From positions 992,001 through 1,056,000 of the forward strand of contig NZ_JAAABI010000001.1 in assembly GCF_009903685.1 (NCBI RefSeq): 64,000 bases of DNA, in the 5' to 3' direction. This document shows positions 1 to 64,000 of this stretch, one piece after another. The DNA comes from Flagellimonas ochracea (lineage in GTDB: Bacteria; Bacteroidota; Bacteroidia; Flavobacteriales; Flavobacteriaceae). The position numbers were made by a program, and so were the translations under genes. The number at the start of each line of letters is the position of its first letter. Positions within the stretch are counted from its first letter, which is position 1. The notes below the pieces were generated by a model that saw only the letters and a list, made by a program, of their open reading frames with translations, was not told the origin of the DNA and did not search any database.

Positions 1-211
1 TGATGATATAAAGCAGTAGGCTCAATTGAAAATTAATTATTGCCTTTCCATGTTCGTCCATACCTTCAACGGTCTTTCTTGAAGACAACCATACTATTAG
101 AGGTACAACAAAGCCTCCAAACCCGGTGGCGTAGTGCAATAATTGTGTTAAATGAGTGATCGACAACAACGTGTTGTCTCTTCGCAGTACTTTTTGATTT
201 ACAATTTCCAT
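1..211 (-). CDS. DUF4870 family membrane protein (partial, C-terminus beyond window)
   Basis: I translated the minus strand from an ATG at 211-209. The frame stays open to the window edge and gives about 70 residues starting MEIVNQKVLRRDN. The sequence contains THLTQLLHYATGFGGFVVPL, then an EGMDEHGKAIINFQLSLLLY stretch. This order (hydrophobic helix, charged turn with 'DEHGK', then 'NFQLS' entering a second helix) is the signature of the small DUF4870/Tic20-like membrane proteins. Their function is not established. It is transcribed divergently from mnmE with an 83-base gap. The rest of the gene lies outside the window. Confidence 0.7.
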   Translation of the reverse strand, partial: MEIVNQKVLRRDNTLLSITHLTQLLHYATGFGGFVVPLIVWLSSRKTVEGMDEHGKAIINFQLSLLLYII

Positions 212-294
212 TTTTTGATTGATTTTGATGTTATAGACTATAAGTGTGTTTGATAGCCCAAATGTTACACATAACTTATTTGTAATTTTGCCAA

Positions 295-1665
295 ATGTTA
301 TATTCCGATACCATAGTAGCTTTAGCTACCCCTGCAGGGACAGGGGCCATTGCCGTGATTAGGATTTCCGGTCCAGAAGCGATTAGCCTTTCAGATTCCA
401 TATTTGCCTCTGTGAAAAAGAAAAAACTGAAGCAACAAAAAACCCATACCATTCATTTAGGGCATATAGTGGACAACGGCAAAGTTTTGGACGAGGCCTT
501 GGTTTCCATTTTTAAAGGTCCCACTTCCTACACTGGGGAGGATGTAGTAGAAATTTCCTGTCACGGCTCTCCTTACGTTCAACAGCAAATAGTGAATTTG
601 CTGCTACGAAAAGGATGCCGGACTGCCTCTGCAGGGGAGTTTACTTTAAGGGCCTTTTTAAATGGAAAAATGGACCTTAGCCAAGCAGAAGCAGTTGCTG
701 ATTTAATTGCCAGTGACAGTGCCGCTGCCCACGATATAGCCTTACAGCAAATGCGTGGTGGTTTCAGCCATGAGATCCAAAAACTTAGGGAAGAGCTTCT
801 GAATTTTGCCTCCTTAATCGAACTGGAACTGGATTTTTCCCAAGAAGACGTGGAGTTTGCAGACCGAACGCAGTTTAATGCACTTTTGAATAAAATCAGC
901 GAGGTGTTGAAAAAATTGATAGACTCCTTTGCCCTTGGGAACGTCATAAAAAAAGGTATCCCCGTTGCCATCGTAGGACAGCCCAATGTGGGCAAATCCA
1001 CATTGCTGAATGCTTTGCTGAACGAAGAAAGAGCCATCGTGAGTGATATCGCGGGAACCACCCGGGATACGGTGGAAGACCAAATCAGTTTGAAAGGCAT
1101 CAATTTCAGATTCATTGATACTGCTGGAATCCGGGAAACCCAAGATGTAGTGGAAAAAATAGGTATTGAACGCACTTTTGATAAAATCGACAAAGCACGG
1201 CTCATTGTTTTTCTTTTTGATAAGGTGGATTTTGACCGTTCTGAGTTGCAGCGAATCCAACAACGCTACCCCAACAAACAAATATTGCCCGTTTGCAATA
1301 AAATGGATTTGTTGACCCCAGACCAAGTGGAAGCCCTGAAGAAAGAAATTCCGAATGTACTTTTTTTATCTGCCAAACATCGAAAAGGAATAGATGTATT
1401 AGAGGAAAAACTCTCGGGCTTGGTCGATTCAGGGGCATTAAGTGGGGATAGAACTATAATATCCAACAGTCGGCACTACGATGCCCTTTTAAAGGCTCTG
1501 GAGGAAATTCAAAAAGTAAAAGAGGGGATGGAAATGGGTCTATCCAGCGATCTTATGGCCATTGATATCCGGCAAGCGCTTTTTCATTTGGGTGAAATTA
1601 CAGGACAGGTTACCACGGATGATCTACTGGGAAATATATTTTCCAATTTTTGCATCGGAAAATAA
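295..1665 (+). CDS. mnmE: tRNA uridine-5-carboxymethylaminomethyl(34) synthesis GTPase MnmE
   Basis: MnmE works with MnmG to build the cmnm5 group on wobble uridine 34 of certain tRNAs in the cytoplasm. The 456-residue protein has the usual family length. An N-terminal tetrahydrofolate-binding domain (about 1-120, including GEDVVEISCHGSP near 81-93) is followed by a helical domain with an inserted G domain. The G domain has G1 GQPNVGKS at 228-235, the TTRD switch near 255, DTAG at 275-278 and NKMD near 336. The C-terminus is the diagnostic FCIGK with its conserved cysteine. The start is the ATG that gives MLYSDTIVALATP, as in homologues. A TAnnTTTG box (TAATTTTG, 283-290) lies only 4 bases upstream of that ATG, which would mean a leaderless transcript if it is the real -7 element. 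Assignment is secure. Confidence 0.97.
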   Translation: MLYSDTIVALATPAGTGAIAVIRISGPEAISLSDSIFASVKKKKLKQQKTHTIHLGHIVDNGKVLDEALVSIFKGPTSYTGEDVVEISCHGSPYVQQQIVNLLLRKGCRTASAGEFTLRAFLNGKMDLSQAEAVADLIASDSAAAHDIALQQMRGGFSHEIQKLREELLNFASLIELELDFSQEDVEFADRTQFNALLNKISEVLKKLIDSFALGNVIKKGIPVAIVGQPNVGKSTLLNALLNEERAIVSDIAGTTRDTVEDQISLKGINFRFIDTAGIRETQDVVEKIGIERTFDKIDKARLIVFLFDKVDFDRSELQRIQQRYPNKQILPVCNKMDLLTPDQVEALKKEIPNVLFLSAKHRKGIDVLEEKLSGLVDSGALSGDRTIISNSRHYDALLKALEEIQKVKEGMEMGLSSDLMAIDIRQALFHLGEITGQVTTDDLLGNIFSNFCIGK

Positions 1666-1932
1666 TCAAGTTTGTTTATTTAATTGGTGCGTGTTGATTT
1701 GGTTTCATTTAATGTGACGGTCAAGAACTTTTTACACAAACAAAGAATATTGACTATCTTTAATAGGATTAAGGTTATTCCAAAATCATAGGTTTTACAA
1801 AACCAAAATCTGCCCAATAAAAAGGAACAACGCTTAACTCTATCTTGCCTTTAAAAAATGAAAGTTCGTTGTTCTTTATTGCGCTATTTCAGGGTTTACA
1901 GTAGCAATTTTCCAGAAGTCCAAATTGAGAAT

Positions 1933-2493
1933 ATGAAATTGTACATTAAATATATGGTTAGTCAACGTTGCAAAATATTGGTAGGGCAAGAACTACGAAG
2001 ATTAGGCGTGGATTATGCCGACTTAGATCTTGGAATGGTCAAAATTAAGGGAAGTATTACTCAAGAAAAACGAATTCTGTTCCAGCAAAATCTTCTTAAA
2101 TCGGGACTTGAATTGCTAGACGACACCAAGAGTATCTTAATTGATCGGATAAAGACTGCCATCATAGAGATGATTCATCATACTGACGAAATTCCGAAAA
2201 CCAACTATTCTGGATATTTAAGCGAAAAACTGGGGTATGACTACACCTATTTGTCGAACACATTTTCTGAAGTTAAAGGAATCACCATACAGCATTATAT
2301 CATCAAACATAAAATTGAAAAGGTAAAAGAATTGTTGCTCTATGATGAGCTCAACCTCACTGAAATTGGGCATAAACTTCACTATAGTAGTCCATCCCAT
2401 TTGTCAAATCAATTTAAAAAAGTCACTGGCCTCACACCTTCGTTTTTCAAAAAAATGAAGAAAAAAAGACAGCAAAATTTGGAAAATCTGTGA
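1933..2493 (+). CDS. AraC-type helix-turn-helix transcriptional regulator
   Basis: The reading frame is open from 1858, but I place the start at the ATG at 1933 (MKLYIKYMVSQRCK), which is where homologues that I recall begin. The upstream 25 residues look non-coding. The C-terminal half is an AraC-family DNA-binding domain with two helix-turn-helix units: 'YLSNTFSEVKGITIQHYIIKH' and then 'LTEIGHKLHYSSPSHLSNQF'. It ends KKVTGLTPSFFKKMKKK. The N-terminal part (about 90 residues) is a short conserved module (VGQELRRLGVDY) found in many Bacteroidota AraC proteins; its ligand is unknown to me. It stands alone between mnmE and a group of small ORFs, so its target is not shown by context. Confidence 0.85.
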   Translation: MKLYIKYMVSQRCKILVGQELRRLGVDYADLDLGMVKIKGSITQEKRILFQQNLLKSGLELLDDTKSILIDRIKTAIIEMIHHTDEIPKTNYSGYLSEKLGYDYTYLSNTFSEVKGITIQHYIIKHKIEKVKELLLYDELNLTEIGHKLHYSSPSHLSNQFKKVTGLTPSFFKKMKKKRQQNLENL

Positions 2494-2598
2494 TATATGT
2501 AAGGTTTACACATATATGTATAGCAAAATTCCTATGGTTCTGTCGCACCTTTACTATCAAATGTGATTTTAATCAATAGCATTCAAAACACTGAACAT

Positions 2599-2754
2599 AT
2601 GGACTTATTTGAAAAGAACAATTTGGTTTACGGTATTCTAAAAAAAATAAGAGATGCATTTAGGCCAATATTTGATAGTGGCAACCCACGAACCATAAGG
2701 GAAAACGAATTACAGAAAAACCTAAAACCCAATTTGATCAAAATCAAGAAATGA
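2599..2754 (+). CDS. Small hypothetical protein, 51 aa
   Basis: The frame is open from 2563, and the most protein-like start is the ATG at 2599, giving MDLFEKNNLVYGILKKIRDA and ending in a lysine-rich tail (NLIKIKK). The first half reads as an amphipathic helix. I recognise no family. The AraC-type gene lies 105 bases upstream and a hairpin terminator at 2855-2888 follows on the same strand, which is consistent with a short transcription unit. No clear ribosome binding site is visible, so it may be a chance ORF. Confidence 0.3.
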   Translation: MDLFEKNNLVYGILKKIRDAFRPIFDSGNPRTIRENELQKNLKPNLIKIKK

Positions 2755-2854
2755 CTTTAGTCAATTGCAAATACATGGCCTGTACCATACTAGGGGAAAG
2801 AGAATTTGATTTCGTTTATTGATAAGTGCTTTTAGATTATTTAAAGGCCCAAGA

Positions 2855-2888
2855 AAGAGCAGGAACTAAAAAACACTGCTCTTTTTTC
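2855..2888 (+). terminator. Rho-independent terminator
   Basis: The stem AGAGCAG (2856-2862) pairs with CTGCTCT (2876-2882) around a 13-base loop and runs into a T tract on the plus strand. It would end transcription from the small ORF or AraC-type gene upstream. Confidence 0.6.
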
Positions 2889-2976
2889 GTGAAAAGCCTA
2901 ATCTATTGGGCTTCTTATAACCAAAGTCTTTTCTAAACAAATTTATGGAGGTAGATGGTGCGATAAAATATATGCC

Positions 2977-3045
2977 ATGAGGAAATGTGCTTACTGTTTA
3001 GTCCTATTGCTAATAATGTTGGTGCTCGCTGTTTCGCTTCCATAA
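2977..3045 (+). CDS. Very short hydrophobic peptide, 22 aa
   Basis: An ATG at 2977 opens a 22-codon frame that begins MRKCAYC and continues as an almost purely aliphatic stretch (LVLLLIMLVLAVSL) before TAA. It resembles a single-span membrane peptide or a signal-peptide remnant. It ends 20 bases before the start of the lysine-rich 38-residue protein, so it may be co-transcribed or a leader. No homologue is known to me; expression needs ribosome profiling or a conservation test. Confidence 0.3.
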   Translation: MRKCAYCLVLLLIMLVLAVSLP

Positions 3046-3065
3046 ATCAATTAAAAATTAACATA

Positions 3066-3182
3066 ATGTCGAGAGAAAAAGAAGGTAAACAAAAATCTGG
3101 GAAAACAGCTCCATCGAGCACTCCTAAAGAGAAAAAGGCCGCTAAAAGGGCAAAACGGAATGCCAAGAACAGAGCGGAATAG
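3066..3182 (+). CDS. Small lysine-rich protein, 38 aa
   Basis: The frame is open from 2985, but the plausible start is the ATG at 3066. It gives MSREKEGKQKSGK, followed by a strongly basic tail of KEKKAAKRAKRNAK type. Similar tiny Lys/Ala-rich proteins with an MSREK start occur in Flavobacteriaceae as far as I recall. Their role is unknown; the composition suggests nucleic acid or ribosome binding, but that is inference. It sits 38 bases before the cupin gene and may be the first gene of that operon. Confidence 0.5.
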   Translation: MSREKEGKQKSGKTAPSSTPKEKKAAKRAKRNAKNRAE

Positions 3183-3220
3183 AGGGAAAAGGAAAACATT
3201 ATAAGCCTTATTGCTAAACT

Positions 3221-3553
3221 GTGGAAAATGGCGAATTTGAAGAATCCAAGAAGTTTAACTTGGTAGATGCACTAGAGTATATTTCTAATACTATAGTGGT
3301 AAAAAATATAATGGTCGAAAACAACTGTGTCATACAGGCATTTGTATTTGATTATGGCAAAGTGCAATCTTATGAGAAATCTCCTTTTCCGCGATTTATT
3401 TACATAATCGAAGGTAAAGCAGAAGTGGTAATCAATAACAACTCCACCTTCATGCTTAAGGGTGATTCCATACTTATACCTCGACATTCTAAAAGTTCAA
3501 TTGAAGCGAACCATAAGTTCAAAATGATATGCACAACCATAAAAAGTGAATGA
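3221..3553 (+). CDS. Cupin-domain protein
   Basis: A 110-residue single cupin barrel. The segment FIYIIEGKAEVVINNNSTFMLKGDSILIPRHSKSSIEA has the cupin 2 pattern of a central glycine-rich turn, 'KGD', then 'P.H'. Cupin motif 1 lacks the usual HxH metal ligands, so it may be a small-molecule-binding rather than a catalytic cupin. The start appears to be GTG at 3221, because the nearby ATG at 3228 is out of frame. Its stop overlaps a possible ATG of the next gene (ATGA at 3550-3553), which points to a shared mRNA with the DUF1611/racemase/VanX genes. Confidence 0.7.
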   Translation: MENGEFEESKKFNLVDALEYISNTIVVKNIMVENNCVIQAFVFDYGKVQSYEKSPFPRFIYIIEGKAEVVINNNSTFMLKGDSILIPRHSKSSIEANHKFKMICTTIKSE

Positions 3554-3579
3554 ACCATTTTTTTAACAAAAAACACCTT

Positions 3580-3786
3580 ATGGCAACGAGCAAAATGGAG
3601 AATAGATTCAAAAAAGGAGATGTCGTCTGTGCCAAAGTGAGGCCTTCGGTATCGCTTGTTGTTCGATTGTATGCACGCAGGGTTTATTACTGTACAACCC
3701 AAAATAATCCTTCCGAAAAGGAATTGGTCTATTTTGATAGGGAATTGAAATCTTACGATGCAATCCCACTTGTTATGAAAACTTAA
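3580..3786 (+). CDS. Small conserved hypothetical protein (68-78 aa)
   Basis: The frame is open from an ATG at 3550 that overlaps the cupin stop codon, but the ATG at 3580 gives MATSKMENRFKKGDVV, a more natural beginning. The protein is a compact beta-rich sequence (RFKKGDVVCAKVRPSVSLVV, then RRVYYCTTQNNPSEKELVYF) resembling an SH3-like small barrel. I remember similar small proteins in other Bacteroidota, without a function. It lies 11 bases before the DUF1611 gene, so it is very likely co-transcribed. Confidence 0.6.
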   Translation: MATSKMENRFKKGDVVCAKVRPSVSLVVRLYARRVYYCTTQNNPSEKELVYFDRELKSYDAIPLVMKT

Positions 3787-3797
3787 GACAACAAATT

Positions 3798-4877
3798 ATG
3801 AAGGCGAATACATTGGTTTATTGTGAGAACGAATTTGGGAATGTGGACGGCAAAGTGGCCAATGGACTTATTCGGCAATCGGAAAGATACACTATCGTTG
3901 GAATTATAGATAGTTCCAAGACGGGACAAGATGCAGGCGAACATTTAGATGGTGTGAGAAATGGAATCCCCATTTTTGAAAGTATCGCGCATGCTTTGGA
4001 AGAATTAGGCGCTGTTCCCGAATATTTTATCTATGGTATCGCCCCGCTCGATTCGTTTTTAAGTAATGAACAAAAAGAAGTCATTTTTACAGCAATAAAA
4101 AGTGGCATGAATATCATCAATGGTCTCCCCGAGTTTTTTAACAACAACATTCAATATGTAAATATGGCGCTCAAATATGGTGTCACCATAGAAGACGTCA
4201 GGAAACCTCCAGCACGTGAAAATCTCCATAATTTCTCGGGACGCATCCAAAATGTAAGGGTTCCGGTAATTGCGGTAATGGGTACCGACTGCGCCGTTGG
4301 CAAAAGAACTACGGCATTGGTATTGGTAGAAGCACTACGGAATGAAGGTCTGAACGCTGTCTTTGTGACCACCGGTCAGACAGGCTTGCTCCAAGGCTCG
4401 AAATATGGAGTGGCCATAGATGTGTTAACATCAGGGTTTGCCACTGGGGAAGTTGAAAACGCCGTCCTGAATGCCTATGAGCAAGAACAACCAGATATCA
4501 TTGTTGTTGAAGGCCAAGGCGCTTTAAGCCACCCTGCATTTACTTCTTCAAGCGCCATTCTACGCGGGGCAATGCCAGATGCAATCATTATACAGCATCC
4601 TCCAAAACGAAAAAATTATTGTGACTACCCCAAGATTCCGATGTTGGATTTGGTAGACGAGATTGAAATGATAGAGATATTCTCCAAATCAACGGTCATT
4701 GCGATTACCATTAACCATGAAAACATGACCCATGTTGAAGTGAACCATGTAATAGGCCAATATGAATCAGAATATAATCTACCCGTTACCGATGTCCTAA
4801 TACATGGATGCGATAAATTGGTAAAAGAGTTGATCAAAACCTTTCCAGAGCTAAAAAGAGAGTCGGTGTTGGTTTGA
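3798..4877 (+). CDS. DUF1611 family P-loop enzyme (DgcN-like)
   Basis: The protein has an N-terminal Rossmann-type half (about 1-150) and a C-terminal P-loop half. The nucleotide-binding loop is MGTDCAVGKRTTA near 161-172, and 'VVEGQGALSHPAF' follows as the second conserved DUF1611 signature. One DUF1611 member, DgcN, has been described as a D-glutamate N-acetyltransferase acting with an N-acetyl-D-glutamate racemase in marine bacteria; other members are uncharacterised. Here the next gene, overlapping by 4 bases, is a PLP racemase of another fold, and a VanX-type dipeptidase follows. A role in D-amino-acid handling is therefore likely, but the substrate is inference. Length (359 aa) matches the family. 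Confidence 0.85.
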   Translation: MKANTLVYCENEFGNVDGKVANGLIRQSERYTIVGIIDSSKTGQDAGEHLDGVRNGIPIFESIAHALEELGAVPEYFIYGIAPLDSFLSNEQKEVIFTAIKSGMNIINGLPEFFNNNIQYVNMALKYGVTIEDVRKPPARENLHNFSGRIQNVRVPVIAVMGTDCAVGKRTTALVLVEALRNEGLNAVFVTTGQTGLLQGSKYGVAIDVLTSGFATGEVENAVLNAYEQEQPDIIVVEGQGALSHPAFTSSSAILRGAMPDAIIIQHPPKRKNYCDYPKIPMLDLVDEIEMIEIFSKSTVIAITINHENMTHVEVNHVIGQYESEYNLPVTDVLIHGCDKLVKELIKTFPELKRESVLV

Positions 4878-5959
4878 ATCTTCCTAGGATTGATATTGAT
4901 TTGGAAAAGATTGCCCACAACGTACAACAATTAAAAAAACTGTATGGTTCTAAGGGCATCGATATAATTGGGGTTACCAAAGTGGTTGGGGGCAATCCTA
5001 TAATCGCTGATATCTTGGTCAAAAATGGCATTGAAATTCTTGCGGACTCTAGAATATCGAATATTATAAAAATGCGCAAAGCGGGGATACGGGCACAATA
5101 CATGTTGCTCAGAACACCGGCGCTCAGCCAAGTGCAAGAAGTGGTTATTCACACACACATAAGTCTAAATTCTGAGTTGGCAGTTCTAAAAAAACTTTCG
5201 GAATACGCCTCAAGAAACCATATCATACATAAGGTTATCTTGATGGTGGAACTTGGTGACTTACGAGAAGGAATCATGCCATCTGAAATGAATGCAATTG
5301 TAAAAGAGGTGCTAAACATGGAAGGTCTGGCCTTAATGGGTATAGGAACAAATCTCGCATGTTTTGGTGGAATAAGTCCCGATGCGGACAAAATGAACGA
5401 GTTGTCTTCAATAGCAATTCGTTTGGAAGAAAAATTCAAAATCACGCTAGCTATGGTGTCCGGTGGAAACTCTGCAAATTACAACTGGTTCACATCTTCA
5501 AAAGATGTGGGCAGAATAAACAGCTTCCGATTGGGCGAATCAATTTTTTTAGGTAAGGAAGCACTTTGCAGAAAAACCATTCCGGGACTTTTTACAGATA
5601 TTTTCACGTTAATGGCCGAGGTCATCGAAGCAAAACGAAAACCATCACAACCCTATGGGGAAGTATATCAAAATGCAAGCGGTGATATTCCTAGTTCTAA
5701 GAATAAAGGCTTGATGGATAGGGCGATTCTTGCGATTGGAACCCAGGACGTTGTTATTTCAGGAATTACGCCAAAACAAAATGTGGCCATTTTAGGTGCG
5801 AGTAGTGACCATATCGTAGTGGACAACACAAAGGCGAAATTAAAATTGGGGGATGCCGTGGCGTTCAATCTAAATTATAGCGCATTATCAAGAGCTTTAA
5901 ATGCTCAACATATCTCAAAAAATAGCATCAATTTTCATGAATGTGCAAGCATACTGTAA
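4874..5959 (+). CDS. Alanine/ornithine racemase-family PLP enzyme
   Basis: This 361-residue protein is a fold-type III PLP enzyme of the alanine/ornithine racemase-like (Orr/YhfX) group. It begins LPRIDIDLEKIAHNV, and the PLP lysine is expected at K36 in IIGVTKVVGG. Further signatures are 'VELGDLREGI', 'GTNLACFGGISP' and 'SGGNSANY', which help bind the cofactor phosphate. The start is TTG at 4874, overlapping the DUF1611 stop (TTGA), so translation is coupled. Substrate cannot be read from the sequence: alanine, ornithine, glutamate or an N-acyl amino acid are all possible. Context with DUF1611 and a D,D-dipeptidase favours a D-amino acid. Confidence 0.85.
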   Translation: MNLPRIDIDLEKIAHNVQQLKKLYGSKGIDIIGVTKVVGGNPIIADILVKNGIEILADSRISNIIKMRKAGIRAQYMLLRTPALSQVQEVVIHTHISLNSELAVLKKLSEYASRNHIIHKVILMVELGDLREGIMPSEMNAIVKEVLNMEGLALMGIGTNLACFGGISPDADKMNELSSIAIRLEEKFKITLAMVSGGNSANYNWFTSSKDVGRINSFRLGESIFLGKEALCRKTIPGLFTDIFTLMAEVIEAKRKPSQPYGEVYQNASGDIPSSKNKGLMDRAILAIGTQDVVISGITPKQNVAILGASSDHIVVDNTKAKLKLGDAVAFNLNYSALSRALNAQHISKNSINFHECASIL

Positions 5960-6611
5960 GGCGGTCGAAGCAAAAGACCTTCAGCATAAACTATTAGCTC
6001 CCTCCATTTGGATACAAGAAAATCATTCACCATTGGTTAGTTTGATGGACACGAATTTCAATTTAATTTTTGAACCGTCAATTTTGGAAGATTATCAATA
6101 CTTGGTCCGAGAAGATATTATCCAAAAAATTGGTCGGATCAGCAAACATTTGGATAGGCAAAATAAAGTTTTGATTGTTCGTTCTGCTTGGAGATCTTCT
6201 GAGCATCAAAAACTTTTATGGGATTCCAAATTTGCGTGCTATCAGAAAAAACATCCCGAAAAATCAAACATTGAAATCAAAGAAACCATAAGCTACTTTA
6301 TCGCTCCTCCAGCCATGTCCATGCATGCTACGGGCGGAGCAGTGGATGCTTTGATTTATGACAAACTTGAAAATCGTGTGATGGATTTTGGAACTAACAA
6401 GGGTTTTGAAATCGACCTGTCAAAAAAATGTTATCCCTATTATCCAGATATTGGTATTGAAGCGAAAAAAAATAGGGCACTGCTGATTGGTCTATTTGAA
6501 GACGAAGATTTTGTATGTGATTTGAAGGAGTATTGGCATTTTGATTACGGCAATGTAGCTTGGGCCATAGAAAAAGAAAAGGAATATGCCATTTATGGGC
6601 CCATTACTTAG
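5937..6611 (+). CDS. D-Ala-D-Ala dipeptidase, VanX-like (peptidase M15D)
   Basis: The M15 zinc-peptidase core is complete. SMHATGGAVD supplies the first zinc histidine and aspartate, and EYWHFDYG supplies the catalytic glutamate and last histidine. The arginine-rich segment RSAWRSSEHQ corresponds to the transition-state arginine region of VanX. There is no signal peptide, so it should act in the cytoplasm on D,D-dipeptides, as VanX/DdpX do. The frame is open from an ATG at 5901 (59-base overlap with the racemase), but the ATG at 5937 leaves a 23-base overlap and is preferred. It is last in the operon. VanX can give glycopeptide resistance, yet no vanA/vanH ligase genes are nearby, so recycling or catabolism of D-Ala-D-Ala is more likely. 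Confidence 0.85.
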   Translation: MNVQAYCKAVEAKDLQHKLLAPSIWIQENHSPLVSLMDTNFNLIFEPSILEDYQYLVREDIIQKIGRISKHLDRQNKVLIVRSAWRSSEHQKLLWDSKFACYQKKHPEKSNIEIKETISYFIAPPAMSMHATGGAVDALIYDKLENRVMDFGTNKGFEIDLSKKCYPYYPDIGIEAKKNRALLIGLFEDEDFVCDLKEYWHFDYGNVAWAIEKEKEYAIYGPIT

Positions 6612-6639
6612 ATGTGCCGACCCACTGAATAAGAAGTAA

Positions 6640-6668
6640 GGGTTTGATTACTATCTAAGAAACCCTTG
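6640..6668 (+). other. Hairpin after the VanX-like gene
   Basis: AAGGGTTT and AAACCCTT form a perfect 8-base-pair stem around a 13-14-base loop, about 30 bases after the VanX-like stop codon. There is no T tract, so it is not a classical terminator. It could stabilise the 3' end of the operon mRNA. Confidence 0.35.
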
Positions 6669-6730
6669 GATTGACTTCCCTATCAAGATCGACAAAAGGT
6701 CGGCCAAAAAATAATCTCTTCCCAGTATGA

Positions 6731-6757
6731 AATAAAAAAGAGGGCTCTCGCCCTCTT
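6731..6757 (-). terminator. Rho-independent terminator, minus strand
   Basis: GCCCTCTT/AAGAGGGC form a perfect stem with a 4-base loop, and on the minus strand it is followed by a T tract (complement of AATAAAAAA). It lies 17 bases after the stop of the small minus-strand ORF at 6774-6896 and supports that ORF being a real transcription unit. Confidence 0.75.
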
Positions 6758-6773
6758 TAACTAATCTTGTCCC

Positions 6774-6896
6774 TTAAGAAAACCGTATTAATTTTAATGC
6801 GGTATGCCTCCGGTGATTTCTCCAGCTCTCATGACGTGTCATTGGCCTGTCAATAATTGGATTGTTGTCTTGAGGTACTTTCTTTATCTGCTTCAT
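6774..6896 (-). CDS. Small basic protein, 40 aa
   Basis: I found this by translating the minus strand. ATG at 6896-6894 is preceded by a purine-rich AGAAGGA ribosome binding site at good spacing, strong for this phylum. The 40-residue product starts MKQIKKVPQDNNPI, contains RHESWRNHRRHTALK, and ends KLIRFS before TAA. It is basic, soluble and without a transmembrane segment. A perfect intrinsic terminator follows at once on the same strand. I recognise no family. Ribosome binding site plus ORF plus terminator make it a good candidate for an unannotated small gene. Confidence 0.55.
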   Translation of the reverse strand: MKQIKKVPQDNNPIIDRPMTRHESWRNHRRHTALKLIRFS

Positions 6897-7375
6897 AATT
6901 CCTTCTATATTTAACTACTTGTGATGGGTGCAATATGCTCCCTTATATACACACTTTATAAGACGCAAAGATAGTTGAAACATTACACTATTATGGTAAG
7001 TTTAACACGGCGCTAAGACAGATAAAATAGGCGATGTGAGCTTTTTTAAGTTCAAGGATTTTGACGCTGCTTCCCCACGGGCAGAATCCTTTTAAAGCCT
7101 ATTGTACAACATTGCCTTTCCCCCTTCTTAAAACGCTCCGTAGGAGCTTACAATACCCTTTGTGTTGATATTGGCCTTTAGCTGGATTTCATAGTTCACA
7201 TATTTTCTTTTCCCTTAGAATCTTTTTATATCGCACCAAACTTTAAAATTAATAGAACCTAAACTGAATGCATCATATCCCTACCAACAATATGTGATTT
7301 ATGTAAGATTCGCTTGAATTAATATAACATGCCCAGGCATGGGAAATCCTATCTTTATGATTAAACCTAATTACT
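6897..7375. other. Intergenic region before the prohibitin-like gene
   Basis: About 480 bases. The left part should hold the promoter of the small minus-strand gene, and the right part the promoter of the prohibitin-like gene. I see no further ORF with a convincing start, no RNA gene and no strong hairpin. Confidence 0.4.
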
Positions 7376-8224
7376 ATGGATAATGACCCTATGGGTGAGC
7401 TGAAAAACGTATTGAAAAAAGGGCGCGGGAGAAGTCTGATCATTATTGCCACATTGGTGGTATTACTGTTTGCTTTTAAACCATGGGTCCAAATCGGTGC
7501 AGGTGAGCGAGGGGTTGTCCAGAATTTCGGAGCCGTACAGGACAACGTGTTAAATGAAGGAATCCATTTCAAAATACCAATTGTGCAAACCGTCATCTTA
7601 ATGGACGTAAAAATTCAAAAAGCGATGACAGATGCCGCATCCTCATCCTCTGACCTGCAGGATGTGGATTTATCCGTGGCCCTTAATTATCACATCATAC
7701 CCGATAAAGCAAATTTGGTTTATCAAACTATAGGTGTGGAATTCAAGGAGCGTATTATTGACCCTGCCATTCAAGAAGTCATGAAAGCCGTTTCGGCCAG
7801 GTATACCGCCGAGGAATTGATTACTAAGAGGCCCGCTGTTAGTACCGAAATGCAAGAAGCACTAACTTCAAGGTTGCTAGCTTCGAATATATCCGTTGAC
7901 GCTTTTTCGATTATCTCATTTAGTTTTTCACAAACATTTACCGATGCCATTGAGGCTAAGCAAACCGCGGAGCAAAATGCATTGAAGGCAAAAAGGGACC
8001 TGGACCGGATTAGGGTAGAAGCCGAACAGACCATTGCTGCAGCAACAGCCGAGGCCGAAGCACTACGGTTACAAAAAATGAACATTTCACCTGATCTTAT
8101 AGAGCTAAGAAAGATAGAAGCAAACCTTAAGGCCATAGAAAAATGGAACGGGATTCTACCTGAGGTTACGGGTGCAGGCGCGATTCCTTTTATTGGAGTA
8201 GGTGATGCAATTAAAAACAAATAA
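7376..8224 (+). CDS. Prohibitin/SPFH-domain membrane protein
   Basis: A 282-residue prohibitin-family protein. A short cytosolic N-terminus is followed by one transmembrane helix near 20-36 (LIIIATLVVLLFAF). The SPFH domain then begins with IGAGERGVVQNFGAV and includes GIHFKIPIVQTVILMDVKIQK, the prohibitin pattern. A long charged coiled coil with Ala/Glu repeats (about 190-245: EAKQTAEQNALKAKRDLDRI) supports oligomer rings. The C-terminus, GILPEVTGAGAIPFIGV, is also typical. Such proteins form membrane scaffolds and often affect AAA protease activity. The next ORF overlaps its end by about 20 bases, suggesting co-expression. Confidence 0.9.
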   Translation: MDNDPMGELKNVLKKGRGRSLIIIATLVVLLFAFKPWVQIGAGERGVVQNFGAVQDNVLNEGIHFKIPIVQTVILMDVKIQKAMTDAASSSSDLQDVDLSVALNYHIIPDKANLVYQTIGVEFKERIIDPAIQEVMKAVSARYTAEELITKRPAVSTEMQEALTSRLLASNISVDAFSIISFSFSQTFTDAIEAKQTAEQNALKAKRDLDRIRVEAEQTIAAATAEAEALRLQKMNISPDLIELRKIEANLKAIEKWNGILPEVTGAGAIPFIGVGDAIKNK

Positions 8225-8474
8225 TGTGAGAATATCTTGGGATTTGAATGCAGGATCCATAATTATTGTGTTATTGTTTATTCATTTTATCATGGGTGGC
8301 ATTCGAGGACTGTATAGACATCATATGATTGAAAAACATCAATACAATTACTATAGTGACCCTCCCATGAATCTTTTGGGCAAACTGGCGCACAATTGGA
8401 TGGTCAGCACCTTAAGCTCGACCACTTTTTTCCTTTCAGCTTCCATTACTGTAATGCTTTTTTTATTCCTATAA
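8205..8474 (+). CDS. Hypothetical two-span membrane protein
   Basis: The ORF overlaps the end of the prohibitin-like gene and can start at GTG 8202 or ATG 8205. The product of about 89 residues has two hydrophobic segments: IIIVLLFIHFIMGGIRGLY near 20-38, and TTFFLSASITVMLFLFL at the extreme C-terminus. Between them is a polar linker rich in His, Tyr and Asn. I know no family. The overlap suggests translational coupling and perhaps a partner role for the SPFH protein, which is inference. Confidence 0.5.
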   Translation: MQLKTNNVRISWDLNAGSIIIVLLFIHFIMGGIRGLYRHHMIEKHQYNYYSDPPMNLLGKLAHNWMVSTLSSTTFFLSASITVMLFLFL

Positions 8475-8670
8475 AAGATGGGATAAAACCAAAAGGAAAA
8501 AGTTATTCTTGGAATTCAATCCTTATTGGACCAGAAATTTTATCGGCAACCACCCCAAACCACATGTTATTTAAAACGTAAAGATTTTGTCCCTCTATTT
8601 TTTGGTTAGATTGGAAAATCCGTGAACTTTAGAATCTATGGAAAAAAGTTGATGCTTCAATTTTGAAAGA

Positions 8671-9012
8671 TTACTCTTTGAGATGTTGCCCTGGCATAAG
8701 CTTTTGTAATCGTATTACCGTTGATATTTTCTTGCTGCTATCTTCCCAAACTCGATTATTCTCAATAAATGAGATGATAAAATTCTCCCCAATATGTTTA
8801 TCAGTATGTAGTGGATATTTTTCAAGTATAACCGACAGAATTTCATCGAAAACAACTATTTCTTCCTTACTCAACGCTGTTTTACAGCAAAATGAATATC
8901 CATTCTCAACACGCCCAAGAAAGACTCCTTCCACTTTTTTTATTTGGTCCATTCCTTGGTGCGGGAAGATGGCCAGTGAGGTCAGAAATATGAAGAATAG
9001 CACTGTTCGCAT
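8671..9012 (-). CDS. Hypothetical secreted protein, 113 aa
   Basis: The minus-strand ORF begins MRTVLFFIFLTSLAIFPHQG, a clear signal peptide without a lipobox cysteine. The remaining 90 residues are soluble and mixed in charge, with two adjacent cysteines (SFCCKT). I recognise no domain. The plus-strand ORF over the same bases (8663-9088) has an implausible composition and is a shadow. Signal peptide quality and a lone minus-strand position support a real, probably periplasmic protein. Confidence 0.55.
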   Translation of the reverse strand: MRTVLFFIFLTSLAIFPHQGMDQIKKVEGVFLGRVENGYSFCCKTALSKEEIVVFDEILSVILEKYPLHTDKHIGENFIISFIENNRVWEDSSKKISTVIRLQKLMPGQHLKE

Positions 9013-9167
9013 AATTATTTTAATGTCCTTTAAAAGGGAGTTTAGCTGTTGGGATTTAGGTTCAAGTAACTTTCTGTTATTAAGATAACCCGTTTATTTT
9101 CGAATATTAGTTTTCAATAATCAAAGTTTGATTTGGGCACTGATAAAGAATACAACAAACTAGACGT

Positions 9168-9196
9168 AAAATGCCATCTTTAAAAGATGGCATTTT
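9168..9196 (-). terminator. Terminator after the cold-shock gene
   Basis: AAAATGCCATC pairs with GATGGCATTTT around a short A/T loop. On the minus strand the stem ends in Ts, 26 bases after the cold-shock protein stop codon. Confidence 0.65.
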
Positions 9197-9221
9197 AACT
9201 GATACGGAAATAAGAGGTCTT

Positions 9222-9413
9222 TTAGGCCAATTCCACATTTACCGCATTCATTCCCTTCTGGCCTCTTTCCACCGTGAATTTGACATTGTCATTTTCACGA
9301 ATCTCATCGATTAGACCGCTTTGGTGCACAAAGACATCCTCTTCGGAATCTACGGGTTTTATAAAACCAAAACCTTTGGCACTATTGAAAAATTTTACTG
9401 TTCCTTCTTTCAT
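9222..9413 (-). CDS. Cold-shock domain protein (CspA family)
   Basis: A 63-residue cold-shock domain begins MKEGTVKFFNSAKGFGFI and carries both RNA-binding motifs: KGFGFI (RNP1) and DVFVHQ (RNP2). The frame stays open upstream to an ATG at 9476, which would add a basic 21-residue extension (MSEMNIVKRILNKVV). The core length and usual start of the family favour 9413, so the upstream part may be a structured leader as in other csp genes. It binds single-stranded RNA and DNA and acts as an RNA chaperone. It lies directly downstream of the fatty acid desaturase on the same strand, forming a cold-adaptation pair. Confidence 0.92.
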   Translation of the reverse strand: MKEGTVKFFNSAKGFGFIKPVDSEEDVFVHQSGLIDEIRENDNVKFTVERGQKGMNAVNVELA

Positions 9414-9499
9414 TACTTTATATTTATTATTTACTACTTTGTTCAATATTCGTTTTACGATATTCATTTCACTCATTTTTTGTTCTTAAAATTTGATTG

Positions 9500-10630
9500 T
9501 TACTGCGCAGGAATAGGCTGCATTTTTCCCAATTTGCGTAAAACACCAACATGGTCCCTAATGGCGGCAGCGAATGTTCGTTTTGTATTATAGGGCATCC
9601 CATATTCCCTGGCGGTATGAGCTACGATATCTGATATTTTTCTATAATGTACGTGACAGATGTTAGGGAGCAGGTGATGTTCTATTTGATAGTTCAACCC
9701 CCCGATCAACCAGGAAAAAAACCGGCTTTTGGGCGCAAAATTGGTGGTGGTGGCCAATTGGTGCGAATACCAATCGCCTTCGACCATACCATCTTCATCG
9801 GGTAGGGGAAATTCAGTACTGGGCATAATGTGAGCCACCTGAAATATGATACTGATAAGTAGCCCTGTAACAAAATGCATGCTTAGGAAGGCCAGGATGA
9901 TTACCCATGGAGCCAACGGCACCATTAACAAAGGTATGATCAAGGCATAGGAATAGTAAAGCAACTTCCAGCCGATTATCTTTATAATTTCATTTCTGAA
10001 TTCATTCTTTTTGTTCAGGTATCCCATCTTCCTGTAGCGGACAAGTCGAATAAAGTCCTTGGCCGTAACCCATGAAACGGTAGACAGGCCATAAAAAAAC
10101 CATACATATAAGTACTGAAACCTATGGAGTCCATTTTTCTTTGCATGTGGTGAAAACCTAAGGAAAAAAGGGGCATTTATATCATCATCCGCTCCGTCTA
10201 TATTGGTATAGGTATGGTGCAGCACATTATGTTGTATTTTCCATACCGTGGCGTTCGCACCTATTAGGTTCATGGTGTAGCCGAGGTATTTGTTCACTTT
10301 TTGGTTTTTGGAGTAGGAACCATGGATGGCATCGTGCATGATGCCCATGCCTATTCCAGCCATTCCAATGCCACTGGTTATATATAAGGCAAAAAGCAAC
10401 CATGGGGACGCAACGGTGCCAATATTTATCAAAATTAGGGGCACAAAGAACACGGCCAACATCAGAATGGTCTTACCGACCATGCTCTTGTTCGCATGCT
10501 TACTGATATTGTTTGTTTTGAAATAATGGTTTACCCTGTTTCTAACTGTTTTTGAGAAGTCAGAGTTTGCTCTTTTTGAAAATTTTGGCTTATTGATGCC
10601 ATCATTTGTGGTTTGATCTTTCTTCCACAT
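9500..10630 (-). CDS. Membrane fatty acid desaturase (acyl-lipid/acyl-CoA type)
   Basis: A 376-residue integral membrane di-iron desaturase. The three histidine boxes are present in order: HDAIHGS (HxxxH, near 105), HNVLHHTYTN (HxxHH, near 140) and QIEHHLLP (QxxHH, near 318). The glutamine in the third box is typical of the front-end/delta-6-like bacterial group. Hydrophobic pairs near 52-95 and 215-265 give the four expected membrane spans. It adds double bonds to acyl chains to keep membranes fluid. The cold-shock gene follows 86 bases downstream on the same strand. The exact double-bond position cannot be told from the sequence. Confidence 0.93.
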   Translation of the reverse strand: MWKKDQTTNDGINKPKFSKRANSDFSKTVRNRVNHYFKTNNISKHANKSMVGKTILMLAVFFVPLILINIGTVASPWLLFALYITSGIGMAGIGMGIMHDAIHGSYSKNQKVNKYLGYTMNLIGANATVWKIQHNVLHHTYTNIDGADDDINAPFFLRFSPHAKKNGLHRFQYLYVWFFYGLSTVSWVTAKDFIRLVRYRKMGYLNKKNEFRNEIIKIIGWKLLYYSYALIIPLLMVPLAPWVIILAFLSMHFVTGLLISIIFQVAHIMPSTEFPLPDEDGMVEGDWYSHQLATTTNFAPKSRFFSWLIGGLNYQIEHHLLPNICHVHYRKISDIVAHTAREYGMPYNTKRTFAAAIRDHVGVLRKLGKMQPIPAQ

Positions 10631-11273
10631 GTGATTTAAAGTATAATAGCAAGCGCAATCTGTTTATGATATGTTGAACGATTATACCTGTCCTGATACT
10701 ACTTAATATTAGTAGATTATGACGGCAAGTTTCAACACCCTGAACGTTGGGCTTAAAATGTTATTTAATAATTACCTTAAAAAGAAGAGAGCTGAAAATA
10801 AATCGAGAATTGGGTAAGACTAAATGAATCTGGGCTTTCTGAATTTTAACACGGTAAAGGTACGACTAGTTTGAGCAGTATTTTCCAAATAGCGTGTTAA
10901 ATGTTGAAAATAAGTATTTTAGGTTTGGGCTTTTTGTATGGAAAGGAGTACCCACACATATCCAGCAAAACTAAAAGATGGTTTGTTTACAATTATCATT
11001 GGGAATGTTTCTGATCAAAAAAAAAAGGAGATAAAACAGATTCATTCCAATTTAAATCCTTTCCTTTACAAAGTATCACGGACTCTGGACGACATGATTC
11101 TTAAATAAAAAATAGCCTTCTCCTTTACTTAGTTCCAATTCCATAGTATCGCTTCTTTGTTTGAACCTATATCCTTATTTCAAAAACAATTAAGCCCAAA
11201 ATCCAGGACTTAGCGTCTAAGGGAACATCGATTTCCCTACTTAAAAAGATTATCCTTCTAACAGATAAAAACT
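10631..11273. other. Intergenic region between desaturase and sigma factor genes
   Basis: About 640 bases, AT-rich. It should hold the desaturase promoter on the left and the sigma-factor promoter on the right. One possible small ORF on the plus strand runs 10938-11108 (56 aa, MERSTHTYPAKLKDG...DDMILK); it lacks a clear ribosome binding site, so I list it only here. A run of 10 A (about 11018-11028) is the only notable simple sequence. Confidence 0.35.
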
Positions 11274-12137
11274 ATGAGACCTCTTTCTATATCAAAGCAA
11301 ATTACAATAAGGGAAAGTCCCTCCCTTTCCAGATATCTTAATGAAATAAGCCAAATTCCTATGATTACTGAAGAAGAGGAGGTTCAGTTGGCAATTCGAA
11401 TCAGAAACGGGGAGGGCCGGGCCATGGAAAAATTGGTCAAATCCAATTTACGGTTTGTCGTATCGGTTGCCAAACAATACCAATCAAGAGGTCTCGGTCT
11501 CCATGACTTGATCAATGAAGGAAACCTGGGATTGGTCAAAGCCGCAACAAAATTTGATGAAACCTATGGATTCAAATTCATTTCTTACGCAGTTTGGTGG
11601 ATACGTCAAGGGATAATACAAGCACTTTCAGAAAAGTCGAGGATGGTAAGACTGCCCTTGAACAAAATAAACGCAATTAAGAAGATAAAGACCGTCTCTT
11701 CCAATTTCGAGCAAATACACTTAAGAAAACCTCTGGCTGAAGAAATATCAGAAGTAATGGATTCCACACTATCAGAGATTCAATTTTGTTTAAGACATTC
11801 TTCTTGGCTCATTCCCTTAGATGAACCCTTGAAAATGAGTGATGGGGAGGTCAACTTGCATGATAAAATACAATCTAAAGATTTTGAAAATCCAGATCGA
11901 ACGCTCGTAAAACAATCTTTAAAAATAGACATTGACAGTATTTTTGAAGTGCTGTCCTACCGTGAAACCTATATTATTAAAATGTACTATGGCATTGGAG
12001 TAAATGATAGCTTAAGAATACAAGAAATCGCTGTTCATTTAGACCTTACAACTGAACGGGTACGACAAATAAAAAAAGTGGCCTTGACCCGATTGAGAAA
12101 TTCTTCTAAAATGGAATTTTTGAAAGAGTATTTGTAA
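11274..12137 (+). CDS. RpoD-like sigma-70 factor, divergent accessory copy
   Basis: The 287-residue protein has the compact Bacteroidota RpoD layout. Region 1.2 is LSRYLNEISQIPMITEEEEV. Regions 2.1-2.4 are NLRFVVSVAKQYQSRGLGLHD and FKFISYAVWWIRQGI. Region 3 follows, and region 4.2 ends LTTERVRQIKKVALTRLRN. It starts MRPLSISKQITIRESPSLSRY, clearly from the same family as the housekeeping factor (MRQLKITKQVTNRES...). However, region 3 and the 3.2 linker (SSWLIPLDEPLKMSDGEV) differ much from the highly conserved primary factor. I therefore infer a second sigma factor. It lies next to the polysaccharide locus on the same strand as the phosphatase gene, and could drive that locus. Confidence 0.85.
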   Translation: MRPLSISKQITIRESPSLSRYLNEISQIPMITEEEEVQLAIRIRNGEGRAMEKLVKSNLRFVVSVAKQYQSRGLGLHDLINEGNLGLVKAATKFDETYGFKFISYAVWWIRQGIIQALSEKSRMVRLPLNKINAIKKIKTVSSNFEQIHLRKPLAEEISEVMDSTLSEIQFCLRHSSWLIPLDEPLKMSDGEVNLHDKIQSKDFENPDRTLVKQSLKIDIDSIFEVLSYRETYIIKMYYGIGVNDSLRIQEIAVHLDLTTERVRQIKKVALTRLRNSSKMEFLKEYL

Positions 12138-12290
12138 TTAGTAAAATTGTTCAAGGTAGAAAACAAAATCCCATCAAAAAGACCAATAGGCTTCACCTAC
12201 TTTCCAACGCAATCGCCCCTACCCTACTATTTATCGACATTGTAAAATACTGCGTCGGGAAATAAATACTCCATAAGAGGACATATCTTT

Positions 12291-12298
12291 TATCTTTG
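12291..12298 (+). promoter_or_regulatory. Bacteroidota -7 promoter box
   Basis: TATCTTTG matches TAnnTTTG exactly and lies 17 bases before the phosphatase start codon. I do not see a convincing -33 TTG element, so this rests on the -7 match alone. Confidence 0.45.
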
Positions 12299-12315
12299 TA
12301 TTCCAGATTTTACAC

Positions 12316-13053
12316 ATGTTCCATTTTTTTGAGCGAAAAAGATTTTTGGTTGATTACCTGCACGGTTTTGTAGATATACACAATCATGTGCTACCGGGCA
12401 TAGATGATGGTGCCAAAACCGTGGATGAGTCCCTTGAACTTGTTAATGGATTTGCAGAGTTTGGTTTAAAAACCATGATTTGTACGCCCCATATCATGCA
12501 TAACTACTATGATAATACACCAGAGACCATAACCCAGGCCCATAAAAAACTAATAACAGAACTTTCTGCCCATGATGTCGAAATTGAAGTTGATTTTGCG
12601 GCCGAACACATGATTGATGACAATTTTGAAACCATCTTGGAATCTGAAGCGGTAATGCCCCTTAAAAAGGAATACTTACTTATTGAGATGTCCTATTTGC
12701 AGCCATCATTCAACTTTGACATGGCCATAGATAAAATTGCAAAACAGGGATACTTCCCCATATTGGCCCACCCAGAACGGTACACTTATTACCACAATCA
12801 GCATAGAGTATATTCTGAATTCAAATCTAGGGGAATCCTATTTCAAATGAATTTATTATCGCTTGGTGAATTTTATGGCAAAAAAGTAAAGGCAACCGCC
12901 GAAAAACTATTAAAAGATGGTGTTATTGAATATGTAGGTACCGATGTTCATAACATAAGACAGTTAGCATCCCTAAAGGAGATGAAGATAGAAAAGAAGA
13001 ATCTTAAACTGCTTTTGCCTGTGATAGAAAATACGATACTTACTTTCTACTAA
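12316..13053 (+). CDS. CpsB/CapC-type tyrosine phosphatase (PHP fold)
   Basis: A 245-residue metal-dependent phosphatase of the PHP family (YwqE/CpsB type). The metal ligands are easy to see: DIHNHVLPGIDDGAKT near 20-36, CTPHIMHNYY, LAHPERY near 155, and GTDVHN near 212. It should remove phosphate from the tyrosine-rich tail of the Wzc kinase and so control polysaccharide chain length and export. It is encoded tail-to-tail with wzc: its TAA (13051-13053) touches the wzc stop codon with no base between, so the two transcripts must overlap. N-terminal residues (MFHFFERKRFLVDY) show no signal peptide; the protein is cytoplasmic. Confidence 0.92.
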   Translation: MFHFFERKRFLVDYLHGFVDIHNHVLPGIDDGAKTVDESLELVNGFAEFGLKTMICTPHIMHNYYDNTPETITQAHKKLITELSAHDVEIEVDFAAEHMIDDNFETILESEAVMPLKKEYLLIEMSYLQPSFNFDMAIDKIAKQGYFPILAHPERYTYYHNQHRVYSEFKSRGILFQMNLLSLGEFYGKKVKATAEKLLKDGVIEYVGTDVHNIRQLASLKEMKIEKKNLKLLLPVIENTILTFY

Positions 13054-15426
13054 TCACGAAAAACTCCACCATTTTTTAACAGATTTCCCATACCCATAAC
13101 CGTATTTTCCTCCGTATCCCAAATTAGCATCTTTCACCCCGTTAACCACAAAGGATAGATTCTTTATTTTCTTTTCCTTTAGCAATTTAATCGGATATTC
13201 TAATACTTTCTGTTCGGTAACCCCTGCTTTGGTCACATACAATATTTGGTCGGCATAATCACTGATCAACAAAGTGTCGGTAACAACCAACATGGGAGCA
13301 GAATCCACAATTATATAGTCATACTTTGATCGTGCACAATCTAAAAACTCCTTAACCCGATCACTCATTAACAATTCTGCGGGATTAGGTGGTATCTTAC
13401 CGGAGAAAACAATATCAACCTTATTTTCATTGATTACCATTGGTGAAACAACCTCGTCAAAACGAACTTTTTCGTCATAAAGAAATTCGGTAAACCCTTT
13501 TTGCATTTTTCCTCGTGCTTTGATGTCACTGGGCTTATTTCGACTTAAATCAGTATAAAAATTATGCAGTTTCGGATTTCTTATGTCTGCACCTAACAAC
13601 AACACCTTCTTTTTTGCGCTAGCCAAAACCATAGACAAGTTGGATGACAAAAATGTCTTACCCTCACCGGATACACTTGAGGTAACAAGAACTACTCCGG
13701 CTTGGTCGCTTTTCAATTTTCTTTTCAGTACATAGTCTAAGTTGGTCCTTAAAATCCGTAATGACTCTCCAAGAACCGAACGATCCATCCCAGAAACCAG
13801 TTTGTTTTCTCTACGTCCTACTTTTGGTAATTCTGCGATAACCGGTGCTTTGTTCGAAATCAATTGTTCCAGTTCTACTTTGCTGCTTACTTTGTTGTCC
13901 AATAGATCTTTGACATAAATTATTGAAAAAGGAATCAGTAGTCCCAGTATAAATGAGGCAAGATATATTGCATTTTTCTTTGGAGAGACAGGGTAATTGG
14001 AACCATAGGCCGAATTGATCACTTTCGATTTTGGCGAAGCTGAAGCGAAGGTAATTTGCGATTCTTCCCTTTTTTGCAATAAATAGAGATATAGTGATTC
14101 GGTGGTTTGCTGCCTCCTGGAGATATCACGAAGTGCTCTTTGGTTACCTGGTGCAGCATAGATTCTAGAATTTATCTGTGACAGTTGTTTGCTTAAACTG
14201 TTCACTTGGAGGTTGAGATTATTGGTAACGTTGTTGAGACTGGATTGCATGCCTCTCTTCAAATCTTCCAATTGTTGGTCCAATTTTACAATTACCGGAT
14301 TCTTTTCGTTTGAACTTTCCAATAGTCTATTGCGCTGGGCGACAAGTTCGTTGTATCGTTGGGCAGTAGATGAAATACTTTGATCCGCCAGGCCTACTTC
14401 TGGAATTATGTCATAATCTTCCTGTCCGCTTATTAAATCTTTCATAGAGCTTGCTATGCTCAATTGAATATTGGCATTTTGCAGTTCTTGTTCACTTGCA
14501 GCACTCATGTTGAAATTCACGCTTGATTGCGTCCCTAAATCGGCTATTCCCCTACTTGTTTTAAAGCTCTCCTCAGACTCATCCACAGAAGACAAATTTG
14601 AATAGATTTCAGTAATTCGGTCATTTATGAACTTGGTAGTTCGGTCTGCAATGGCTTTTTTATCTGAAACTGCATTGGAATTGTTAATGTTTATCAACTC
14701 GTTAATAACATCAATTGCCCGTTGTTCAATGGGGTCGGTCAACATAATATTGATGATATTGGAAAACTTTTTATCATTTGCGCTTATGATGGTTTTCTTT
14801 CTATAGAAATCTGCCACTCGCTCCAGAGGTTTAATGACCACTTTCATTTGCTTGTTTCTGTATTGCGACAATTTTTGTTTAGGTGTAAGAATAATGTCCC
14901 CTATTTCGGTGCTTATCTTATCACCAAAGCCATATTTCTTTTCGGGTTGGTCTTCCCGCTCTTTGTAGCCAAATGAGGTGTTTGAATCTATTTTGATATA
15001 GAAGTTGAACTTAGCATTGTCAATTATGGAGTCATTGGATAAAAAATTAATGGAAAAAGGAATGTTTTCCTTTCTATAGAGTTCCGTATCCTTAATGTTT
15101 CCCAGCACAAAGTATTGGATATTCAACTCCAATTTTCGAACAATATGGATAAAATTGTCACGGGCCGACAACAATTCGGTCTCATCTTCTATCTTGGCCT
15201 TCCCGGATGAAAAAATATCCAAGTCATCAAGAACGCTCAATTCTGAGGCTTGATTGGAATCTTCAAGTATTTGTATTTTCGCCGTTGCACTGTATTCCGG
15301 TATGGTATATCTCATATATAAGATTGCCAACCCAACACAAATTGCAACCGAAAGAAAGAACCACTTCCAATTTCTTAGACAGATGTCCACTAGGGTCTTT
15401 AGGTCAAGTTCAGAGGTCTTTGACAT
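13054..15426 (-). CDS. wzc: Polysaccharide co-polymerase and tyrosine autokinase (Wzc type)
   Basis: The 790-residue protein joins a Wzz-type chain-length domain to a BY-kinase. A first transmembrane helix is near 22-40 (FFLSVAICVGLAILYMRYTI), a long periplasmic coiled-coil part follows, and a second helix is near 485-505 (NAIYLASFILGLLIPFSIIYV). The kinase has Walker A SSVSGEGKT (about 580-590), the Walker A' region VLLLGADIRNPKL and Walker B YIIVDSAPML. The C-terminus is a short Gly/Tyr tail with four tyrosines (LGYGGKYGYGYGK), the expected autophosphorylation sites. It controls polymerisation and export together with Wza and the convergent phosphatase. Start MSKTSELDLKTLVDI fits the family. 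The wza gene is 31 bases upstream. Confidence 0.95.
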   Translation of the reverse strand: MSKTSELDLKTLVDICLRNWKWFFLSVAICVGLAILYMRYTIPEYSATAKIQILEDSNQASELSVLDDLDIFSSGKAKIEDETELLSARDNFIHIVRKLELNIQYFVLGNIKDTELYRKENIPFSINFLSNDSIIDNAKFNFYIKIDSNTSFGYKEREDQPEKKYGFGDKISTEIGDIILTPKQKLSQYRNKQMKVVIKPLERVADFYRKKTIISANDKKFSNIINIMLTDPIEQRAIDVINELININNSNAVSDKKAIADRTTKFINDRITEIYSNLSSVDESEESFKTSRGIADLGTQSSVNFNMSAASEQELQNANIQLSIASSMKDLISGQEDYDIIPEVGLADQSISSTAQRYNELVAQRNRLLESSNEKNPVIVKLDQQLEDLKRGMQSSLNNVTNNLNLQVNSLSKQLSQINSRIYAAPGNQRALRDISRRQQTTESLYLYLLQKREESQITFASASPKSKVINSAYGSNYPVSPKKNAIYLASFILGLLIPFSIIYVKDLLDNKVSSKVELEQLISNKAPVIAELPKVGRRENKLVSGMDRSVLGESLRILRTNLDYVLKRKLKSDQAGVVLVTSSVSGEGKTFLSSNLSMVLASAKKKVLLLGADIRNPKLHNFYTDLSRNKPSDIKARGKMQKGFTEFLYDEKVRFDEVVSPMVINENKVDIVFSGKIPPNPAELLMSDRVKEFLDCARSKYDYIIVDSAPMLVVTDTLLISDYADQILYVTKAGVTEQKVLEYPIKLLKEKKIKNLSFVVNGVKDANLGYGGKYGYGYGKSVKKWWSFS

Positions 15427-15457
15427 TATAGAATATGGTTTTGGGTATTTCTTAAAA

Positions 15458-16225
15458 TCAGTTCCTGGTAAGCAAAACCACTGTTGAAGTGACCAGCACA
15501 GAAATAATGGATACAGCTATGGAAGCCCTTTGATCCAGACTTGAGGCTGTCTTACCAGATTTATTCGGTTCCACATATACTACATCATTTTGGGTTAGGT
15601 AATACACAGGAGATTTTAATGCATCTTTTTGATTGAGATTGATTCTGTTATAGACCTTTGTCCCATCAAAATCACGAATCACCATAATATTATCTCTCCT
15701 ACCCTTGATGTTGATATCTCCAGCAAGACCCAATGCCTCCATAATGGTAATCTGCTCCCCATTGACTTCATACGTGCCAGGCCGGTTTACAGAACCTAGA
15801 ACGGTTACCGTAAAGTTCCTGATTCTTATGTTTATGATTGGGTCCTTTAAATAGTCAGTAAGTTTCTCTCGTAAAAGGTCTCGGGTCTCACTTGGTGACA
15901 ACCCTACAATTTTAATCTTTCCAATGACAGGAAAATCTATTTCCCCATTTTTGTCAACCAAATAGTTTACCTGTTCTGGGCGTATACCCCCCTCTCCTGC
16001 GCCTCTAAACAAATTAAATGGTGCACTGGCCTCTGGATCAAGTGTGGAAACATGAATGCTCACCAAATCATCCACTTTGAACTTTGTAGTAGCCGGATTT
16101 TCGTTGATCAATGTCTCAAATTGACTTGCATCTTGAAAATAGATTACATCTTTTGGTGAAGTGCATGACGCCACCAAGCAAGCTAATACAAAATAGCTTA
16201 CACCTTTTATTTTTTTACGAATCAT
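15458..16225 (-). CDS. wza: Polysaccharide export outer-membrane lipoprotein (Wza type)
   Basis: A 255-residue lipoprotein. The signal peptide ends in a lipobox, CLVASC, with the acylated cysteine at about 21. The mature part starts with the poly-export domain (KFKVDDLVSIHVSTLDPEA) and has a SLBB/beta-grasp unit (FTVTVLGSVNRPGTYEV). A C-terminal hydrophobic stretch, ASIAVSIISVLVTSTVVLLT, probably forms the outer-membrane helix ring seen in Wza. It makes the export channel for the polysaccharide and docks on Wzc, whose gene follows 31 bases downstream. Only one SLBB repeat is evident, the shorter form usual in Bacteroidota. Confidence 0.93.
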   Translation of the reverse strand: MIRKKIKGVSYFVLACLVASCTSPKDVIYFQDASQFETLINENPATTKFKVDDLVSIHVSTLDPEASAPFNLFRGAGEGGIRPEQVNYLVDKNGEIDFPVIGKIKIVGLSPSETRDLLREKLTDYLKDPIINIRIRNFTVTVLGSVNRPGTYEVNGEQITIMEALGLAGDINIKGRRDNIMVIRDFDGTKVYNRINLNQKDALKSPVYYLTQNDVVYVEPNKSGKTASSLDQRASIAVSIISVLVTSTVVLLTRN

Positions 16226-16239
16226 AAAGTTATCCAGTA

Positions 16240-18183
16240 TTAGTTATTGAGTTGAGGTATTTCAGGTTTGGACTCACCCTTGGAGTTACCCAGTTTTTTC
16301 TCATCCAATTTACAAAAATCAGAATTGTTGGAAATGTATTCGGGAACAATACTTTTCATCAATTTAACCACATTGTCCTTAAAGAAAAGATTGGAGATGC
16401 AAAGTTCATCAATCATGGTCCTTGTTCTGGCATAATCAATGTCCCTAACCTTACTTATCATAATTTTATCGTTGTAGGTTGGAAGGGTGTTTTCACCATT
16501 GGCCAACAATTCCTCATAGAGTTTTTCCCCTGGCCGTAATCCCGTGATTTTTATATCGATGTCATCTGGATAATGTAAACCCGAAAGACGTATCATGTTC
16601 TTGGCCAAATCCAATATTTTGACTGATTCGCCCATGTCAAAAATAAATATCTCCCCACCTTTACCCATGGCACCGGCTTCCAAAACCAATTGTGAAGCCT
16701 CTGGAATGGTCATAAAATAACGTGTGATGTCCTTGTGCGTCACTGTTAAAGGTCCTCCCTTTTCAATCTGCTTTCTGAACAACGGAATTACAGAGCCATT
16801 GGAACCCAGTACATTACCAAAACGGGTGGTGACAAATTTTGTTTTTCCTTCTTGCTGTCTACAACTAATGTACATTTCAGCAATTCGTTTTGTGGCACCC
16901 ATAATATTGGTGGGGTTTACCGCTTTATCTGTAGACACAAAGACAAACTTTTCGACATAGAAATCTACTGCCAAATCGACTATGGTCTTTGTGCCAGCCA
17001 CATTGATTTTTACAGCTTCATAAGGATTCTGTTCCATTAATGGAACATGTTTGTAAGCTGCTGCGTGAAAAATGCGGTCGGGTCTGTACTCTTCAAAAAG
17101 AACCCGCATCTTATTTTTGTCCCTTATATCTCCCACAATAGGAACAAAATTGAAGAAACCTGCCTGTTTCAATTCTTGTTGGAGATCGTATAAAGCTGAT
17201 TCCGCTTGGTCAATAACGATGAGCGATCTGTAATTATATTTGCAGATTTGTCTCACGAGTTCGCTGCCAATAGAACCTGCTCCGCCGGTCACCATAATTA
17301 CTTTGTCCTCGAAATCTTTGGCAACCTTGCTGTTCCTGATCTCAATAGGTGGTCTATCCAACAAATCCTCAATCTGCACCCTCTTAATTTGGGAGACTTT
17401 GAGTTCACCATTGATCCAGTCTTCTACTGGAGGGACAATCTTAACTTTTACAGGTAAGTCCACAATTTCATTGACCAAAGTCCGAAGTTGTTTAGGACTT
17501 ATACTTTGAATGGAAAAGATGACCTCCGATATATTGTTGAACCTAACAAACTCATAGGTCAAAATGGATTTACCATAGACCTTTACCCCATTAATGTGTT
17601 TTCCGACCTTTTGCAGGTTATTATCCACAAATCCTACCACTTTGACTTTCATCTTGGAGTGGTTGGTCAATGTGTTGTAAGTGATTATACCAGATTCTCC
17701 AGCACCGTAGATAATCACGTTCTTGGTTGGTGTTTCGTTGGTGTTCAGCAAATGCTCATACCCTATCTTGAAAACATATCTTGCCGATGTCAACGTAATG
17801 AATGTTAGCAAGCTGTTTATGATTATAATTGAAAGGGGTATGGTAAACCCTTCTACAATATTTAAATATCTATTAAAAAGAATGATAGCTATAATTCCGA
17901 TACTGGCTAAACAAATAGCATTGAAAATGGCATAAACATCCTTGATCCCGGTATGCCTTACAACTCCTTTATAGCTGCCAGAAATCAAAAATGCACCGAA
18001 AAACAAGAATACAACAACAGGAAGCTGAGTCCAAAGTCTTTGTACATCAAAATCGAAGCTCAAGTTGAAACGAATGAAGTAAGCCAATATAAAGGAAACG
18101 GAAACAATACAAAGATCTATAAGCAGTACTGTCCATTTAGAGGCAAAAGGTCTTTCGTTATTGAAAATGTAATTCTTGATCAT
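16240..18183 (-). CDS. Membrane UDP-GlcNAc 4,6-dehydratase (PglF/CapD/WbpM-like)
   Basis: A 647-residue nucleoside-diphosphate-sugar dehydratase of the large membrane type. The N-terminus has four predicted helices (about 17-140). A first Rossmann domain (YGAGESGIITYNTL) follows, then the catalytic Rossmann domain with VTGGAGSIGSELVRQ. FVSTDKAVNPTNIMGATKR contains the catalytic region in which the usual YxxxK tyrosine is replaced by methionine (MGATK), as in PglF and WbpM. It makes the UDP-4-keto-6-deoxy sugar that the next-door aminotransferase can aminate. Its start overlaps the aminotransferase end by 4 bases, so both are made together. The C-terminal 50 residues are a poorly conserved tail. 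Confidence 0.92.
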   Translation of the reverse strand: MIKNYIFNNERPFASKWTVLLIDLCIVSVSFILAYFIRFNLSFDFDVQRLWTQLPVVVFLFFGAFLISGSYKGVVRHTGIKDVYAIFNAICLASIGIIAIILFNRYLNIVEGFTIPLSIIIINSLLTFITLTSARYVFKIGYEHLLNTNETPTKNVIIYGAGESGIITYNTLTNHSKMKVKVVGFVDNNLQKVGKHINGVKVYGKSILTYEFVRFNNISEVIFSIQSISPKQLRTLVNEIVDLPVKVKIVPPVEDWINGELKVSQIKRVQIEDLLDRPPIEIRNSKVAKDFEDKVIMVTGGAGSIGSELVRQICKYNYRSLIVIDQAESALYDLQQELKQAGFFNFVPIVGDIRDKNKMRVLFEEYRPDRIFHAAAYKHVPLMEQNPYEAVKINVAGTKTIVDLAVDFYVEKFVFVSTDKAVNPTNIMGATKRIAEMYISCRQQEGKTKFVTTRFGNVLGSNGSVIPLFRKQIEKGGPLTVTHKDITRYFMTIPEASQLVLEAGAMGKGGEIFIFDMGESVKILDLAKNMIRLSGLHYPDDIDIKITGLRPGEKLYEELLANGENTLPTYNDKIMISKVRDIDYARTRTMIDELCISNLFFKDNVVKLMKSIVPEYISNNSDFCKLDEKKLGNSKGESKPEIPQLNN

Positions 18184-19313
18184 ACAAGTTCTTTTTTAAT
18201 GACATTGCAGATTCTTTCCAAATCCATTTGTTCCAAGTTAGATCCACTGGGCAGGCAAAGTCCTTTTTCAAAAAGTGCTTCGCTAATACCATTTGTAAAA
18301 CTAATGGCATCTTTGAAAACCGGCTGTAGGTGCATAGGCTTCCAAAGTGGCCTAGACTCTATATTTTCATTTCCAAGGGCAAGTCTTATGGACTCTCTGA
18401 TTTTATAGGAAGGTGTCAAAATACATGTCAACCATCTATTGGAACGGGTTCCCCTTGGCTCCTCCAAAAAACGGATGCCTGGGACTTCAGAAAGGTTTTT
18501 TCGATAAAAATCGAAATTGTTCCTACGGGCAGCTACCCTATCATCCAGAACTTCCATCTGTCCTCGGCCAATACCTGCAAGTACATTGCTCATTCTATAA
18601 TTGTAACCGATATGGGAATGCTGGTAATGTGGTGCATTATCCCGAGCCTGGGTGGCCAAAAAAACAGCCCTTCTCTTTATCTCCTCACTTTTGGCAAGAA
18701 GTGCACCTCCACCTGAAGTGGTAATAATTTTGTTGCCATTAAAAGATAGAATCCCTATCTCACCTAAGCTACCGCACTGAAACCCTTTGTATGTGCTGCC
18801 CAAAGCTTCCGCACTATCTTCCACTACAGGAATATCATATTTTCTTGAAATGGCATTGATCTCGTCTACCTTGTAAGGCATACCATATAAATGAACGGCA
18901 ACTATGGCTTTGGGCTTTTTACCCTTCTTAATTCTATTTTCAATTGCTTTTTCCAGAAGTACCGGACATAAGTTCCAAGTATCCTCTTCACTGTCAATAA
19001 ATATTGGGGAGGCACCTAAATAGGTAATTGGATTGGCCGAAGCTGAAAAAGTAAAGCTTTGGCAAAGCACCTCATCTCCATGTCCAACCCCAAGAAGTTC
19101 CAAGGCCAAATGAATGGCACCAGTTCCCGAGCTCAAGCAAGCAGCATGAACGTTGTTTCCTATATAATCTTCAATGGAATTTTCAAAGTGCTGTACATTC
19201 GGTCCTAAAGGTGCTATCCAATTGGAATCAAAGGCCTCTTTGACATAGAGTTCCTCCGTTTTTCCCATATGGGGTGAGGATAACCAAATTTTTTTCAAGA
19301 TCGAGGTTTCCAT
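18180..19313 (-). CDS. DegT/DnrJ-family sugar aminotransferase (PglE-like)
   Basis: A 377-residue PLP aminotransferase of the DegT/DnrJ/EryC1/StrS family. It begins with the family pattern IWLSSPHMGKTEELYVKEA and WIAPLGPNVQHFE. SSGTGAIHLAL binds the cofactor phosphate, VVEDSAEALGS carries the PLP-contact aspartate, and SFNGNKIITTSGGG contains the Schiff-base lysine. The overall sequence is like PglE, which converts UDP-4-keto-6-deoxy-GlcNAc to the 4-amino sugar. It is first in the operon aminotransferase - dehydratase - wza - wzc. A PglD-type acetyltransferase is not obvious beside it; one of the hexapeptide acetyltransferases in the locus could serve. Confidence 0.92.
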   Translation of the reverse strand: METSILKKIWLSSPHMGKTEELYVKEAFDSNWIAPLGPNVQHFENSIEDYIGNNVHAACLSSGTGAIHLALELLGVGHGDEVLCQSFTFSASANPITYLGASPIFIDSEEDTWNLCPVLLEKAIENRIKKGKKPKAIVAVHLYGMPYKVDEINAISRKYDIPVVEDSAEALGSTYKGFQCGSLGEIGILSFNGNKIITTSGGGALLAKSEEIKRRAVFLATQARDNAPHYQHSHIGYNYRMSNVLAGIGRGQMEVLDDRVAARRNNFDFYRKNLSEVPGIRFLEEPRGTRSNRWLTCILTPSYKIRESIRLALGNENIESRPLWKPMHLQPVFKDAISFTNGISEALFEKGLCLPSGSNLEQMDLERICNVIKKELV

Positions 19314-19673
19314 TTTAAGTTTTGGGTTGATGTAAATGGGGAATCTTTTGGTTCTAGTAAGTAAAAGTAACAGTAAAATTTCCCCCTCAATCTATTTCAA
19401 CCCACTATTCGCCCAAGGTGAAAAAAAATCGATTAAGTGTAGTGATGAAAAAAATGAACCGAAAGCCTAAATGATTTGGATCATCGCCAAATTCCTACAA
19501 ATACCGTTAAAATGCTAGTTTGAACCGCTGTAAATCAAATTAATATCTTTTGTTTGATCCCTTTTGGAGGACATCAATTTTGTTTGGTTGTTTCGAATGG
19601 AGATCAAACCTAATTACAATTTTAAATTCTATTTGTGCTACATTTTTAATCTTTGCATAACTAAAGCTCTTAT
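19314..19673. promoter_or_regulatory. Divergent promoter region of the polysaccharide locus
   Basis: 360 bases between two divergently transcribed polysaccharide operons. The AT content is high. Close to the right-hand gene, AATCTTTG (19648-19655) is near the TAnnTTTG consensus and would fit a start 19 bases before the ATG. TTTGTTTGGTTG (about 19578) is another T-rich element. No ORF or strong hairpin is present. Confidence 0.4.
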
Positions 19674-20699
19674 ATGAAAATTCTGGTAACTGGTGCTGCG
19701 GGATTTATAGGATATCATATTTCCAAAAAATTACTCGCAAAGGGACATTCCGTAGTGGGTTTGGACAACATCAATGATTATTATGATGTGGGACTAAAGC
19801 TTTCACGACTAGAGCATCTCGGAATAGGCCCGGGAGATGCCCAAATTTTCAATAAGACTGCATCAAGCAACCTATTTGAACGTTTTCGCTTCGTTAGAAT
19901 GAATCTGGAAGATCGGAATCATCTACCGGAACTTTTTGCCAATGAAAAATTTCATGTTGTCTGCAACCTTGCCGCCCAGGCTGGGGTGAGATATAGTTTG
20001 GAAAACCCAGAAGCGTATATAGACAGCAACATAGTTGGATTTCTGAACATCCTGGAATGCTGCCGAAACCACAATATTGAACATTTGGTCTATGCCAGTA
20101 GTTCCAGCGTATACGGTAACAGCAACGATGTTCCATTCAAAACAAGTCAAAATGTTGATCATCCTATAAGTCTGTATGCGGCCACGAAAAAAAGCAACGA
20201 GCTTATGGCATACACGTATAGTCATTTATATGGTTTCCGAACCACTGGTCTACGCTTTTTTACGGTCTATGGTCCATGGGGCAGACCAGACATGGCCATG
20301 TTCCTCTTTACCAAGGCCATTTTGGAGGGCAAATCCATCAATGTCTTTAATAATGGAGAAATGGAGCGGGATTTTACCTATATCGATGATATTGTTGAAG
20401 GTGTGTTGAGGGTCTTAAAAGATGATTATACCAGCAGCTATAACATTAGCAAAAAGTATAAGGTTTACAATATTGGTAATAGTAACTCGGTAAAACTTCT
20501 CAATTTTATCCATGCTTTGGAAAAAGAACTGAAAAGGACGGCCAAAAAAAATATGCTCCCTTTACAGCCCGGCGATGTTTTACGTACATGGGCCGATGTC
20601 AGCGACTTAGTCCGTGATTATGATTACACCCCAAATACCGGTGTGCAAGATGGCATTCATCATTTTGTTGAATGGTTTAGAAATTATTACAAAGTTTAG
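19674..20699 (+). CDS. UDP-glucuronate 4-epimerase (CapI-like)
   Basis: A 341-residue short-chain dehydrogenase/epimerase. The NAD-binding motif is VTGAAGFIGYHI at 5-16, and the catalytic Ser and YxxxK are in ASSSSVYG and SLYAATKKSNE. GLDNINDYYDVGLKLSRL is the sequence typical of UDP-glucuronate 4-epimerases rather than UDP-glucose 4-epimerases. FFTVYGPWGRPDMA also fits. It interconverts UDP-GlcA and UDP-GalA. The following gene is UDP-glucose dehydrogenase, which makes the substrate, so the pair supplies uronic acids for the polysaccharide. Confidence 0.92.
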   Translation: MKILVTGAAGFIGYHISKKLLAKGHSVVGLDNINDYYDVGLKLSRLEHLGIGPGDAQIFNKTASSNLFERFRFVRMNLEDRNHLPELFANEKFHVVCNLAAQAGVRYSLENPEAYIDSNIVGFLNILECCRNHNIEHLVYASSSSVYGNSNDVPFKTSQNVDHPISLYAATKKSNELMAYTYSHLYGFRTTGLRFFTVYGPWGRPDMAMFLFTKAILEGKSINVFNNGEMERDFTYIDDIVEGVLRVLKDDYTSSYNISKKYKVYNIGNSNSVKLLNFIHALEKELKRTAKKNMLPLQPGDVLRTWADVSDLVRDYDYTPNTGVQDGIHHFVEWFRNYYKV

Positions 20700-20881
20700 G
20701 TCGGTATAATCGGTATAATATGAAGCCTGAGACAATCAGATACTTTTGGGTCATTTTCCCCTGATCAATACATTTCATCCGTTTTATAAAAAGTTCATCT
20801 AGAACGCTTGATGGTTTTGCAGAGTTTGTTGCATCTTTGCGGTGAAATTTTAGCAAGCCTCTTATCATAACATAGGAAAAT

Positions 20882-22219
20882 ATGAGATTAACAATAGTTG
20901 GAACCGGATACGTTGGATTGGTCACGGGCACCTGCTTTGCAGAAATGGGAAACCACGTTACCTGTGTGGATATAGATGAACAGAAAATTGAAAACCTTAA
21001 AAATGGAATAATCCCCATATACGAACCAGGATTGGAGGCAATGGTGCAACGCAATGTAGCCAACAACACCCTATATTTTGATACCCAATTAAAAGATTGT
21101 CTTCATGATACGGATATGGCTTTTATTGCGGTTGGGACTCCTATGGGGGAAGATGGTTCAGCCGATTTGCAGTACGTCATTGGTGTTGCCTCGGAAATCG
21201 GAAAACATATGACCTCACCACTTATCATTGTGGATAAATCCACTGTTCCCGTTGGCACTGCGGATAAGGTAAAAGCAACTATTTCCCATGAACTAAAGCA
21301 AAGAGGTGAGGAAATTGAATTTCATGTGGTTTCCAATCCCGAGTTTCTTAAGGAGGGAGATGCCATAGGTGATTTCATGAAACCAGATCGTGTGGTTGTG
21401 GGAACTGAGGATAAAGAAACTGCCGAAAAAATGCGTCGTTTATATGCTCCATTCTTTAGAAGCAGTATGGACCGAATGCTCGTTATGGATGTGCGCTCCG
21501 CCGAAATGACCAAATATGTGGCCAATGCCATGTTGGCTACCAAAATTTCATTTATGAACGAGGTGGCGAACATCTGTGAGTTGGTAGGCGCAGATGTAAA
21601 CAAAGTCCGCATTGGAATAGGTTCTGATAGCCGAATAGGCTACAGTTTTATCTACCCAGGAAGTGGTTATGGCGGCTCTTGTTTTCCGAAAGATGTAAAA
21701 GCGTTGAAAAAAACAGCTGAACAAGCGGGTTATCATGCTCAATTACTTGACGCTGTGGAAGAAGTGAATGATAGGCAAAAATATGTTATTGCCAACAAGG
21801 TAATCGACCACTTTGGTGAAAATCTTTCAGGGAAAACCTTTGCCGTTTGGGGACTGTCTTTTAAACCAGGTACGGATGACATGCGGGAAGCGCCCTCCAT
21901 TTACATCATAAAAAAATTGACCTCGCTTGGAGCCAAAATACAGGCATATGATCCCAAGGCAGTTCATGAGGCCCAGACTTTTTACCTAAAGGATGTGGAT
22001 GGTGTCACCTATTCAGATACCCGATATGCAGCTCTTAAAAACGCGGACGCCATGTTGTTGTTGACGGAATGGAAAGAATTTCGTTCCCCAGATTTCTTGG
22101 AAATGAAAAATTCATTGAAAGCTCCGATAATATTTGATGGTAGAAATCAATTTGACAGTGACAGGCTCCAAGCACTAGGCTTTACCTATTATCAGATTGG
22201 AAAAAAAAGACTCTCATAG
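20882..22219 (+). CDS. ugd: UDP-glucose 6-dehydrogenase
   Basis: A 445-residue nucleotide-sugar dehydrogenase. The N-terminal NAD motif is [18 protein letters not shown] at 5-22, and the conserved catalytic-domain sequence [16 protein letters not shown] holds the nucleophilic cysteine. [14 protein letters not shown] marks the C-terminal UDP-binding domain. It oxidises UDP-glucose twice to UDP-glucuronate using NAD+. It follows the UDP-glucuronate 4-epimerase gene with a 182-base gap that may contain its own promoter. Length and all key residues are normal. Confidence 0.95.
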
Positions 22220-22372
22220 CATTACACTCATCTTAGTAAGAACAACACCATAGTTCTGGGTGAATGACACTTGGGCCAGGCTCCTAACCTTTGGTATTTA
22301 TTCACCCAGCCCAAACCATAAACCTATATTTCGGACGGGTTGTCGTTTTAAATCCATGGGTTCTGAACATAT

Positions 22373-23188
22373 TTGCTATTTTCGACCTCTAACCAATACA
22401 TTAAGCCAGTGATTCGGGAAATCAACAAATTTATCGTACGTACACCTTTGCATAAAACCGCTATAGAACTAAAGGCAAAGAAAATATGGAAGGGGTTTTC
22501 AAAGGAAAACAGCAAAATACTTGACAACCGAACCATTTACAGTATATCTCCCTATAAAACCGGAACAACGTTCTTGGCGGGATGTTTTGACTACAGCATT
22601 TCCAAACACGAACCGATTCATTATGCCTCTGTAAAGAAGATGGAGGAGGATTTTGACGGTTTTTTCATTAGAAGGCTCAACTCATTGAACTTAAAACTGG
22701 AGTCATCTGGTTTTTGGAGCGCGTATGTTGACCAATTGGCAAACCACCACATAGGAAAAGACCTTACTTACATCTGTATTCTTAGAAAACCATCATCGTG
22801 GGTTACCTCGGTGGTAAACCATTGGTACCAGATAAAAAGATATCGTCAGAATTATTTTTGGACCAATGAACTTTTTTGGAAAAAAATTGTTGGCGTAGAT
22901 CTGTCCAACTTTTATGAATATTCCGAAGAACAACAGAATGACATCATCAGTAAGATGCTCGATTTTTATATGTCATTTACCAAGAAAACAGGCAACCTAA
23001 AGCATGTCCATTACGTTTGGATCCATGATATGACCAATTTTCTCCCTACCCTTGAACAATTAATGGATGAAAAGTCCAAACCAGAAAGTTCAAAACAGAA
23101 CAAAGGCTTGGTCAAACATTTTGTTTACGAGAACAAGGAAATAGACAATGAATATGCGTCTTTGGTCGAGAGTCTTTCAAACAAATAA
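22373..23188 (+). CDS. Sulfotransferase-like protein
   Basis: A 271-residue protein with the two PAPS-binding signatures of sulfotransferases. IYSISPYKTGTTFLAGCF (about 55-72) matches the 5'-phosphosulfate loop with its K-T-G-T-T pattern, and YICILRKPSSWVTSVVNHWY matches the 3'-phosphate binding segment with Arg and Ser. It would transfer sulfate from PAPS to a sugar. The best start is TTG at 22373; GTG at 22409 is an alternative. It lies at the end of the plus-strand uronic-acid genes, facing the main operon. The C-terminal half has no further motif I can name. Sulfated exopolysaccharide would suit a marine organism, but this is inference. Confidence 0.7.
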   Translation: MLFSTSNQYIKPVIREINKFIVRTPLHKTAIELKAKKIWKGFSKENSKILDNRTIYSISPYKTGTTFLAGCFDYSISKHEPIHYASVKKMEEDFDGFFIRRLNSLNLKLESSGFWSAYVDQLANHHIGKDLTYICILRKPSSWVTSVVNHWYQIKRYRQNYFWTNELFWKKIVGVDLSNFYEYSEEQQNDIISKMLDFYMSFTKKTGNLKHVHYVWIHDMTNFLPTLEQLMDEKSKPESSKQNKGLVKHFVYENKEIDNEYASLVESLSNK

Positions 23189-23235
23189 ATAAGTATATTT
23201 TTTCCTTGTTTATATTCGCAAACTGGCTTTTATAA

Positions 23236-24492
23236 CTAAGATTCCGTCAACTCCGTTATTTGAAGCGTCTTCTTGTTTCCTACTATTTGGTACATATCGG
23301 AATTATTATTCTTAAATACCTTGATGTCCTTTACATTATCCCTGGTCTTGTACATAAAGTTATAAACCATCTTTCTAAGAAACGAGAACTCTTCTTGCTT
23401 TATATCAATTGGCTCCATTCCCTCTGAATCAAAATTTTCGTTCTCCGCTTCCACAAATTCATATTTGGGGCCAACGGTGGGCTTCTGCTCCTGGTTCCGA
23501 GTTAGTTTATATTTTATGTTGTGGTACAGTGAATGAAGCTGTTTTTCTCGCAAAAACTGTTTTCCCCGGAAGAAGAAATATATGCTTTTGGCCACTGCAG
23601 TCGATATGATGGATTTTGGGCAGTAGAGAATATGGTATTCAAAGGAATATTTAAGGTCACTAATTTTATCCTTTTCTCCATAATCACCTTTTGAAGAATC
23701 AAAGATTCTAATCTTGTTATCAATACACCACTCTATCAATTTGAGCGTCAAAATATTACCCAGACCAAATTTGGAATAATCCGTATCAAATACAGGAATC
23801 GCTCCCGAAATAATGTCTCCAAAACTAATACTTAGATAGATGCCAATAGGTTCATTGCTTTCGTAGATAACATACAAATGGGCTTCTTTATTCAGAATCA
23901 TGGGATACATCAATTCCTTAAAATACTCCCATTTCGTCAAGATATGGTATTCGGTTTTCTTCTCGGAGAACCTTTTAATAAGCAGCTTGTGGAGTTTGTC
24001 CATTACCAAATCGTAGGTATCGGACTCAATTGAGCCATAATATACCTCATGTCTGATATCAAAACTGTTTTCGAGACCTTTTAACCTTCTTCTTAAAACA
24101 TTTCTATTGGATGAGCTGTATTTATCCAGTAGAAAATCATCATAAGTGGGATATTTGCTCAAGTCGGTCAAATATCCATTGTACTGCCTTGCCCGTAATC
24201 CTTTTATTCCATTGACTCCCTTTACCTCAGGAACCTCAAAATAAGTGGGTACGTCCCTTATCAGGAAAGCATGTCTGAATTTTTGGACCTGTTTCTGTTC
24301 AATAGTATAGTAAAATCCCTTGGTTAGATTTTTACCTATATTAACGTAAAGTGGGAATGTGTCGTCCTTGTAAAAACCAACCCCTTTTATGTAATCAAAC
24401 CGTTTGGTAGGGGATGAGTCTTTAAAATATTTGAGCCAAATTTCCGCAAATCTTTCCGTGTTGAAGGGATTGTGATTTATCATGGATAACAC
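23236..24492 (-). CDS. GNAT/FemAB-like acyltransferase
   Basis: A 418-residue protein with an N-acyltransferase fold in the region about 120-300. The YLTDLSKYPTYDDFLLDKYSSSNRNVLRRRLKGLE segment is typical of the GNAT-like 'Acetyltransf_6' proteins. 'HLYVIYESNEPIGIYLSISFGD' and 'GLGNILTLKLIEWCIDNKI' form the acyl-CoA core strand and helix. The last 100 residues are a charged extension of unknown role. It is the last gene of the minus-strand operon, 42 bases after the WbuB-like transferase. A likely job is N-acylation of an amino sugar of the polysaccharide; an aminoacyl donor, as in FemAB, is also possible. Confidence 0.65.
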   Translation of the reverse strand: MLSMINHNPFNTERFAEIWLKYFKDSSPTKRFDYIKGVGFYKDDTFPLYVNIGKNLTKGFYYTIEQKQVQKFRHAFLIRDVPTYFEVPEVKGVNGIKGLRARQYNGYLTDLSKYPTYDDFLLDKYSSSNRNVLRRRLKGLENSFDIRHEVYYGSIESDTYDLVMDKLHKLLIKRFSEKKTEYHILTKWEYFKELMYPMILNKEAHLYVIYESNEPIGIYLSISFGDIISGAIPVFDTDYSKFGLGNILTLKLIEWCIDNKIRIFDSSKGDYGEKDKISDLKYSFEYHILYCPKSIISTAVAKSIYFFFRGKQFLREKQLHSLYHNIKYKLTRNQEQKPTVGPKYEFVEAENENFDSEGMEPIDIKQEEFSFLRKMVYNFMYKTRDNVKDIKVFKNNNSDMYQIVGNKKTLQITELTES

Positions 24493-24534
24493 TTATTTCG
24501 ATTTTCTAATTAGCTGAAAAATAATCTGCACCTG

Positions 24535-25734
24535 TTAAATATGCTCGTAAACAATGTCAAATGCATGTGCCGGGGTTAAATTGTTCACCATGTAATCATA
24601 ACCATTTTGTCCCAGCCTATCTCTAAGTTTTTTGTCATTATAAAGCTTTAAAAGGTTCTTTTTCAATGAAGCCGTGTCCCCCGCTTCGGACCATAGCCCA
24701 CATCCTATCTCTTCCTGCATTCTGCCGAAATCCGTATTTAAGTCCACAGAGGCCAGAACTGGCTTTTTGAACTGATAATAAGAAAGAACTTTAGAGGGAT
24801 AATTGGGAATAGTAAAATCTTCGCTTAACGAAATCAACCCGATATCTGAAAGCAGTACAATATCGTTGTATTCCTTTTTCGGCAAAAGGTCTTTCATTAT
24901 AACATTGTTTAGATTTAAATCCGATACCATTTTTGCAATTCGTTTTTGTTCTGTACCCTTGCCCACCAGAAAAAAGACCAGGTTCTTTATTTCCTGGCAA
25001 TTTTTTGCCAACTCGATTATGTTCTCAAGTTTTTGTGGTAACCCCATATTCCCTCCAAATATCGCTATGAACTTGTTCTGCAGGCCATATTTTTGCCTGG
25101 TCGCCTCCACATCGACCTCAACAATTTCTTGAGGATCAGCCCAATTGGGGAGCAGGTGCAATTTGGAAGGGTCCAAATAGGGGTTATGTTTTTTTACATA
25201 TTCGACATTGGCCGGTGACATGCAGCCGATACTATCACAAGCCTTATATAACTTGATTTCTTTTTTTCTAAAAAAGGAATGAATGAATCCATTGGGCTTC
25301 ATCATTTTAAGATCAACCGCATTTTGTGGAAAAATATCCCTTAAAATCAAATACAATTTTCCTTTTGACTTCTTCTTCAACCAAAATGCCACATCAATGA
25401 GAGTAATCGGCGGGGTTGGCATTATTATCACATCAAAATCCAAAGGTATCTTGTGCCTCCTTAACGCCCTTTTATATAGATAGGGCAGCAATAAATTGGA
25501 AAAGCCCTTTATTAAATTGCCTGTACCAAAAAGCTTCAGAGATGGTACCCTGAGTATCTTAAGTCCGCTTTCATGATAGATCTTAGATTGTTTTCCCTCG
25601 TCATCGGCAGCAATAACAAAGACGTCATGACCCATTTTGCTAAATTCTAGCATCAAATTGGAATACAAGAATCTTCTTTTCTCAGGATTAGGAAATCCCA
25701 AAGCAATGAAAATCACCTTTTTCACTTCCCCCAT
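24535..25734 (-). CDS. Glycosyltransferase family 4 (WbuB-like)
   Basis: A 399-residue GT-B glycosyltransferase. The first domain begins VIFIALGFPNPEKRRFLYSNLMLEF. The second has FIAIFGGNMGLPQKLENI, FFLVGKGTEQKRI and the donor-site stretch IPNYPSKVLSYYQFKKPVLAS. These features and its position after capG/fnlC match the WbuB/WbjE group that transfers L-FucNAc or a related deoxy-amino sugar. Its start overlaps the 2-epimerase gene end by 13 bases, consistent with coupled translation. The exact acceptor is unknown. Confidence 0.85.
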   Translation of the reverse strand: MGEVKKVIFIALGFPNPEKRRFLYSNLMLEFSKMGHDVFVIAADDEGKQSKIYHESGLKILRVPSLKLFGTGNLIKGFSNLLLPYLYKRALRRHKIPLDFDVIIMPTPPITLIDVAFWLKKKSKGKLYLILRDIFPQNAVDLKMMKPNGFIHSFFRKKEIKLYKACDSIGCMSPANVEYVKKHNPYLDPSKLHLLPNWADPQEIVEVDVEATRQKYGLQNKFIAIFGGNMGLPQKLENIIELAKNCQEIKNLVFFLVGKGTEQKRIAKMVSDLNLNNVIMKDLLPKKEYNDIVLLSDIGLISLSEDFTIPNYPSKVLSYYQFKKPVLASVDLNTDFGRMQEEIGCGLWSEAGDTASLKKNLLKLYNDKKLRDRLGQNGYDYMVNNLTPAHAFDIVYEHI

Positions 25735-26855
25735 ACTACCCTATTTACATAATCCACATAGGAAATTATGATTCGCACCACCTTTTCACTTACGTTGGGC
25801 ATGGTATAATCAGTTACTTCCCTGAAGTTTCTATGGGGATTACGCTTTTGTACTTCAAGTGCCTTTAATCCCTGCAATATTCTTTCAGGGTTCAGGCCCA
25901 CCATCATAACCGAAGCTTCTTCCATAGCCTCAGGACGTTCATGGGCCTCACGAATGTTCAATGCCCTAAAATTTAATATCGAGGATTCTTCGGAAATGGT
26001 TCCACTATCGGAAAGCACAGCAAAAGAATTTATCTGAAGTGCATTATAGTCTGAAAAACCCAAAGGTTTCAAAAATTGTATGTTTTTGTGTGTTTTGACC
26101 TTTTTATCATCCAACATATTCCTTGTTCTAGGATGGGTGGAAACAATTACAGGATAATCATAGGTTTCGGCAATTTTATTGAGGGATTCTATTAAACCTG
26201 AAAAATTCTTGGGGTTGTTGATATTCTCTTCCCTGTGGGATGAGATCACGAAATACTTTCCCTTCTCCAGACCTAAATCGGCGATAACCGTTGATGCCTC
26301 TATTTTGTCCTTAAACTGATGGAGCACCTCATACATGGGGCTTCCTGTTTTGATTACCCTATCCGCAGGAAGTCCTTCCCGGAGCAAATATTCCCTAGCA
26401 ATGTCACTGTAGGTCAAATTAATGTCGGCAACATGGTCCACAATCTTTCTATTGGTTTCCTCAGGGACCCGTTGATCAAAACAACGGTTTCCAGCTTCCA
26501 TGTGGAAGACAGGAATCTTTCTCTTTTTCGCAGGAATGGCACAAAGACAGGAGTTGGTATCACCTAAGACCAGAAAAGCATCTGGATTAATTTCCTCAAG
26601 CAATGGGTCTATTTTGATAAGGATATTACCAACGGTCTCAGAGGCATTTTTCCCGGCAGCTCCCAAAAAATGGTCCGGTTTTCGAATACCAAAGTCCTCA
26701 AAAAAAATCTCGTTTAACTCATAATCGTAGTTCTGCCCTGTATGAACCAAAGTATGCTCAATGGCTTCATTGGCATCCAAGGCATTCAACACGCAGGCCA
26801 AACGAATAATTTCAGGTCGGGTACCTACAACGGTCAGTACTTTAAGCTTTTTCAA
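25722..26855 (-). CDS. capG: UDP-2-acetamido-2,6-dideoxyhexose 2-epimerase (CapG/FnlC/WbjD-like)
   Basis: A 377-residue non-hydrolysing nucleotide-sugar 2-epimerase of the WecB superfamily. It begins VLTVVGTRPEIIRLACVL and contains HTGQNYDYELNEIFF, VLGDTNSCLCA, HMEAGNRCFDQRVPEETNR and LSDSGTISEES. The 'NRCFDQRVPEE' sequence separates the CapG/FnlC group from true WecB (GLRTF...PEEINR), which is encoded separately at 32438-33559. Together with capE and capF on the same operon it completes UDP-L-FucNAc synthesis. Overlapping gene ends support one transcript. Confidence 0.92.
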   Translation of the reverse strand: MKKLKVLTVVGTRPEIIRLACVLNALDANEAIEHTLVHTGQNYDYELNEIFFEDFGIRKPDHFLGAAGKNASETVGNILIKIDPLLEEINPDAFLVLGDTNSCLCAIPAKKRKIPVFHMEAGNRCFDQRVPEETNRKIVDHVADINLTYSDIAREYLLREGLPADRVIKTGSPMYEVLHQFKDKIEASTVIADLGLEKGKYFVISSHREENINNPKNFSGLIESLNKIAETYDYPVIVSTHPRTRNMLDDKKVKTHKNIQFLKPLGFSDYNALQINSFAVLSDSGTISEESSILNFRALNIREAHERPEAMEEASVMMVGLNPERILQGLKALEVQKRNPHRNFREVTDYTMPNVSEKVVRIIISYVDYVNRVVWGK

Positions 26856-26876
26856 TGGTTGACGTTTTAGTGTTTG

Positions 26877-28043
26877 TTATTCCACATTTTCAAAATATGT
26901 GTCTGCATCTTCTGGATCGTAAGGTTCATTAATCCAAAACAACGTAATCAATTCCTCATCCCCGGTATTTGTTATGTTATGGGCATACCAAATTGGCATA
27001 TCCACATATGCGGGCTCCTCCCCATCCAGATCATAGTTGATTACTTCATTGGTCCCAATCTTTCTCAACTGTATTCGGGCCCTTCCTTTGATAACGGCAA
27101 AACGCTCTGCCTTTCGCGTATGAAAATGATTACCCCTGGTTATTCCAGAAACTGTTGTGGAGAAAGAAAACTGTCCAGATGTTTGGGTCCGGGCTATTTC
27201 AACAAAACTTCCCCTCGGGTCTCTGTGTTTCGTATACTTGACCGGATAATGTGATACCGGGATATAACACCTAAACGTGTTGAAAAGGGATTTCTGAAAA
27301 TGGTCTTCCAAATTGGGGAAAATACCATTTTCCATATAATCCTTTTTGAAACCATTGAGTAATTCAAGGATTTGGGAAACTTTCACATGATGATTTGGCT
27401 CAATGTTTACTTCAAAACTATTTTTACCAATCGGATTTGCTTCCTGTACTCCAAAAATGGTGTCAATGAAAATCTTCACCAAGTCGTTGACATAAATAAG
27501 CCCAACCTCACCATCATTAATGATTGTGGGTTCCTGGTTGTGGGCCACTTTATGGCAAAAGGTTGCGACAACAGAATTATAATTGGGTTTGCCAAAGGGT
27601 CCAAAAACATTGGGGATGGTCAAGGAAGTGAATCTTCCTCCCGACTGTTCGGCCCAATCCATAATCCGCTGTTTACCCTCTTTTTTGGATTGCCCATATA
27701 GGTTATCCCTTAGTTCTTGCGAAGAGGATGAAAAAACAATATGTGGGGTTGAGTTCACACTAATACAGGCGGTTATAAGATTTTCAACCAATCTTATATT
27801 GGTGTTGTAGATGACTTTTTGATCTTCATGCCGATTCATAGCAGCCAAATGTACCACAGTGTCACATTTGGAAACGAACTGGGCAAGCGCTTCTGTATCT
27901 TGGAAAAAGGACCTTTCAAAAGGAACTAGTTCCACATCATCCTGCAGGGAGAGTGTTGTATATAAGTGGTTACCCACAAAACCGGCCTGTCCAGTTATTC
28001 CTATCCTATGCTTTTTCATTGTGTCTACCATTTTGCGGACCAT
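26877..28043 (-). CDS. capF: UDP-hexulose reductase, SDR plus cupin (CapF/FnlB/WbjC-like)
   Basis: A 388-residue two-domain enzyme. The N-terminal SDR part has GITGQAGFVGNHLY (near 13-26) and a catalytic region including VFSSSSQELRDNLYGQSKKEG, with Ser and YxxxK. From about 270 onward a cupin domain begins (SHYPVKYTKHRDPRGSFVEI) with 'GNHFHTRKAERF' as metal-binding motif and 'DMPIWYAHNITN' as motif 2. This SDR-cupin fusion is characteristic of CapF, which acts between CapE and CapG in UDP-L-FucNAc synthesis. The gene overlaps the preceding cupin gene by 19 bases. Confidence 0.93.
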   Translation of the reverse strand: MVRKMVDTMKKHRIGITGQAGFVGNHLYTTLSLQDDVELVPFERSFFQDTEALAQFVSKCDTVVHLAAMNRHEDQKVIYNTNIRLVENLITACISVNSTPHIVFSSSSQELRDNLYGQSKKEGKQRIMDWAEQSGGRFTSLTIPNVFGPFGKPNYNSVVATFCHKVAHNQEPTIINDGEVGLIYVNDLVKIFIDTIFGVQEANPIGKNSFEVNIEPNHHVKVSQILELLNGFKKDYMENGIFPNLEDHFQKSLFNTFRCYIPVSHYPVKYTKHRDPRGSFVEIARTQTSGQFSFSTTVSGITRGNHFHTRKAERFAVIKGRARIQLRKIGTNEVINYDLDGEEPAYVDMPIWYAHNITNTGDEELITLFWINEPYDPEDADTYFENVE

Positions 28044-28453
28044 TTTTCCAAAGGGTATCTGTGGTCATCCGCCGCAGATTCTTTCAATCCAAAATTTGAG
28101 AACACCTGTAATATTGAACCTGTTACACTTGCTTTAATTCCTGTGGCATAGCCATTGGGAACGGCCAAAATTTCTGGTGGTTGGGAACTAAGTTCAATCC
28201 TTTTAGGGGTTAAATGCTCAGAGGGATTCTCAAAATTATCAATTTCCACAAGGTTGATTACAAAAGATCCCGAAATGCAGTGAAACCATTTCTTTTCAAA
28301 TTGATGTCCTTGCCACGCCCTGATCAAATCTTCATCCTTTGGGAGAATTTCATAAAACCGAACCACTTCGGACATATCGAAGTTATTTACAAACCGTAAA
28401 GTGCCCCGCTCATCTGTGAATGTATCTCCCTGTATCAGAAAATCACTGGTCAT
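28025..28453 (-). CDS. Cupin-fold sugar isomerase/epimerase-like protein
   Basis: A 142-residue protein of the RmlC/FdtA-like cupin type. 'GDTFTDERGTLRFVNNFDMS' resembles the RmlC 'D.RG' start. 'RAWQGHQFEKKWFHCISGSFVINLV' is the cupin motif 1 region with His residues, and 'PPEILAVPNGYATGIKA' is motif 2. It is inserted between capE and capF, overlapping capE by 11 bases and capF by 19. It probably acts on the 4-keto sugar intermediate made by CapE, or on another nucleotide sugar of the locus. The standard capEFG pathway does not need it, so its reaction is uncertain. Confidence 0.7.
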   Translation of the reverse strand: MTSDFLIQGDTFTDERGTLRFVNNFDMSEVVRFYEILPKDEDLIRAWQGHQFEKKWFHCISGSFVINLVEIDNFENPSEHLTPKRIELSSQPPEILAVPNGYATGIKASVTGSILQVFSNFGLKESAADDHRYPLEKWSAKW

Positions 28454-29456
28454 TTAATTGCTCTTTGATGAAATCAAGGTTCAATAAAGTGCTTCTAAGT
28501 TTTTCATTGGTCAAATGCTCTGTGTTGTGTGAGTGGTAATCCTCTATTGCACTGATATCCGTTTCACCTACAGAGTAGTATCTGCTATAATTTAAATCTC
28601 GATTATCCGCTGGAATTCTATAAAAGTCGCCCATATCCTCTGCCTTTTGCATTTCTTCCCGTGTGCAAAGCGTTTCGTACAACTTTTCTCCATGTCGGGT
28701 ACCAATTACTTTAATTTCGTTCTTAGAACCAAATATGTCTCTTACCGCTTCTGCTAAATCTCCAATGGTACTTGCCGGTGCCTTGTTCACAAAAAGGTCT
28801 CCTTGGTTTCCATGCTCAAACGCAAAAAGCACCAAATCCACAGCATCTTCCAAAGACATTAAGAAGCGGGTCATATTGGGATCGGTTACAGTCAAGGGTA
28901 ACCCTTGTTTAATTTGATCGACAAACAAAGGGATTACGGATCCTCGTGAAGCCATTACGTTTCCATAGCGTGTTAGGCAAACTATGGTTGAATTTTTGGA
29001 AATGTTTCGGGAAGCGGCTACGGCGACTTTCTCCATAAGTGCTTTGCTGATACCCATGGCGTTGATGGGATAAGCAGCTTTGTCGGTACTTAGACAAATG
29101 ATACGCTTTACTCCGTTGGCCACGGCGGCATCAATGGTATTCTGCGTTCCGAATACATTGGTTTTTGCAGCTTCGATGGGAAAAAACTCACAGGACGGGA
29201 CCTGCTTTAAGGCCGCAGCATGAAAGACATAATCCACACCCCGCATGGCTTGGTTTATACTATTGAAATCCCTTACATCACCTATGTAAAATTTTATCTT
29301 GGGATTCTTCAATCGGGTACGCATGTCATCCTGCTTCTTTTCATCGCGGCTAAAGATGCGAATTTCACCAATATCCGTAGTAAGAAAGCGGTCTAACACT
29401 GCGTTACCAAACGACCCCGTTCCTCCCGTAATCAATAATGTTTTGCCTTTGAACAT
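28443..29456 (-). CDS. capE: UDP-GlcNAc 4,6-dehydratase/5-epimerase (CapE/FnlA/WbjB-like)
   Basis: A 337-residue soluble dehydratase. LLITGGTGSFGNAVLDRFL (5-23) is the NADP site. VFHAAALKQVPSCEFFP and LSTDKAAYPINAMGISKAL show the CapE-type active site, in which Tyr is replaced by Met (MGISK). It lacks the membrane part of the PglF-like enzyme and belongs to the inverting group that starts UDP-L-FucNAc synthesis. It is the first of the capE-cupin-capF-capG block. Confidence 0.95.
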   Translation of the reverse strand: MFKGKTLLITGGTGSFGNAVLDRFLTTDIGEIRIFSRDEKKQDDMRTRLKNPKIKFYIGDVRDFNSINQAMRGVDYVFHAAALKQVPSCEFFPIEAAKTNVFGTQNTIDAAVANGVKRIICLSTDKAAYPINAMGISKALMEKVAVAASRNISKNSTIVCLTRYGNVMASRGSVIPLFVDQIKQGLPLTVTDPNMTRFLMSLEDAVDLVLFAFEHGNQGDLFVNKAPASTIGDLAEAVRDIFGSKNEIKVIGTRHGEKLYETLCTREEMQKAEDMGDFYRIPADNRDLNYSRYYSVGETDISAIEDYHSHNTEHLTNEKLRSTLLNLDFIKEQLNDQ

Positions 29457-29468
29457 AGTTTTCTGGCT

Positions 29469-30113
29469 TTATACGTTTTTAAAGTATTTATCAATTTTTT
29501 CTGGTGTCAAGTCCTTCTCATTGAAGAAATCCTTGCACTCTGAAATCTTTTTGTCTGAAAAGTTCCACCATTCCAGTTCCAACAGCCTTTGAATAGTTTC
29601 TTCATCAAATCTATATTTGATTACCTTAGCGGGAACTCCTCCGGCAATTGCGTATGGCGGGACATTTTTGGTTACAATAGCTCCCGCCGCCACAACGGCG
29701 CCATCTCCCACAGTTACACCATCCATTATTTTTACATCCCGACCTATCCATACATCATTGCCAATATTTATAGGGAGGTTGGTCTTAAATTCAATTGGTG
29801 TATACCAATCGTTCCGCATTCGATTTTTTTTATAGAAAATAGAGTTGGTGGATACATAATTTAATGGGTGTCTCCCAAACCCCAAAATAGTATCCTTGCC
29901 AATTGCCGTAAAATTACCAACGGTGGTGAGCACTAACTTGCAATTTGAGTTTATTCTAGAGTATTTGCCAACCTTTGAACGATTAAGTACCGCGAAGCTT
30001 CTGATTTCTGAAGACTTGGCAAACTGGCAATTCTTAGTCCAAAATGCAAATGCAGAAACTAGTGGATATGTTATTTTTTTGGTAGAAAAAAAAGACGTTA
30101 AATAAGCTCTCAT
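29469..30113 (-). CDS. CatB-type O-acetyltransferase (hexapeptide repeat)
   Basis: A 214-residue left-handed beta-helix acetyltransferase. The core is [54 protein letters not shown], the usual xenobiotic-acetyltransferase (CatB/LbH) signature with a GNDVWIG active-site region. It uses acetyl-CoA and most likely O-acetylates a polysaccharide sugar, or could provide the PglD-like N-acetylation missing from the pglF/pglE pair. It sits 12 bases from capE. A related copy is at 35782-36489. Confidence 0.85.
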
Positions 30114-30145
30114 AATTTTTTGGTATAGGTACCCGAGTTAAGACG

Positions 30146-31207
30146 TTAAGCGTTAACATAATTTATCGCATCTATAAATCCATTTGCCATAATCATAGGT
30201 GTTCGGTGATTATCATAAAATACTTTGGCGTTATCCCCCATTTTAATAAACTTATTTGGATCTTTGAAAATCTCCAAGATTATAGTATCCAATTGTTTGA
30301 AATCTTTAAACAATATTCCATTTCCATTGTTTGTAATATTAAGCCTTTCTCCACCTGTAATGGCATGTTCATAGGTTATAAAAGGAACTCCGTAGCCGAA
30401 ACTTTTAAGTACCGATAAACCAGCTTGGCCCGGAGAAATACAAGCTATTGCTGATGAAAACAGTTCTTTTAACCTAGCTTCCTCAAAGATTGCCCCATGC
30501 AAAACAATATGATTTTCCAATTTGTACTTGCCTATCCATTCTTTTATCCTATCAAACTCGGCACCTTTGCCAATTATATGTAACCTTTTAGGTTTTCCAT
30601 CAAAATCACCCAAGGCATTCTTATATGATTCCAACAATTCAAATATCTTCTTCTGTTTATACAAAGATCCAATAAAGAGAATGTTATCTCTAACCACGTT
30701 CTTTTCTAAAGGAAGTACTTCAACGGTATTATGCATCACAAAAAGCTTATCAGCAGCAATTCCCTTTTTAATATACTTGTTCCTAGCATAATCGGAATAG
30801 AACAACATGGCATCCGAACGCCTGGCCAAAAAATATCTGATGTTGTTCATAAACGTAGGCGAATCAAACCTCGCATTATATGATGCTCGCACACCGATTC
30901 CCCAGAAAATCAGTTTTACTTTTCTTCTAAGCGCCAACTTCAGAAAGGAAAGGTTGAACAGGTAGAACATACATACCACCGCATCGAATTGTCCAACCAA
31001 TTCATTGAACTCCTTATCGTAGTAGGTGAATTTTCCAATCTTTTTGAAGTTGATAATTACCTCATCGAATTTGTTTTCCTTGTTTTCTGACCTTTTGGAA
31101 GAATGGGCGACGGTGAGATTAATACCATTGTCTTCGGCTATAAGATTGAAAATGGGTATTCTATAGCTTTGTAATTTGTATGTAACAAAAAGAATATTCT
31201 TCGACAT
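30146..31207 (-). CDS. Glycosyltransferase family 4 (GT-B)
   Basis: A 353-residue GT-B transferase. It starts ILFVTYKLQSYRIPIFNLIAED, the pattern of transferases that act on lipid-linked oligosaccharides. The donor domain has ILFIGSLYKQKKIFELLES, RLHIIGKGAEFDRI and the nucleotide-sugar motif CISPGQAGLSVLKSFGYGVPFI. The E-x7-E pattern is partly altered (Q/G at the first glutamate), which is common in this subgroup. Its substrates cannot be read from the sequence. It lies 16 bases downstream of wecC in the main operon. Confidence 0.85.
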   Translation of the reverse strand: MSKNILFVTYKLQSYRIPIFNLIAEDNGINLTVAHSSKRSENKENKFDEVIINFKKIGKFTYYDKEFNELVGQFDAVVCMFYLFNLSFLKLALRRKVKLIFWGIGVRASYNARFDSPTFMNNIRYFLARRSDAMLFYSDYARNKYIKKGIAADKLFVMHNTVEVLPLEKNVVRDNILFIGSLYKQKKIFELLESYKNALGDFDGKPKRLHIIGKGAEFDRIKEWIGKYKLENHIVLHGAIFEEARLKELFSSAIACISPGQAGLSVLKSFGYGVPFITYEHAITGGERLNITNNGNGILFKDFKQLDTIILEIFKDPNKFIKMGDNAKVFYDNHRTPMIMANGFIDAINYVNA

Positions 31208-31223
31208 AACTTCAGACTATTAC

Positions 31224-32438
31224 CTACCTTGAAAGTATTCCGCAAAAATCAAGGATTTTTTTTGAGCTATCCCTTGGCAATTCCTTAAACTCATCATGCG
31301 CCACCAAATAGACGACTATATCCGCTTTTTTAAATGCCTCGCTATAGTCCGTAAGCTTGAATATATGATGTGATTCTATGTTGGGCTCCACAATAAAATA
31401 CTCCTCATTGTTTACATTCTGTAACACTTTCTGCACAATATATTTTGCAGGGGATTCCCTTAAATCGTCAATATTTGGTTTAAAGGCAAGTCCCATCAGG
31501 GCAACTCTGGGCTTATAACCATGTTCTAGTTCAAACTTAAGTTTTTCCGTTTGAACTTTCTCCGCACACCAAAAAGACTTGTAGTTATTTATTTCTCTGG
31601 CCGTACCAATAATTTTGGATTCCATGGGGTAGTCAGAAACAATAAAGTAAGGATCAACCGCAATACAGTGCCCCCCTACTCCACAACCTGGCTGCAAAAT
31701 ATTTACCCTTGGATGTTTGTTTGCCAATTCAATAAGTTCCCACACATTGATATCGGCCTTGTCGCAAATTAAAGAAAGTTCATTGGCAAAAGCTATTTGA
31801 ACGTCCCGAGAGGAGTTTTCAACCAATTTGCACATTTCGGCCGTACGGGCATTGGTATGATGCAATTTTCCATCAACATATTCGGAATAAAATGCAACCG
31901 CTTTTTCCGTAGAGGCTTTATCAATGCCCCCTATAACACGGTCGTTATGAACAAGTTCGTACATTACGTTTCCTGGAAGAACACGTTCGGGGCAATACGC
32001 CATATGTATTTTTCCATCAAGTTCGGGCCTGGCACCGAAAATAAAGTCTTTCATTTTTTCCGTGGTTCCTATGGGTGAGGTCGATTCGATGATATATAGA
32101 TCGCCTTCTTTTAACAACGGCAAAATAGCCTTCGTGGCCGCTTCAACATAGGAAATATCAGGTTCGTTCTTTTCTTTGAATGGTGTAGGCACAACGATTA
32201 GATACGCATCCGCCTCTTTAGGTTCCAGATGTGCCTTAAGAAAACCCTCGTTTACAGCCTTGGATACAGCTTCCTCCAAATCGGGTTCCACAATATGGAC
32301 TTTACCTTGATTTATGGTATTTACCACTTTAGGGTTAACATCTACTCCGTTGACCATGGTTTTTTTTCCCGCAATTAGGGCAGCAGTGGGCAAACCAATG
32401 TAGCCCAAACCCATCATAGTTACCTTTTTGTTTGCCAC
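31224..32438 (-). CDS. wecC: UDP-N-acetyl-D-mannosamine dehydrogenase
   Basis: A 404-residue nucleotide-sugar dehydrogenase. The frame is open from 32477, but the natural start is GTG at 32438, sharing one base with the wecB stop (TAGTG) and giving VANKKVTMMGLGYIGLPTAAL. The NAD motif is at the start. QPGCGVGGHCIAVDPYF contains the active-site cysteine and matches WecC rather than Ugd. It oxidises UDP-ManNAc to UDP-ManNAcA. Paired with wecB it provides a 2-acetamido uronic acid, a possible target of the AsnB-like amidotransferase in the same operon. Confidence 0.93.
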   Translation of the reverse strand: MANKKVTMMGLGYIGLPTAALIAGKKTMVNGVDVNPKVVNTINQGKVHIVEPDLEEAVSKAVNEGFLKAHLEPKEADAYLIVVPTPFKEKNEPDISYVEAATKAILPLLKEGDLYIIESTSPIGTTEKMKDFIFGARPELDGKIHMAYCPERVLPGNVMYELVHNDRVIGGIDKASTEKAVAFYSEYVDGKLHHTNARTAEMCKLVENSSRDVQIAFANELSLICDKADINVWELIELANKHPRVNILQPGCGVGGHCIAVDPYFIVSDYPMESKIIGTAREINNYKSFWCAEKVQTEKLKFELEHGYKPRVALMGLAFKPNIDDLRESPAKYIVQKVLQNVNNEEYFIVEPNIESHHIFKLTDYSEAFKKADIVVYLVAHDEFKELPRDSSKKILDFCGILSR

Positions 32439-33559
32439 TATTGTTGATTTTTCATGTATTCTACAATCCTTTTGCAAGCCTGTCCATCCCCATAAGGGTT
32501 ATGTAACCTGCTCATTTTTTTATACGTTTCTTCATCGGTTAGCAGTTTTGAAGCCTCTGATATTATTTTTTCCTTATCCGTACCCACCAAAATAACAGTT
32601 CCAGCTTCTACCGCTTCCGGTCTTTCTGTGGTTTCTCTCATCACCAAAACCGGTTTGCCCAAACTTGGGGCCTCCTCTTGTACTCCTCCACTGTCGGTTA
32701 TCACCAGATGGCTTTGATCCATCAACCAAACAAATTCTGGATATGCCAAGGGGTCTATCAACTTGATATTGTCCATGTTCCCCAAAAGTTCATATACTGG
32801 CTTTTGGACCTTAGGATTTAGGTGAACCGGATATACGATTTCAACGTCATCATGAGTTTGAGCAATTTCCTTAAGTGCTTGACAGATATTGATAAAGCCT
32901 TGACCGTGATTCTCCCTTCTGTGACCAGTTACCAAAATTATTCGTTTGTCCAGGGATATGGTTTCCTTAAGTGTATTCAATTCTTCGGAATCCAAATTTT
33001 TAACCCGCTCAACGCTTTCATGTAATGCATCAATAACCGTATTTCCGGTAATCGTAATGGTTTGATCGGCCACACCTTCATTCCTAAGGTTTTGATGTGA
33101 AGTTTTGGTGGGTGCAAAATGAAAATCCGCAACATGTCCCGTTACCCTTCTGTTGATTTCTTCCGGAAACGGTGCCCACTTGTTGAAAGTTCTCAAACCT
33201 GCTTCTACGTGGCAAATCCTGGCGCCCGAATAAAAACCTGCTATACTTGAACCCATAGTTGTGGTGGTATCACCATGAACATAGACAAAGTCTGGTTTGT
33301 AAGACTCCAAAACCGGTTGAAGACTGGTAATTATGGTTGCCGTCAATCCGTATAAATTTTGCCCAGGTTTCATCAAATCGAGATCATAATCTGGGATAAT
33401 TTCAAAAAAGTCTAAAACCTGATCCAACATTTCGCGATGTTGGGCCGTTACACATACTTTGGTTTCAAATTCTTTTGATTTTTGAAAGGCCTTGACCAAT
33501 GGAGCCATTTTAATGGCTTCCGGTCTGGTCCCGAACACAATCAGGTTCTTTTTCAACAT
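32438..33559 (-). CDS. wecB: UDP-N-acetylglucosamine 2-epimerase (non-hydrolysing)
   Basis: A 373-residue WecB. It begins NLIVFGTRPEAIKMAPLV and has AQHREMLDQVLDFF, VHGDTTTTMGSS, HVEAGLRTFNKWAPFPEEIN and ITDSGGVQEEAPSLGKPVLV, all canonical. It converts UDP-GlcNAc to UDP-ManNAc, used by WecC encoded next with a one-base overlap. The second, distinct 2-epimerase in the locus (capG) serves FucNAc synthesis. Confidence 0.95.
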   Translation of the reverse strand: MLKKNLIVFGTRPEAIKMAPLVKAFQKSKEFETKVCVTAQHREMLDQVLDFFEIIPDYDLDLMKPGQNLYGLTATIITSLQPVLESYKPDFVYVHGDTTTTMGSSIAGFYSGARICHVEAGLRTFNKWAPFPEEINRRVTGHVADFHFAPTKTSHQNLRNEGVADQTITITGNTVIDALHESVERVKNLDSEELNTLKETISLDKRIILVTGHRRENHGQGFINICQALKEIAQTHDDVEIVYPVHLNPKVQKPVYELLGNMDNIKLIDPLAYPEFVWLMDQSHLVITDSGGVQEEAPSLGKPVLVMRETTERPEAVEAGTVILVGTDKEKIISEASKLLTDEETYKKMSRLHNPYGDGQACKRIVEYMKNQQ

Positions 33560-33562
33560 AAA

Positions 33563-34441
33563 CTAGTTCTTTCGGTTTTTATATAAGAGATGATAATATA
33601 ACTGTGGAAAAAGTACTTTGAAATATCCTGTTGCCAAGAAAAGGGGAAACCTGAGCGGAAAATGCTTCTTCATATGATGGGTTTGTGAAACAAAATCAAA
33701 TCCTATAGGATTATAAAGCATTTTATATCTTTCTTTCAAGGGCAACTTAAAAAATTTAAGGTAGCGATTGCTATGATCATTGACGCATTCGCCAACAATT
33801 CCCGGCATTACCATAACCGGAATGCCTTTTTTTGTCGCTTTTAAGGTATAGTCAAAATCAGCCATTCCATGCACATAACCCTCCGATAAAATTCCAACTT
33901 TATCCACTACATTGCCGCTTACCCACATAATATTGGCATTTCCCAATTGGCAAGGAACCGGTTTGTCCTGGGGTTTCACCCTTCTCATGGTTGCCATAAA
34001 GCGGTTTCTAAACACAGAACCTCCGTAACTTATTTTCTTGGTTTCGGAATCAACAGTGGTTCCGACATAAACCCCGCCGTGGCCATAATTGGAAACGGTA
34101 TGACCATGTGTTTGTTGCACAGCATCAAACAAATGGGGGTAAATATTCGTGTCATCATTCATCAGAAGATAGGCATCATAGTTGCCCTTTACCGCTTCGC
34201 CCCATGAATTGCGCATACCTCCGGCCCAATATAGAAATCCGTTACCTAGCAAGATATTTACTTCTGGGAAATTGGTTTTCACGGCTTCAGAAGTTCCATC
34301 AGAAGAACCGTCATCCGTAAGGTAAACAGAAATACTCCAATTCTGCCCCGAATTTTCATGAGCTTTGAACAAAGCCGAAAGTGCTGCTATCGTCTTTTCC
34401 CTCCTGTTAAAACAGGTAAGAAGAACCGCAAGTCTGTTCAT
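33563..34441 (-). CDS. Glycosyltransferase family 2
   Basis: A 292-residue GT-A transferase. AVLLTCFNRREKTIAALSAL starts the nucleotide-binding fold, VYLTDDGSSDGTSEAV holds the first acidic motif and LLMNDDTNIYP holds the DxD-like motif. GFLYWAGGMRNSWGEA is typical of rhamnosyltransferase-like GT2 enzymes. A C-terminal amphipathic segment, FPLFLATGYFKVLFPQLYY, should tether it to the inner membrane. It is 3 bases from the wecB start. Confidence 0.87.
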   Translation of the reverse strand: MNRLAVLLTCFNRREKTIAALSALFKAHENSGQNWSISVYLTDDGSSDGTSEAVKTNFPEVNILLGNGFLYWAGGMRNSWGEAVKGNYDAYLLMNDDTNIYPHLFDAVQQTHGHTVSNYGHGGVYVGTTVDSETKKISYGGSVFRNRFMATMRRVKPQDKPVPCQLGNANIMWVSGNVVDKVGILSEGYVHGMADFDYTLKATKKGIPVMVMPGIVGECVNDHSNRYLKFFKLPLKERYKMLYNPIGFDFVSQTHHMKKHFPLRFPLFLATGYFKVLFPQLYYHLLYKNRKN

Positions 34442-34622
34442 ATGATGGGGGTGTGGTCAATGGTTGAAAAATGCATGTTTTAACACCACAAAAGTACAGT
34501 AAACAATTAAAGTTTCTTCATATTTTGGATGATACTATCCAATTACTGGATTATCGGTTGTTGAATAAAAAAAAGACATGTGCGTCAAAATCTTATGAGA
34601 TTTTAATTTTGCCAATCTTTCC

Positions 34623-35780
34623 TCAGTTTCCAATGATTTTCTTCCTTAAGTTCCCAATTTTTTCAAACGTTTGTCTGATAAAAAGCTTTTTTGTGGATTT
34701 GTAACCTATTCTTTTATAGTTATAGATAAACTTCCTCTCCCAATCCAGCTTGTTCGGGTTTTCTTCTTTAATGGTGGTGTCATAAAGGAAAAAATCGTTT
34801 CCATTTATTTGCCTGAGAATGTTATCCTCATGCGGTTTCAAGGATTTACCGTAGGACCTAACAATTTCGTAATCCATAATCTTGGAGGTCAACACATATC
34901 TTTTGTCCAAACAATTTTTATATCCAAATAAATCAACACATACTTCACTTTCTTTAAGCCCCAGTGCTATATGAAGCGTTTTATTCTCGTAGAATGCATC
35001 GTAAACCGCTAAAGCCTCCTTTGGATTGGAAAAACTATATTTTTTTTCTTCAGCATAATCCAACGGTACCTGATAAATAGTACTGTCATTGCCAACATGG
35101 GTGCCCGCATCACTAAAGTTGGTTGTCAATGCCACCTTTGGATACAAAAAGTATAGTTCTTTTTCAATCAAATAGGCAATATTGTATTTGAGCCAAGATT
35201 TGGGAGACCAACTGCGAACGTAAGAAGGAACCTCCTCAATTTCATCAATATCCGGATTTTTGTCATACCAATGCATAAAAGCTTGCCATTGATTTTTGGT
35301 CCAAGCCTGTCCCCAAGAAGAAGCAAATTGAAAGTACCAGTTATCGTATCCATCTTCCAAAGCTTTAAAATTATCTCGGGTGTGGACATTAAGCTGGTGA
35401 TTATACAGGGAAATACCTCCAATTTTTGATTGCTTAGATGAGAAATCAAGTGCCTGCTCTGCAAAAAGGTAAAAATTTGGTGAAACGAACAGATCATCCT
35501 CCAATACAATTACTGATCCATATTCCAAACTAAGGTTCCCACATTTTAGGATATGCTTTCGTAATCCCAAGTTGATTTCTTGGTACACTACTTTCTTAGA
35601 ACCATGTTTCCATTCAAAATCGTTGGCGATCTTGAGCACATCTTGGTTGTTGTCCGCCCTGTCAATACTGATAATCAAATCGATATCCTGACCGGAATAT
35701 TTTGCTTCAGACAAGGATTGCAACAATCTGGACAAAGACCTCGGTCTATTATACGCTACAACAACTATTGGAATCTTCAC
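34623..35780 (-). CDS. GT-A glycosyltransferase (GNT-I-like)
   Basis: A 385-residue transferase. It begins IPIVVVAYNRPRSLSRLLQSL and has YGSVIVLEDDLFVSPNFYLF, where EDD is the metal-binding motif as in the eukaryotic-like GNT-I family. 'DNWYFQFASSWGQAWTKNQW' is a conserved acceptor-side motif seen in bacterial capsule members. About 140 residues after the catalytic core look like an extra domain without recognisable motifs. It lies 181 bases upstream of the GT2 gene and 1 base after the acetyltransferase, in the main operon. Confidence 0.8.
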   Translation of the reverse strand: MKIPIVVVAYNRPRSLSRLLQSLSEAKYSGQDIDLIISIDRADNNQDVLKIANDFEWKHGSKKVVYQEINLGLRKHILKCGNLSLEYGSVIVLEDDLFVSPNFYLFAEQALDFSSKQSKIGGISLYNHQLNVHTRDNFKALEDGYDNWYFQFASSWGQAWTKNQWQAFMHWYDKNPDIDEIEEVPSYVRSWSPKSWLKYNIAYLIEKELYFLYPKVALTTNFSDAGTHVGNDSTIYQVPLDYAEEKKYSFSNPKEALAVYDAFYENKTLHIALGLKESEVCVDLFGYKNCLDKRYVLTSKIMDYEIVRSYGKSLKPHEDNILRQINGNDFFLYDTTIKEENPNKLDWERKFIYNYKRIGYKSTKKLFIRQTFEKIGNLRKKIIGN

Positions 35781-35781
35781 C

Positions 35782-36489
35782 TTATTGGTTGTTTAGGTGT
35801 CTTACAAACGCTTCTATATTCCTAAAATATTGGGCATGTTCCGCTATCCATGTCGTAGGTTTCTCCCACCATTTAAAATCCAATAAAAAGTCAATTTCGT
35901 CCTCTGTAAAACGTTTTTTTATGGGTTTTGCGGGTACTCCCCCAACTATGGTATAGGGTGGTACATCTTTGGTGACCAAGGCATTGGCCGCCACTATGGC
36001 CCCATCACCAATTCGTACTCCATCCATTAAGGATACGTTGGCTCCAATCCAAACATCATTTCCTATGGAAATGCTATAGCCGTCATCATGTGGTGTAGCA
36101 AATTCCTCAAAATACTGCTTATCAGCATAGGTGAAACCTACCGGAGTTTTTACGGCAAAAAAGGAAGGATGCGAAGACACAAAAGTGTTGGAAGGGTGCT
36201 TGCCAAATATACAGTCCACATTTTGGCCAATAGAACAATATCTCCCAATGTTAGCTTTGGCCAATTTAGCACCTTCTGCAATATAGGAGCCATAACCTAT
36301 TTTAGACCCCACAATTGCGCTGTTCTTTCCAAAGCCATTTTTTCCTTCACATTGTACTGAAAAACCAATGAAAGTCCCCTTTTGATAGGTGATGCCCTTT
36401 TTACGTTTTAGATAAATCCTTCTAAAAAAAATAGCCGCCCTAGTAAGAAAAGAGCTTGAGAGCACCCATTTTTTTATTGTATTGATCAT
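35782..36489 (-). CDS. CatB-type O-acetyltransferase, second copy
   Basis: A 235-residue hexapeptide acetyltransferase. '[54 protein letters not shown]' is the same catalytic block as in the copy at 29469-30113. The N-terminal helix and the insert '[18 protein letters not shown]' differ. The two copies are therefore paralogues with probably different acceptors. It is encoded between asnB and the GNT-I-like transferase with 34-base and 1-base gaps. Confidence 0.87.
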
Positions 36490-36523
36490 AATTCTTTTTT
36501 AGGCAATAGGGTCCTGATAGCGA

Positions 36524-38386
36524 TTAACCAGCTTGCATATTTACAGCATTCCTTTTAAGCACTGCATTGCCCCAAATGTAGGGAGATAAATCAGACCAGC
36601 ATTTCTGAGCTTCCGTAAAGTTGTGATTTTCCTTTTTTACGATTGCCGTTATTTTACTTCGCAATTGGTTGGGATCCGTCACCAAATTTGATTGCAAAAA
36701 ATCATTGGAATTAACTACATCCAAAAACCACTCCGATAGGTCATTCTGCATCCAATCCACAATAGGTGAGCTAAAGCCTATCTTGGACTTGCGCCATGTA
36801 ACCTCCTTAGGCAGGTATGGGTCCAGGGCATCCCTGACAATCCTTTTGGTATATCCATTGCCTATTTTGCTCGAATACGGCAAGGAGTTTACAAAACTTA
36901 CAATTCTATGATCCATGAACGGCATACGTATTTCTACTCCATTAATCATGGCATAACGATCATAATTGCGCAAAAGCGTAGGCAAAATGTTCTCATGGAA
37001 CATGGAATAGAGATACTGCGAGAGATTATCCAATTTCCCAAAGTTGCGATGGGAATTGTCCACCGAGGGCATTTTTTTGCCTAAAATCTTCTTGCCCATT
37101 TTCCTCATCATGTAATTGGTGTATAGTTTAAGGTTACCTACGCGATTGTACTGTACCGTATCTTCATTGATCGAGCCTTGATAGATATTTAAAATATCCT
37201 TAGTGTTCTTTGGATTGAAGCGAGCATCCCAGAGGCTTTCTAAAGCGCCTTGTTGATAACCGCTCAGAAGTTCATCCGCCCCATGTCCGTCCAAGGTAAC
37301 CGTGGTGCCATTTTCTTTCACGGCGCCATACAACATGATCATGGGTAAAGGAGAGGTAATATACAAGTCTTCAAACAGATAGAAATAGTGTTCCAAGTTG
37401 TCCCAGTGTTTCAATGGGTCAATGTCCACGAAAGTGGCCCCAATTCCCAGATGGTCGGTAACCATTTTTGCATAATGGGATTCATCCAGGGGGGTCCCAG
37501 GAAAGGATGCCACAAAGGCATGCTGCCAATCATCTGAATAGCTCTTGTTATTTCTTGCCAAGTTGGCCATAGCTGCTATCGTAGCGCTACTGTCCAATCC
37601 ACCACTTAGGGCTGTTCCAATGGTTACATCGGAACGCATTCTCAATTTACAGGAATCCATAAAGAGTTCCCTAAAACGTTCTACTTGTTCCTCATAGCGT
37701 TTGGGCACTTCCACCAAATGATCTAAAGTGTTCCAGTACCTGTATAGTTTTAGTTCACCATTTTCATAATGTCCGTTATGCCCTGCGGGAAAGCGCTTAA
37801 TGTCTTTAATCAGGCATTTTTCGGTAGATTCATAGAAAAAAATGTTCTTCTTCATCCAATGAAAGTCCTCAGAAACCTCCAATTTTTCCATAAACGGAAA
37901 TATGGCCTTCATTTCAGAAGCAAAAACAAACTTCCCATCAATATGTGCATAGAACAATGGCTTTTTTCCGTACCGATCTCGGGACATGAACAGTTTTTTG
38001 GTCTCAGCGTCCCAAATGGCCAAGGCCCACATACCATTAAATTTTAACACACAATCCTCTCCCCATTGGATATAGGCCTTTAGAAGCACCTCTGTATCGG
38101 AAGTAGACCTGAAATTGTGCCCTAAAGCCTGTAACTCCTGTTGTATTTCCAAGAAATTATAGATTTCGCCATTGAAAATAACGGCATACCTTTTACTTTC
38201 ATGAAACATGGGTTGGTGCCCATTGGCAGAAATATCCAAAATGGAAAGCCTTCTATGCCCCAGGGAAACCTCATCGGAGATGTTTTCAATTCCATAACTG
38301 TCCGGACCCCTATGGGTCAACGTATTCAAGGCATGTTTGAACACTTCATGGTCTGAGGCAGGGATTGTTCCTAAAATACCGCACAT
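36524..38386 (-). CDS. asnB: Asparagine synthase-like glutamine amidotransferase
   Basis: A 620-residue AsnB-family enzyme. After Met removal the N-terminal Cys2 (MCGILG) is the glutaminase nucleophile. 'RLSILDISANGHQPM' and 'FNGEIYN' complete the GATase domain. TALSGGLDSSATIAAM is the ATP-pyrophosphatase P-loop. In polysaccharide loci such proteins (WbpS type) amidate uronic acids rather than make asparagine. Because this gene lies inside the capsule operon with wecB/wecC and ugd, uronamide formation is my preferred reading, though true asparagine synthesis cannot be excluded. Confidence 0.88.
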   Translation of the reverse strand: MCGILGTIPASDHEVFKHALNTLTHRGPDSYGIENISDEVSLGHRRLSILDISANGHQPMFHESKRYAVIFNGEIYNFLEIQQELQALGHNFRSTSDTEVLLKAYIQWGEDCVLKFNGMWALAIWDAETKKLFMSRDRYGKKPLFYAHIDGKFVFASEMKAIFPFMEKLEVSEDFHWMKKNIFFYESTEKCLIKDIKRFPAGHNGHYENGELKLYRYWNTLDHLVEVPKRYEEQVERFRELFMDSCKLRMRSDVTIGTALSGGLDSSATIAAMANLARNNKSYSDDWQHAFVASFPGTPLDESHYAKMVTDHLGIGATFVDIDPLKHWDNLEHYFYLFEDLYITSPLPMIMLYGAVKENGTTVTLDGHGADELLSGYQQGALESLWDARFNPKNTKDILNIYQGSINEDTVQYNRVGNLKLYTNYMMRKMGKKILGKKMPSVDNSHRNFGKLDNLSQYLYSMFHENILPTLLRNYDRYAMINGVEIRMPFMDHRIVSFVNSLPYSSKIGNGYTKRIVRDALDPYLPKEVTWRKSKIGFSSPIVDWMQNDLSEWFLDVVNSNDFLQSNLVTDPNQLRSKITAIVKKENHNFTEAQKCWSDLSPYIWGNAVLKRNAVNMQAG

Positions 38387-38533
38387 AAGCTAAAAATGAA
38401 CTATATTATTCGTGATTGATTACTTATTCAAATTTTATAGGCATACAACAAAAATTGTCGACAAAAATTGACAAATTCTAATTTTGCCTAGTTATTGCTC
38501 CTATCAACTGAGCAAACACTCCCTTTGCTCTAT

Positions 38534-39709
38534 TTATGTCTCAATTTCAATTATTCGTTTAACAATTCCTTGATAAAAACAAAAGAAGAAAAAAAGATAT
38601 ATGTTACCTTCTAAAATAGGTTCTCCAAAGAAAAATATTAAGGTTACAATAGTAAACAAGCCAAGACATATTCTTAATGAGGGATCTATATTATTTGAAA
38701 ACACAATTTTTTTGGTGTTGGTTATTGATTTCACAGTAAAAACAAGTAAAAAAAACAGGGATAAAAGACCGGAAACCTTTGCTGTATCTATCCACAGATT
38801 ATGTCCATATTCTTCTCCTTGCCATCCCAATGGGTGTTCAAACATATTAGCAAATCCATTTAACCAAAGTTCAGTTCTTCCCCCAGCACTTGAAGCACTG
38901 GTCGTTCCCTCTGTTAAACGATGTCCAAGTGTTGAGAAATAATCAGCTTCAAGATCAATGCTCACAAAATTTAAAAGTAAAAGGGAAATTACGATAAGCT
39001 GAATTATAAATATGAATTTATCCTTTGGTTTTAGAATTATTATCTGATAAACAATACTAAACAACAACGAAAATACTGTAAGGGTAATCAGAGTTCTACT
39101 CCCAAGACGAAAGGAACAAAGTATTGTAACGAAGTAAAAAAATAAAAGTATCAGTCTACCAAAAACATTTAAAAACCTACTTTTTGAAATAATAAAGCTA
39201 GGAAAAGTTACATTGTAAATTAAGTAACCAGCCATTCCCGTAGCCAGAATCTCCCGACCATCCCAAACACTACTAAAATCCCTATTAACCTGGGCAAACC
39301 CTCCCTCCAAAATATCTTTCAAAACCGTAGCGACAGAAGAAGCCGAATAAATAACGGCAAAAGAAATCAGTAAAAAGAAAATATCTTTTTGACTTAGTTT
39401 ATTTGAAATCAAATACTTGCCAAAAATGTAGAAAGAAAAAGGGAAAATCGCTTGGATAATTAAGATTTGAATTCCTGAGTCTCCACCCCCTAAAAAATCA
39501 AATGAAGTATATATGAAAGAAAAAAGAATTAAAATTAATGCTTCAGAATCAATTAGCTTGGTTATACTTCCAATCTTAAAAGCAACAACATATATAACTA
39601 TCAGATAACCAATGTAGATTACAAGGGAGTATGGATTGAGAAGAAATAGGAACATTAACATCAATCCAATTATATCCACCTTTTTTAGGAAGCCTTTGCC
39701 GAACATCAA
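38534..39709 (-). CDS. wzy: O-antigen polymerase-like membrane protein (Wzy candidate)
   Basis: A 391-residue protein with about ten hydrophobic segments spread over the whole length and a larger periplasmic loop near 290-335. The loop contains SSAGGRTELWLNGFANMFEHPLGWQGEEYGHNLWID, which fits the Wzy pattern (GR...W...HPL.G....HN). Wzy joins the lipid-linked repeat units. Wzy proteins are poorly conserved, so the call rests on topology, this loop motif and the presence of a flippase gene in the same operon. The start is ATG at 39709 (MMFGKGFLKKVD). Confidence 0.78.
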   Translation of the reverse strand: MMFGKGFLKKVDIIGLMLMFLFLLNPYSLVIYIGYLIVIYVVAFKIGSITKLIDSEALILILFSFIYTSFDFLGGGDSGIQILIIQAIFPFSFYIFGKYLISNKLSQKDIFFLLISFAVIYSASSVATVLKDILEGGFAQVNRDFSSVWDGREILATGMAGYLIYNVTFPSFIISKSRFLNVFGRLILLFFYFVTILCSFRLGSRTLITLTVFSLLFSIVYQIIILKPKDKFIFIIQLIVISLLLLNFVSIDLEADYFSTLGHRLTEGTTSASSAGGRTELWLNGFANMFEHPLGWQGEEYGHNLWIDTAKVSGLLSLFFLLVFTVKSITNTKKIVFSNNIDPSLRICLGLFTIVTLIFFFGEPILEGNIYLFFFFCFYQGIVKRIIEIET

Positions 39710-39853
39710 GAATAAATTAAAAGGACCAAATCTTAAACAATTTCATTTATTAAATAGCATCCTATTTTTAAAATCTTTATAAAAAACTTGTTTTAGTAAA
39801 GAAAAAATCAAATCACATCAAAAATATAATCTGAAAGTATACGTGTTGAAAAT

Positions 39854-41092
39854 CTATATTTTCTCTATTTTATTTCTTGCAAATAAGCGTCTTACTAGAA
39901 GATTCTTAAGACTTTTATGACCAGAGGAATATATTGTCATCCTGCGAAAAAAGTCCATATTTGTTGATAGCAACCATGTTGTCAAAAAATTGGGTTTGTC
40001 AAAGCTATCTTTATAAATTTTGAGAATTTCGGTTCGGCTTTTTGTTGAATTTTGACTGTTGTTATCTCCAAGTGCATTTTTTGCAATTTCCAAATAATTA
40101 AAGCTCTTCTTAATTTCGCTTGCCCGTTGACTAATTAGAATATTGATCTTATCTTCAATAATTAATTTAACCGCAGAGATAATTCCTTTTTTTGTATTTG
40201 CCACCAAACCACCACGTTTGTGACCCACGACTTCACATTGACTGTTATCATTCCATGGTGTACTTAAGGTTACAACAGGGGTGCCACATAATATACATTC
40301 ACATAAGACAATACCAAAACTTTCGCCCTGCTCCGCAATATGTAGCATTAACTTCATAGATGAATAGGCTATGCGAAGTTTATCGTCCCCAATAATTTTG
40401 TGAATATGTCGTATCCGATCTTTATAAGTGGATTTATCTGCAAAGGATAATATTCCATTTGGTGCATTGACAAGCAACAAATAAATATTACTGTTGTATT
40501 GGGCCAAATTATTGAATACTTCAATGAGCATCGGTGACCATTTGCCTGGAAAAGCTTGACCAATTCTACCAATTACAATTCCATCTTCTGGAATTTGAAG
40601 CGTTTCCCTAAACTCTTTGATGGCTTCTGCAGTTGCTGGAGAAAAACTTTCGATCCTAATTGGGTTAGGAACTATCCTAGATTTGAATTCTGCTCCTCCT
40701 TTCAATTTAAAAATCCAGTCAGCCCAAGTACTAAGTTGGAATGACTCATCCATTAAATCAGCCCATGGCGTAGGTCTAGAGAAAACATTGGTTTCGATAA
40801 ACCTACAGTGCGAGCTCTGATTTTTTTCAACAATTAGGCGAACATCTTCTTCTCGAAGTCCGGTTGAATGAAAATGTATGATTCCCGGTTCCCAACCCTC
40901 AATTTTATCAATATCCTTCATTCCATCCAAAACCTCAACTTCAGGATTTATTTCATTTATGCGAGACCCTAAACCGTAAAGTGTCAAAACTTTGGATTCA
41001 TGACCAAGTTCATGATAAGATTCAGCAAAAATTTGTGCTGTTCTTTGGGTTCCCCCAAAGTCAAGGTCCATGACAACCGTCAAAATTTTCAT
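39854..41092 (-). CDS. Glycosyltransferase family 4
   Basis: A 412-residue GT-B enzyme. VVMDLDFGGTQRTAQIFAESY is the acceptor-side glycine loop, VIGRIGQAFPGKW starts the donor domain, and AEQGESFGIVLCECILCGTPVVT has the full E-x7-E signature. GTPVVTLSTPWNDNSQCEVVGHKRGG is also typical. It is second in the main operon, 4 bases after the flippase. Sugar specificity is unknown. Confidence 0.87.
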   Translation of the reverse strand: MKILTVVMDLDFGGTQRTAQIFAESYHELGHESKVLTLYGLGSRINEINPEVEVLDGMKDIDKIEGWEPGIIHFHSTGLREEDVRLIVEKNQSSHCRFIETNVFSRPTPWADLMDESFQLSTWADWIFKLKGGAEFKSRIVPNPIRIESFSPATAEAIKEFRETLQIPEDGIVIGRIGQAFPGKWSPMLIEVFNNLAQYNSNIYLLLVNAPNGILSFADKSTYKDRIRHIHKIIGDDKLRIAYSSMKLMLHIAEQGESFGIVLCECILCGTPVVTLSTPWNDNSQCEVVGHKRGGLVANTKKGIISAVKLIIEDKINILISQRASEIKKSFNYLEIAKNALGDNNSQNSTKSRTEILKIYKDSFDKPNFLTTWLLSTNMDFFRRMTIYSSGHKSLKNLLVRRLFARNKIEKI

Positions 41093-41096
41093 GCGA

Positions 41097-42410
41097 TTAT
41101 TTGAATTTTGTTAACCCAGATAACTTTAAATAAAATATCCACCTTGCTTTCTTTAAAAAGAGATCCATAAAAAAATTGATTAGCAAATCCGCAATCAATG
41201 TGGCAAATGCCGCTCCTATAATTCCGTAACTTGGAATCAAAACTAAGTTTAGAACAATATTCACGATGGTAAGGGAAATCTGTTTTAAGAATATAGTTTT
41301 TTGATATTTTTTTATAGTGAGCAGCTTATTAGTAATTATTCCCAAAAATGTTAGTGGAATGGTCCAAATTAAAATAGTAAGAATCAACGCACTATCCATA
41401 AATTCTTCACCGTACAAAATCTTTATCACAAAGTTGGACATAATACTTACTATAAAGGCAATCAGGCATAAGAAATAGAAAATAAACCGTATCACTTTGA
41501 TTATTAAATCATCGTTTTGGTTACCCACAGAACTTACCAGCCTAGGAAAAAAACTTTTCATAAGCGCCATGGGTATAAATGCAGAAAGTTCCGCCAATCT
41601 GACTCCAACGGAATAAATCCCCAATCTTTCTAGTGAAACATATTCTTTTAGCATAATTTGATCAATTCGTAAGCCCACGGATATGGCAAAACCGCTTAAA
41701 ATTAATGGCCAACTTTCGTTGATCATATCTTTGGATAGAGCAAAGTTAAATTTTGAAAGTATAATTTTATGATTGTTCCTTCTAAAAACCAATAAATAAC
41801 CTAATCCTTTGATTAAACCTTCCAATGGAATAAGCAAAACGAAAGCGCTTAGCGGAAACTCAGAAACAATAAAAATTATCTTTAAAGAATAAAATAAAAT
41901 TAGTATAGCAGAATTTACCTTGACAATCCTTTTGCTTTCAATAATGGATTGCAGATATAGGTCAACAACTGAAAAACAGTTAAAAATGGTAGAACCAACA
42001 ACTATTAGAATAAATATTCCTGTTTGTTCTTTTTCGTAGTCAAATATACTTACGACTATCAAGGCCAAAATTGTGGTCAGAGCAGCTCCGAAAGCTTTTA
42101 TGATAAATCCAGTACTTACCAATTCATCTTTTTTTGATGGAAATTTCACCAAATCCCTGACCAAAATCTGATCAATTCCAAAAGATGCCAGGGATGTAAA
42201 AAGAACAGAAAAGCTTAGTACATAGCTATATAAACCAAATTCATCCGGTCCAAGATATCTAGTAACCCAGACTCCAATGAATAGTCCGGCCAATAAACTA
42301 AGCATCCTTTCAAAAAAAAGCCAACCCGTGTTAACTACGATTTTTTCTGAAGAATCACTCTGTATTGGAACTCCTAACTTTCTTAGTGCAGATATTAGTA
42401 TCTTGAACAT
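41097..42410 (-). CDS. wzx: Polysaccharide flippase (Wzx type)
   Basis: A 437-residue integral membrane protein of the MATE/MVF superfamily with about 12 helices. Early family features are VNTGWLFFERMLSLLAGLFIGVWVTRYLGPDEFGLYSYVLSF (about 25-66), including the characteristic 'RYLGP..FG' turn. It should flip the undecaprenyl-linked repeat unit to the periplasm. It begins the long minus-strand operon that continues to 23236. The upstream gap of 230 bases holds the operon promoter and the terminator of the beta-helix gene. Confidence 0.9.
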   Translation of the reverse strand: MFKILISALRKLGVPIQSDSSEKIVVNTGWLFFERMLSLLAGLFIGVWVTRYLGPDEFGLYSYVLSFSVLFTSLASFGIDQILVRDLVKFPSKKDELVSTGFIIKAFGAALTTILALIVVSIFDYEKEQTGIFILIVVGSTIFNCFSVVDLYLQSIIESKRIVKVNSAILILFYSLKIIFIVSEFPLSAFVLLIPLEGLIKGLGYLLVFRRNNHKIILSKFNFALSKDMINESWPLILSGFAISVGLRIDQIMLKEYVSLERLGIYSVGVRLAELSAFIPMALMKSFFPRLVSSVGNQNDDLIIKVIRFIFYFLCLIAFIVSIMSNFVIKILYGEEFMDSALILTILIWTIPLTFLGIITNKLLTIKKYQKTIFLKQISLTIVNIVLNLVLIPSYGIIGAAFATLIADLLINFFMDLFLKKARWIFYLKLSGLTKFK

Positions 42411-42573
42411 GGCCGGTTTTTGGTTGGGTCAATTATATCACTGAAAGTATAACGGATAAATACTATTATAATTTTCCAAGAGAAAAGTTTGATTTTAGAT
42501 TTTCAAAATTGATAATAATTAACCTTTTAAAAAAAGATATTCAGAAGTAATTCAATACTAATTCCTCGTGAAA

Positions 42574-42606
42574 TAAAAAAAACCTCTTTTGATAAAGAGG
42601 TTTTTC
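42574..42606 (-). terminator. Rho-independent terminator
   Basis: AACCTCTTT/AAAGAGGTT stem with a 5-base loop, followed on the minus strand by a T tract (complement of AATAAAAAAAA). It ends the beta-helix lipoprotein mRNA 32 bases after its stop codon and insulates the flippase operon. Confidence 0.8.
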
Positions 42607-42637
42607 TGTTTTCCGATGTTTTTTTAAAAATAAAAAA

Positions 42638-44728
42638 TCAATTCGGGGTTGTGGTTAAAGTTGTACCTCCATCACCAAAGCTGTTTGTTATCACTGGATT
42701 TGCGGAACCAGTATAGCCTATTGCACCTGTGCCAACTGCCCCGGAAACATCACAATCAATAATTCTATTGGTGTTGTTCATTGTTATTCCAGGGTTCGTT
42801 CCAATTATCATAAACGGATAGGTTGGCAATCCTGCCGTTCCAGTGTAGTTGATATCCACGTTTTCAAAAGTAGTATTTAGAACATCGCTATCTTCTGAAC
42901 AAAGAACGCCACCGAAAGAACCACCTGTTGACACTTTCTGATTGATGTTTATGGTGATATTTTTGAAAGTAAAATCGTTCAAATCCATTGGAGACGGATA
43001 AGACCTTCGAAACGCACCCCAAGAACTTCCCATACCCCTGTCAATGTCTAGATTAATAGTGTTATTCTCAAATGTCATACCACCATTACTGGATATCATA
43101 TACTTGTTCAAAAGAATAAAATAGTTGGTAATCGTATTATTTATAAAGACTATGGATTTGTCTAGAAAACCAGAGTTTGATCCAGCGCTATTACTTCCAT
43201 TCCCAAATGCAACATTCCTCTGAAGCATAATATGGTCCGCTTCAAAAACATTGTTCTCTATTCTACAATTCATTGCCTCTGTAATACCAAATGCGGGGTT
43301 TCTTGCTTCCCCTATGGTTCTAATCGTATTTCCAATCACGTTTACATTATGCAATGGCCTTTGAGGACTTAAAGGGAATATATGGAGTAAAGCCGCTTGA
43401 GCCCCACTAAAAATCCAATCGTTCGTGGCACTTTCAATATAATTGTTAGTAATCTGGCAGTTACTGGCATTCACTTTCAATGCCCTACGCTGACAGGCAA
43501 TAAATTCATTATTGTTGAATGTAATGTTGGCCTTGTTAGTTTCATGATCGTAGCCCCCAAATCCATATTTACTTCTATAGTAAAAGCCTTCGGCATCATC
43601 ACCATATATATTCTCTATTCTGGTATTTTGTATCAATTGCTCGCTTGCATTGTTTGTCCCAACGTTCAGGCTGATAGCCTTAGAGACTCCAAAAGGAGAA
43701 TTATTAGCATTGTTATCACTTGTGGCACCTATGTTCTCAATAACACCGTTCAAGAAAGAGCCACCGACAAAATTGTTCGATATGTCTATTTTCAATCCAG
43801 TTCCACGGGCATAGGCACCTCCTGGAGATAGATAATTTTGAATAACCACATTATCGAAATAGTAACTAGTTATACCATTAAGATAGATTGCTCTACTAGC
43901 CAAATTTTGACCATTAAAAGTACCATTGGTTATTTCAACATTCATGTTAGCAAACTCAAACATGTACTTATGTTGGTTATCCGTGCTACTGCCATGACTT
44001 AACGATGCTGAACTTGTAGTCCTTACCAAAGCACCATTCATATTCCAATTAAAGGTACCAGATCTACTGTGTCTTGTTTCTAGGTTCTTTATATATGTCG
44101 AGCCTGTCTGACCCAGTGCATATTGACTTTGCCCTATCAAAGTCGAAAGCGCCTCGTCATCTGCCGTTGAGTCACCACCATCTGCACCAAAATTCTCGGG
44201 TGTTAATCTAGACTTATCATAGATTTGTGTAAAGGTAACGTCAGGAGAAAAAACCGGCTTATAGGCAGTCTCAATAAAAGCACCATTTAAGTTAATGTTT
44301 CTTCCACTGATAATGCCTCCTGCAGGTTCAATGGTTTGATTTTCAGAAAAGGTGCATCCAGAACAATCGAACGAATTTGTAATCACTGCTTTGAACTCCG
44401 CATAATCGGGATTTGAAATATCTGCCGCAGACTCAGGATAGTAGACCCCAGAAATCTTATTGGTGTTTTCAAAGTCCGGATCCTCTGGAGGAGGAGGAGG
44501 GCCATCAGAATCGCCGTCTCCATCATCTGTGTTGTCGTTATTACCATCGTTGTTAGTATCTTCAGAACCAGAGTTTTCGTCTTCCGAACCACTCTGTTCT
44601 TCTATCTCTTCTTCCTGTTCTATGATTGCTTCGTAGAATAGGTCACTGTCCTTCTCACAAGAGGAAAAAGTAAACATAAAAAGGACAATTAAAAACATGG
44701 TAGGTAGGTGGGTATGTAATTTTTTCAT
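42638..44728 (-). CDS. Surface lipoprotein with right-handed beta-helix
   Basis: A 696-residue lipoprotein. The signal peptide ends FTFSSC, with Cys24 lipidated, and is followed by the acidic EKDSD expected of Bacteroidota surface-export signals. Residues 36-88 form a very acidic, Ser/Glu/Asp/Asn-rich linker ending PPPPP, which can hold the domain off the membrane. The rest is dominated by short Asn-rich turns (VNVIGNTIRTIG, ITNNYIES, CRIENNVFEAD) in the rhythm of right-handed parallel beta-helices, as in pectate lyases and carbohydrate epimerases. A phage-tailspike-like 'TPENFGADGGDSTADDEAL' begins the helix. It likely binds or cuts a polysaccharide, perhaps the one made here. No catalytic residue can be named from the sequence. 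Confidence 0.8.
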   Translation of the reverse strand: MKKLHTHLPTMFLIVLFMFTFSSCEKDSDLFYEAIIEQEEEIEEQSGSEDENSGSEDTNNDGNNDNTDDGDGDSDGPPPPPEDPDFENTNKISGVYYPESAADISNPDYAEFKAVITNSFDCSGCTFSENQTIEPAGGIISGRNINLNGAFIETAYKPVFSPDVTFTQIYDKSRLTPENFGADGGDSTADDEALSTLIGQSQYALGQTGSTYIKNLETRHSRSGTFNWNMNGALVRTTSSASLSHGSSTDNQHKYMFEFANMNVEITNGTFNGQNLASRAIYLNGITSYYFDNVVIQNYLSPGGAYARGTGLKIDISNNFVGGSFLNGVIENIGATSDNNANNSPFGVSKAISLNVGTNNASEQLIQNTRIENIYGDDAEGFYYRSKYGFGGYDHETNKANITFNNNEFIACQRRALKVNASNCQITNNYIESATNDWIFSGAQAALLHIFPLSPQRPLHNVNVIGNTIRTIGEARNPAFGITEAMNCRIENNVFEADHIMLQRNVAFGNGSNSAGSNSGFLDKSIVFINNTITNYFILLNKYMISSNGGMTFENNTINLDIDRGMGSSWGAFRRSYPSPMDLNDFTFKNITININQKVSTGGSFGGVLCSEDSDVLNTTFENVDINYTGTAGLPTYPFMIIGTNPGITMNNTNRIIDCDVSGAVGTGAIGYTGSANPVITNSFGDGGTTLTTTPN

Positions 44729-44905
44729 AAGGTTGTTAAGTGATTTCGGGTTTTAAATTTAGTATTTCTTAAAAGTTAACTCGTTCAAAAACATAATTAT
44801 TCGATGAAATACATATATCTTACGTAAGCAATCCCAAAATTGTTTTTTGAAAAACCCTTTTATCGACGAAATGCGCAAAAATTTAACATTTGTTAACGTT
44901 TGTTC
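44721..44905 (-). repeat. Duplicated promoter element, copy A
   Basis: This 185-base block contains the start codon and upstream region of the beta-helix lipoprotein gene. Read along the plus strand it aligns almost gap-free with 47845-48029: both have TTTTTCATAAGGTT, then TTCGG, TAGTATTTC/TGGTATTTC, TTCGTYCAAAAAC, ATTATTCGATGAAATACAT and a second CGAYGAAAT about 61 bases further on. Identity is moderate, so the duplication is old or the shared parts are under selection. Confidence 0.75.
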
Positions 44906-45411
44906 TTTTTTCAGGTGTTTTACGGGAATTGAAATGAATAAATGGAAGGAAATTCAAAAATCATGTTGACAAAGCTGATGAACAATCACATTGACAATAA
45001 CTGGATCACCCATATACGATTGGGAAAGAGTCTGCGCAGCGTCAATATGTATTCCAAGACGGCAAATTTTCATTGCCAAAAAACTGACTCCCAGACTTTA
45101 ACAGGGTTAAAATGTATAACTTGAATAATGCATATCATACCATTTCGAAGAGTGCAAATAAGGTACACTCTCATTATTGAAAGAGAAGCTTTTACCTGTT
45201 GGGAAGACATTAATGCCAAGAAAGCTGCACCAGTAGGATTTGTTATGATGAGCAAGAAATAAGGTACATAAAAAAACTACAATGATTTAAGTCCGATCTC
45301 TAAAAATTTGGAAGTGTTTTCTGTGTCCGCATCCAAGATGGTCATCAGTTAAATCATCCTATCATTACAAGTTATTTATGAGGGGAAGGAACTAATAGGG
45401 AACCGTTCGTA
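44729..45411. other. Intergenic region with lipoprotein promoter and gene debris
   Basis: About 680 bases. The left 175 bases are the promoter and leader of the beta-helix lipoprotein gene and belong to a duplicated element (see repeat entries). The rest contains short broken frames. On the plus strand 45128-45262 is an intact 44-codon ORF (MHIIPFRRVQIRYT..VMMSKK), and 44942-45124 is another. Neither has a convincing ribosome binding site; they look like decayed genes. Confidence 0.4.
44797..44876 (-). promoter_or_regulatory. Paired CGATGAAAT elements, copy A
   Basis: TTATTCGATGAAATACAT (44797-44814) and TTATCGACGAAATGCG (44860-44875). The cores CGATGAAAT and CGACGAAAT start 62 bases apart, about six helical turns. 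The proximal core is 74 bases upstream of the lipoprotein start codon. Likely protein-binding sites, or conserved promoter parts. Confidence 0.5.
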
Positions 45412-46500
45412 TTATTTATTTAAATACCAATCGATAAGAATCATTATACCTGTTTGAATGTCAATTTTATGTTTCCAGCCCAATCCGTTTAGCTTAGCTA
45501 CATCGGTTCTTTTTACCATCGTACCATCTGGTTTATCCGTGTTGAAAACAAAGGTACCTTTAAAATCAATTTGTTCTTTGATTAGTTGTGCCAAGTCCTT
45601 GATGGAAATGTCTACTCCTGTTCCAATATTGATATGGGTATTCCGAATGTATTTCTGATTCTTTTCATAGGTATCCGAAAAATCACGCTCTTGCATTATA
45701 AATACACAAGCATCCGCCATGTCTTCCGACCAAAGAAATTCCCTTCTGGGTTTTCCAGACCCCCAGATTTCAACAGAAACCTCATCATTCGAGCCTTTAC
45801 TTATACCGTACTTATTTAAAATCTGCAACTTTGCATCCTCGGTATCAGCACCTGAAACACCTTCAATCGGGAGTTTGTCCAAATCCTTGTTAACAGCACT
45901 CCAATTACCTTCCTCTAGCGCCTTGCCAAGAAGAATCTTTCGTATCAATGCTGGAAGCACATGGGATTTTTCAAGATCAAAATTATCGTTGGGTCCATAC
46001 AGGTTGGTCGGCATTACCGAAATAAAATTGGTGCCATACTGTAAGTTGTAACTCTCACATAATTTGATTCCCGCAATCTTGGCAATAGCGTATGGTTCGT
46101 TCGTGTATTCTAGGATATCTGTCAAGAGATAATCCTCCTTCATGGGTTGTGGACAATTTTTGGGATAGATGCAGGTACTGCCCAAAAACAATAACTTTTT
46201 TACTCCATTTAGATAACTTTGATGAACCACATTGTTCTGAATCATCAAGTTTTCATAGATAAATTCTGCTCTATAGACATTGTTGGCTACAATACCTCCT
46301 ACCTTGGCTGCTGCCAAAAACACATAATCTGGTTTTTCTTGGTCGAAAAATTGGGATACCGAGACGGTATCGGTCAAATCAAGTTCAGCATGGGTACGAG
46401 TAATAATATTATTATATCCTTTAGACTTCAAATTATTGACCAAGGCACTGCCCACCAAACCTCGATGACCAGCCACATAAATCTTTGCATTGACGTCCAT
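45412..46500 (-). CDS. fcl: GDP-L-fucose synthase
   Basis: A 362-residue SDR epimerase/reductase. IYVAGHRGLVGSALVNNL is the NADP site, LAAAKVGGIVANN and FLGSTCIYPKNCPQPMKED are GDP-fucose-synthase signatures, and 'PYAIAKIAGIKLCESY' has the catalytic YxxxK. It turns GDP-4-keto-6-deoxymannose into GDP-L-fucose. The gmd gene ends 2 bases upstream on the same strand. Some 30 extra residues (SAVNKDLDKLPIEGVSGADTED) are an insertion common in Bacteroidota copies. Confidence 0.95.
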   Translation of the reverse strand: MDVNAKIYVAGHRGLVGSALVNNLKSKGYNNIITRTHAELDLTDTVSVSQFFDQEKPDYVFLAAAKVGGIVANNVYRAEFIYENLMIQNNVVHQSYLNGVKKLLFLGSTCIYPKNCPQPMKEDYLLTDILEYTNEPYAIAKIAGIKLCESYNLQYGTNFISVMPTNLYGPNDNFDLEKSHVLPALIRKILLGKALEEGNWSAVNKDLDKLPIEGVSGADTEDAKLQILNKYGISKGSNDEVSVEIWGSGKPRREFLWSEDMADACVFIMQERDFSDTYEKNQKYIRNTHINIGTGVDISIKDLAQLIKEQIDFKGTFVFNTDKPDGTMVKRTDVAKLNGLGWKHKIDIQTGIMILIDWYLNK

Positions 46501-46502
46501 CC

Positions 46503-47618
46503 CTATTCGAAATAATTGAGTATGCGATATCCGCCCTCTCTAAGATACTGCTCCTTTTGCATGAGTTTAACATCACTTTGCATCATATCCTTCACCAAGC
46601 CCTGCAAATCATATTCAGGTATCCAGCCCAGCTTTGTTCTTGCTTTGGTTGCATCACCAATTAATAGATCCACCTCGGTAGGTCTGAAATACTTGGGATC
46701 TACAGCCAACACTTCCTTTCCAATCTCCAATTGGTAATCGGGATTGTTACAAGTCTTAACATAAGCCTTTTCATCTACACCATTACCCTTAAACTCTAGT
46801 TCTATTCCTACCTCGTTGAAACTCATTCGTACAAATTCCCTTACGGCAGTGGTCTTACCTGTGGCAATTACCCAATCTTCCGCTTCATTGGCCTGTAGAA
46901 TCATCCACATCATCCTAACATAGTCCTTGGCATGACCCCAGTCTCTTTTGGCATCCAGATTTCCCAGATAGAATTTGTCCTGAAGTCCCAATGCAATCCG
47001 AGCTGTCGCCCTAGTAATTTTTCGGGTTACAAAAGTTTCTCCACGAATGGGTGACTCATGGTTGAACAAGATTCCGTTACATGCAAACATGTTATAAGCC
47101 TCTCTATAGTTCACCGTAATCCAATACGCATACATTTTTGCAACAGCGTAGGGACTGCGGGGATAAAAAGGTGTGGTTTCAGTTTGAGGTACTTCCTGCA
47201 CTTTGCCGTACAGTTCTGATGTTGACGCTTGGTATATTCTGGTTTTGTTTTCAAGACCCAATAAGCGTACAGCATCCAAAACCCGCAATGTGCCCAAACC
47301 ATCTGCGTTACCCGTATATTCAGGAGTTTCAAAGCTGACTTGGACATGGCTCATCGCAGCCAAGTTGTATATTTCATCTGGTTGGATCTCTTGTATCAAT
47401 CGAATTAGGTTGGTACTATCGGTCATATCCCCATAATGCAAAATAAAATTCCGATTTTCCACATGAGGGTCTTGGTATAAGTGATCAATACGGTCAGTAT
47501 TGAAGAGGGAAGAACGTCTTTTAAGACCGTGAACTTCATATCCTTTTTTCAGTAGAAATTCACTCAGGTAGGCACCGTCTTGTCCGGTAACACCCGTAAT
47601 CAATGCTTTTTTTGCCAC
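46503..47618 (-). CDS. gmd: GDP-mannose 4,6-dehydratase
   Basis: A 371-residue GDP-mannose dehydratase. The frame is open to an ATG at 47651, but GTG at 47618 gives [21 protein letters not shown], the usual beginning and length. '[19 protein letters not shown]' and '[33 protein letters not shown]' are diagnostic, with the catalytic Tyr/Lys in YAVAK. It makes GDP-4-keto-6-deoxymannose for Fcl. The upstream leader contains the duplicated promoter copy B. Confidence 0.95.
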
Positions 47619-47813
47619 GATTTTTCTGTTTTGAGTCACAAAGATGTGCATTAAACCTAAGATATCAAGTAAATTTATGTGAAATGCATTTTTTTTGGGT
47701 AGCGGGTGGTTCTTACAATATTTAAGAAATTAAGGGGGCAAGCACCATCTTTCTCCATTTTGTTCGAATAAACCCTGTTTAATTTAATGACAAAAACTTA
47801 ACAGAGTAAAAAT

Positions 47814-47852
47814 CTAAAAAACATCGTAGGAGAGCGAGGTGTAGTTTTTCAT
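47814..47852 (-). pseudogene. Remnant 5' end of a lipoprotein-like gene
   Basis: On the minus strand the ATG at 47852 starts ATGAAAAACTACACC and stops at TAG after 12 codons. Its first 30 bases, including a later ATGTTTTT, resemble the start of the beta-helix lipoprotein gene (ATGAAAAAATTACATACC...ATGTTTTTAATT). The upstream region is also homologous (copy B). It is therefore most simply the stump of a duplicated lipoprotein gene. Confidence 0.45.
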
Positions 47853-48029
47853 AAGGTTATCAAGTATTTTCGGATCTTAAAATTGGTATTTCCATAAATT
47901 TAATTCGTCCAAAAACGAAATTATTCGATGAAATACATTTGCTTTACAGCTGTAGCACAAAAAAGTTTTCAGCAAAGTGAATTTATCGATGAAATACAGT
48001 AATCTTTAACATTACTTAACAACTTTTGA
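47845..48029 (-). repeat. Duplicated promoter element, copy B
   Basis: Second copy of the block at 44721-44905, in the same orientation. The gmd/fcl pair lies exactly between the two copies. It now forms the upstream region of gmd (start codon about 230 bases downstream). Confidence 0.75.
47921..47999 (-). promoter_or_regulatory. Paired CGATGAAAT elements, copy B
   Basis: TTATTCGATGAAATACAT (47921-47938) and TTATCGATGAAATACAG (47983-47999), cores 61 bases apart. The first core is 74 bases from the dead ATG, the same distance as in copy A. Confidence 0.5.
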
Positions 48030-48153
48030 AAATCCAATCATCCTCAGCGGTCAAGTAAGTCTTAGTTTAATTTCCAAAAAACAACCTCAAATTAGTTTTA
48101 GTTTTTACTTTAGCCCTGTAAAGATATCCCGACCAATGTAATAACCCAACAAA

Positions 48154-48777
48154 ATGTATAAAGTTTTTTTCAAGAGATTATTGGACCTAATACTTTCTGC
48201 TATTGGTTTTATCCTGCTTTTTCCAGTTTTTGCATTGATATGGATTGTACTGCTGTTTGTTAACAAAGGCAAACCATTCTTCCTTCAACCACGACCTGGT
48301 AAAAATGAAAAAATATTCAATATCCTTAAGTTTAAAACCATGACGGACAAAAAGGATGAAAATGGAAATCTGCTGCCAGACGAGCTCCGTGTTACTAGGT
48401 TTGGAACTTTCCTGAGAAAATCTTCCTTGGATGAGATTCCCCAATTACTATCCATTGTAAAGGGGGATATGAGTTTAGTAGGGCCCAGACCATTAAGGGT
48501 TCGGTATCTCCCCTATTACACCAAAGAAGAACAAATTAGACATACCGTAAGGCCAGGAGTTACTGGATTGGCCCAAATATCGGGCAGAAGCAATCTGGAT
48601 TGGGACACAAGACTAAGAAAGGATATGGAATACGTGCAAAACCTTTCATTCTGGTTAGATATAAAAATCATTTTCAAGACGGCCCTAAAGGTCATTGCCC
48701 GAAAAGATGTTGCTTTGGACGCCGAATCTGGAATACCAGATTTTGACACATACAGGAAGAATATGCTTTCCGAATGA
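48154..48777 (+). CDS. Initiating sugar-phosphate transferase (PglC-like)
   Basis: A 207-residue monotopic phosphoglycosyl transferase. An N-terminal re-entrant hydrophobic helix (KRLLDLILSAIGFILLFPVFALIWI) is followed by the catalytic core with ILKFKTMTDKKDENG, RKSSLDEIPQLLSIVKGDMSLVGPRPL and GLAQISGR. The DE pair in SLDEIPQ is the active site. The small size matches PglC, which moves phospho-bacillosamine to undecaprenyl phosphate, and PglF/PglE-like enzymes are encoded in the same locus. It begins assembly of the repeat unit. Confidence 0.93.
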   Translation: MYKVFFKRLLDLILSAIGFILLFPVFALIWIVLLFVNKGKPFFLQPRPGKNEKIFNILKFKTMTDKKDENGNLLPDELRVTRFGTFLRKSSLDEIPQLLSIVKGDMSLVGPRPLRVRYLPYYTKEEQIRHTVRPGVTGLAQISGRSNLDWDTRLRKDMEYVQNLSFWLDIKIIFKTALKVIARKDVALDAESGIPDFDTYRKNMLSE

Positions 48778-48805
48778 GAAAATCGTAAATGCCTTTGTTA
48801 GGAAG

Positions 48806-50191
48806 TCAGGTCCCTGTTTCTGCCATGGAACCGGTCACTTCTTCTGATTTTTTTTCTGCCAATTTCCTTTGTTTGAGGATGGCATTGTTCAGCACCAACT
48901 TCCTTTTACCTGAAGGCAATAGTGGGATGTCTTCTACATAAACCACGGAGATGTTAGCATCAGCACCAAAATATTCTTGATATTGTCCACATAATGCCAG
49001 CTCGTCTTCGTAATCCAGCTTTTTTGAGACCTTCAGCTTAATCACATATTGGTCATAATCTTCTTGGATAAACTGAAATTGTTCTATTCCCCTAAACTGA
49101 AGGATATGGTGAATAATATGTGAAGAGATATACTCCCCTTTCGTGTTAGTGAACATATCCATCTTCCTTCCTTCAATTTTTGTAAAAATCAATTCGTTGT
49201 TTTCTGGGTCTTGCTCCATAACCCCAACATCTCCGGTATCATAGCGCAACATAGGCATCGAATAGTTGAATAGATCGGTCACCACAATTCTTCCAGGCGC
49301 TCCCAATTTAACAGGTTTGTCCTCATTTAAATCCAATAGTTCAACAAAGTAACTTGCCCAGTTGATTTCAAATGAAGAAGAACCACATTTTGGCAATCGT
49401 TGCGCAAGTATCCCATTTTCGCTATTGGAATATCGAGAAATTGCATCTACGCCGAAGTATTTCAATATTTTTTGTCTTACATCATTGCTCAAAGCTTCTG
49501 CCACAGCTATAATTGAACAAAAATTTCCTTTTAGGGGTTTACCATGATGTTTGTCCAAGTAATTACATATTGACTCCAAGGCGGAGGTGTAACCTAATAT
49601 GTTTATACTAGATTTATCATTCTCCAATTCCTGCACTAGTTTGGCCAAATTGGCATCATTTAAATCATCTACGGAGTAGGTTGCAAGATTTTGCACAAAA
49701 GATTGAATTTTGCCTTTTTGGTATTGTTTGTCCCACAGTCGTAAATAGTACAACCTGGCTCCAATATCATAACCGGCCCTTTTTGCAAAAAACAAGGTAT
49801 CTGCTGTATTGCGCTCTCTTTTTGATTTATCCTGAAGAATTCTGAAAGGCTTACCTGTTGATCCGCTCGTAAGCACTTGGTGATTGTACTTGTTTTTGTA
49901 GGGATGACTTCTAAACGTTTCAAAATTTTCCCTTATCAATTGTTTATTAATAATTGGAAACTTAGTCAAGTCCATTTTTTTTGATGCAAACTTTGCGTAA
50001 AAAGGAACGGTTTTTACCGCGTGGTCCAGTATTTTGGAAAGATGTTCCTGTTTAATTCCAGTTGCCCTTCGGGAAAGTGGATTTTGTTGGATATATCTTA
50101 TTTCACGATAATGTTTCCACACATGCCCTCCTTTAAACCAATCAAGGCTCCAAAAGGCTACTTTGCGAAGTTTTTCCAATATTCTTATCAT
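48806..50191 (-). CDS. CapK-like adenylate-forming ligase, copy 1
   Basis: A 461-residue protein of the CapK/phenylacetate-CoA ligase-like superfamily. 'QVLTSGSTGKPFRILQDKSKRERNTADTLF' contains the Ser/Thr/Gly-rich ATP loop (TSGSTGKP, near 108). 'ISRYSNSENGILAQRL' and 'LRYDTGDVGVME' are the later adenylation motifs. 'PLLPSGKRKLVLNN' near the C-terminus supplies the catalytic lysine region. Such proteins activate a carboxylic acid as acyl-AMP. It faces the PglC-like gene and has a close paralogue at 57613-58965. The carboxylate and acceptor are unknown; acylation of an amino sugar is likely. Confidence 0.87.
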   Translation of the reverse strand: MIRILEKLRKVAFWSLDWFKGGHVWKHYREIRYIQQNPLSRRATGIKQEHLSKILDHAVKTVPFYAKFASKKMDLTKFPIINKQLIRENFETFRSHPYKNKYNHQVLTSGSTGKPFRILQDKSKRERNTADTLFFAKRAGYDIGARLYYLRLWDKQYQKGKIQSFVQNLATYSVDDLNDANLAKLVQELENDKSSINILGYTSALESICNYLDKHHGKPLKGNFCSIIAVAEALSNDVRQKILKYFGVDAISRYSNSENGILAQRLPKCGSSSFEINWASYFVELLDLNEDKPVKLGAPGRIVVTDLFNYSMPMLRYDTGDVGVMEQDPENNELIFTKIEGRKMDMFTNTKGEYISSHIIHHILQFRGIEQFQFIQEDYDQYVIKLKVSKKLDYEDELALCGQYQEYFGADANISVVYVEDIPLLPSGKRKLVLNNAILKQRKLAEKKSEEVTGSMAETGT

Positions 50192-50242
50192 ATTGACTTT
50201 AACTGCTTATGGGGGAACATTTTACTTTTGACTAACTAAAAA

Positions 50243-50614
50243 TTACAATCCCTCTCGGGAACTTACATATATTAACCTGTTCTTTATACTATCAATAGTA
50301 TAGGTATACTTTTTCACTCCCTTTTCCGGAATTTTTAGATATCTCCCATAATTGATGTTCTCATTCATGCAATAAATCAATGGGTCATGTTTTAAGGGAT
50401 CAAATCTGAGCGGCTTAAACTCCGATGAATCGCCAGGCTTCAATTCCCCAATTGGCATAGAAAACATGGTAACGTGGGTAAAATCCTTTGCCGTACTGTT
50501 GATAACCCTAATTTGCGTTAACTCCTTTTTTTGCGACAACCGGGCTCCACAGCAACAAAAAAAGGCCGTGCCAACAATCATGAAAAGGATAATAACACTC
50601 TTAATCACACGCAA
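50243..50614 (-). CDS. Hypothetical secreted protein, 123 aa
   Basis: The ORF begins MRVIKSVIILFMIVGTAFFC, a signal peptide that runs into three cysteines (CCCG); the lipobox is not canonical, but one of these could be lipidated. The rest is a single soluble domain of about 100 residues with 'IRVINSTAKDFTHVTMFSMPIGELKPGDSSEFKPLRFDP', resembling a small beta sandwich. No family is recognised. It lies behind the CapK-like gene on the same strand with a 51-base gap. Confidence 0.55.
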   Translation of the reverse strand: MRVIKSVIILFMIVGTAFFCCCGARLSQKKELTQIRVINSTAKDFTHVTMFSMPIGELKPGDSSEFKPLRFDPLKHDPLIYCMNENINYGRYLKIPEKGVKKYTYTIDSIKNRLIYVSSREGL

Positions 50615-50799
50615 TTATAAAAGAACGGGGGTATTCCTAAGCATCCAAAGTAAAATTACCACTAAAGGTATTCGAGTAACTCTAAATTCTTTTAAAGGTC
50701 AAAAAAATCTATGAACTACACGGTGTTGTTAAATACGGTACAAGAAGCGGAATTTGAGTACTTAAAGCCTTAATTTTATGTCATCAAAGCCTCACGGAA

Positions 50800-53034
50800 A
50801 TGAGATTACCGTTGTTTCTGTTCCTTTATTTTCTTTGCATATATGGTTACTCGCAACTTGAAGTCAGCGGAAGGGTAGTAGAGTACAATGATAAAGGAAA
50901 AACCATAGTATTGCCCAATGCCAATATATACTGGTTGTCTAGTACAAAAGGAACCACAACGGATTCCTTGGGAAGGTTTAAAATTCCTTATGAATCCAGT
51001 TTGAAGCAACTTGTTATAAGTTCAGTAGGGTATCGCTCGGACACCATCCCGGTAAATCGTCCAAATTTGGGCAACATTGTTCTATACCCCAATGTGATAC
51101 TGGAAGAAGTCGTGGTTGAAAAACAGGTTGCTCCGCTGCAAAAGTCCCTGTTCAAGGCTCAAAATGTAGTAACGGTCGACAGTCGGGAAATGTTGAAAGC
51201 AGCATGTTGCAATCTTTCCGAAAGTTTTGAAACCAATCCATCGGTCGATGTCAATCTTTCCGATGCTATTCTGGGTGCCAAACAAATACAGATGCTGGGA
51301 CTCACGAGCCCTTATTTGATGTTCACCCAAGAGAATATGCCGGCCATTCGTGGGGCATCACAAATATTCGGGCTTTCCTTTATTCCAGGATCTTGGATAG
51401 AGAGCATCCAAATCACCAAAGGAGCTGGAAGCGTATTGAACGGGTTTGAGAGCATATCAGGTCATATTAACAGTGAATTGGTCAAACCCCTAACGGACAA
51501 ACGATTTTTTCTGAACATGTATGCCAACAATTTTGAGCGCTATGAGTTCAACTCCAGGTTTAACCACAACATTTCGGATGAGTTGGGAGTTGGTCTGTAT
51601 GTGCATGCCAATTTGAGAAATGGGTATATAGATGATAATGGTGATTCTTTTTTTGATACACCTTTGGCAAGACAGGTCAATTTTATGAACCGATGGCAGT
51701 ACGTTAATTCCGAAAACGGATGGGTTGGATATGCCAATATCCAGTTTCTTTCAGATACCAAAGAAATTAGCCAAACGGATTTTAATCTGGACACGGACAG
51801 GCTCACCACTAATGCCTGGGGAAGTGAAATTGCCACCTCAAGATTGGATGTTTCAGCCAAAATGGGCTATGTTTTTCCCGAACTCCCCTATCAAAGTTTT
51901 GGATTTCAAACCGCTTATAGCAACCACGACCAAAATTCTTTCTATGGATTGAACCAATATGATATTGATCACGAATCTTTCTATTCCAATTTTATATTTA
52001 ACAGCATTATTGGAAGCACACAACATAAATTCAAAACAGGAATAAGTTTTACCTATGATGGTTTCAATGAAGTTGTAAACACAATCGATTTCAGAAGAAA
52101 CGACAACTCAATTGGTGCCTTTTTTGAATACACATACGACAATTTGGAGGGACTTAGCTTTGTAGCTGGGTTGCGTGTGGATGAACACAACAATCTGGAC
52201 ACGTTCATAACACCAAGGTTTCACCTAAGATATTCGCTTTGGGACAAGGCAAGCTTAAGGGCTTCCTTTGGTCGCGGAAAACGTGGTGCTAACATATTCG
52301 CGGAAAACCAGCAGTTGTTCGCCTCTTCTCGACAAATTTCCATAAATGGCATGAACGGTAACTACTATGGCCTTAATCCGGAAACGGCATGGAACTATGG
52401 TGTCAGCTTTATTCAAAAACTCTATTTGTGGAATCGAGTGTTGGATTTTTCGGTGGATTTTTACCGAACACAGTTCGAAGATCAGGTGGTGGTCGACTGG
52501 GAAAATCCGCGCGAGGTTTCATTTTATAATCTTACCGGAAACAGTTATTCCAATAGTCTACAAATAGATTTGAACTATGAGGTTCTTCAAGACTTTCATT
52601 TAAGGACTGCATACAAGTACTTTGATGTGGTCACTGATTACAACGCCGGTACTTTGGAGAGACCCTTGCAGCCCAATTACCGTTTCTTTGTGAACTTGAG
52701 TTACGAGACGCTTAAAAACAATGAACGTCAATGGCGGTTTGATTTCACCACCAACGTGCTGGGAAGACAACGGCTTCCTGATACCTCAACAAATCCTGAA
52801 GAATTTCAATTGGATACGTGGACCCCGTCATACACTTTGATCAATGCCCAAATCACAAGGGTTCTTTCCAATAAGTTTGAGTTCTATGTGGGTGGGGAAA
52901 ATATTAATAATTTTACCCAGAACTCCCCCATCATTGCTCCAGATGATCCATTTGGAACTTTTTTTGATAGCACCCTACTTTTTGCCCCGGTTTTGGGCAG
53001 TGCGTATTATGCTGGTTTTAGATATAAAATATAA
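50800..53034 (+). CDS. TonB-dependent receptor, probable copper/metal type
   Basis: A 744-residue outer-membrane receptor. A signal peptide (to about residue 18, YGYSQ) is followed by a carboxypeptidase-regulatory-like domain (LEVSGRVVEYNDKG...VISSVGYRSDTI, 20-95). The plug follows with 'AACCNLSESFETNPSVDVNLSDAILGAKQIQMLGL', and a 22-strand barrel ends in YAGFRYKI with the aromatic C-terminal pattern. The paired cysteines in AACCNLSESFE are typical of the subfamily that is encoded with HMA metal-binding proteins. The HMA gene follows after 9 bases. I infer copper uptake. Confidence 0.87.
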   Translation: MRLPLFLFLYFLCIYGYSQLEVSGRVVEYNDKGKTIVLPNANIYWLSSTKGTTTDSLGRFKIPYESSLKQLVISSVGYRSDTIPVNRPNLGNIVLYPNVILEEVVVEKQVAPLQKSLFKAQNVVTVDSREMLKAACCNLSESFETNPSVDVNLSDAILGAKQIQMLGLTSPYLMFTQENMPAIRGASQIFGLSFIPGSWIESIQITKGAGSVLNGFESISGHINSELVKPLTDKRFFLNMYANNFERYEFNSRFNHNISDELGVGLYVHANLRNGYIDDNGDSFFDTPLARQVNFMNRWQYVNSENGWVGYANIQFLSDTKEISQTDFNLDTDRLTTNAWGSEIATSRLDVSAKMGYVFPELPYQSFGFQTAYSNHDQNSFYGLNQYDIDHESFYSNFIFNSIIGSTQHKFKTGISFTYDGFNEVVNTIDFRRNDNSIGAFFEYTYDNLEGLSFVAGLRVDEHNNLDTFITPRFHLRYSLWDKASLRASFGRGKRGANIFAENQQLFASSRQISINGMNGNYYGLNPETAWNYGVSFIQKLYLWNRVLDFSVDFYRTQFEDQVVVDWENPREVSFYNLTGNSYSNSLQIDLNYEVLQDFHLRTAYKYFDVVTDYNAGTLERPLQPNYRFFVNLSYETLKNNERQWRFDFTTNVLGRQRLPDTSTNPEEFQLDTWTPSYTLINAQITRVLSNKFEFYVGGENINNFTQNSPIIAPDDPFGTFFDSTLLFAPVLGSAYYAGFRYKI

Positions 53035-53043
53035 TTTTGACCC

Positions 53044-53406
53044 ATGAAAAGAATATTTCTCACCATTTTAATGGTTCTGGCGGTAACCTCAGGTCATTCG
53101 CAGGACAAGAATAAATCAATACGTTTTGAAGTAAAGGGCAACTGTGGTATGTGCCAAGAAAGAATTGAAAATACCGCAGTAAAAATGAAAGGAGTCAAAC
53201 TTGCTTCTTGGAACAAGGATACCAAAGAATTCAGTGCCATAATCGATGAACGTAAGTGTTCCATTGAAGATATCAAGAAAGAAATCGCATCTGTTGGTCA
53301 TGATTCCGAAGGGTTCACCGCTCCATCAGAGGTCTATGATAAACTTCCTGACTGCTGTAAATACAGGGATCCAAAAAGTATGCACATGGATCATGGAAAG
53401 CATTGA
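53044..53406 (+). CDS. Secreted HMA-domain metal-binding protein
   Basis: A 120-residue protein with a signal peptide (MKRIFLTILMVLAVTSGHSQ) and a heavy-metal-associated domain. KGNCGMCQERIE gives the C-x-x-C metal site (C34, C37), and a ferredoxin-like fold follows. After the domain come a second cysteine pair (DCCKY) and a Met/His tail (MHMDHGKH) that can also bind copper. Export plus these ligands suggest a periplasmic copper chaperone for the TonB receptor 9 bases upstream. A bidirectional terminator follows. Confidence 0.88.
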   Translation: MKRIFLTILMVLAVTSGHSQDKNKSIRFEVKGNCGMCQERIENTAVKMKGVKLASWNKDTKEFSAIIDERKCSIEDIKKEIASVGHDSEGFTAPSEVYDKLPDCCKYRDPKSMHMDHGKH

Positions 53407-53410
53407 ACAA

Positions 53411-53441
53411 AAAAAAGGGAGCGACAATCGCTCCCTTTTTT
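53411..53441. terminator. Bidirectional terminator
   Basis: GGGAGCGA/TCGCTCCC stem with a 3-base loop, flanked by A and T tracts. It serves the HMA gene on the plus strand and the tyrosinase gene on the minus strand. Confidence 0.85.
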
Positions 53442-53457
53442 TGTTTCGTTTTATGAC

Positions 53458-54873
53458 TTACATTTTTATCAAACGTTTTACGACAAGTAGATTACCCTCA
53501 GCATCCGTTACCCGTATCACATAAAAGCCAGATGACAGTCCATACAAATCCTTGATGACCAATGTATCGGTATTCTGAAATGCTTCTTCCCGAATCAACA
53601 TACCCATCATATTAAATACTTCAATAACGCAGTCTCTTCGCTTACTAAGGTTAATGGTAATCTTTTCAGTGAATGGATTGGGATGCGCCGTAATGATCAC
53701 AGGCTTGTCATCCAACAAATCTCCTCCTTCTTCCCAAACAATAGGTTCAAACAATTTTTCGGAGAAAGGATATGGTTTAAACGCTCTATTTGGTGTTGAA
53801 GCTTTATTTGATCCCCCATTGAGCACATCAATGCTGGCCTCAAAAGAAGATCCCGGGGCAGCTTCGAAGCCAGGTACTAAGTTAATTTCATTCACAGATT
53901 CAAATCGAGCTACCGTACCTGCAGGTACGATGAAGTTGTTCCCCGCCTCGATATTGAATTGATAGTAAAAGATTTCTTCAGGGTTGTAGGTGTTGCTCAC
54001 AATATAGTTGTCCAACTGTGCCAATCCATTTTCAGCGTAAAAAACGCCATAGACCCTAGAATCAGTAATATCATTTGGATCAACCAAGGGCAGCGTCTCC
54101 CCATCGAATACATAGGTTCCATCATATCGTAACATAGAAGTGGTGATATAAGAAGAACTTTGGTGAATTTCTTCCCAGTCTTGCCAAACTTTATCCACGT
54201 GGGAATGGTGGAAATAAAATACCGGGTCTCTTGGAGAGAGTGGCGTGGGCATTGCTCCTCCTGTCCAAACGTGTGCTCCTCTGTGAACCGCCTGACGTTC
54301 CAATCTATTGGAAAAAGTAAAAAAATCGGTTTCGGTTATGAGATTGTTAAGATCGGTAGCGGTTGGCATTGGCCCGTTACTCGCAAGATTTCTATTTAAT
54401 GACCAATTAGCATCAAAACTACCCAAAAAGCTTTCATCCCAAATAGCATCGGTCGGTGATTGATAGATAATGGAGTTCCAATAGCCCAAACTGATCTCTG
54501 GATTGATTTCCTGGACCGCCTGCTCCATTTCGAACATCTGTCTTCGGTGCCAGGCTAAGAATATTTCCCGTTCCGATTCGTCAGGCAGATTAAAGTGAAG
54601 GTCTAAACGGGTAGGATCCGCTGAATTATCAAAATTGAAGAAATCACCGTGGAAAGTGGCCAAATCGTTAAACAGGTCCGGACCATTTCTCAATTCGTAA
54701 AAAGCATCGACAAGTTCTGTAATCTCATAATCGGTCATCTCGTCAAATCCTTTCCGTATACTTTGACCGAAAGTCAATTGCCCAATAAAAAAACCGAGCA
54801 AAAGAATGAATACTTCAATTTTCCCTACTTGGAAAAAATAAGATTTAGTGGGCATATGTTTATTTCTTGACAA
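53458..54873 (-). CDS. Secreted tyrosinase with T9SS sorting domain
   Basis: A 471-residue protein. The hydrophobic segment VFILLLGFFIGQLTFG (21-36) is a signal peptide. The tyrosinase core has CuA-type histidines in HGDFFN (H75) and AWHRRQMFEMEQ (H109), and CuB histidines in HRGAHVWTGG (H197, H201) and YFHHSHVDKVWQDWE. The C-terminus from about 395 (AHPNPFTEKITINLSK...FYVIRVTDAEGNLLVVKRLIKM) is a type A T9SS sorting domain, so it is exported by the gliding-machinery secretion system. It could oxidise phenols. Convergent with the copper receptor/HMA genes, it may be their copper client. The start may be MSRNKHM or M7. Confidence 0.92.
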   Translation of the reverse strand: MSRNKHMPTKSYFFQVGKIEVFILLLGFFIGQLTFGQSIRKGFDEMTDYEITELVDAFYELRNGPDLFNDLATFHGDFFNFDNSADPTRLDLHFNLPDESEREIFLAWHRRQMFEMEQAVQEINPEISLGYWNSIIYQSPTDAIWDESFLGSFDANWSLNRNLASNGPMPTATDLNNLITETDFFTFSNRLERQAVHRGAHVWTGGAMPTPLSPRDPVFYFHHSHVDKVWQDWEEIHQSSSYITTSMLRYDGTYVFDGETLPLVDPNDITDSRVYGVFYAENGLAQLDNYIVSNTYNPEEIFYYQFNIEAGNNFIVPAGTVARFESVNEINLVPGFEAAPGSSFEASIDVLNGGSNKASTPNRAFKPYPFSEKLFEPIVWEEGGDLLDDKPVIITAHPNPFTEKITINLSKRRDCVIEVFNMMGMLIREEAFQNTDTLVIKDLYGLSSGFYVIRVTDAEGNLLVVKRLIKM

Positions 54874-54882
54874 TCTGCTTTG

Positions 54883-57249
54883 TTATTTTTGTTTCTCTTC
54901 CAACTTTTCAACTCTTTCCAGAAGAGCATCGATTCTTGCTTTTTCGAGTTCCAGTTGCTTGATCTTATTGTCTTGGGCAATCAGATAAAGTGTAAGCTCC
55001 TCAATTTTTTCGAGCAACTTAGCGTTCATTGTTCCTAAATCAATGCCCTCTTTTTCAATTTCATCCGCACTCGGGATATTGGGTAAATGTCCATTTTCCT
55101 TGATAAACTCCTTTATTTCCTCCAAATCTTTCAAATCAAAACCTGGCTCAAAAACGTAATCTGGCCAGTTGCCCTGCAATTCCACACGAACACCCTCTGC
55201 TATCATATTGCCTGCAACCGCCAATCGATAACCCTGCGTATCCGTGGTGCCAATTCCCATGTTTCTATCTGCAAACAAATCTCTGGCAGTCCAATCCACA
55301 GTATTCAAATTGGAGTTTTCTGAAGTATAGTCGATAATCCCGCCCCCATCAAGGGTAAGTACTGTCTCTGTATTTCCTGCAGCAGATACGTTTCCTACTG
55401 CATCCTCCGCTAGTACTGTAAAGTCGTAGCTTGTGCTTGGCGAAAGTCCATTTACATTGAATGATGTTGCAGTTCCTGTATTGGCTATGCTCACCCCATC
55501 CTGGAAAACTTCATAGTTGGTTACCCCCACATTGTCCGTGGAAGCACTCCAAGAAAGGACCGTACTATTTGAAGTGGTTCCTGAAGCACTCAAGTCCGAA
55601 ACAGCAGTGGGAGCTTCTGTATCTGGAATAGCATCTGTATTGACCGTTTCGGTATTACTTACGGCAGAAATATTACCGGCGGCATCCTCCGCAAAAACCG
55701 TAAAGTCATAGCTTGTACTCGGAGAAAGTCCCGTTACGTTGAATGCTGTGGTTGTTCCCGTATTCGCAATGCTCACACCATCCTGAAAAACTTCGTAGTT
55801 GGTCACCCCTACATTATCTGTGGAGGCACTCCAAGTCAAGTCTGTTGTAGTTGTGGTGGTATTCGCCGATGACAAATCTGTTATTGCAGAGGGAGCTTCG
55901 GTATCGGGAGCCTGAAGTGTCACCACAGTCTCCGTGTTACTCACAGGTGAAGTATTTCCAGCGGCATCCTGAGCGAAGACCGTGAAATCATAGCTGGTCA
56001 GTTCAGCAAGGCCTGTAACATTAAAAGTTGTGGTTCCCGTGTTACCAATGCTCACCCCATCCTGGAACACTTCATAGTTGGTCACACCCACATTGTCTGT
56101 AGCTGGACTCCAGGAAAGGTCGGTACTGTTGAAAGTGGTATTTGCTGAAGACAGGTCCGTAACAGCACTTGGAGCTTCCGTATCAGGTACACCGGCCGTA
56201 ACAACTGTTTCCGTGTTGCTCACGGTCGAAACATTCCCTGCTGCGTCTTCTGCAAAAACAGTAAAGTCGTAACTCGTGCTAGGCGCAAGACCTGTGACGT
56301 TAAAAGCTGTGGTCGTCCCGGTGTTGGCAATGCTCACCCCATCCTGAAAGACTTCGTAATTGGTCACGCCCACATTATCGGTGGAAGCACTCCAAGAAAG
56401 GTCTGTTGTGGTCGTGGTGGTATTGGCTGATGCTAAATCAGTAATCGCGGAAGGACCCTCAGTATCAGGGGCTGCCAAAGTAACAACCGTTTCCGTATTC
56501 CCGGCTGCAGATAAATTTCCGGCAGCATCCTCCGCAAACACAGTAAAGTCATAACTGGTTTCGGAATCGAGACCAGTTACAATCAAAGAGGTAATGCCGC
56601 CCCCCGCATTGCCACGCCAAACACCATCCTGGAAAACCTGATAATTTACAACCCCGATATTATCAGTGGAAGCGCTCCAAGTTAATTCTGTTGAATTGAA
56701 CGTAGTGTTAGAAGAAGTCAGGTCGTTGACCGGGGTGGGTGGCTCGGTATCCGCTCCATCTGGAACTATCACAATATTATCAATGAACACCGTGTTTCCC
56801 GCAACCAGCCGTGCAGACCATGGACTAACGTATACACGTATTTGGGGAGTGGTGGACGTCGCAGTTACTGTCCATTCACGTTGCTGCCACGTACTGTTGG
56901 TGATTGCAGTAGTACTAAATCCAGAAACACCTTGCCAATTGGCAAAGGCTGGATTGTTGAATTGTGCGCCACGTCTCGCCCATATAGAAATATAATAATC
57001 CTGACCTACAACCGCATCCCATGTATAGGAAACATAGGTTCCATTATTCCCATTGGATACTGCTCTTAGGGAAAAAACACCTGATTGTGCGTCCGTATTA
57101 TCCGAAAAAATATCCGTAGTACCTGCCCATCCTGTAGTGGCATCGGCTTCATTGGCAGGTGAAGCGGCGTTAGCATCGTCATATAAGTTCTGGGCAAAAA
57201 CCCCAGTGACCATTAAAGTAAATAATGGGAAAAGTAATTTTTTTATCAT
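54883..57249 (-). CDS. FN3-repeat surface protein with coiled-coil tail
   Basis: A 788-residue secreted protein. A signal peptide (MIKKLLFPLFTLMVTGVFAQ) is followed by a carbohydrate-binding-module-like beta sandwich (20-165, 'YDDANAASPANEADATTGW'). Five fibronectin type III domains fill about 168-634, each with the core DNVGVTNYEVFQDGVSIANT. The end is not a T9SS domain but the tail-fibre-like unit 'NMGIGTTDTQGYRLAVAGNM' and a coiled coil (LKDLEEIKEFIKENGHLPNI...LEKARIDALLERVEKL). This tail is common in Bacteroidota surface proteins. A role as adhesin or matrix protein is likely; secretion route is unclear. The gene is 9 bases from the tyrosinase start on the same strand. Confidence 0.85.
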   Translation of the reverse strand: MIKKLLFPLFTLMVTGVFAQNLYDDANAASPANEADATTGWAGTTDIFSDNTDAQSGVFSLRAVSNGNNGTYVSYTWDAVVGQDYYISIWARRGAQFNNPAFANWQGVSGFSTTAITNSTWQQREWTVTATSTTPQIRVYVSPWSARLVAGNTVFIDNIVIVPDGADTEPPTPVNDLTSSNTTFNSTELTWSASTDNIGVVNYQVFQDGVWRGNAGGGITSLIVTGLDSETSYDFTVFAEDAAGNLSAAGNTETVVTLAAPDTEGPSAITDLASANTTTTTTDLSWSASTDNVGVTNYEVFQDGVSIANTGTTTAFNVTGLAPSTSYDFTVFAEDAAGNVSTVSNTETVVTAGVPDTEAPSAVTDLSSANTTFNSTDLSWSPATDNVGVTNYEVFQDGVSIGNTGTTTFNVTGLAELTSYDFTVFAQDAAGNTSPVSNTETVVTLQAPDTEAPSAITDLSSANTTTTTTDLTWSASTDNVGVTNYEVFQDGVSIANTGTTTAFNVTGLSPSTSYDFTVFAEDAAGNISAVSNTETVNTDAIPDTEAPTAVSDLSASGTTSNSTVLSWSASTDNVGVTNYEVFQDGVSIANTGTATSFNVNGLSPSTSYDFTVLAEDAVGNVSAAGNTETVLTLDGGGIIDYTSENSNLNTVDWTARDLFADRNMGIGTTDTQGYRLAVAGNMIAEGVRVELQGNWPDYVFEPGFDLKDLEEIKEFIKENGHLPNIPSADEIEKEGIDLGTMNAKLLEKIEELTLYLIAQDNKIKQLELEKARIDALLERVEKLEEKQK
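55348..56748 (-). repeat. Five tandem FN3-coding repeats
   Basis: Each unit is about 280 bases. Units 2, 4 and 5 are near-identical over long stretches, such as those coding for NVGVTNYEVFQDGVSIANTG and TSYDFTVFAEDAAGN; units 1 and 3 are more divergent. Such arrays can gain or lose units by recombination. Confidence 0.85.
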
Positions 57250-57612
57250 CGAGTACTGGCTTTAAGGTTGATGAGGAAACACTCTCTATAACAAAGTTAT
57301 AACACCACAAATCGATGCAATCTTTTACATATAAATTATCGATGAAATGCAAAAAAACACTATGACGGTAACCTTTTAAAACATAAAAAAAGAGCAGTAC
57401 TCACCAAATTGGTATTACAACGAATTCCGCAATAATTTTTTCATCAATAGCACGTTTACTTATAGACAAACAGCCGAAATCGAAAACAAATTCAATATAT
57501 ATTGATTGGGATACCTTATATTTACTGATAAGGAATGGTAATCAGTTGGAACTGAAAGAATTTTTCAGTCTGGTGGTATTTAATTTTCCTGCCCCCTCTT
57601 AACCTCAAACAA
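57250..57612. other. Divergent intergenic region with CGATGAAAT site
   Basis: 360 bases between the FN3 protein gene (minus) and the second CapK-like gene (plus). ATTATCGATGAAATGC at 57335-57350 repeats the element found upstream of the beta-helix lipoprotein and gmd, here 91 bases from the FN3 gene start. ATCGATGCAAT at 57311-57321 is a weaker copy. No ORF seen. Confidence 0.5.
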
Positions 57613-58965
57613 ATGAACAGTAGCCCCCTAAACTACCTGCGTCGTTATGCTTTCTGGGCATTGGACCTAATGAAAGGCGGAGAAATTAGAAAGCATTTCA
57701 ATGATATTCAAGAAACCCTTGAAAAAAACTCCTTTGATTCCTTAAAAGAAAAAATCAATAGCCCATTAAGTGATTTGCTGAAAAAAGCTACCAATCACTC
57801 CAATTTTTATACAGACTTCAAGCACTGTAAATCTCTTAAAGATTTTCCCGTCATCAATAAAAATATTATTAAAGAGAATTTTGAAAACTTGCTGATTAAG
57901 ACCTCGAGCAAGGAAAAACATCATAAAATGTTTACTAGCGGATCAACGGGAATTCCCTTTATGGTCTACCAAAACCAAGGCAAGAAGAATAGGAATACTG
58001 CAGATACTATATATTTCGCGGCCCAAGCAGGATATACCCTTGGAGACAAGCTACTCTATGTTCGACTATGGAATGAAAATCTAAAAAAGAGAAAAATTCC
58101 TGCTTTTCTACAAAATATAGTCCAAGTAAACATTGATGATCTAAAAAAGGAAGATTACATTAAAAACCTATTGAAAAAACTTCAAAAGGATCCATCCCCA
58201 AAAGCTTGGTTGGGATACCCTTCCGGTTTGGAAAAGATTTGTGATTATTTGGATAAAATCAATTCTAGGCCCTTGGATTGCAACGTGCAATCTATCATAG
58301 GAATGTCCGAAAGCCTAAGTGACCATGTACGTAGCAAAATGTGGTACTATTTCAATACACCGATGGTATCGCGCTATTCCAATTTTGAAAACGGAATTAT
58401 TGCGCAACAACCTGCTGACGGTGATTTTTTTGTCGTAAACTGGGCAAGTTACATATTAGAAATATTGGATTTTAATACCGATGAACCTGCAAAAGAAGGA
58501 CAGCTTGGACGTATTGTGATTACCGATCTCTACAACCATGCCACTCCTATGATCAGATACGACACCGGTGATGTGGGGGCGTTGACCAAGATACCCTCCT
58601 ATCCGTTTCCAGTGTTAAAATCTGTGGAAGGAAGAAAAGCAGATATTTTAATGGACACCCAAGGAAATATGACAAGTCCCTACAAGTACATGAGTATTCT
58701 GCCAGCGTTCCCTGAACTGAAACAAGTACAATTTGTCCAAAATGAGAAGAACAGATATACCATCAAACTAAATGTGGACAACACCTTCAACAGAGAAGCA
58801 GAACTGGTGAGGTCTTTTAAGGGCATAATTGGTAAAAATGCTAGGGTGACTGTGGATTATGTAAATGAAATTCCTCTTTTAAACTCCAAAAAACGAAAGA
58901 TTACCCGTAATTTGTATTTGGAGAATACCAGAGAAACCCAGAATGAAAAATCGCTAACTCACTAG
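57613..58965 (+). CDS. CapK-like adenylate-forming ligase, copy 2
   Basis: A 450-residue paralogue of the protein at 48806-50191. Both start with a similar 'LRRYAFWALDLMKGGEIRKHF' stretch. The ATP loop is MFTSGSTGIPFMVYQNQGKK, later motifs are VSRYSNFENGIIAQQP and IRYDTGDVGALTK, and the catalytic-lysine region is PLLNSKKRKI. It should form an acyl-adenylate. Directly downstream (12 bases) is an ATP-grasp gene, giving a ligase pair. Its TTG/ATG choice is clear: ATG at 57613 (MNSSPLNYLRR). Confidence 0.87.
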   Translation: MNSSPLNYLRRYAFWALDLMKGGEIRKHFNDIQETLEKNSFDSLKEKINSPLSDLLKKATNHSNFYTDFKHCKSLKDFPVINKNIIKENFENLLIKTSSKEKHHKMFTSGSTGIPFMVYQNQGKKNRNTADTIYFAAQAGYTLGDKLLYVRLWNENLKKRKIPAFLQNIVQVNIDDLKKEDYIKNLLKKLQKDPSPKAWLGYPSGLEKICDYLDKINSRPLDCNVQSIIGMSESLSDHVRSKMWYYFNTPMVSRYSNFENGIIAQQPADGDFFVVNWASYILEILDFNTDEPAKEGQLGRIVITDLYNHATPMIRYDTGDVGALTKIPSYPFPVLKSVEGRKADILMDTQGNMTSPYKYMSILPAFPELKQVQFVQNEKNRYTIKLNVDNTFNREAELVRSFKGIIGKNARVTVDYVNEIPLLNSKKRKITRNLYLENTRETQNEKSLTH

Positions 58966-58977
58966 CCGTTTTGTTAC

Positions 58978-60000
58978 ATGAAACAAACCAACATCCTTTT
59001 CACCTGCGCCGGTCGTCGGAATTATTTGATCAATTATTTTAAAGACGCCCTTGCGGGAAATGGAAAAATCTTGGCTGCCGACAATCAACTCACCGCTCCC
59101 GCTCTGGTAGATGCCGATGTAGCCATTCAAGTTCCGTCCATTTATGATGAAGGTTATATCCCTACACTGAAAAAATTGGTCCGAGAGCATAAAATCGATG
59201 CCATTATTTCCCTAAATGATCTTGAATTGCCCATTTTGGCAAAACATCGTGAAGAACTGGAATCCGAGGGCGCCAAGATCATAGTTTCAGATACCGGGGT
59301 CATAGATATTGCTTTTGACAAATACAAAACATTCAATTTCTTCAAAAACCTGGGTGTTGGAACCCCAAAAACCTACTTGACGGTTGAAGAGGCAATGGAA
59401 GCAATCAGAAATGATGAAATCCGCTATCCTGTCATTATTAAGCCCAGGTGGGGCAGTGCTTCAATTGCGGTGGATATTGCTGAAAATGAAACGGAATTGA
59501 AATTGGCCTATCAACTCCAACATATTAAGCTTAAAAAATCCATTCTTAAAAATGCCAGTGCCTCCGATATTGAACGGAGTATACTGATCCAAGAGAAAAT
59601 CAATGGTGAAGAATATGGTATCGACATCTTAAATGATTTTGAGGGAAATCATTACGGGTCTTTTGTCCGAAAAAAAATGGCAATGCGTTCTGGAGAAACC
59701 GATAAAGCTATATCTGTTATCAATGAAGAATTCTCTAAAACCGCACAACTTATTGCAGAAAACACCAGGCACATTGGAAATATGGACTGCGATTTTTTCG
59801 TAAAGGATGGACAGGTATATTATTTGGAAATGAACCCTCGCTTTGGTGGGGGTTATCCTTTCTCACATGAAGCTGGAATAAACACACCAGCCATTTATTT
59901 GGCGTGGCTACAAGGAGAGAAAAATGTAGATATGTTCAATAAGTTTGAGGCAAACAAAATGTTTTCGAAATATGACAAAATGATGCCCATTAAAATATAA
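58978..60000 (+). CDS. ATP-grasp ligase
   Basis: A 340-residue ATP-grasp protein of the carbamoyl-phosphate-synthase-like group. The N-terminal Rossmann part begins ILFTCAGRRNYLINYFKDAL. The ATP-binding region has YPVIIKPRWGSASIAVD and SILIQEKINGEEYGIDI, and the metal-binding motif is VYYLEMNPRFGGGYPF. Such enzymes join a carboxylate to an amine through an acyl phosphate. Next to a CapK-like ligase it may add an amino acid to a sugar carboxylate or amine, which is inference. A terminator follows. Confidence 0.87.
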   Translation: MKQTNILFTCAGRRNYLINYFKDALAGNGKILAADNQLTAPALVDADVAIQVPSIYDEGYIPTLKKLVREHKIDAIISLNDLELPILAKHREELESEGAKIIVSDTGVIDIAFDKYKTFNFFKNLGVGTPKTYLTVEEAMEAIRNDEIRYPVIIKPRWGSASIAVDIAENETELKLAYQLQHIKLKKSILKNASASDIERSILIQEKINGEEYGIDILNDFEGNHYGSFVRKKMAMRSGETDKAISVINEEFSKTAQLIAENTRHIGNMDCDFFVKDGQVYYLEMNPRFGGGYPFSHEAGINTPAIYLAWLQGEKNVDMFNKFEANKMFSKYDKMMPIKI

Positions 60001-60040
60001 GTGTTCTCCGTTATTTTTTTGCCCATCCATACCAAAACAA

Positions 60041-60072
60041 AAAAGGCCGCAACATGAATATTGCGGCCTTTC
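60041..60072. terminator. Bidirectional terminator
   Basis: AAAGGCCGCAA/TTGCGGCCTTT, a perfect 11-base-pair stem with an 8-base loop, between the convergent ATP-grasp and OmpA genes. Confidence 0.85.
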
Positions 60073-60088
60073 TTCTGATATCACTTTA

Positions 60089-61270
60089 TCAATCCATGAT
60101 TGTAAATGCCGATCTTCTGTTCTTGGCATGTTTTGTCTCGGGACACAAAACATTGTCATCACATTCGTTCACCAATCTTTTTTCCCCGAATGCTTCCTGG
60201 CTTATTCTTTCCTTTGAAATTCCCTTGGCCAAAACATATTCCACTGTTCTCTGAGCTCTTCTTTCGGACAACCATTGGTTGTACTTGTCCGTTCCACGGG
60301 AATCGGTATGGGCATTTACCTGAATCACCAATTTTGGTTCGCTTTCCATAATTGAAACCAACTCATCTAATAGTTCCTTGTCCCTAGAGGTCAAATAGGA
60401 GGAGTTCAATTTAAAGTAGACATTGCCCAAATCATTGATTTTGGTCTGTAGAGATTCGCGTTTGGCATCTTCCGCTTCTTTCTTTGCTTTTTCTGCTGAA
60501 GCGAGTTCTGCGGCTTCTTGTTCCCTTTTAAGGCGTTCTGCAAGTAGTCGAGCTTCTTCGTCCGCCTTTTGCTGAGCTGTTATTGAATCTTGTATGCGTT
60601 GTTGTTCCTTTTCCATTTCCTGCAAAAGGGCCAATTTTTCTTCTCCTTTTCTTGAAAGTCCTTTTTCCACCTCAAATCGATAGGCTACTCCTAACGCGTG
60701 CTGAATATGGTTGGAAGAGTTTTCCGTGTTCATGGTCCATTTTCCACTAGAATTAAAGTCCAGCCCCCAGTGATCGGAAAACCAAGTTCTAAAACCAACA
60801 ACGGCATTGTAGGTGCCCCGTCCCTGATTGTTGGCATCTGTGTAACCAGCACCAATGCCTATATAGGGGTCAAAAAAACCTGTTTCGCCCAAAATCATGT
60901 TAAGGTCATAACTTACCCTGAAGTCTAGACCCAAATAATCAACCTCTTCCGGATTTGGGACGTTATCCACAATTTTTCCTTCCTTATAACGATTGTAGGT
61001 TCCTATGGCCTCAACCCCCAGACCGTTTTCAAAATAACGGCCAACACTTATTCTTGAGGGAAAGGGTACCATGTTCCACCCATCGCTCAAATCCAATAAA
61101 TCTCCAAACTCATCTCCCGAGTCGTCCACAATATTAGTACCCAAGGTAATCATCCAAAAACTTTGGACAATGCTGTCTTTTTTGGTGAGTCCTACGTCTT
61201 GGGCAAATAAAATGGAGGTAGAAAGAAATACCAAAGCCACTACGAGAGGTTTAGAAGTTTTCATATTCAA
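60089..61270 (-). CDS. OmpA-family outer-membrane protein
   Basis: A 393-residue protein. A signal peptide (to about 23, ILFAQ) is followed by an eight-stranded beta-barrel-like domain (about 30-200). An Ala/Glu/Lys-rich coiled coil (220-275, QKADEEARLLAERLKREQEAA) comes next, and then a C-terminal OmpA domain. The peptidoglycan-binding motif NAHTDSRGTDKYNQWLSERRAQ holds the diaminopimelate-binding Asp and Arg. It tethers the outer membrane to the cell wall. It is probably monocistronic, ending at the bidirectional terminator. Confidence 0.93.
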   Translation of the reverse strand: MNMKTSKPLVVALVFLSTSILFAQDVGLTKKDSIVQSFWMITLGTNIVDDSGDEFGDLLDLSDGWNMVPFPSRISVGRYFENGLGVEAIGTYNRYKEGKIVDNVPNPEEVDYLGLDFRVSYDLNMILGETGFFDPYIGIGAGYTDANNQGRGTYNAVVGFRTWFSDHWGLDFNSSGKWTMNTENSSNHIQHALGVAYRFEVEKGLSRKGEEKLALLQEMEKEQQRIQDSITAQQKADEEARLLAERLKREQEAAELASAEKAKKEAEDAKRESLQTKINDLGNVYFKLNSSYLTSRDKELLDELVSIMESEPKLVIQVNAHTDSRGTDKYNQWLSERRAQRTVEYVLAKGISKERISQEAFGEKRLVNECDDNVLCPETKHAKNRRSAFTIMD

Positions 61271-61379
61271 GATTTGAGATTTATAAAAACAAAACTAGGT
61301 CAACCTCTTAAAAAGCTGAATTTTGTGCCTTCAAGTACCGCAATTTTCGATAAGAAGTAAAAATGAAAGGTCTGTGGAC

Positions 61380-61841
61380 TTACCAATTAACCTTTTTAAA
61401 GTCTATTTTTTTAAAAGTTACTGGCATTTTATAGACGTAGAACGGATAAGAAATGGGTAAGGTATCTACCTGATTATCTTTATTTTCCGAAGTCAATGAC
61501 ACAGCCAACGACAGATGTTCTTCAGTTTCTTCAGATTTGGATAAAATTGGTGTGTTGTCTCCATGTTGTTTTCCAAGACAAAGTACAATGACCTGTTCCG
61601 TGGAAAAATCCACCACAGGAACCGGTAAACCCGGTTTTCTGGTCATATTGATCTTAGAATATAATTTCTTCAGTGATTTTGTATCACTAATTATCATGGC
61701 TTCATATTCGTCGAAGCCTGAATAATAATCGTGCATAAGAAGTGTCACCTCTTCCATCTGTTCCAATGCCTGAGAATCTGTTTTTTTTTGGGCCTTGCAA
61801 GATAAAAGGCAAATTAATATTATGATCAAGCTGTGTTTCAC
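61380..61841 (-). CDS. Hypothetical lipoprotein, 153 aa
   Basis: The start MKHSLIIILICLLSCKAQK has a clear lipobox (LLSC, Cys15). The mature domain of about 135 residues includes 'EYEAMIISDTKSLKKLYSKINMTRKPGLPVPVVDFSTEQVIVLCLG', a mixed alpha/beta pattern. Similar small lipoproteins occur in Flavobacteriaceae, but I know no function. It lies 3 bases downstream of bshA on the same strand, so it is co-transcribed with it. Confidence 0.75.
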   Translation of the reverse strand: MKHSLIIILICLLSCKAQKKTDSQALEQMEEVTLLMHDYYSGFDEYEAMIISDTKSLKKLYSKINMTRKPGLPVPVVDFSTEQVIVLCLGKQHGDNTPILSKSEETEEHLSLAVSLTSENKDNQVDTLPISYPFYVYKMPVTFKKIDFKKVNW

Positions 61842-61844
61842 GGT

Positions 61845-62987
61845 TCAATAGGTATTCTTAAAACGAGATTTGTATGCTTTTTCGTAAATCTCCTCGTATA
61901 ATGGCAATATATGAACTATATCAAACTTCGTTGCCGTTTTAAAGGCGTTTTCCTTGAATTTCTCAAGCTCAGCGTCATCCCCCAAAATTTTCAAGGCCTT
62001 TGAAGCCATACCTTCCACATCCCCTACCTCGGTCAAGAAACCAGAGATGCCTTCTTTATTTACTTCCGGAATACCTCCTACATTGCTCGAAACCACCGCC
62101 ACTTTGTTGATCATGGCTTCCAAAGCGGCCAATCCAAAACTTTCCGATTCCGAAGGCAGTAAAAATAAATCTGAGAAGCATAAAATCCGATCAATTTCTG
62201 TACTGTTGCCCAAGAACAATACTTTTTCCTTGATTTTCAGCTCATCACACAATTGTTCGGCATATTCTTTTTCTGGTCCCTCTCCTACCATGATAAGTTT
62301 GGCAGGAATCTCCTTTTGAACCTTGTAAAAAACCTTGATCACATCAGGAATACGCTTGACTTTGCGGAAGTTGCTTATATGGGTAATGATGCGTTCATCA
62401 TCATTGGCCATTAAGGAACGTTGGCAATCCGTGTACTCTTGGCTGTATTTGGAAATATCGATAAAATTGGGCACCACTTCTATTTCCTTCTTAATATCGA
62501 AGATTTCCAAAGTGCTTTGTTTTAATGCTTCAGATACCGAAGTGACCACATCAGACATATTTATGCTAAAGTTTACCGCAGGTTTGTAAAAAGGGTGTTT
62601 CCCTACCAAAGTAATATCTGTTCCGTGCAAGGTGGTAATCATGGGGATGAAAATACCTTCTTCTTGTAGCATTTTCTTGGCCATATAGCCTGCATAAGCG
62701 TGGGGAATGGCATAGTGCACATGTAAAAGCTCTATATCATAAAGCCTAACGGTGTCCACCAGTTTACTGGACAAGGCCAACTCGTAGGGTTGATAATGGA
62801 ACAACGGATATTCAGGAACATGAACCTCATGAAAGTGAATATTATTCCCCAAAAGTTCCAGCCGTACAGGTTGCTTGTACGTAATAAAATGAATTTCATG
62901 GCCTCTTTCGGCCAATGCTATGCCCAGTTCGGTGGCAACAACTCCACTACCGCCAAAGGTGGGGTAACATACTATTGCTATCTTCAT
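61845..62987 (-). CDS. bshA: N-acetyl-alpha-D-glucosaminyl L-malate synthase (bacillithiol)
   Basis: A 380-residue GT4 enzyme. IAIVCYPTFGGSGVVATELGIAL is the diagnostic BshA start. HVHYAIPHAYAGYMAKKML, TLHGTDITLVGKHPFY and SESESFGLAALEAMINKVAVV (E-x7-E donor site) confirm it. It joins GlcNAc to L-malate as the first step of bacillithiol synthesis, the main low-molecular-weight thiol of this phylum. The small lipoprotein follows; upstream is the serine hydrolase gene on the same strand. Confidence 0.95.
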   Translation of the reverse strand: MKIAIVCYPTFGGSGVVATELGIALAERGHEIHFITYKQPVRLELLGNNIHFHEVHVPEYPLFHYQPYELALSSKLVDTVRLYDIELLHVHYAIPHAYAGYMAKKMLQEEGIFIPMITTLHGTDITLVGKHPFYKPAVNFSINMSDVVTSVSEALKQSTLEIFDIKKEIEVVPNFIDISKYSQEYTDCQRSLMANDDERIITHISNFRKVKRIPDVIKVFYKVQKEIPAKLIMVGEGPEKEYAEQLCDELKIKEKVLFLGNSTEIDRILCFSDLFLLPSESESFGLAALEAMINKVAVVSSNVGGIPEVNKEGISGFLTEVGDVEGMASKALKILGDDAELEKFKENAFKTATKFDIVHILPLYEEIYEKAYKSRFKNTY

Positions 62988-63015
62988 AAGACAAATCTAA
63001 AGCAATATTTGTTGT

Positions 63016-64000
63016 CTAATTTATAATGGAATCATAAATCGCTTGTTGGATTCGGGTTCGCAGTCCCGATTTGATCAACAATGTATTTGTTGATTTCGGG
63101 TAGGTTCTATTGGACAAAAATACATAGATGATTTCTTCTTCAGGATCGGCCCAAGTATAGGTTCCCGTAAATCCACTATGTCCAAAACTCTTTCGGGATA
63201 CACATCCACAGGTTGGGCCTTTGTCCTCCAATTGTGGTTTATCAAACCCCACACCCCTTCGGACATTTTTATTACAGAAATAACAGGTGTTGAATTTTTT
63301 TATGGTTCTTTCATCCAAAAAACGTTTACCGCCATATATTCCTCCCTGTAAATACATTTGCATGATCTTGGCAACATCATTGGCGTTACTAAAAAGACCT
63401 GCATGACCTCCTACCCCACCTTGCATGGCAGCTCCCATGTCGTGAACATAACCTTGCACGGTCTGATATCGATAATAATTGTCCTGCTCTGTGGGTACAA
63501 TCTGCTCCTTGGAAAATTTCTCTAAAGGATTGAATGTTGTATGCTGCAACCCCATAGGAGTGAACAGAAAAGAATCTATCAGTTTATCCAGTGATTTTTG
63601 ATAGGTTTCCTCTATATATTTTTTGAAAACGTAATAACCCACATCACTATACCGATAGCGGTTGGATTTTAGACTCTGCCTGCCTATTCTATTGTAAATC
63701 GAATCTTTGTATGCATCGGTAATGTAAAGTTTGTCCGCCACCTTATGGGAAAAACCCTCCGCAGGGTGATTTCTGTAAAAATCAGGTGAAGGTTTCCTAT
63801 CCTTGTTCAATGTATCTAAATAAAAGGCAATCCAGGCTGGAAGACGACCGTAATGGGAGAGGGCTTTGAGCACCGTTACATCTTTCAGTTCTGTTTCCTC
63901 ATACTCCGGTATTAACTCCTTGAAGGTGGCGTTAAGGGTAATCTTTCCTTCTTCCTCCATTTTCATTATTAGCGGAAGAGTCGACAAAATCTTGGTCAAT
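63016..64000 (-). CDS. Beta-lactamase-like serine hydrolase, C-terminal part (GH3 fusion type; partial)
   Basis: The minus-strand frame is open to the window edge, so the N-terminus is missing. The visible 327 residues are a class C beta-lactamase/esterase-like domain. It begins LTKILSTLPLIMKMEEEGKI; by family comparison 'LTK' is the end of the catalytic S-x-x-K, with the serine just outside. RYSDVGYYVF corresponds to the Tyr motif and FGHSGFTGTYTW to the third (HSG) motif. In this phylum such domains commonly follow a GH3 beta-N-acetylglucosaminidase domain and lie beside bshA. A cell-wall recycling role is likely. Confidence 0.85.
   Translation of the reverse strand, partial: LTKILSTLPLIMKMEEEGKITLNATFKELIPEYEETELKDVTVLKALSHYGRLPAWIAFYLDTLNKDRKPSPDFYRNHPAEGFSHKVADKLYITDAYKDSIYNRIGRQSLKSNRYRYSDVGYYVFKKYIEETYQKSLDKLIDSFLFTPMGLQHTTFNPLEKFSKEQIVPTEQDNYYRYQTVQGYVHDMGAAMQGGVGGHAGLFSNANDVAKIMQMYLQGGIYGGKRFLDERTIKKFNTCYFCNKNVRRGVGFDKPQLEDKGPTCGCVSRKSFGHSGFTGTYTWADPEEEIIYVFLSNRTYPKSTNTLLIKSGLRTRIQQAIYDSIIN

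Follow-up and report, generated by a model that had tools for sequence, protein, structure and literature searches.

A conserved DUF1611–racemase gene pair in an operon of Flagellimonas ochracea, with a probable role in making or handling a D-amino acid

DUF1611 is a Pfam domain of unknown function, and we know of one published role for it, exerted together with an enolase-type partner. An operon of Flagellimonas ochracea (GCF_009903685.1, contig NZ_JAAABI010000001.1), in which such a protein is encoded next to a PLP-dependent racemase, raises the question of what the two enzymes do together and whether the remaining genes belong to the same system. The analysis covered forward-strand positions 992,001–1,056,000, a stretch of 64,000 nucleotides that is called the window below and from whose first letter all coordinates are counted. 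No paper on such a pair was found in the open PMC literature, where DUF1611 and racemase nowhere occur together and DUF1611 is mentioned in two papers, with titles on Dickeya; most subscription papers lie outside this scope.

Gene content of the operon

The operon is a tightly packed run of five genes on the plus strand, encoding a cupin, a 68-aa protein, the DUF1611 protein, an ornithine-racemase (Orr)-like PLP enzyme and a VanX-type M15 peptidase. The small cupin (3221..3553, GTG start) matched the Cupin_2 profile at 25.1 bits, slightly below the Pfam cut-off of 27.2, and the following 68-aa ORF (3580..3786) matched no family. The DUF1611 gene (3798..4877; 221.9 bits, cut-off 25) is followed by the racemase gene (4874..5959; Ala_racemase_N at 87.9 bits, cut-off 24.1), whose TTG start lies within the DUF1611 stop (TTGA, 4874–4877), and by the peptidase gene (5937..6611; Peptidase_M15 at 39.9 bits, cut-off 27). 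The ORF of the latter reaches back to 5901, and its start at 5937 agrees with the closest homologues (MNVQAYC...). Because gene calls were the longest ORFs, the intergenic gaps are approximate. Overall, the profile scores confirmed the identities given to these genes in the original prediction, with the mentioned reservation for the cupin, as well as the tight packing and the TTGA overlap.

A Lys/Arg-rich ORF of 38 aa (3066..3182, plus strand), with tblastn matches in Flavobacteriaceae relatives, in locus L131 and, weakly, in L159, is a possible leader gene of the operon. Also upstream lies an AraC-family regulator (1858..2493, plus strand; HTH_18, 63.9 bits), which is kept near the operon in relatives. 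A Band_7/SPFH gene (7376..8224, plus strand) adjoins the operon downstream and is a recurrent neighbor, not claimed as part of the unit. A scan of the region for promoters and terminators gave no excess over shuffled sequences (15 vs. 16.4 and 3 vs. 4.1, respectively). None of the five window proteins matched a PADLOC defense model at E 0.01, and an anti-phage defense system was rejected on this ground.

The DUF1611 protein combines a Rossmann-like N-terminal domain with a P-loop C-terminal domain in a DgcN-like fold (7xrj/DgcN: Z 32.4, rmsd 4.3 over 324 residues, 24–26% identity by structure; the structure alignment included the window protein and 49 of 74 DUF1611 proteins). Its P-loop GTDCAVGKRTT (residues 162–172; 4281..4313, plus strand) lines up with those of 2g0t, 2obn and 7xrj/DgcN, and structure comparison placed the C-terminal domain close to BioD (dethiobiotin synthetase), CTP synthetase and cyclic-2,3-diphosphoglycerate synthetase. 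To our knowledge, one DUF1611 relative has been characterized, and it is named an acetyltransferase in the 7xrj title and in the NCBIfam model NF041892 (DgcN). The window protein scored 157 bits with this model, below the 480 cut-off. Moreover, no DgcA-type epimerase was found in the genome: of its two MR_MLE matches, one is enolase and the other resembles MenC (130.5 bits, cut-off 130.55). A plain DgcN was therefore rejected.

The original prediction had called the racemase Alr-like. Its assignment to the fold-III PLP racemases held, whereas the scores favored a relative of ornithine racemase (373 bits) over an alanine racemase (47 bits). Under the NCBIfam Orr model NF040742, the score of 373.3 bits is below the cut-off of 480, the OraE-linked L083 protein reaching 505.7; identity to an OraE-linked Orr was 39%. 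In structure comparison (structure alignment of the window protein and 52 of 67 eligible racemases), the model fell best near alanine racemases (4y2w, Z 29.6) with D-threonine aldolases almost equal (Z 28.2), and a profile alignment with Alr for the second catalytic base was poor (probability 2). The predicted PLP-binding Lys36 (codon 4979..4981, plus strand) is a lysine in 43/43 DUF1611-linked racemase rows. K36, R80, D129, R131, Q291, D292, D312, H313 and Y335 agree with OraE-linked ornithine racemases, among which L218 was placed by its reactivating-protein gene alone; GNAT-linked racemases deviate at R80, Q291 and H313. The Orr-type columns are also common to 19 Orr-like rows of unknown context, so that they mark the subfamily and are not proof of substrate. 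Residues 202, 203 and 205 differ from the OraE-linked enzymes, W205 being found in 43/43 pair-clade racemases and L, M or I in the OraE-linked rows. Neither oraE nor ortB was among the neighbor genes identified around the window racemase. A plain ornithine racemase was rejected, given the score under the curated cut-off and the lack of oraE among these neighbors.

Conservation of the DUF1611–racemase pair

A genome scan placed a DUF1611 gene directly upstream of the racemase, on the same strand, in 77 of its 80 closest relatives; the scan retained the top 80 among at least 577, so the figure speaks for close relatives. All counts refer to a named set of loci, in which L116 and L082 lie on one contig and L103 and L066 on another. 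By their labels, the pairs cover 16 phyla, and two of them come from archaeal MAGs; MAG phylum labels may carry binning errors. Heimdallarchaeota is represented only by an exception locus, outside this count. The two genes overlap in 50 of the 77 pairs (exactly −4 in 31). On plasmids, 7 of 18 records with a racemase match also had DUF1611, and six annotated Vibrio and roseobacter plasmids had an identical 4-base overlap. Both claims of the original prediction that concern the pair were thus borne out: the neighborhood is kept beyond this strain, and a non-homologous fold-III enzyme replaces the enolase-type epimerase as the partner of DUF1611.

The two proteins co-diverged: over 74 pairs, their pairwise distances correlated with r 0.906, a value that 0 of 2000 permutations attained (DUF1611 rows shorter than 320 aa, three in all, were omitted). 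With 11 Bacteroidota proteins of the other classes for comparison, the racemase-linked DUF1611 proteins grouped as a single clade (support 93); full stretches were obtained for 11 of 38 lower-identity DUF1611 matches. A racemase tree built from 42 of the 80 named loci and a further 24 rows requires four state changes for the DUF1611-linked enzymes, three of them forced, so that on this tree they are not one clade. Within the sample from the same family, 10 DUF1611 genes, the own genome counted, reach 65% identity or more; all of them adjoin a racemase, with M15 also present in nine, while the tenth (L010) meets a contig end. Like the 77 of 80, this exceeds a chance arrangement. The single same-genus genome in the sample (G229) had no DUF1611 match, so the operon is patchy.

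In place of DUF1611, a D-Ala-D-Ala-ligase-like (Ddl-like) ATP-grasp gene was found at L111 and L132 and an amidohydrolase gene at L151, upstream of the racemase. Among more distant racemases, DUF1611 was found within about 1.5 kb in 0 of 30 Orr-scoring Bacillota loci, and a GNAT gene was upstream of Orr-like racemases in 16 of 19 fetched loci (adjacent in 14; Pfam checked for two). The full stretches obtained here were 19 Orr-like loci and one pair locus of 62 matched genomes. Both ATP-grasp ligases and GNAT families acylate amino groups. No Pfam family was matched by the 662-aa gene of L132 or by the 169-aa gene of L146, while for the 507-aa gene of L071 the sole Pfam match was below the cut-off.

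The M15 peptidase, which was expected to complete the set, did not prove to be a constant member. It occurs at 25 of the 80 racemase loci, in 10 of them fused to the racemase, and was not seen in 55, two of which end less than 700 bases from the racemase; the loci without it are mostly two-gene units. Homologues of the AraC regulator, the 68-aa ORF and the cupin were located at most 3.5 kb from the racemase in 16, 16 and 15 of the 80 loci, respectively. With M15 in only 25 loci, the conserved core is the DUF1611–racemase pair, spread over bacteria and archaea of many phyla, and not the five-gene set.

A proposed route and its alternatives

The unit probably produces or processes a D-amino acid. 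Gene order, conservation, co-divergence, fusions and intact catalytic motifs were observed here; as for substrate class, acyl donor, direction and physiological role, we infer the following. Two translationally coupled enzymes would share a free D-amino acid as their meeting point. The racemase would convert an L-amino acid to the D form, the most likely substrate being cationic, of the ornithine, arginine or lysine type. The DUF1611 protein would then acylate the amino group of the D form, most likely with acetyl, as reported for the homologue DgcN. This step would pull the reversible racemization towards the N-acyl-D-amino acid. Since racemization by a PLP enzyme should require the alpha-amino group to be free, alpha-acylation would come afterwards. 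In Bacteroidota and some other lineages, the cytosolic M15D enzyme might supply the same pool from D-peptides or hydrolyze the product, and the product may act in stress tolerance.

The route as a whole, from an L-amino acid through a cationic D-amino acid to an N-acyl derivative, perhaps a stress metabolite, is put forward tentatively. The upstream position of DUF1611, the −4 gaps, the plasmid overlaps, the co-divergence, the single clade of racemase-linked DUF1611 proteins and the Ddl-like and GNAT substitutes support it, as do the failure to find a DgcA-type epimerase in the genome and the precedent of the abl operon. A cationic substrate is suggested by the residue columns of OraE-linked racemases and by an arginine-type catabolic cluster of Shinella, in which a racemase 38.5% identical to that of the window is fused to a domain of the arginase family. 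Against it stand the distance from DgcN, the lack of specificity of the Orr columns, W205 and the near-equal fit of D-threonine aldolases, as well as the loss of the DUF1611 link beyond close relatives in the Bacillota loci and plasmid records. As the C-terminal domain resembles ATP-using enzymes and the protein is far from DgcN, we can only guess at the acyl donor. The pair's link to stress is weak: an SPFH gene was near 18 of 88 loci vs. 0 of 30 controls (p 0.006) and any gene of a wider stress list near 25 of 88 vs. 4 of 30 (p 0.14), with p values not corrected for descent and controls all from Bacteroidota. The 88 loci include three without DUF1611 plus L227, whose racemase is not annotated.

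The same genes could serve salvage, which we consider somewhat unlikely: M15 would free D-amino acids from cytosolic D-dipeptides of cell-wall turnover, the racemase would convert these to L-amino acids that are then catabolized, and DUF1611 would N-acylate a part, as detoxification or another branch. Consistent with such D-peptide breakdown, and unfavorable to the preferred route, are the M15 genes and fusions; by parsimony the fusion state changed four times, and well-supported branches force two of these changes (tree of all 80 loci and three further rows, fused proteins trimmed to 365–400 residues). The SxHxxGxAxD/ExWH zinc motifs are intact in 25/25 homologues (the former read from the translation at 6318..6347, plus strand, in the window), and no signal peptide was seen by eye in the window protein. 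Peptide-type ABC transporter genes, identified by eye, lie on the opposite strand beside two Bacilli loci (L143, L166), and the L151 amidohydrolase points the same way. The DgcN–DgcA route, moreover, is catabolic (PMC10845958, PMC12363236). However, the near-invariant DUF1611 would be redundant in salvage, the racemase was seen without M15 in 55 loci, and stronger matches to M15 (133 bits) and Ala_racemase_N (193 bits) are encoded elsewhere in the genome.

The position of DUF1611 as the upstream gene in 77 pairs and the kinship of the racemase with diamino-acid enzymes would also suit a diamino acid that is acylated at its side-chain amine, followed by racemization of that product, which would restore the DgcN–DgcA order. 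We hold this to be improbable, as DgcN reportedly acetylates D-glutamate, at the alpha-amino group, and as a charged side chain may be bound by the conserved acidic residue D129. The Walker-type P-loop, the likeness of its domain to BioD and the two synthetases, and the Ddl-like genes at L111 and L132 would fit a DUF1611 protein that is an ATP-dependent ligase or kinase and, with the racemase, makes a D-amino acid amide or dipeptide in the manner of a Ddl-type ligase. Given the acetyltransferase name of the characterized relative, there is little probability in this. The simple pathway from D-Ala-D-Ala to an L-amino acid in the original prediction was rejected as the core function, since M15 was not seen at most loci, stronger matches to M15 and Ala_racemase_N exist elsewhere in the genome, and DUF1611 would have no role in it.

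Comparison with known systems

The DgcN–DgcA D-glutamate system (NF041892, NF042940) likewise has DUF1611 directly upstream of an amino-acid racemase, with overlapping genes in Pseudoalteromonas and the same DUF1611 fold and conserved P-loop, but its partner is enolase-type, while that of the window is a PLP fold-III enzyme. Orr belongs to the same subfamily as the window racemase and has most of the catalytic and pocket columns in common; the latter differs by its score under the cut-off, by W205 and by the lack of oraE/ortB among identified neighbors. VanX/DdpX dipeptidases share the M15 domain and zinc motifs, although the window protein scored 21.7 bits with the VanX equivalog model (cut-off 320) and M15 is unseen at most pair loci. 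VanC/VanG-type cassettes consist of the racemase VanT, a ligase and VanXY or VanX. The window operon likewise has a racemase and an M15 peptidase, but DUF1611 instead of a ligase.

One DUF1611 clade is thus tied to a PLP-dependent racemase over many phyla, plasmids included, and only two small genes are needed to test a second DUF1611 function directly. Should an N-acyl-D-amino acid be the product of the pair, this would be a new D-amino-acid route and perhaps a new stress metabolite. The abl operon (lysine 2,3-aminomutase and beta-lysine acetyltransferase) follows the same two-gene logic of isomerase and N-acetyltransferase by analogy only, and we know of no homologous parts. According to PMC1224877 and PMC12776343, ablA-ablB (isomerase and acetyltransferase) makes an osmolyte by this logic. 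In a bolder and unlikely extension of the preferred route, the pair would be a widespread, partly mobile cassette for N-acyl-D-amino acids as a hitherto unknown class of stress solutes or signals, for instance N-acetyl-D-ornithine or the corresponding arginine or lysine compound, made by racemization and DUF1611 capping. With unrelated enzymes, it would parallel the abl osmolyte operon.

Gene content and conservation of the operon

Reading of the ORFs bore out the original prediction of five closely packed genes, all on the forward strand, together with the TTGA overlap between the racemase TTG start and the DUF1611 stop. A small cupin gene (3221-3553, GTG start, Pfam score slightly below the cut-off) is followed by a 68-aa ORF (3580-3786), a DUF1611 gene (3798-4877; Pfam DUF1611 221.9 bits, DUF1611_N 69.0), a fold-III PLP racemase gene (4874-5959; Ala_racemase_N 87.9 bits) and an M15 peptidase gene (5901/5937-6611; Peptidase_M15 39.9 bits). 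A Lys/Arg-rich ORF of 38 aa (3066-3182, forward strand), located 5' of the cupin gene, is conserved among relatives. The best NCBIfam models were DgcN for the DUF1611 protein (157 bits, cut-off 480), ornithine racemase Orr for the racemase (373 bits, cut-off 480; alanine racemase 46.7, cut-off 168) and PRK10178 for the peptidase (42 bits, cut-off 176; VanX 21.7, cut-off 320). In the trees, the closest named relatives were Flavobacteriaceae.

A genome-contig scan with the racemase alignment gave at least 577 relatives, whereby the best 80 were kept. In the neighbourhood analysis of DUF1611, Alr-like and M15 genes proposed earlier, DUF1611 was the immediate upstream gene on the same strand in 77 of these best 80, and M15 was seen in 25 (15 as a separate gene, 10 fused to the racemase C-terminus). 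Within these 77 loci, the intergenic gap was negative in 50, exactly -4 in 31, and at most 30 bases in 69. A phylum label was available for 74 of them and gave 16 phyla in total, including Bacteroidota (22 loci), Cyanobacteriota (15), Bacillota (14) and Pseudomonadota (5); two loci come from archaeal MAGs. In phyla other than Bacteroidota, the two genes mostly stood by themselves. On plasmids, DUF1611 adjoined the racemase in 7 of 18 racemase-matching records (Vibrio, roseobacters), and the 4-base overlap recurred in all six with both genes annotated. In a tree with 11 Bacteroidota proteins of the other classes, the racemase-linked DUF1611 proteins grouped as a single clade (support 93). The pairwise distances of the two partners were correlated (r 0.906, 74 pairs), and none of 2000 permutations reached this value.

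Some loci carried additional genes. L131 has another DUF1611 gene 3' of its M15 gene, with 57% identity to that of the window. Three roseobacter plasmids (L222 9191-10700, L223 7226-8719, L224 7188-8762) share, in the same order 5' of the pair, three homologous hypothetical genes with 48-66% identity across plasmids, one of which gives a possibly spurious match to an EGF-type Pfam model. In the Vibrio plasmids L220, L226 and L228, a gspS2 pilotin-like gene overlaps the racemase gene end.

Within the family, DUF1611 matches were found in 47 of 249 genomes and fell into about three identity classes; the sole same-genus genome in this sample had none. In the class of at least 65% identity, the racemase adjoined DUF1611 in 10/10 loci (own genome counted) and M15 was also present in 9, the tenth (L010) reaching the contig end. 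The ~44% and ~32% classes (11 loci fetched in full) did not show the racemase beside DUF1611; an MR_MLE epimerase homologue was present in 10 and a threonine-synthase-like PLP enzyme homologue in 6 (one of each checked with Pfam). L071 combines a second-class DUF1611 gene with a threonine-synthase-like enzyme, a 507-aa gene of no assigned family, a creatininase and an enolase-type epimerase, and L076 resembles this run by size and position.

Limits of the linkage

The DUF1611 link is a property of this racemase subfamily. When loci of 398 Bacillota genomes were ranked by Orr score, none of the top 30 had a DUF1611 gene within about 1.5 kb, and 10 carried an oraE fragment. Linkage to DUF1611 takes four state changes on the tree of racemases, of which well-supported branches force three. 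The exceptions among the best 80 were all MAG loci, with a D-Ala-D-Ala-ligase-like ATP-grasp gene (L111, L132) or an amidohydrolase (L151) in the DUF1611 position. Since the ATP-grasp-linked racemases nest among the DUF1611-linked ones, DUF1611 was probably replaced in L111 and L132. In L132 (1562-6660), mutually overlapping genes for an octopine-dehydrogenase-like protein, a 662-aa protein (no Pfam match), the Ddl-like ATP-grasp and the Orr-like racemase form a cluster that looks biosynthetic. A GNAT gene lay upstream of an Orr-like racemase in 16 of 19 loci fetched (L083-L101, with L084-L101 from Bacteroidota), several of which also had SSF symporter, M20 and Alr genes.

Substrate class and genomic surroundings

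Alignment columns were compared among 43 DUF1611-linked, 12 OraE-linked and 16 GNAT-linked rows and 19 Orr-like rows of unknown context. Most conserved polar columns were common to the DUF1611-linked and OraE-linked rows (R80, D129, R131, Q291, D292, D312, H313 in 42/43, and Y335), and the GNAT-linked rows deviated at R80, N199, Q291 and H313. As the 19 rows of unknown context largely carry the same columns, these are a subfamily marker. Compared to Orr, the pair clade deviates at residues 202, 203 and 205; all of its rows (43/43) and both ATP-grasp rows have W205, where OraE-linked rows have L, M or I. A racemase ~38% identical to that of the window occurs in Shinella and Roseateles, clustered with 5-guanidino-2-oxopentanoate decarboxylase and D-amino-acid dehydrogenase, in Shinella additionally with agmatinase. 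The Shinella protein carries a fused arginase-family domain (plasmid L230 7001-8788; Pfam), and the Roseateles protein (L231 7001-8788) is 91% identical over the full length. Judged from the shared Orr-type columns and these clusters, the best guess for the pair's substrate is a cationic amino acid.

Downstream of the operon lie a Band_7/SPFH gene, then a cold-shock gene, a desaturase and a sigma factor. SPFH genes (HflK/HflC or Band_7) were nearby in 18/88 loci versus 0/30 controls (Fisher p 0.006), chaperonin or Hsp20 genes in 10/88 versus 0/30 (p 0.06), and any gene of a wider stress list in 25/88 versus 4/30 (p 0.14). Because the loci share ancestry and the 30 controls all come from Bacteroidota, the stress-gene neighbourhood is a lead only. 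PMC1224877 and PMC12776343 describe the salt-induced ablA-ablB operon as an isomerase and an acetyltransferase making an osmolyte, and PMC4685198 gives N-alpha-acetyl-lysine as a probable thermolyte; by analogy, products of this kind can be stress solutes. Farther along (12316-48777) runs a long series of, by eye, polysaccharide export, sugar-nucleotide and glycosyltransferase genes.

Proposed reaction order and relation to known routes

DgcN acetylates D-glutamate, whereby an enolase-type enzyme can racemise the product. An amino acid with an acylated alpha-amino group should not be a substrate for a PLP racemase; therefore, if the DUF1611 protein acylates the alpha-amino group, racemisation must precede. 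The DUF1611, GNAT and Ddl-like ligase families acylate amino groups, and all three are partners of the related racemases (GNAT in those 16 of 19 loci, the ligase in two). For these two reasons, we tentatively favour the order L-amino acid to D-amino acid to N-acyl-D-amino acid, in which the racemase would first convert the L- to the D-amino acid, and DUF1611 would then produce the N-acyl-D-amino acid.

The main rival, D-peptide salvage, is likewise tentative and only slightly less likely than this order. The M15 zinc motifs are complete in 25/25 proteins (signal peptides none by eye), the racemase-M15 fusion requires four state changes in the tree, of which well-supported branches force two, and racemase and peptidase probably have a common intermediate where both are present; M15 is accessory to the pair.

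The racemase model (pLDDT 94.2) best matched alanine racemases (Z 29.6), with D-threonine aldolases nearly equal (28.2), and the fold alone therefore cannot fix its reaction. The DUF1611 model (pLDDT 92.8) matched 2obn (Z 41.5), 2g0t (Z 37.4) and DgcN 7xrj (Z 32.4, rmsd 4.3), all almost full length, and its motif alignment with DgcN covers the P-loop core and the TGQ and EGQG motifs; the C domain resembles the P-loop enzymes dethiobiotin synthetase, CTP synthetase and cyclic 2,3-diphosphoglycerate synthetase (Z ~13-14). The DgcN-DgcA route is named in PMC10845958, and in PMC12363236 dgcN is the key gene of a pathway for racemisation. A search of the genome turned up no DgcA, its two MR_MLE matches being a MenC-like protein and enolase. 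Searches of the open PMC literature gave no description of this DUF1611-PLP racemase partnership. The member families are already known.
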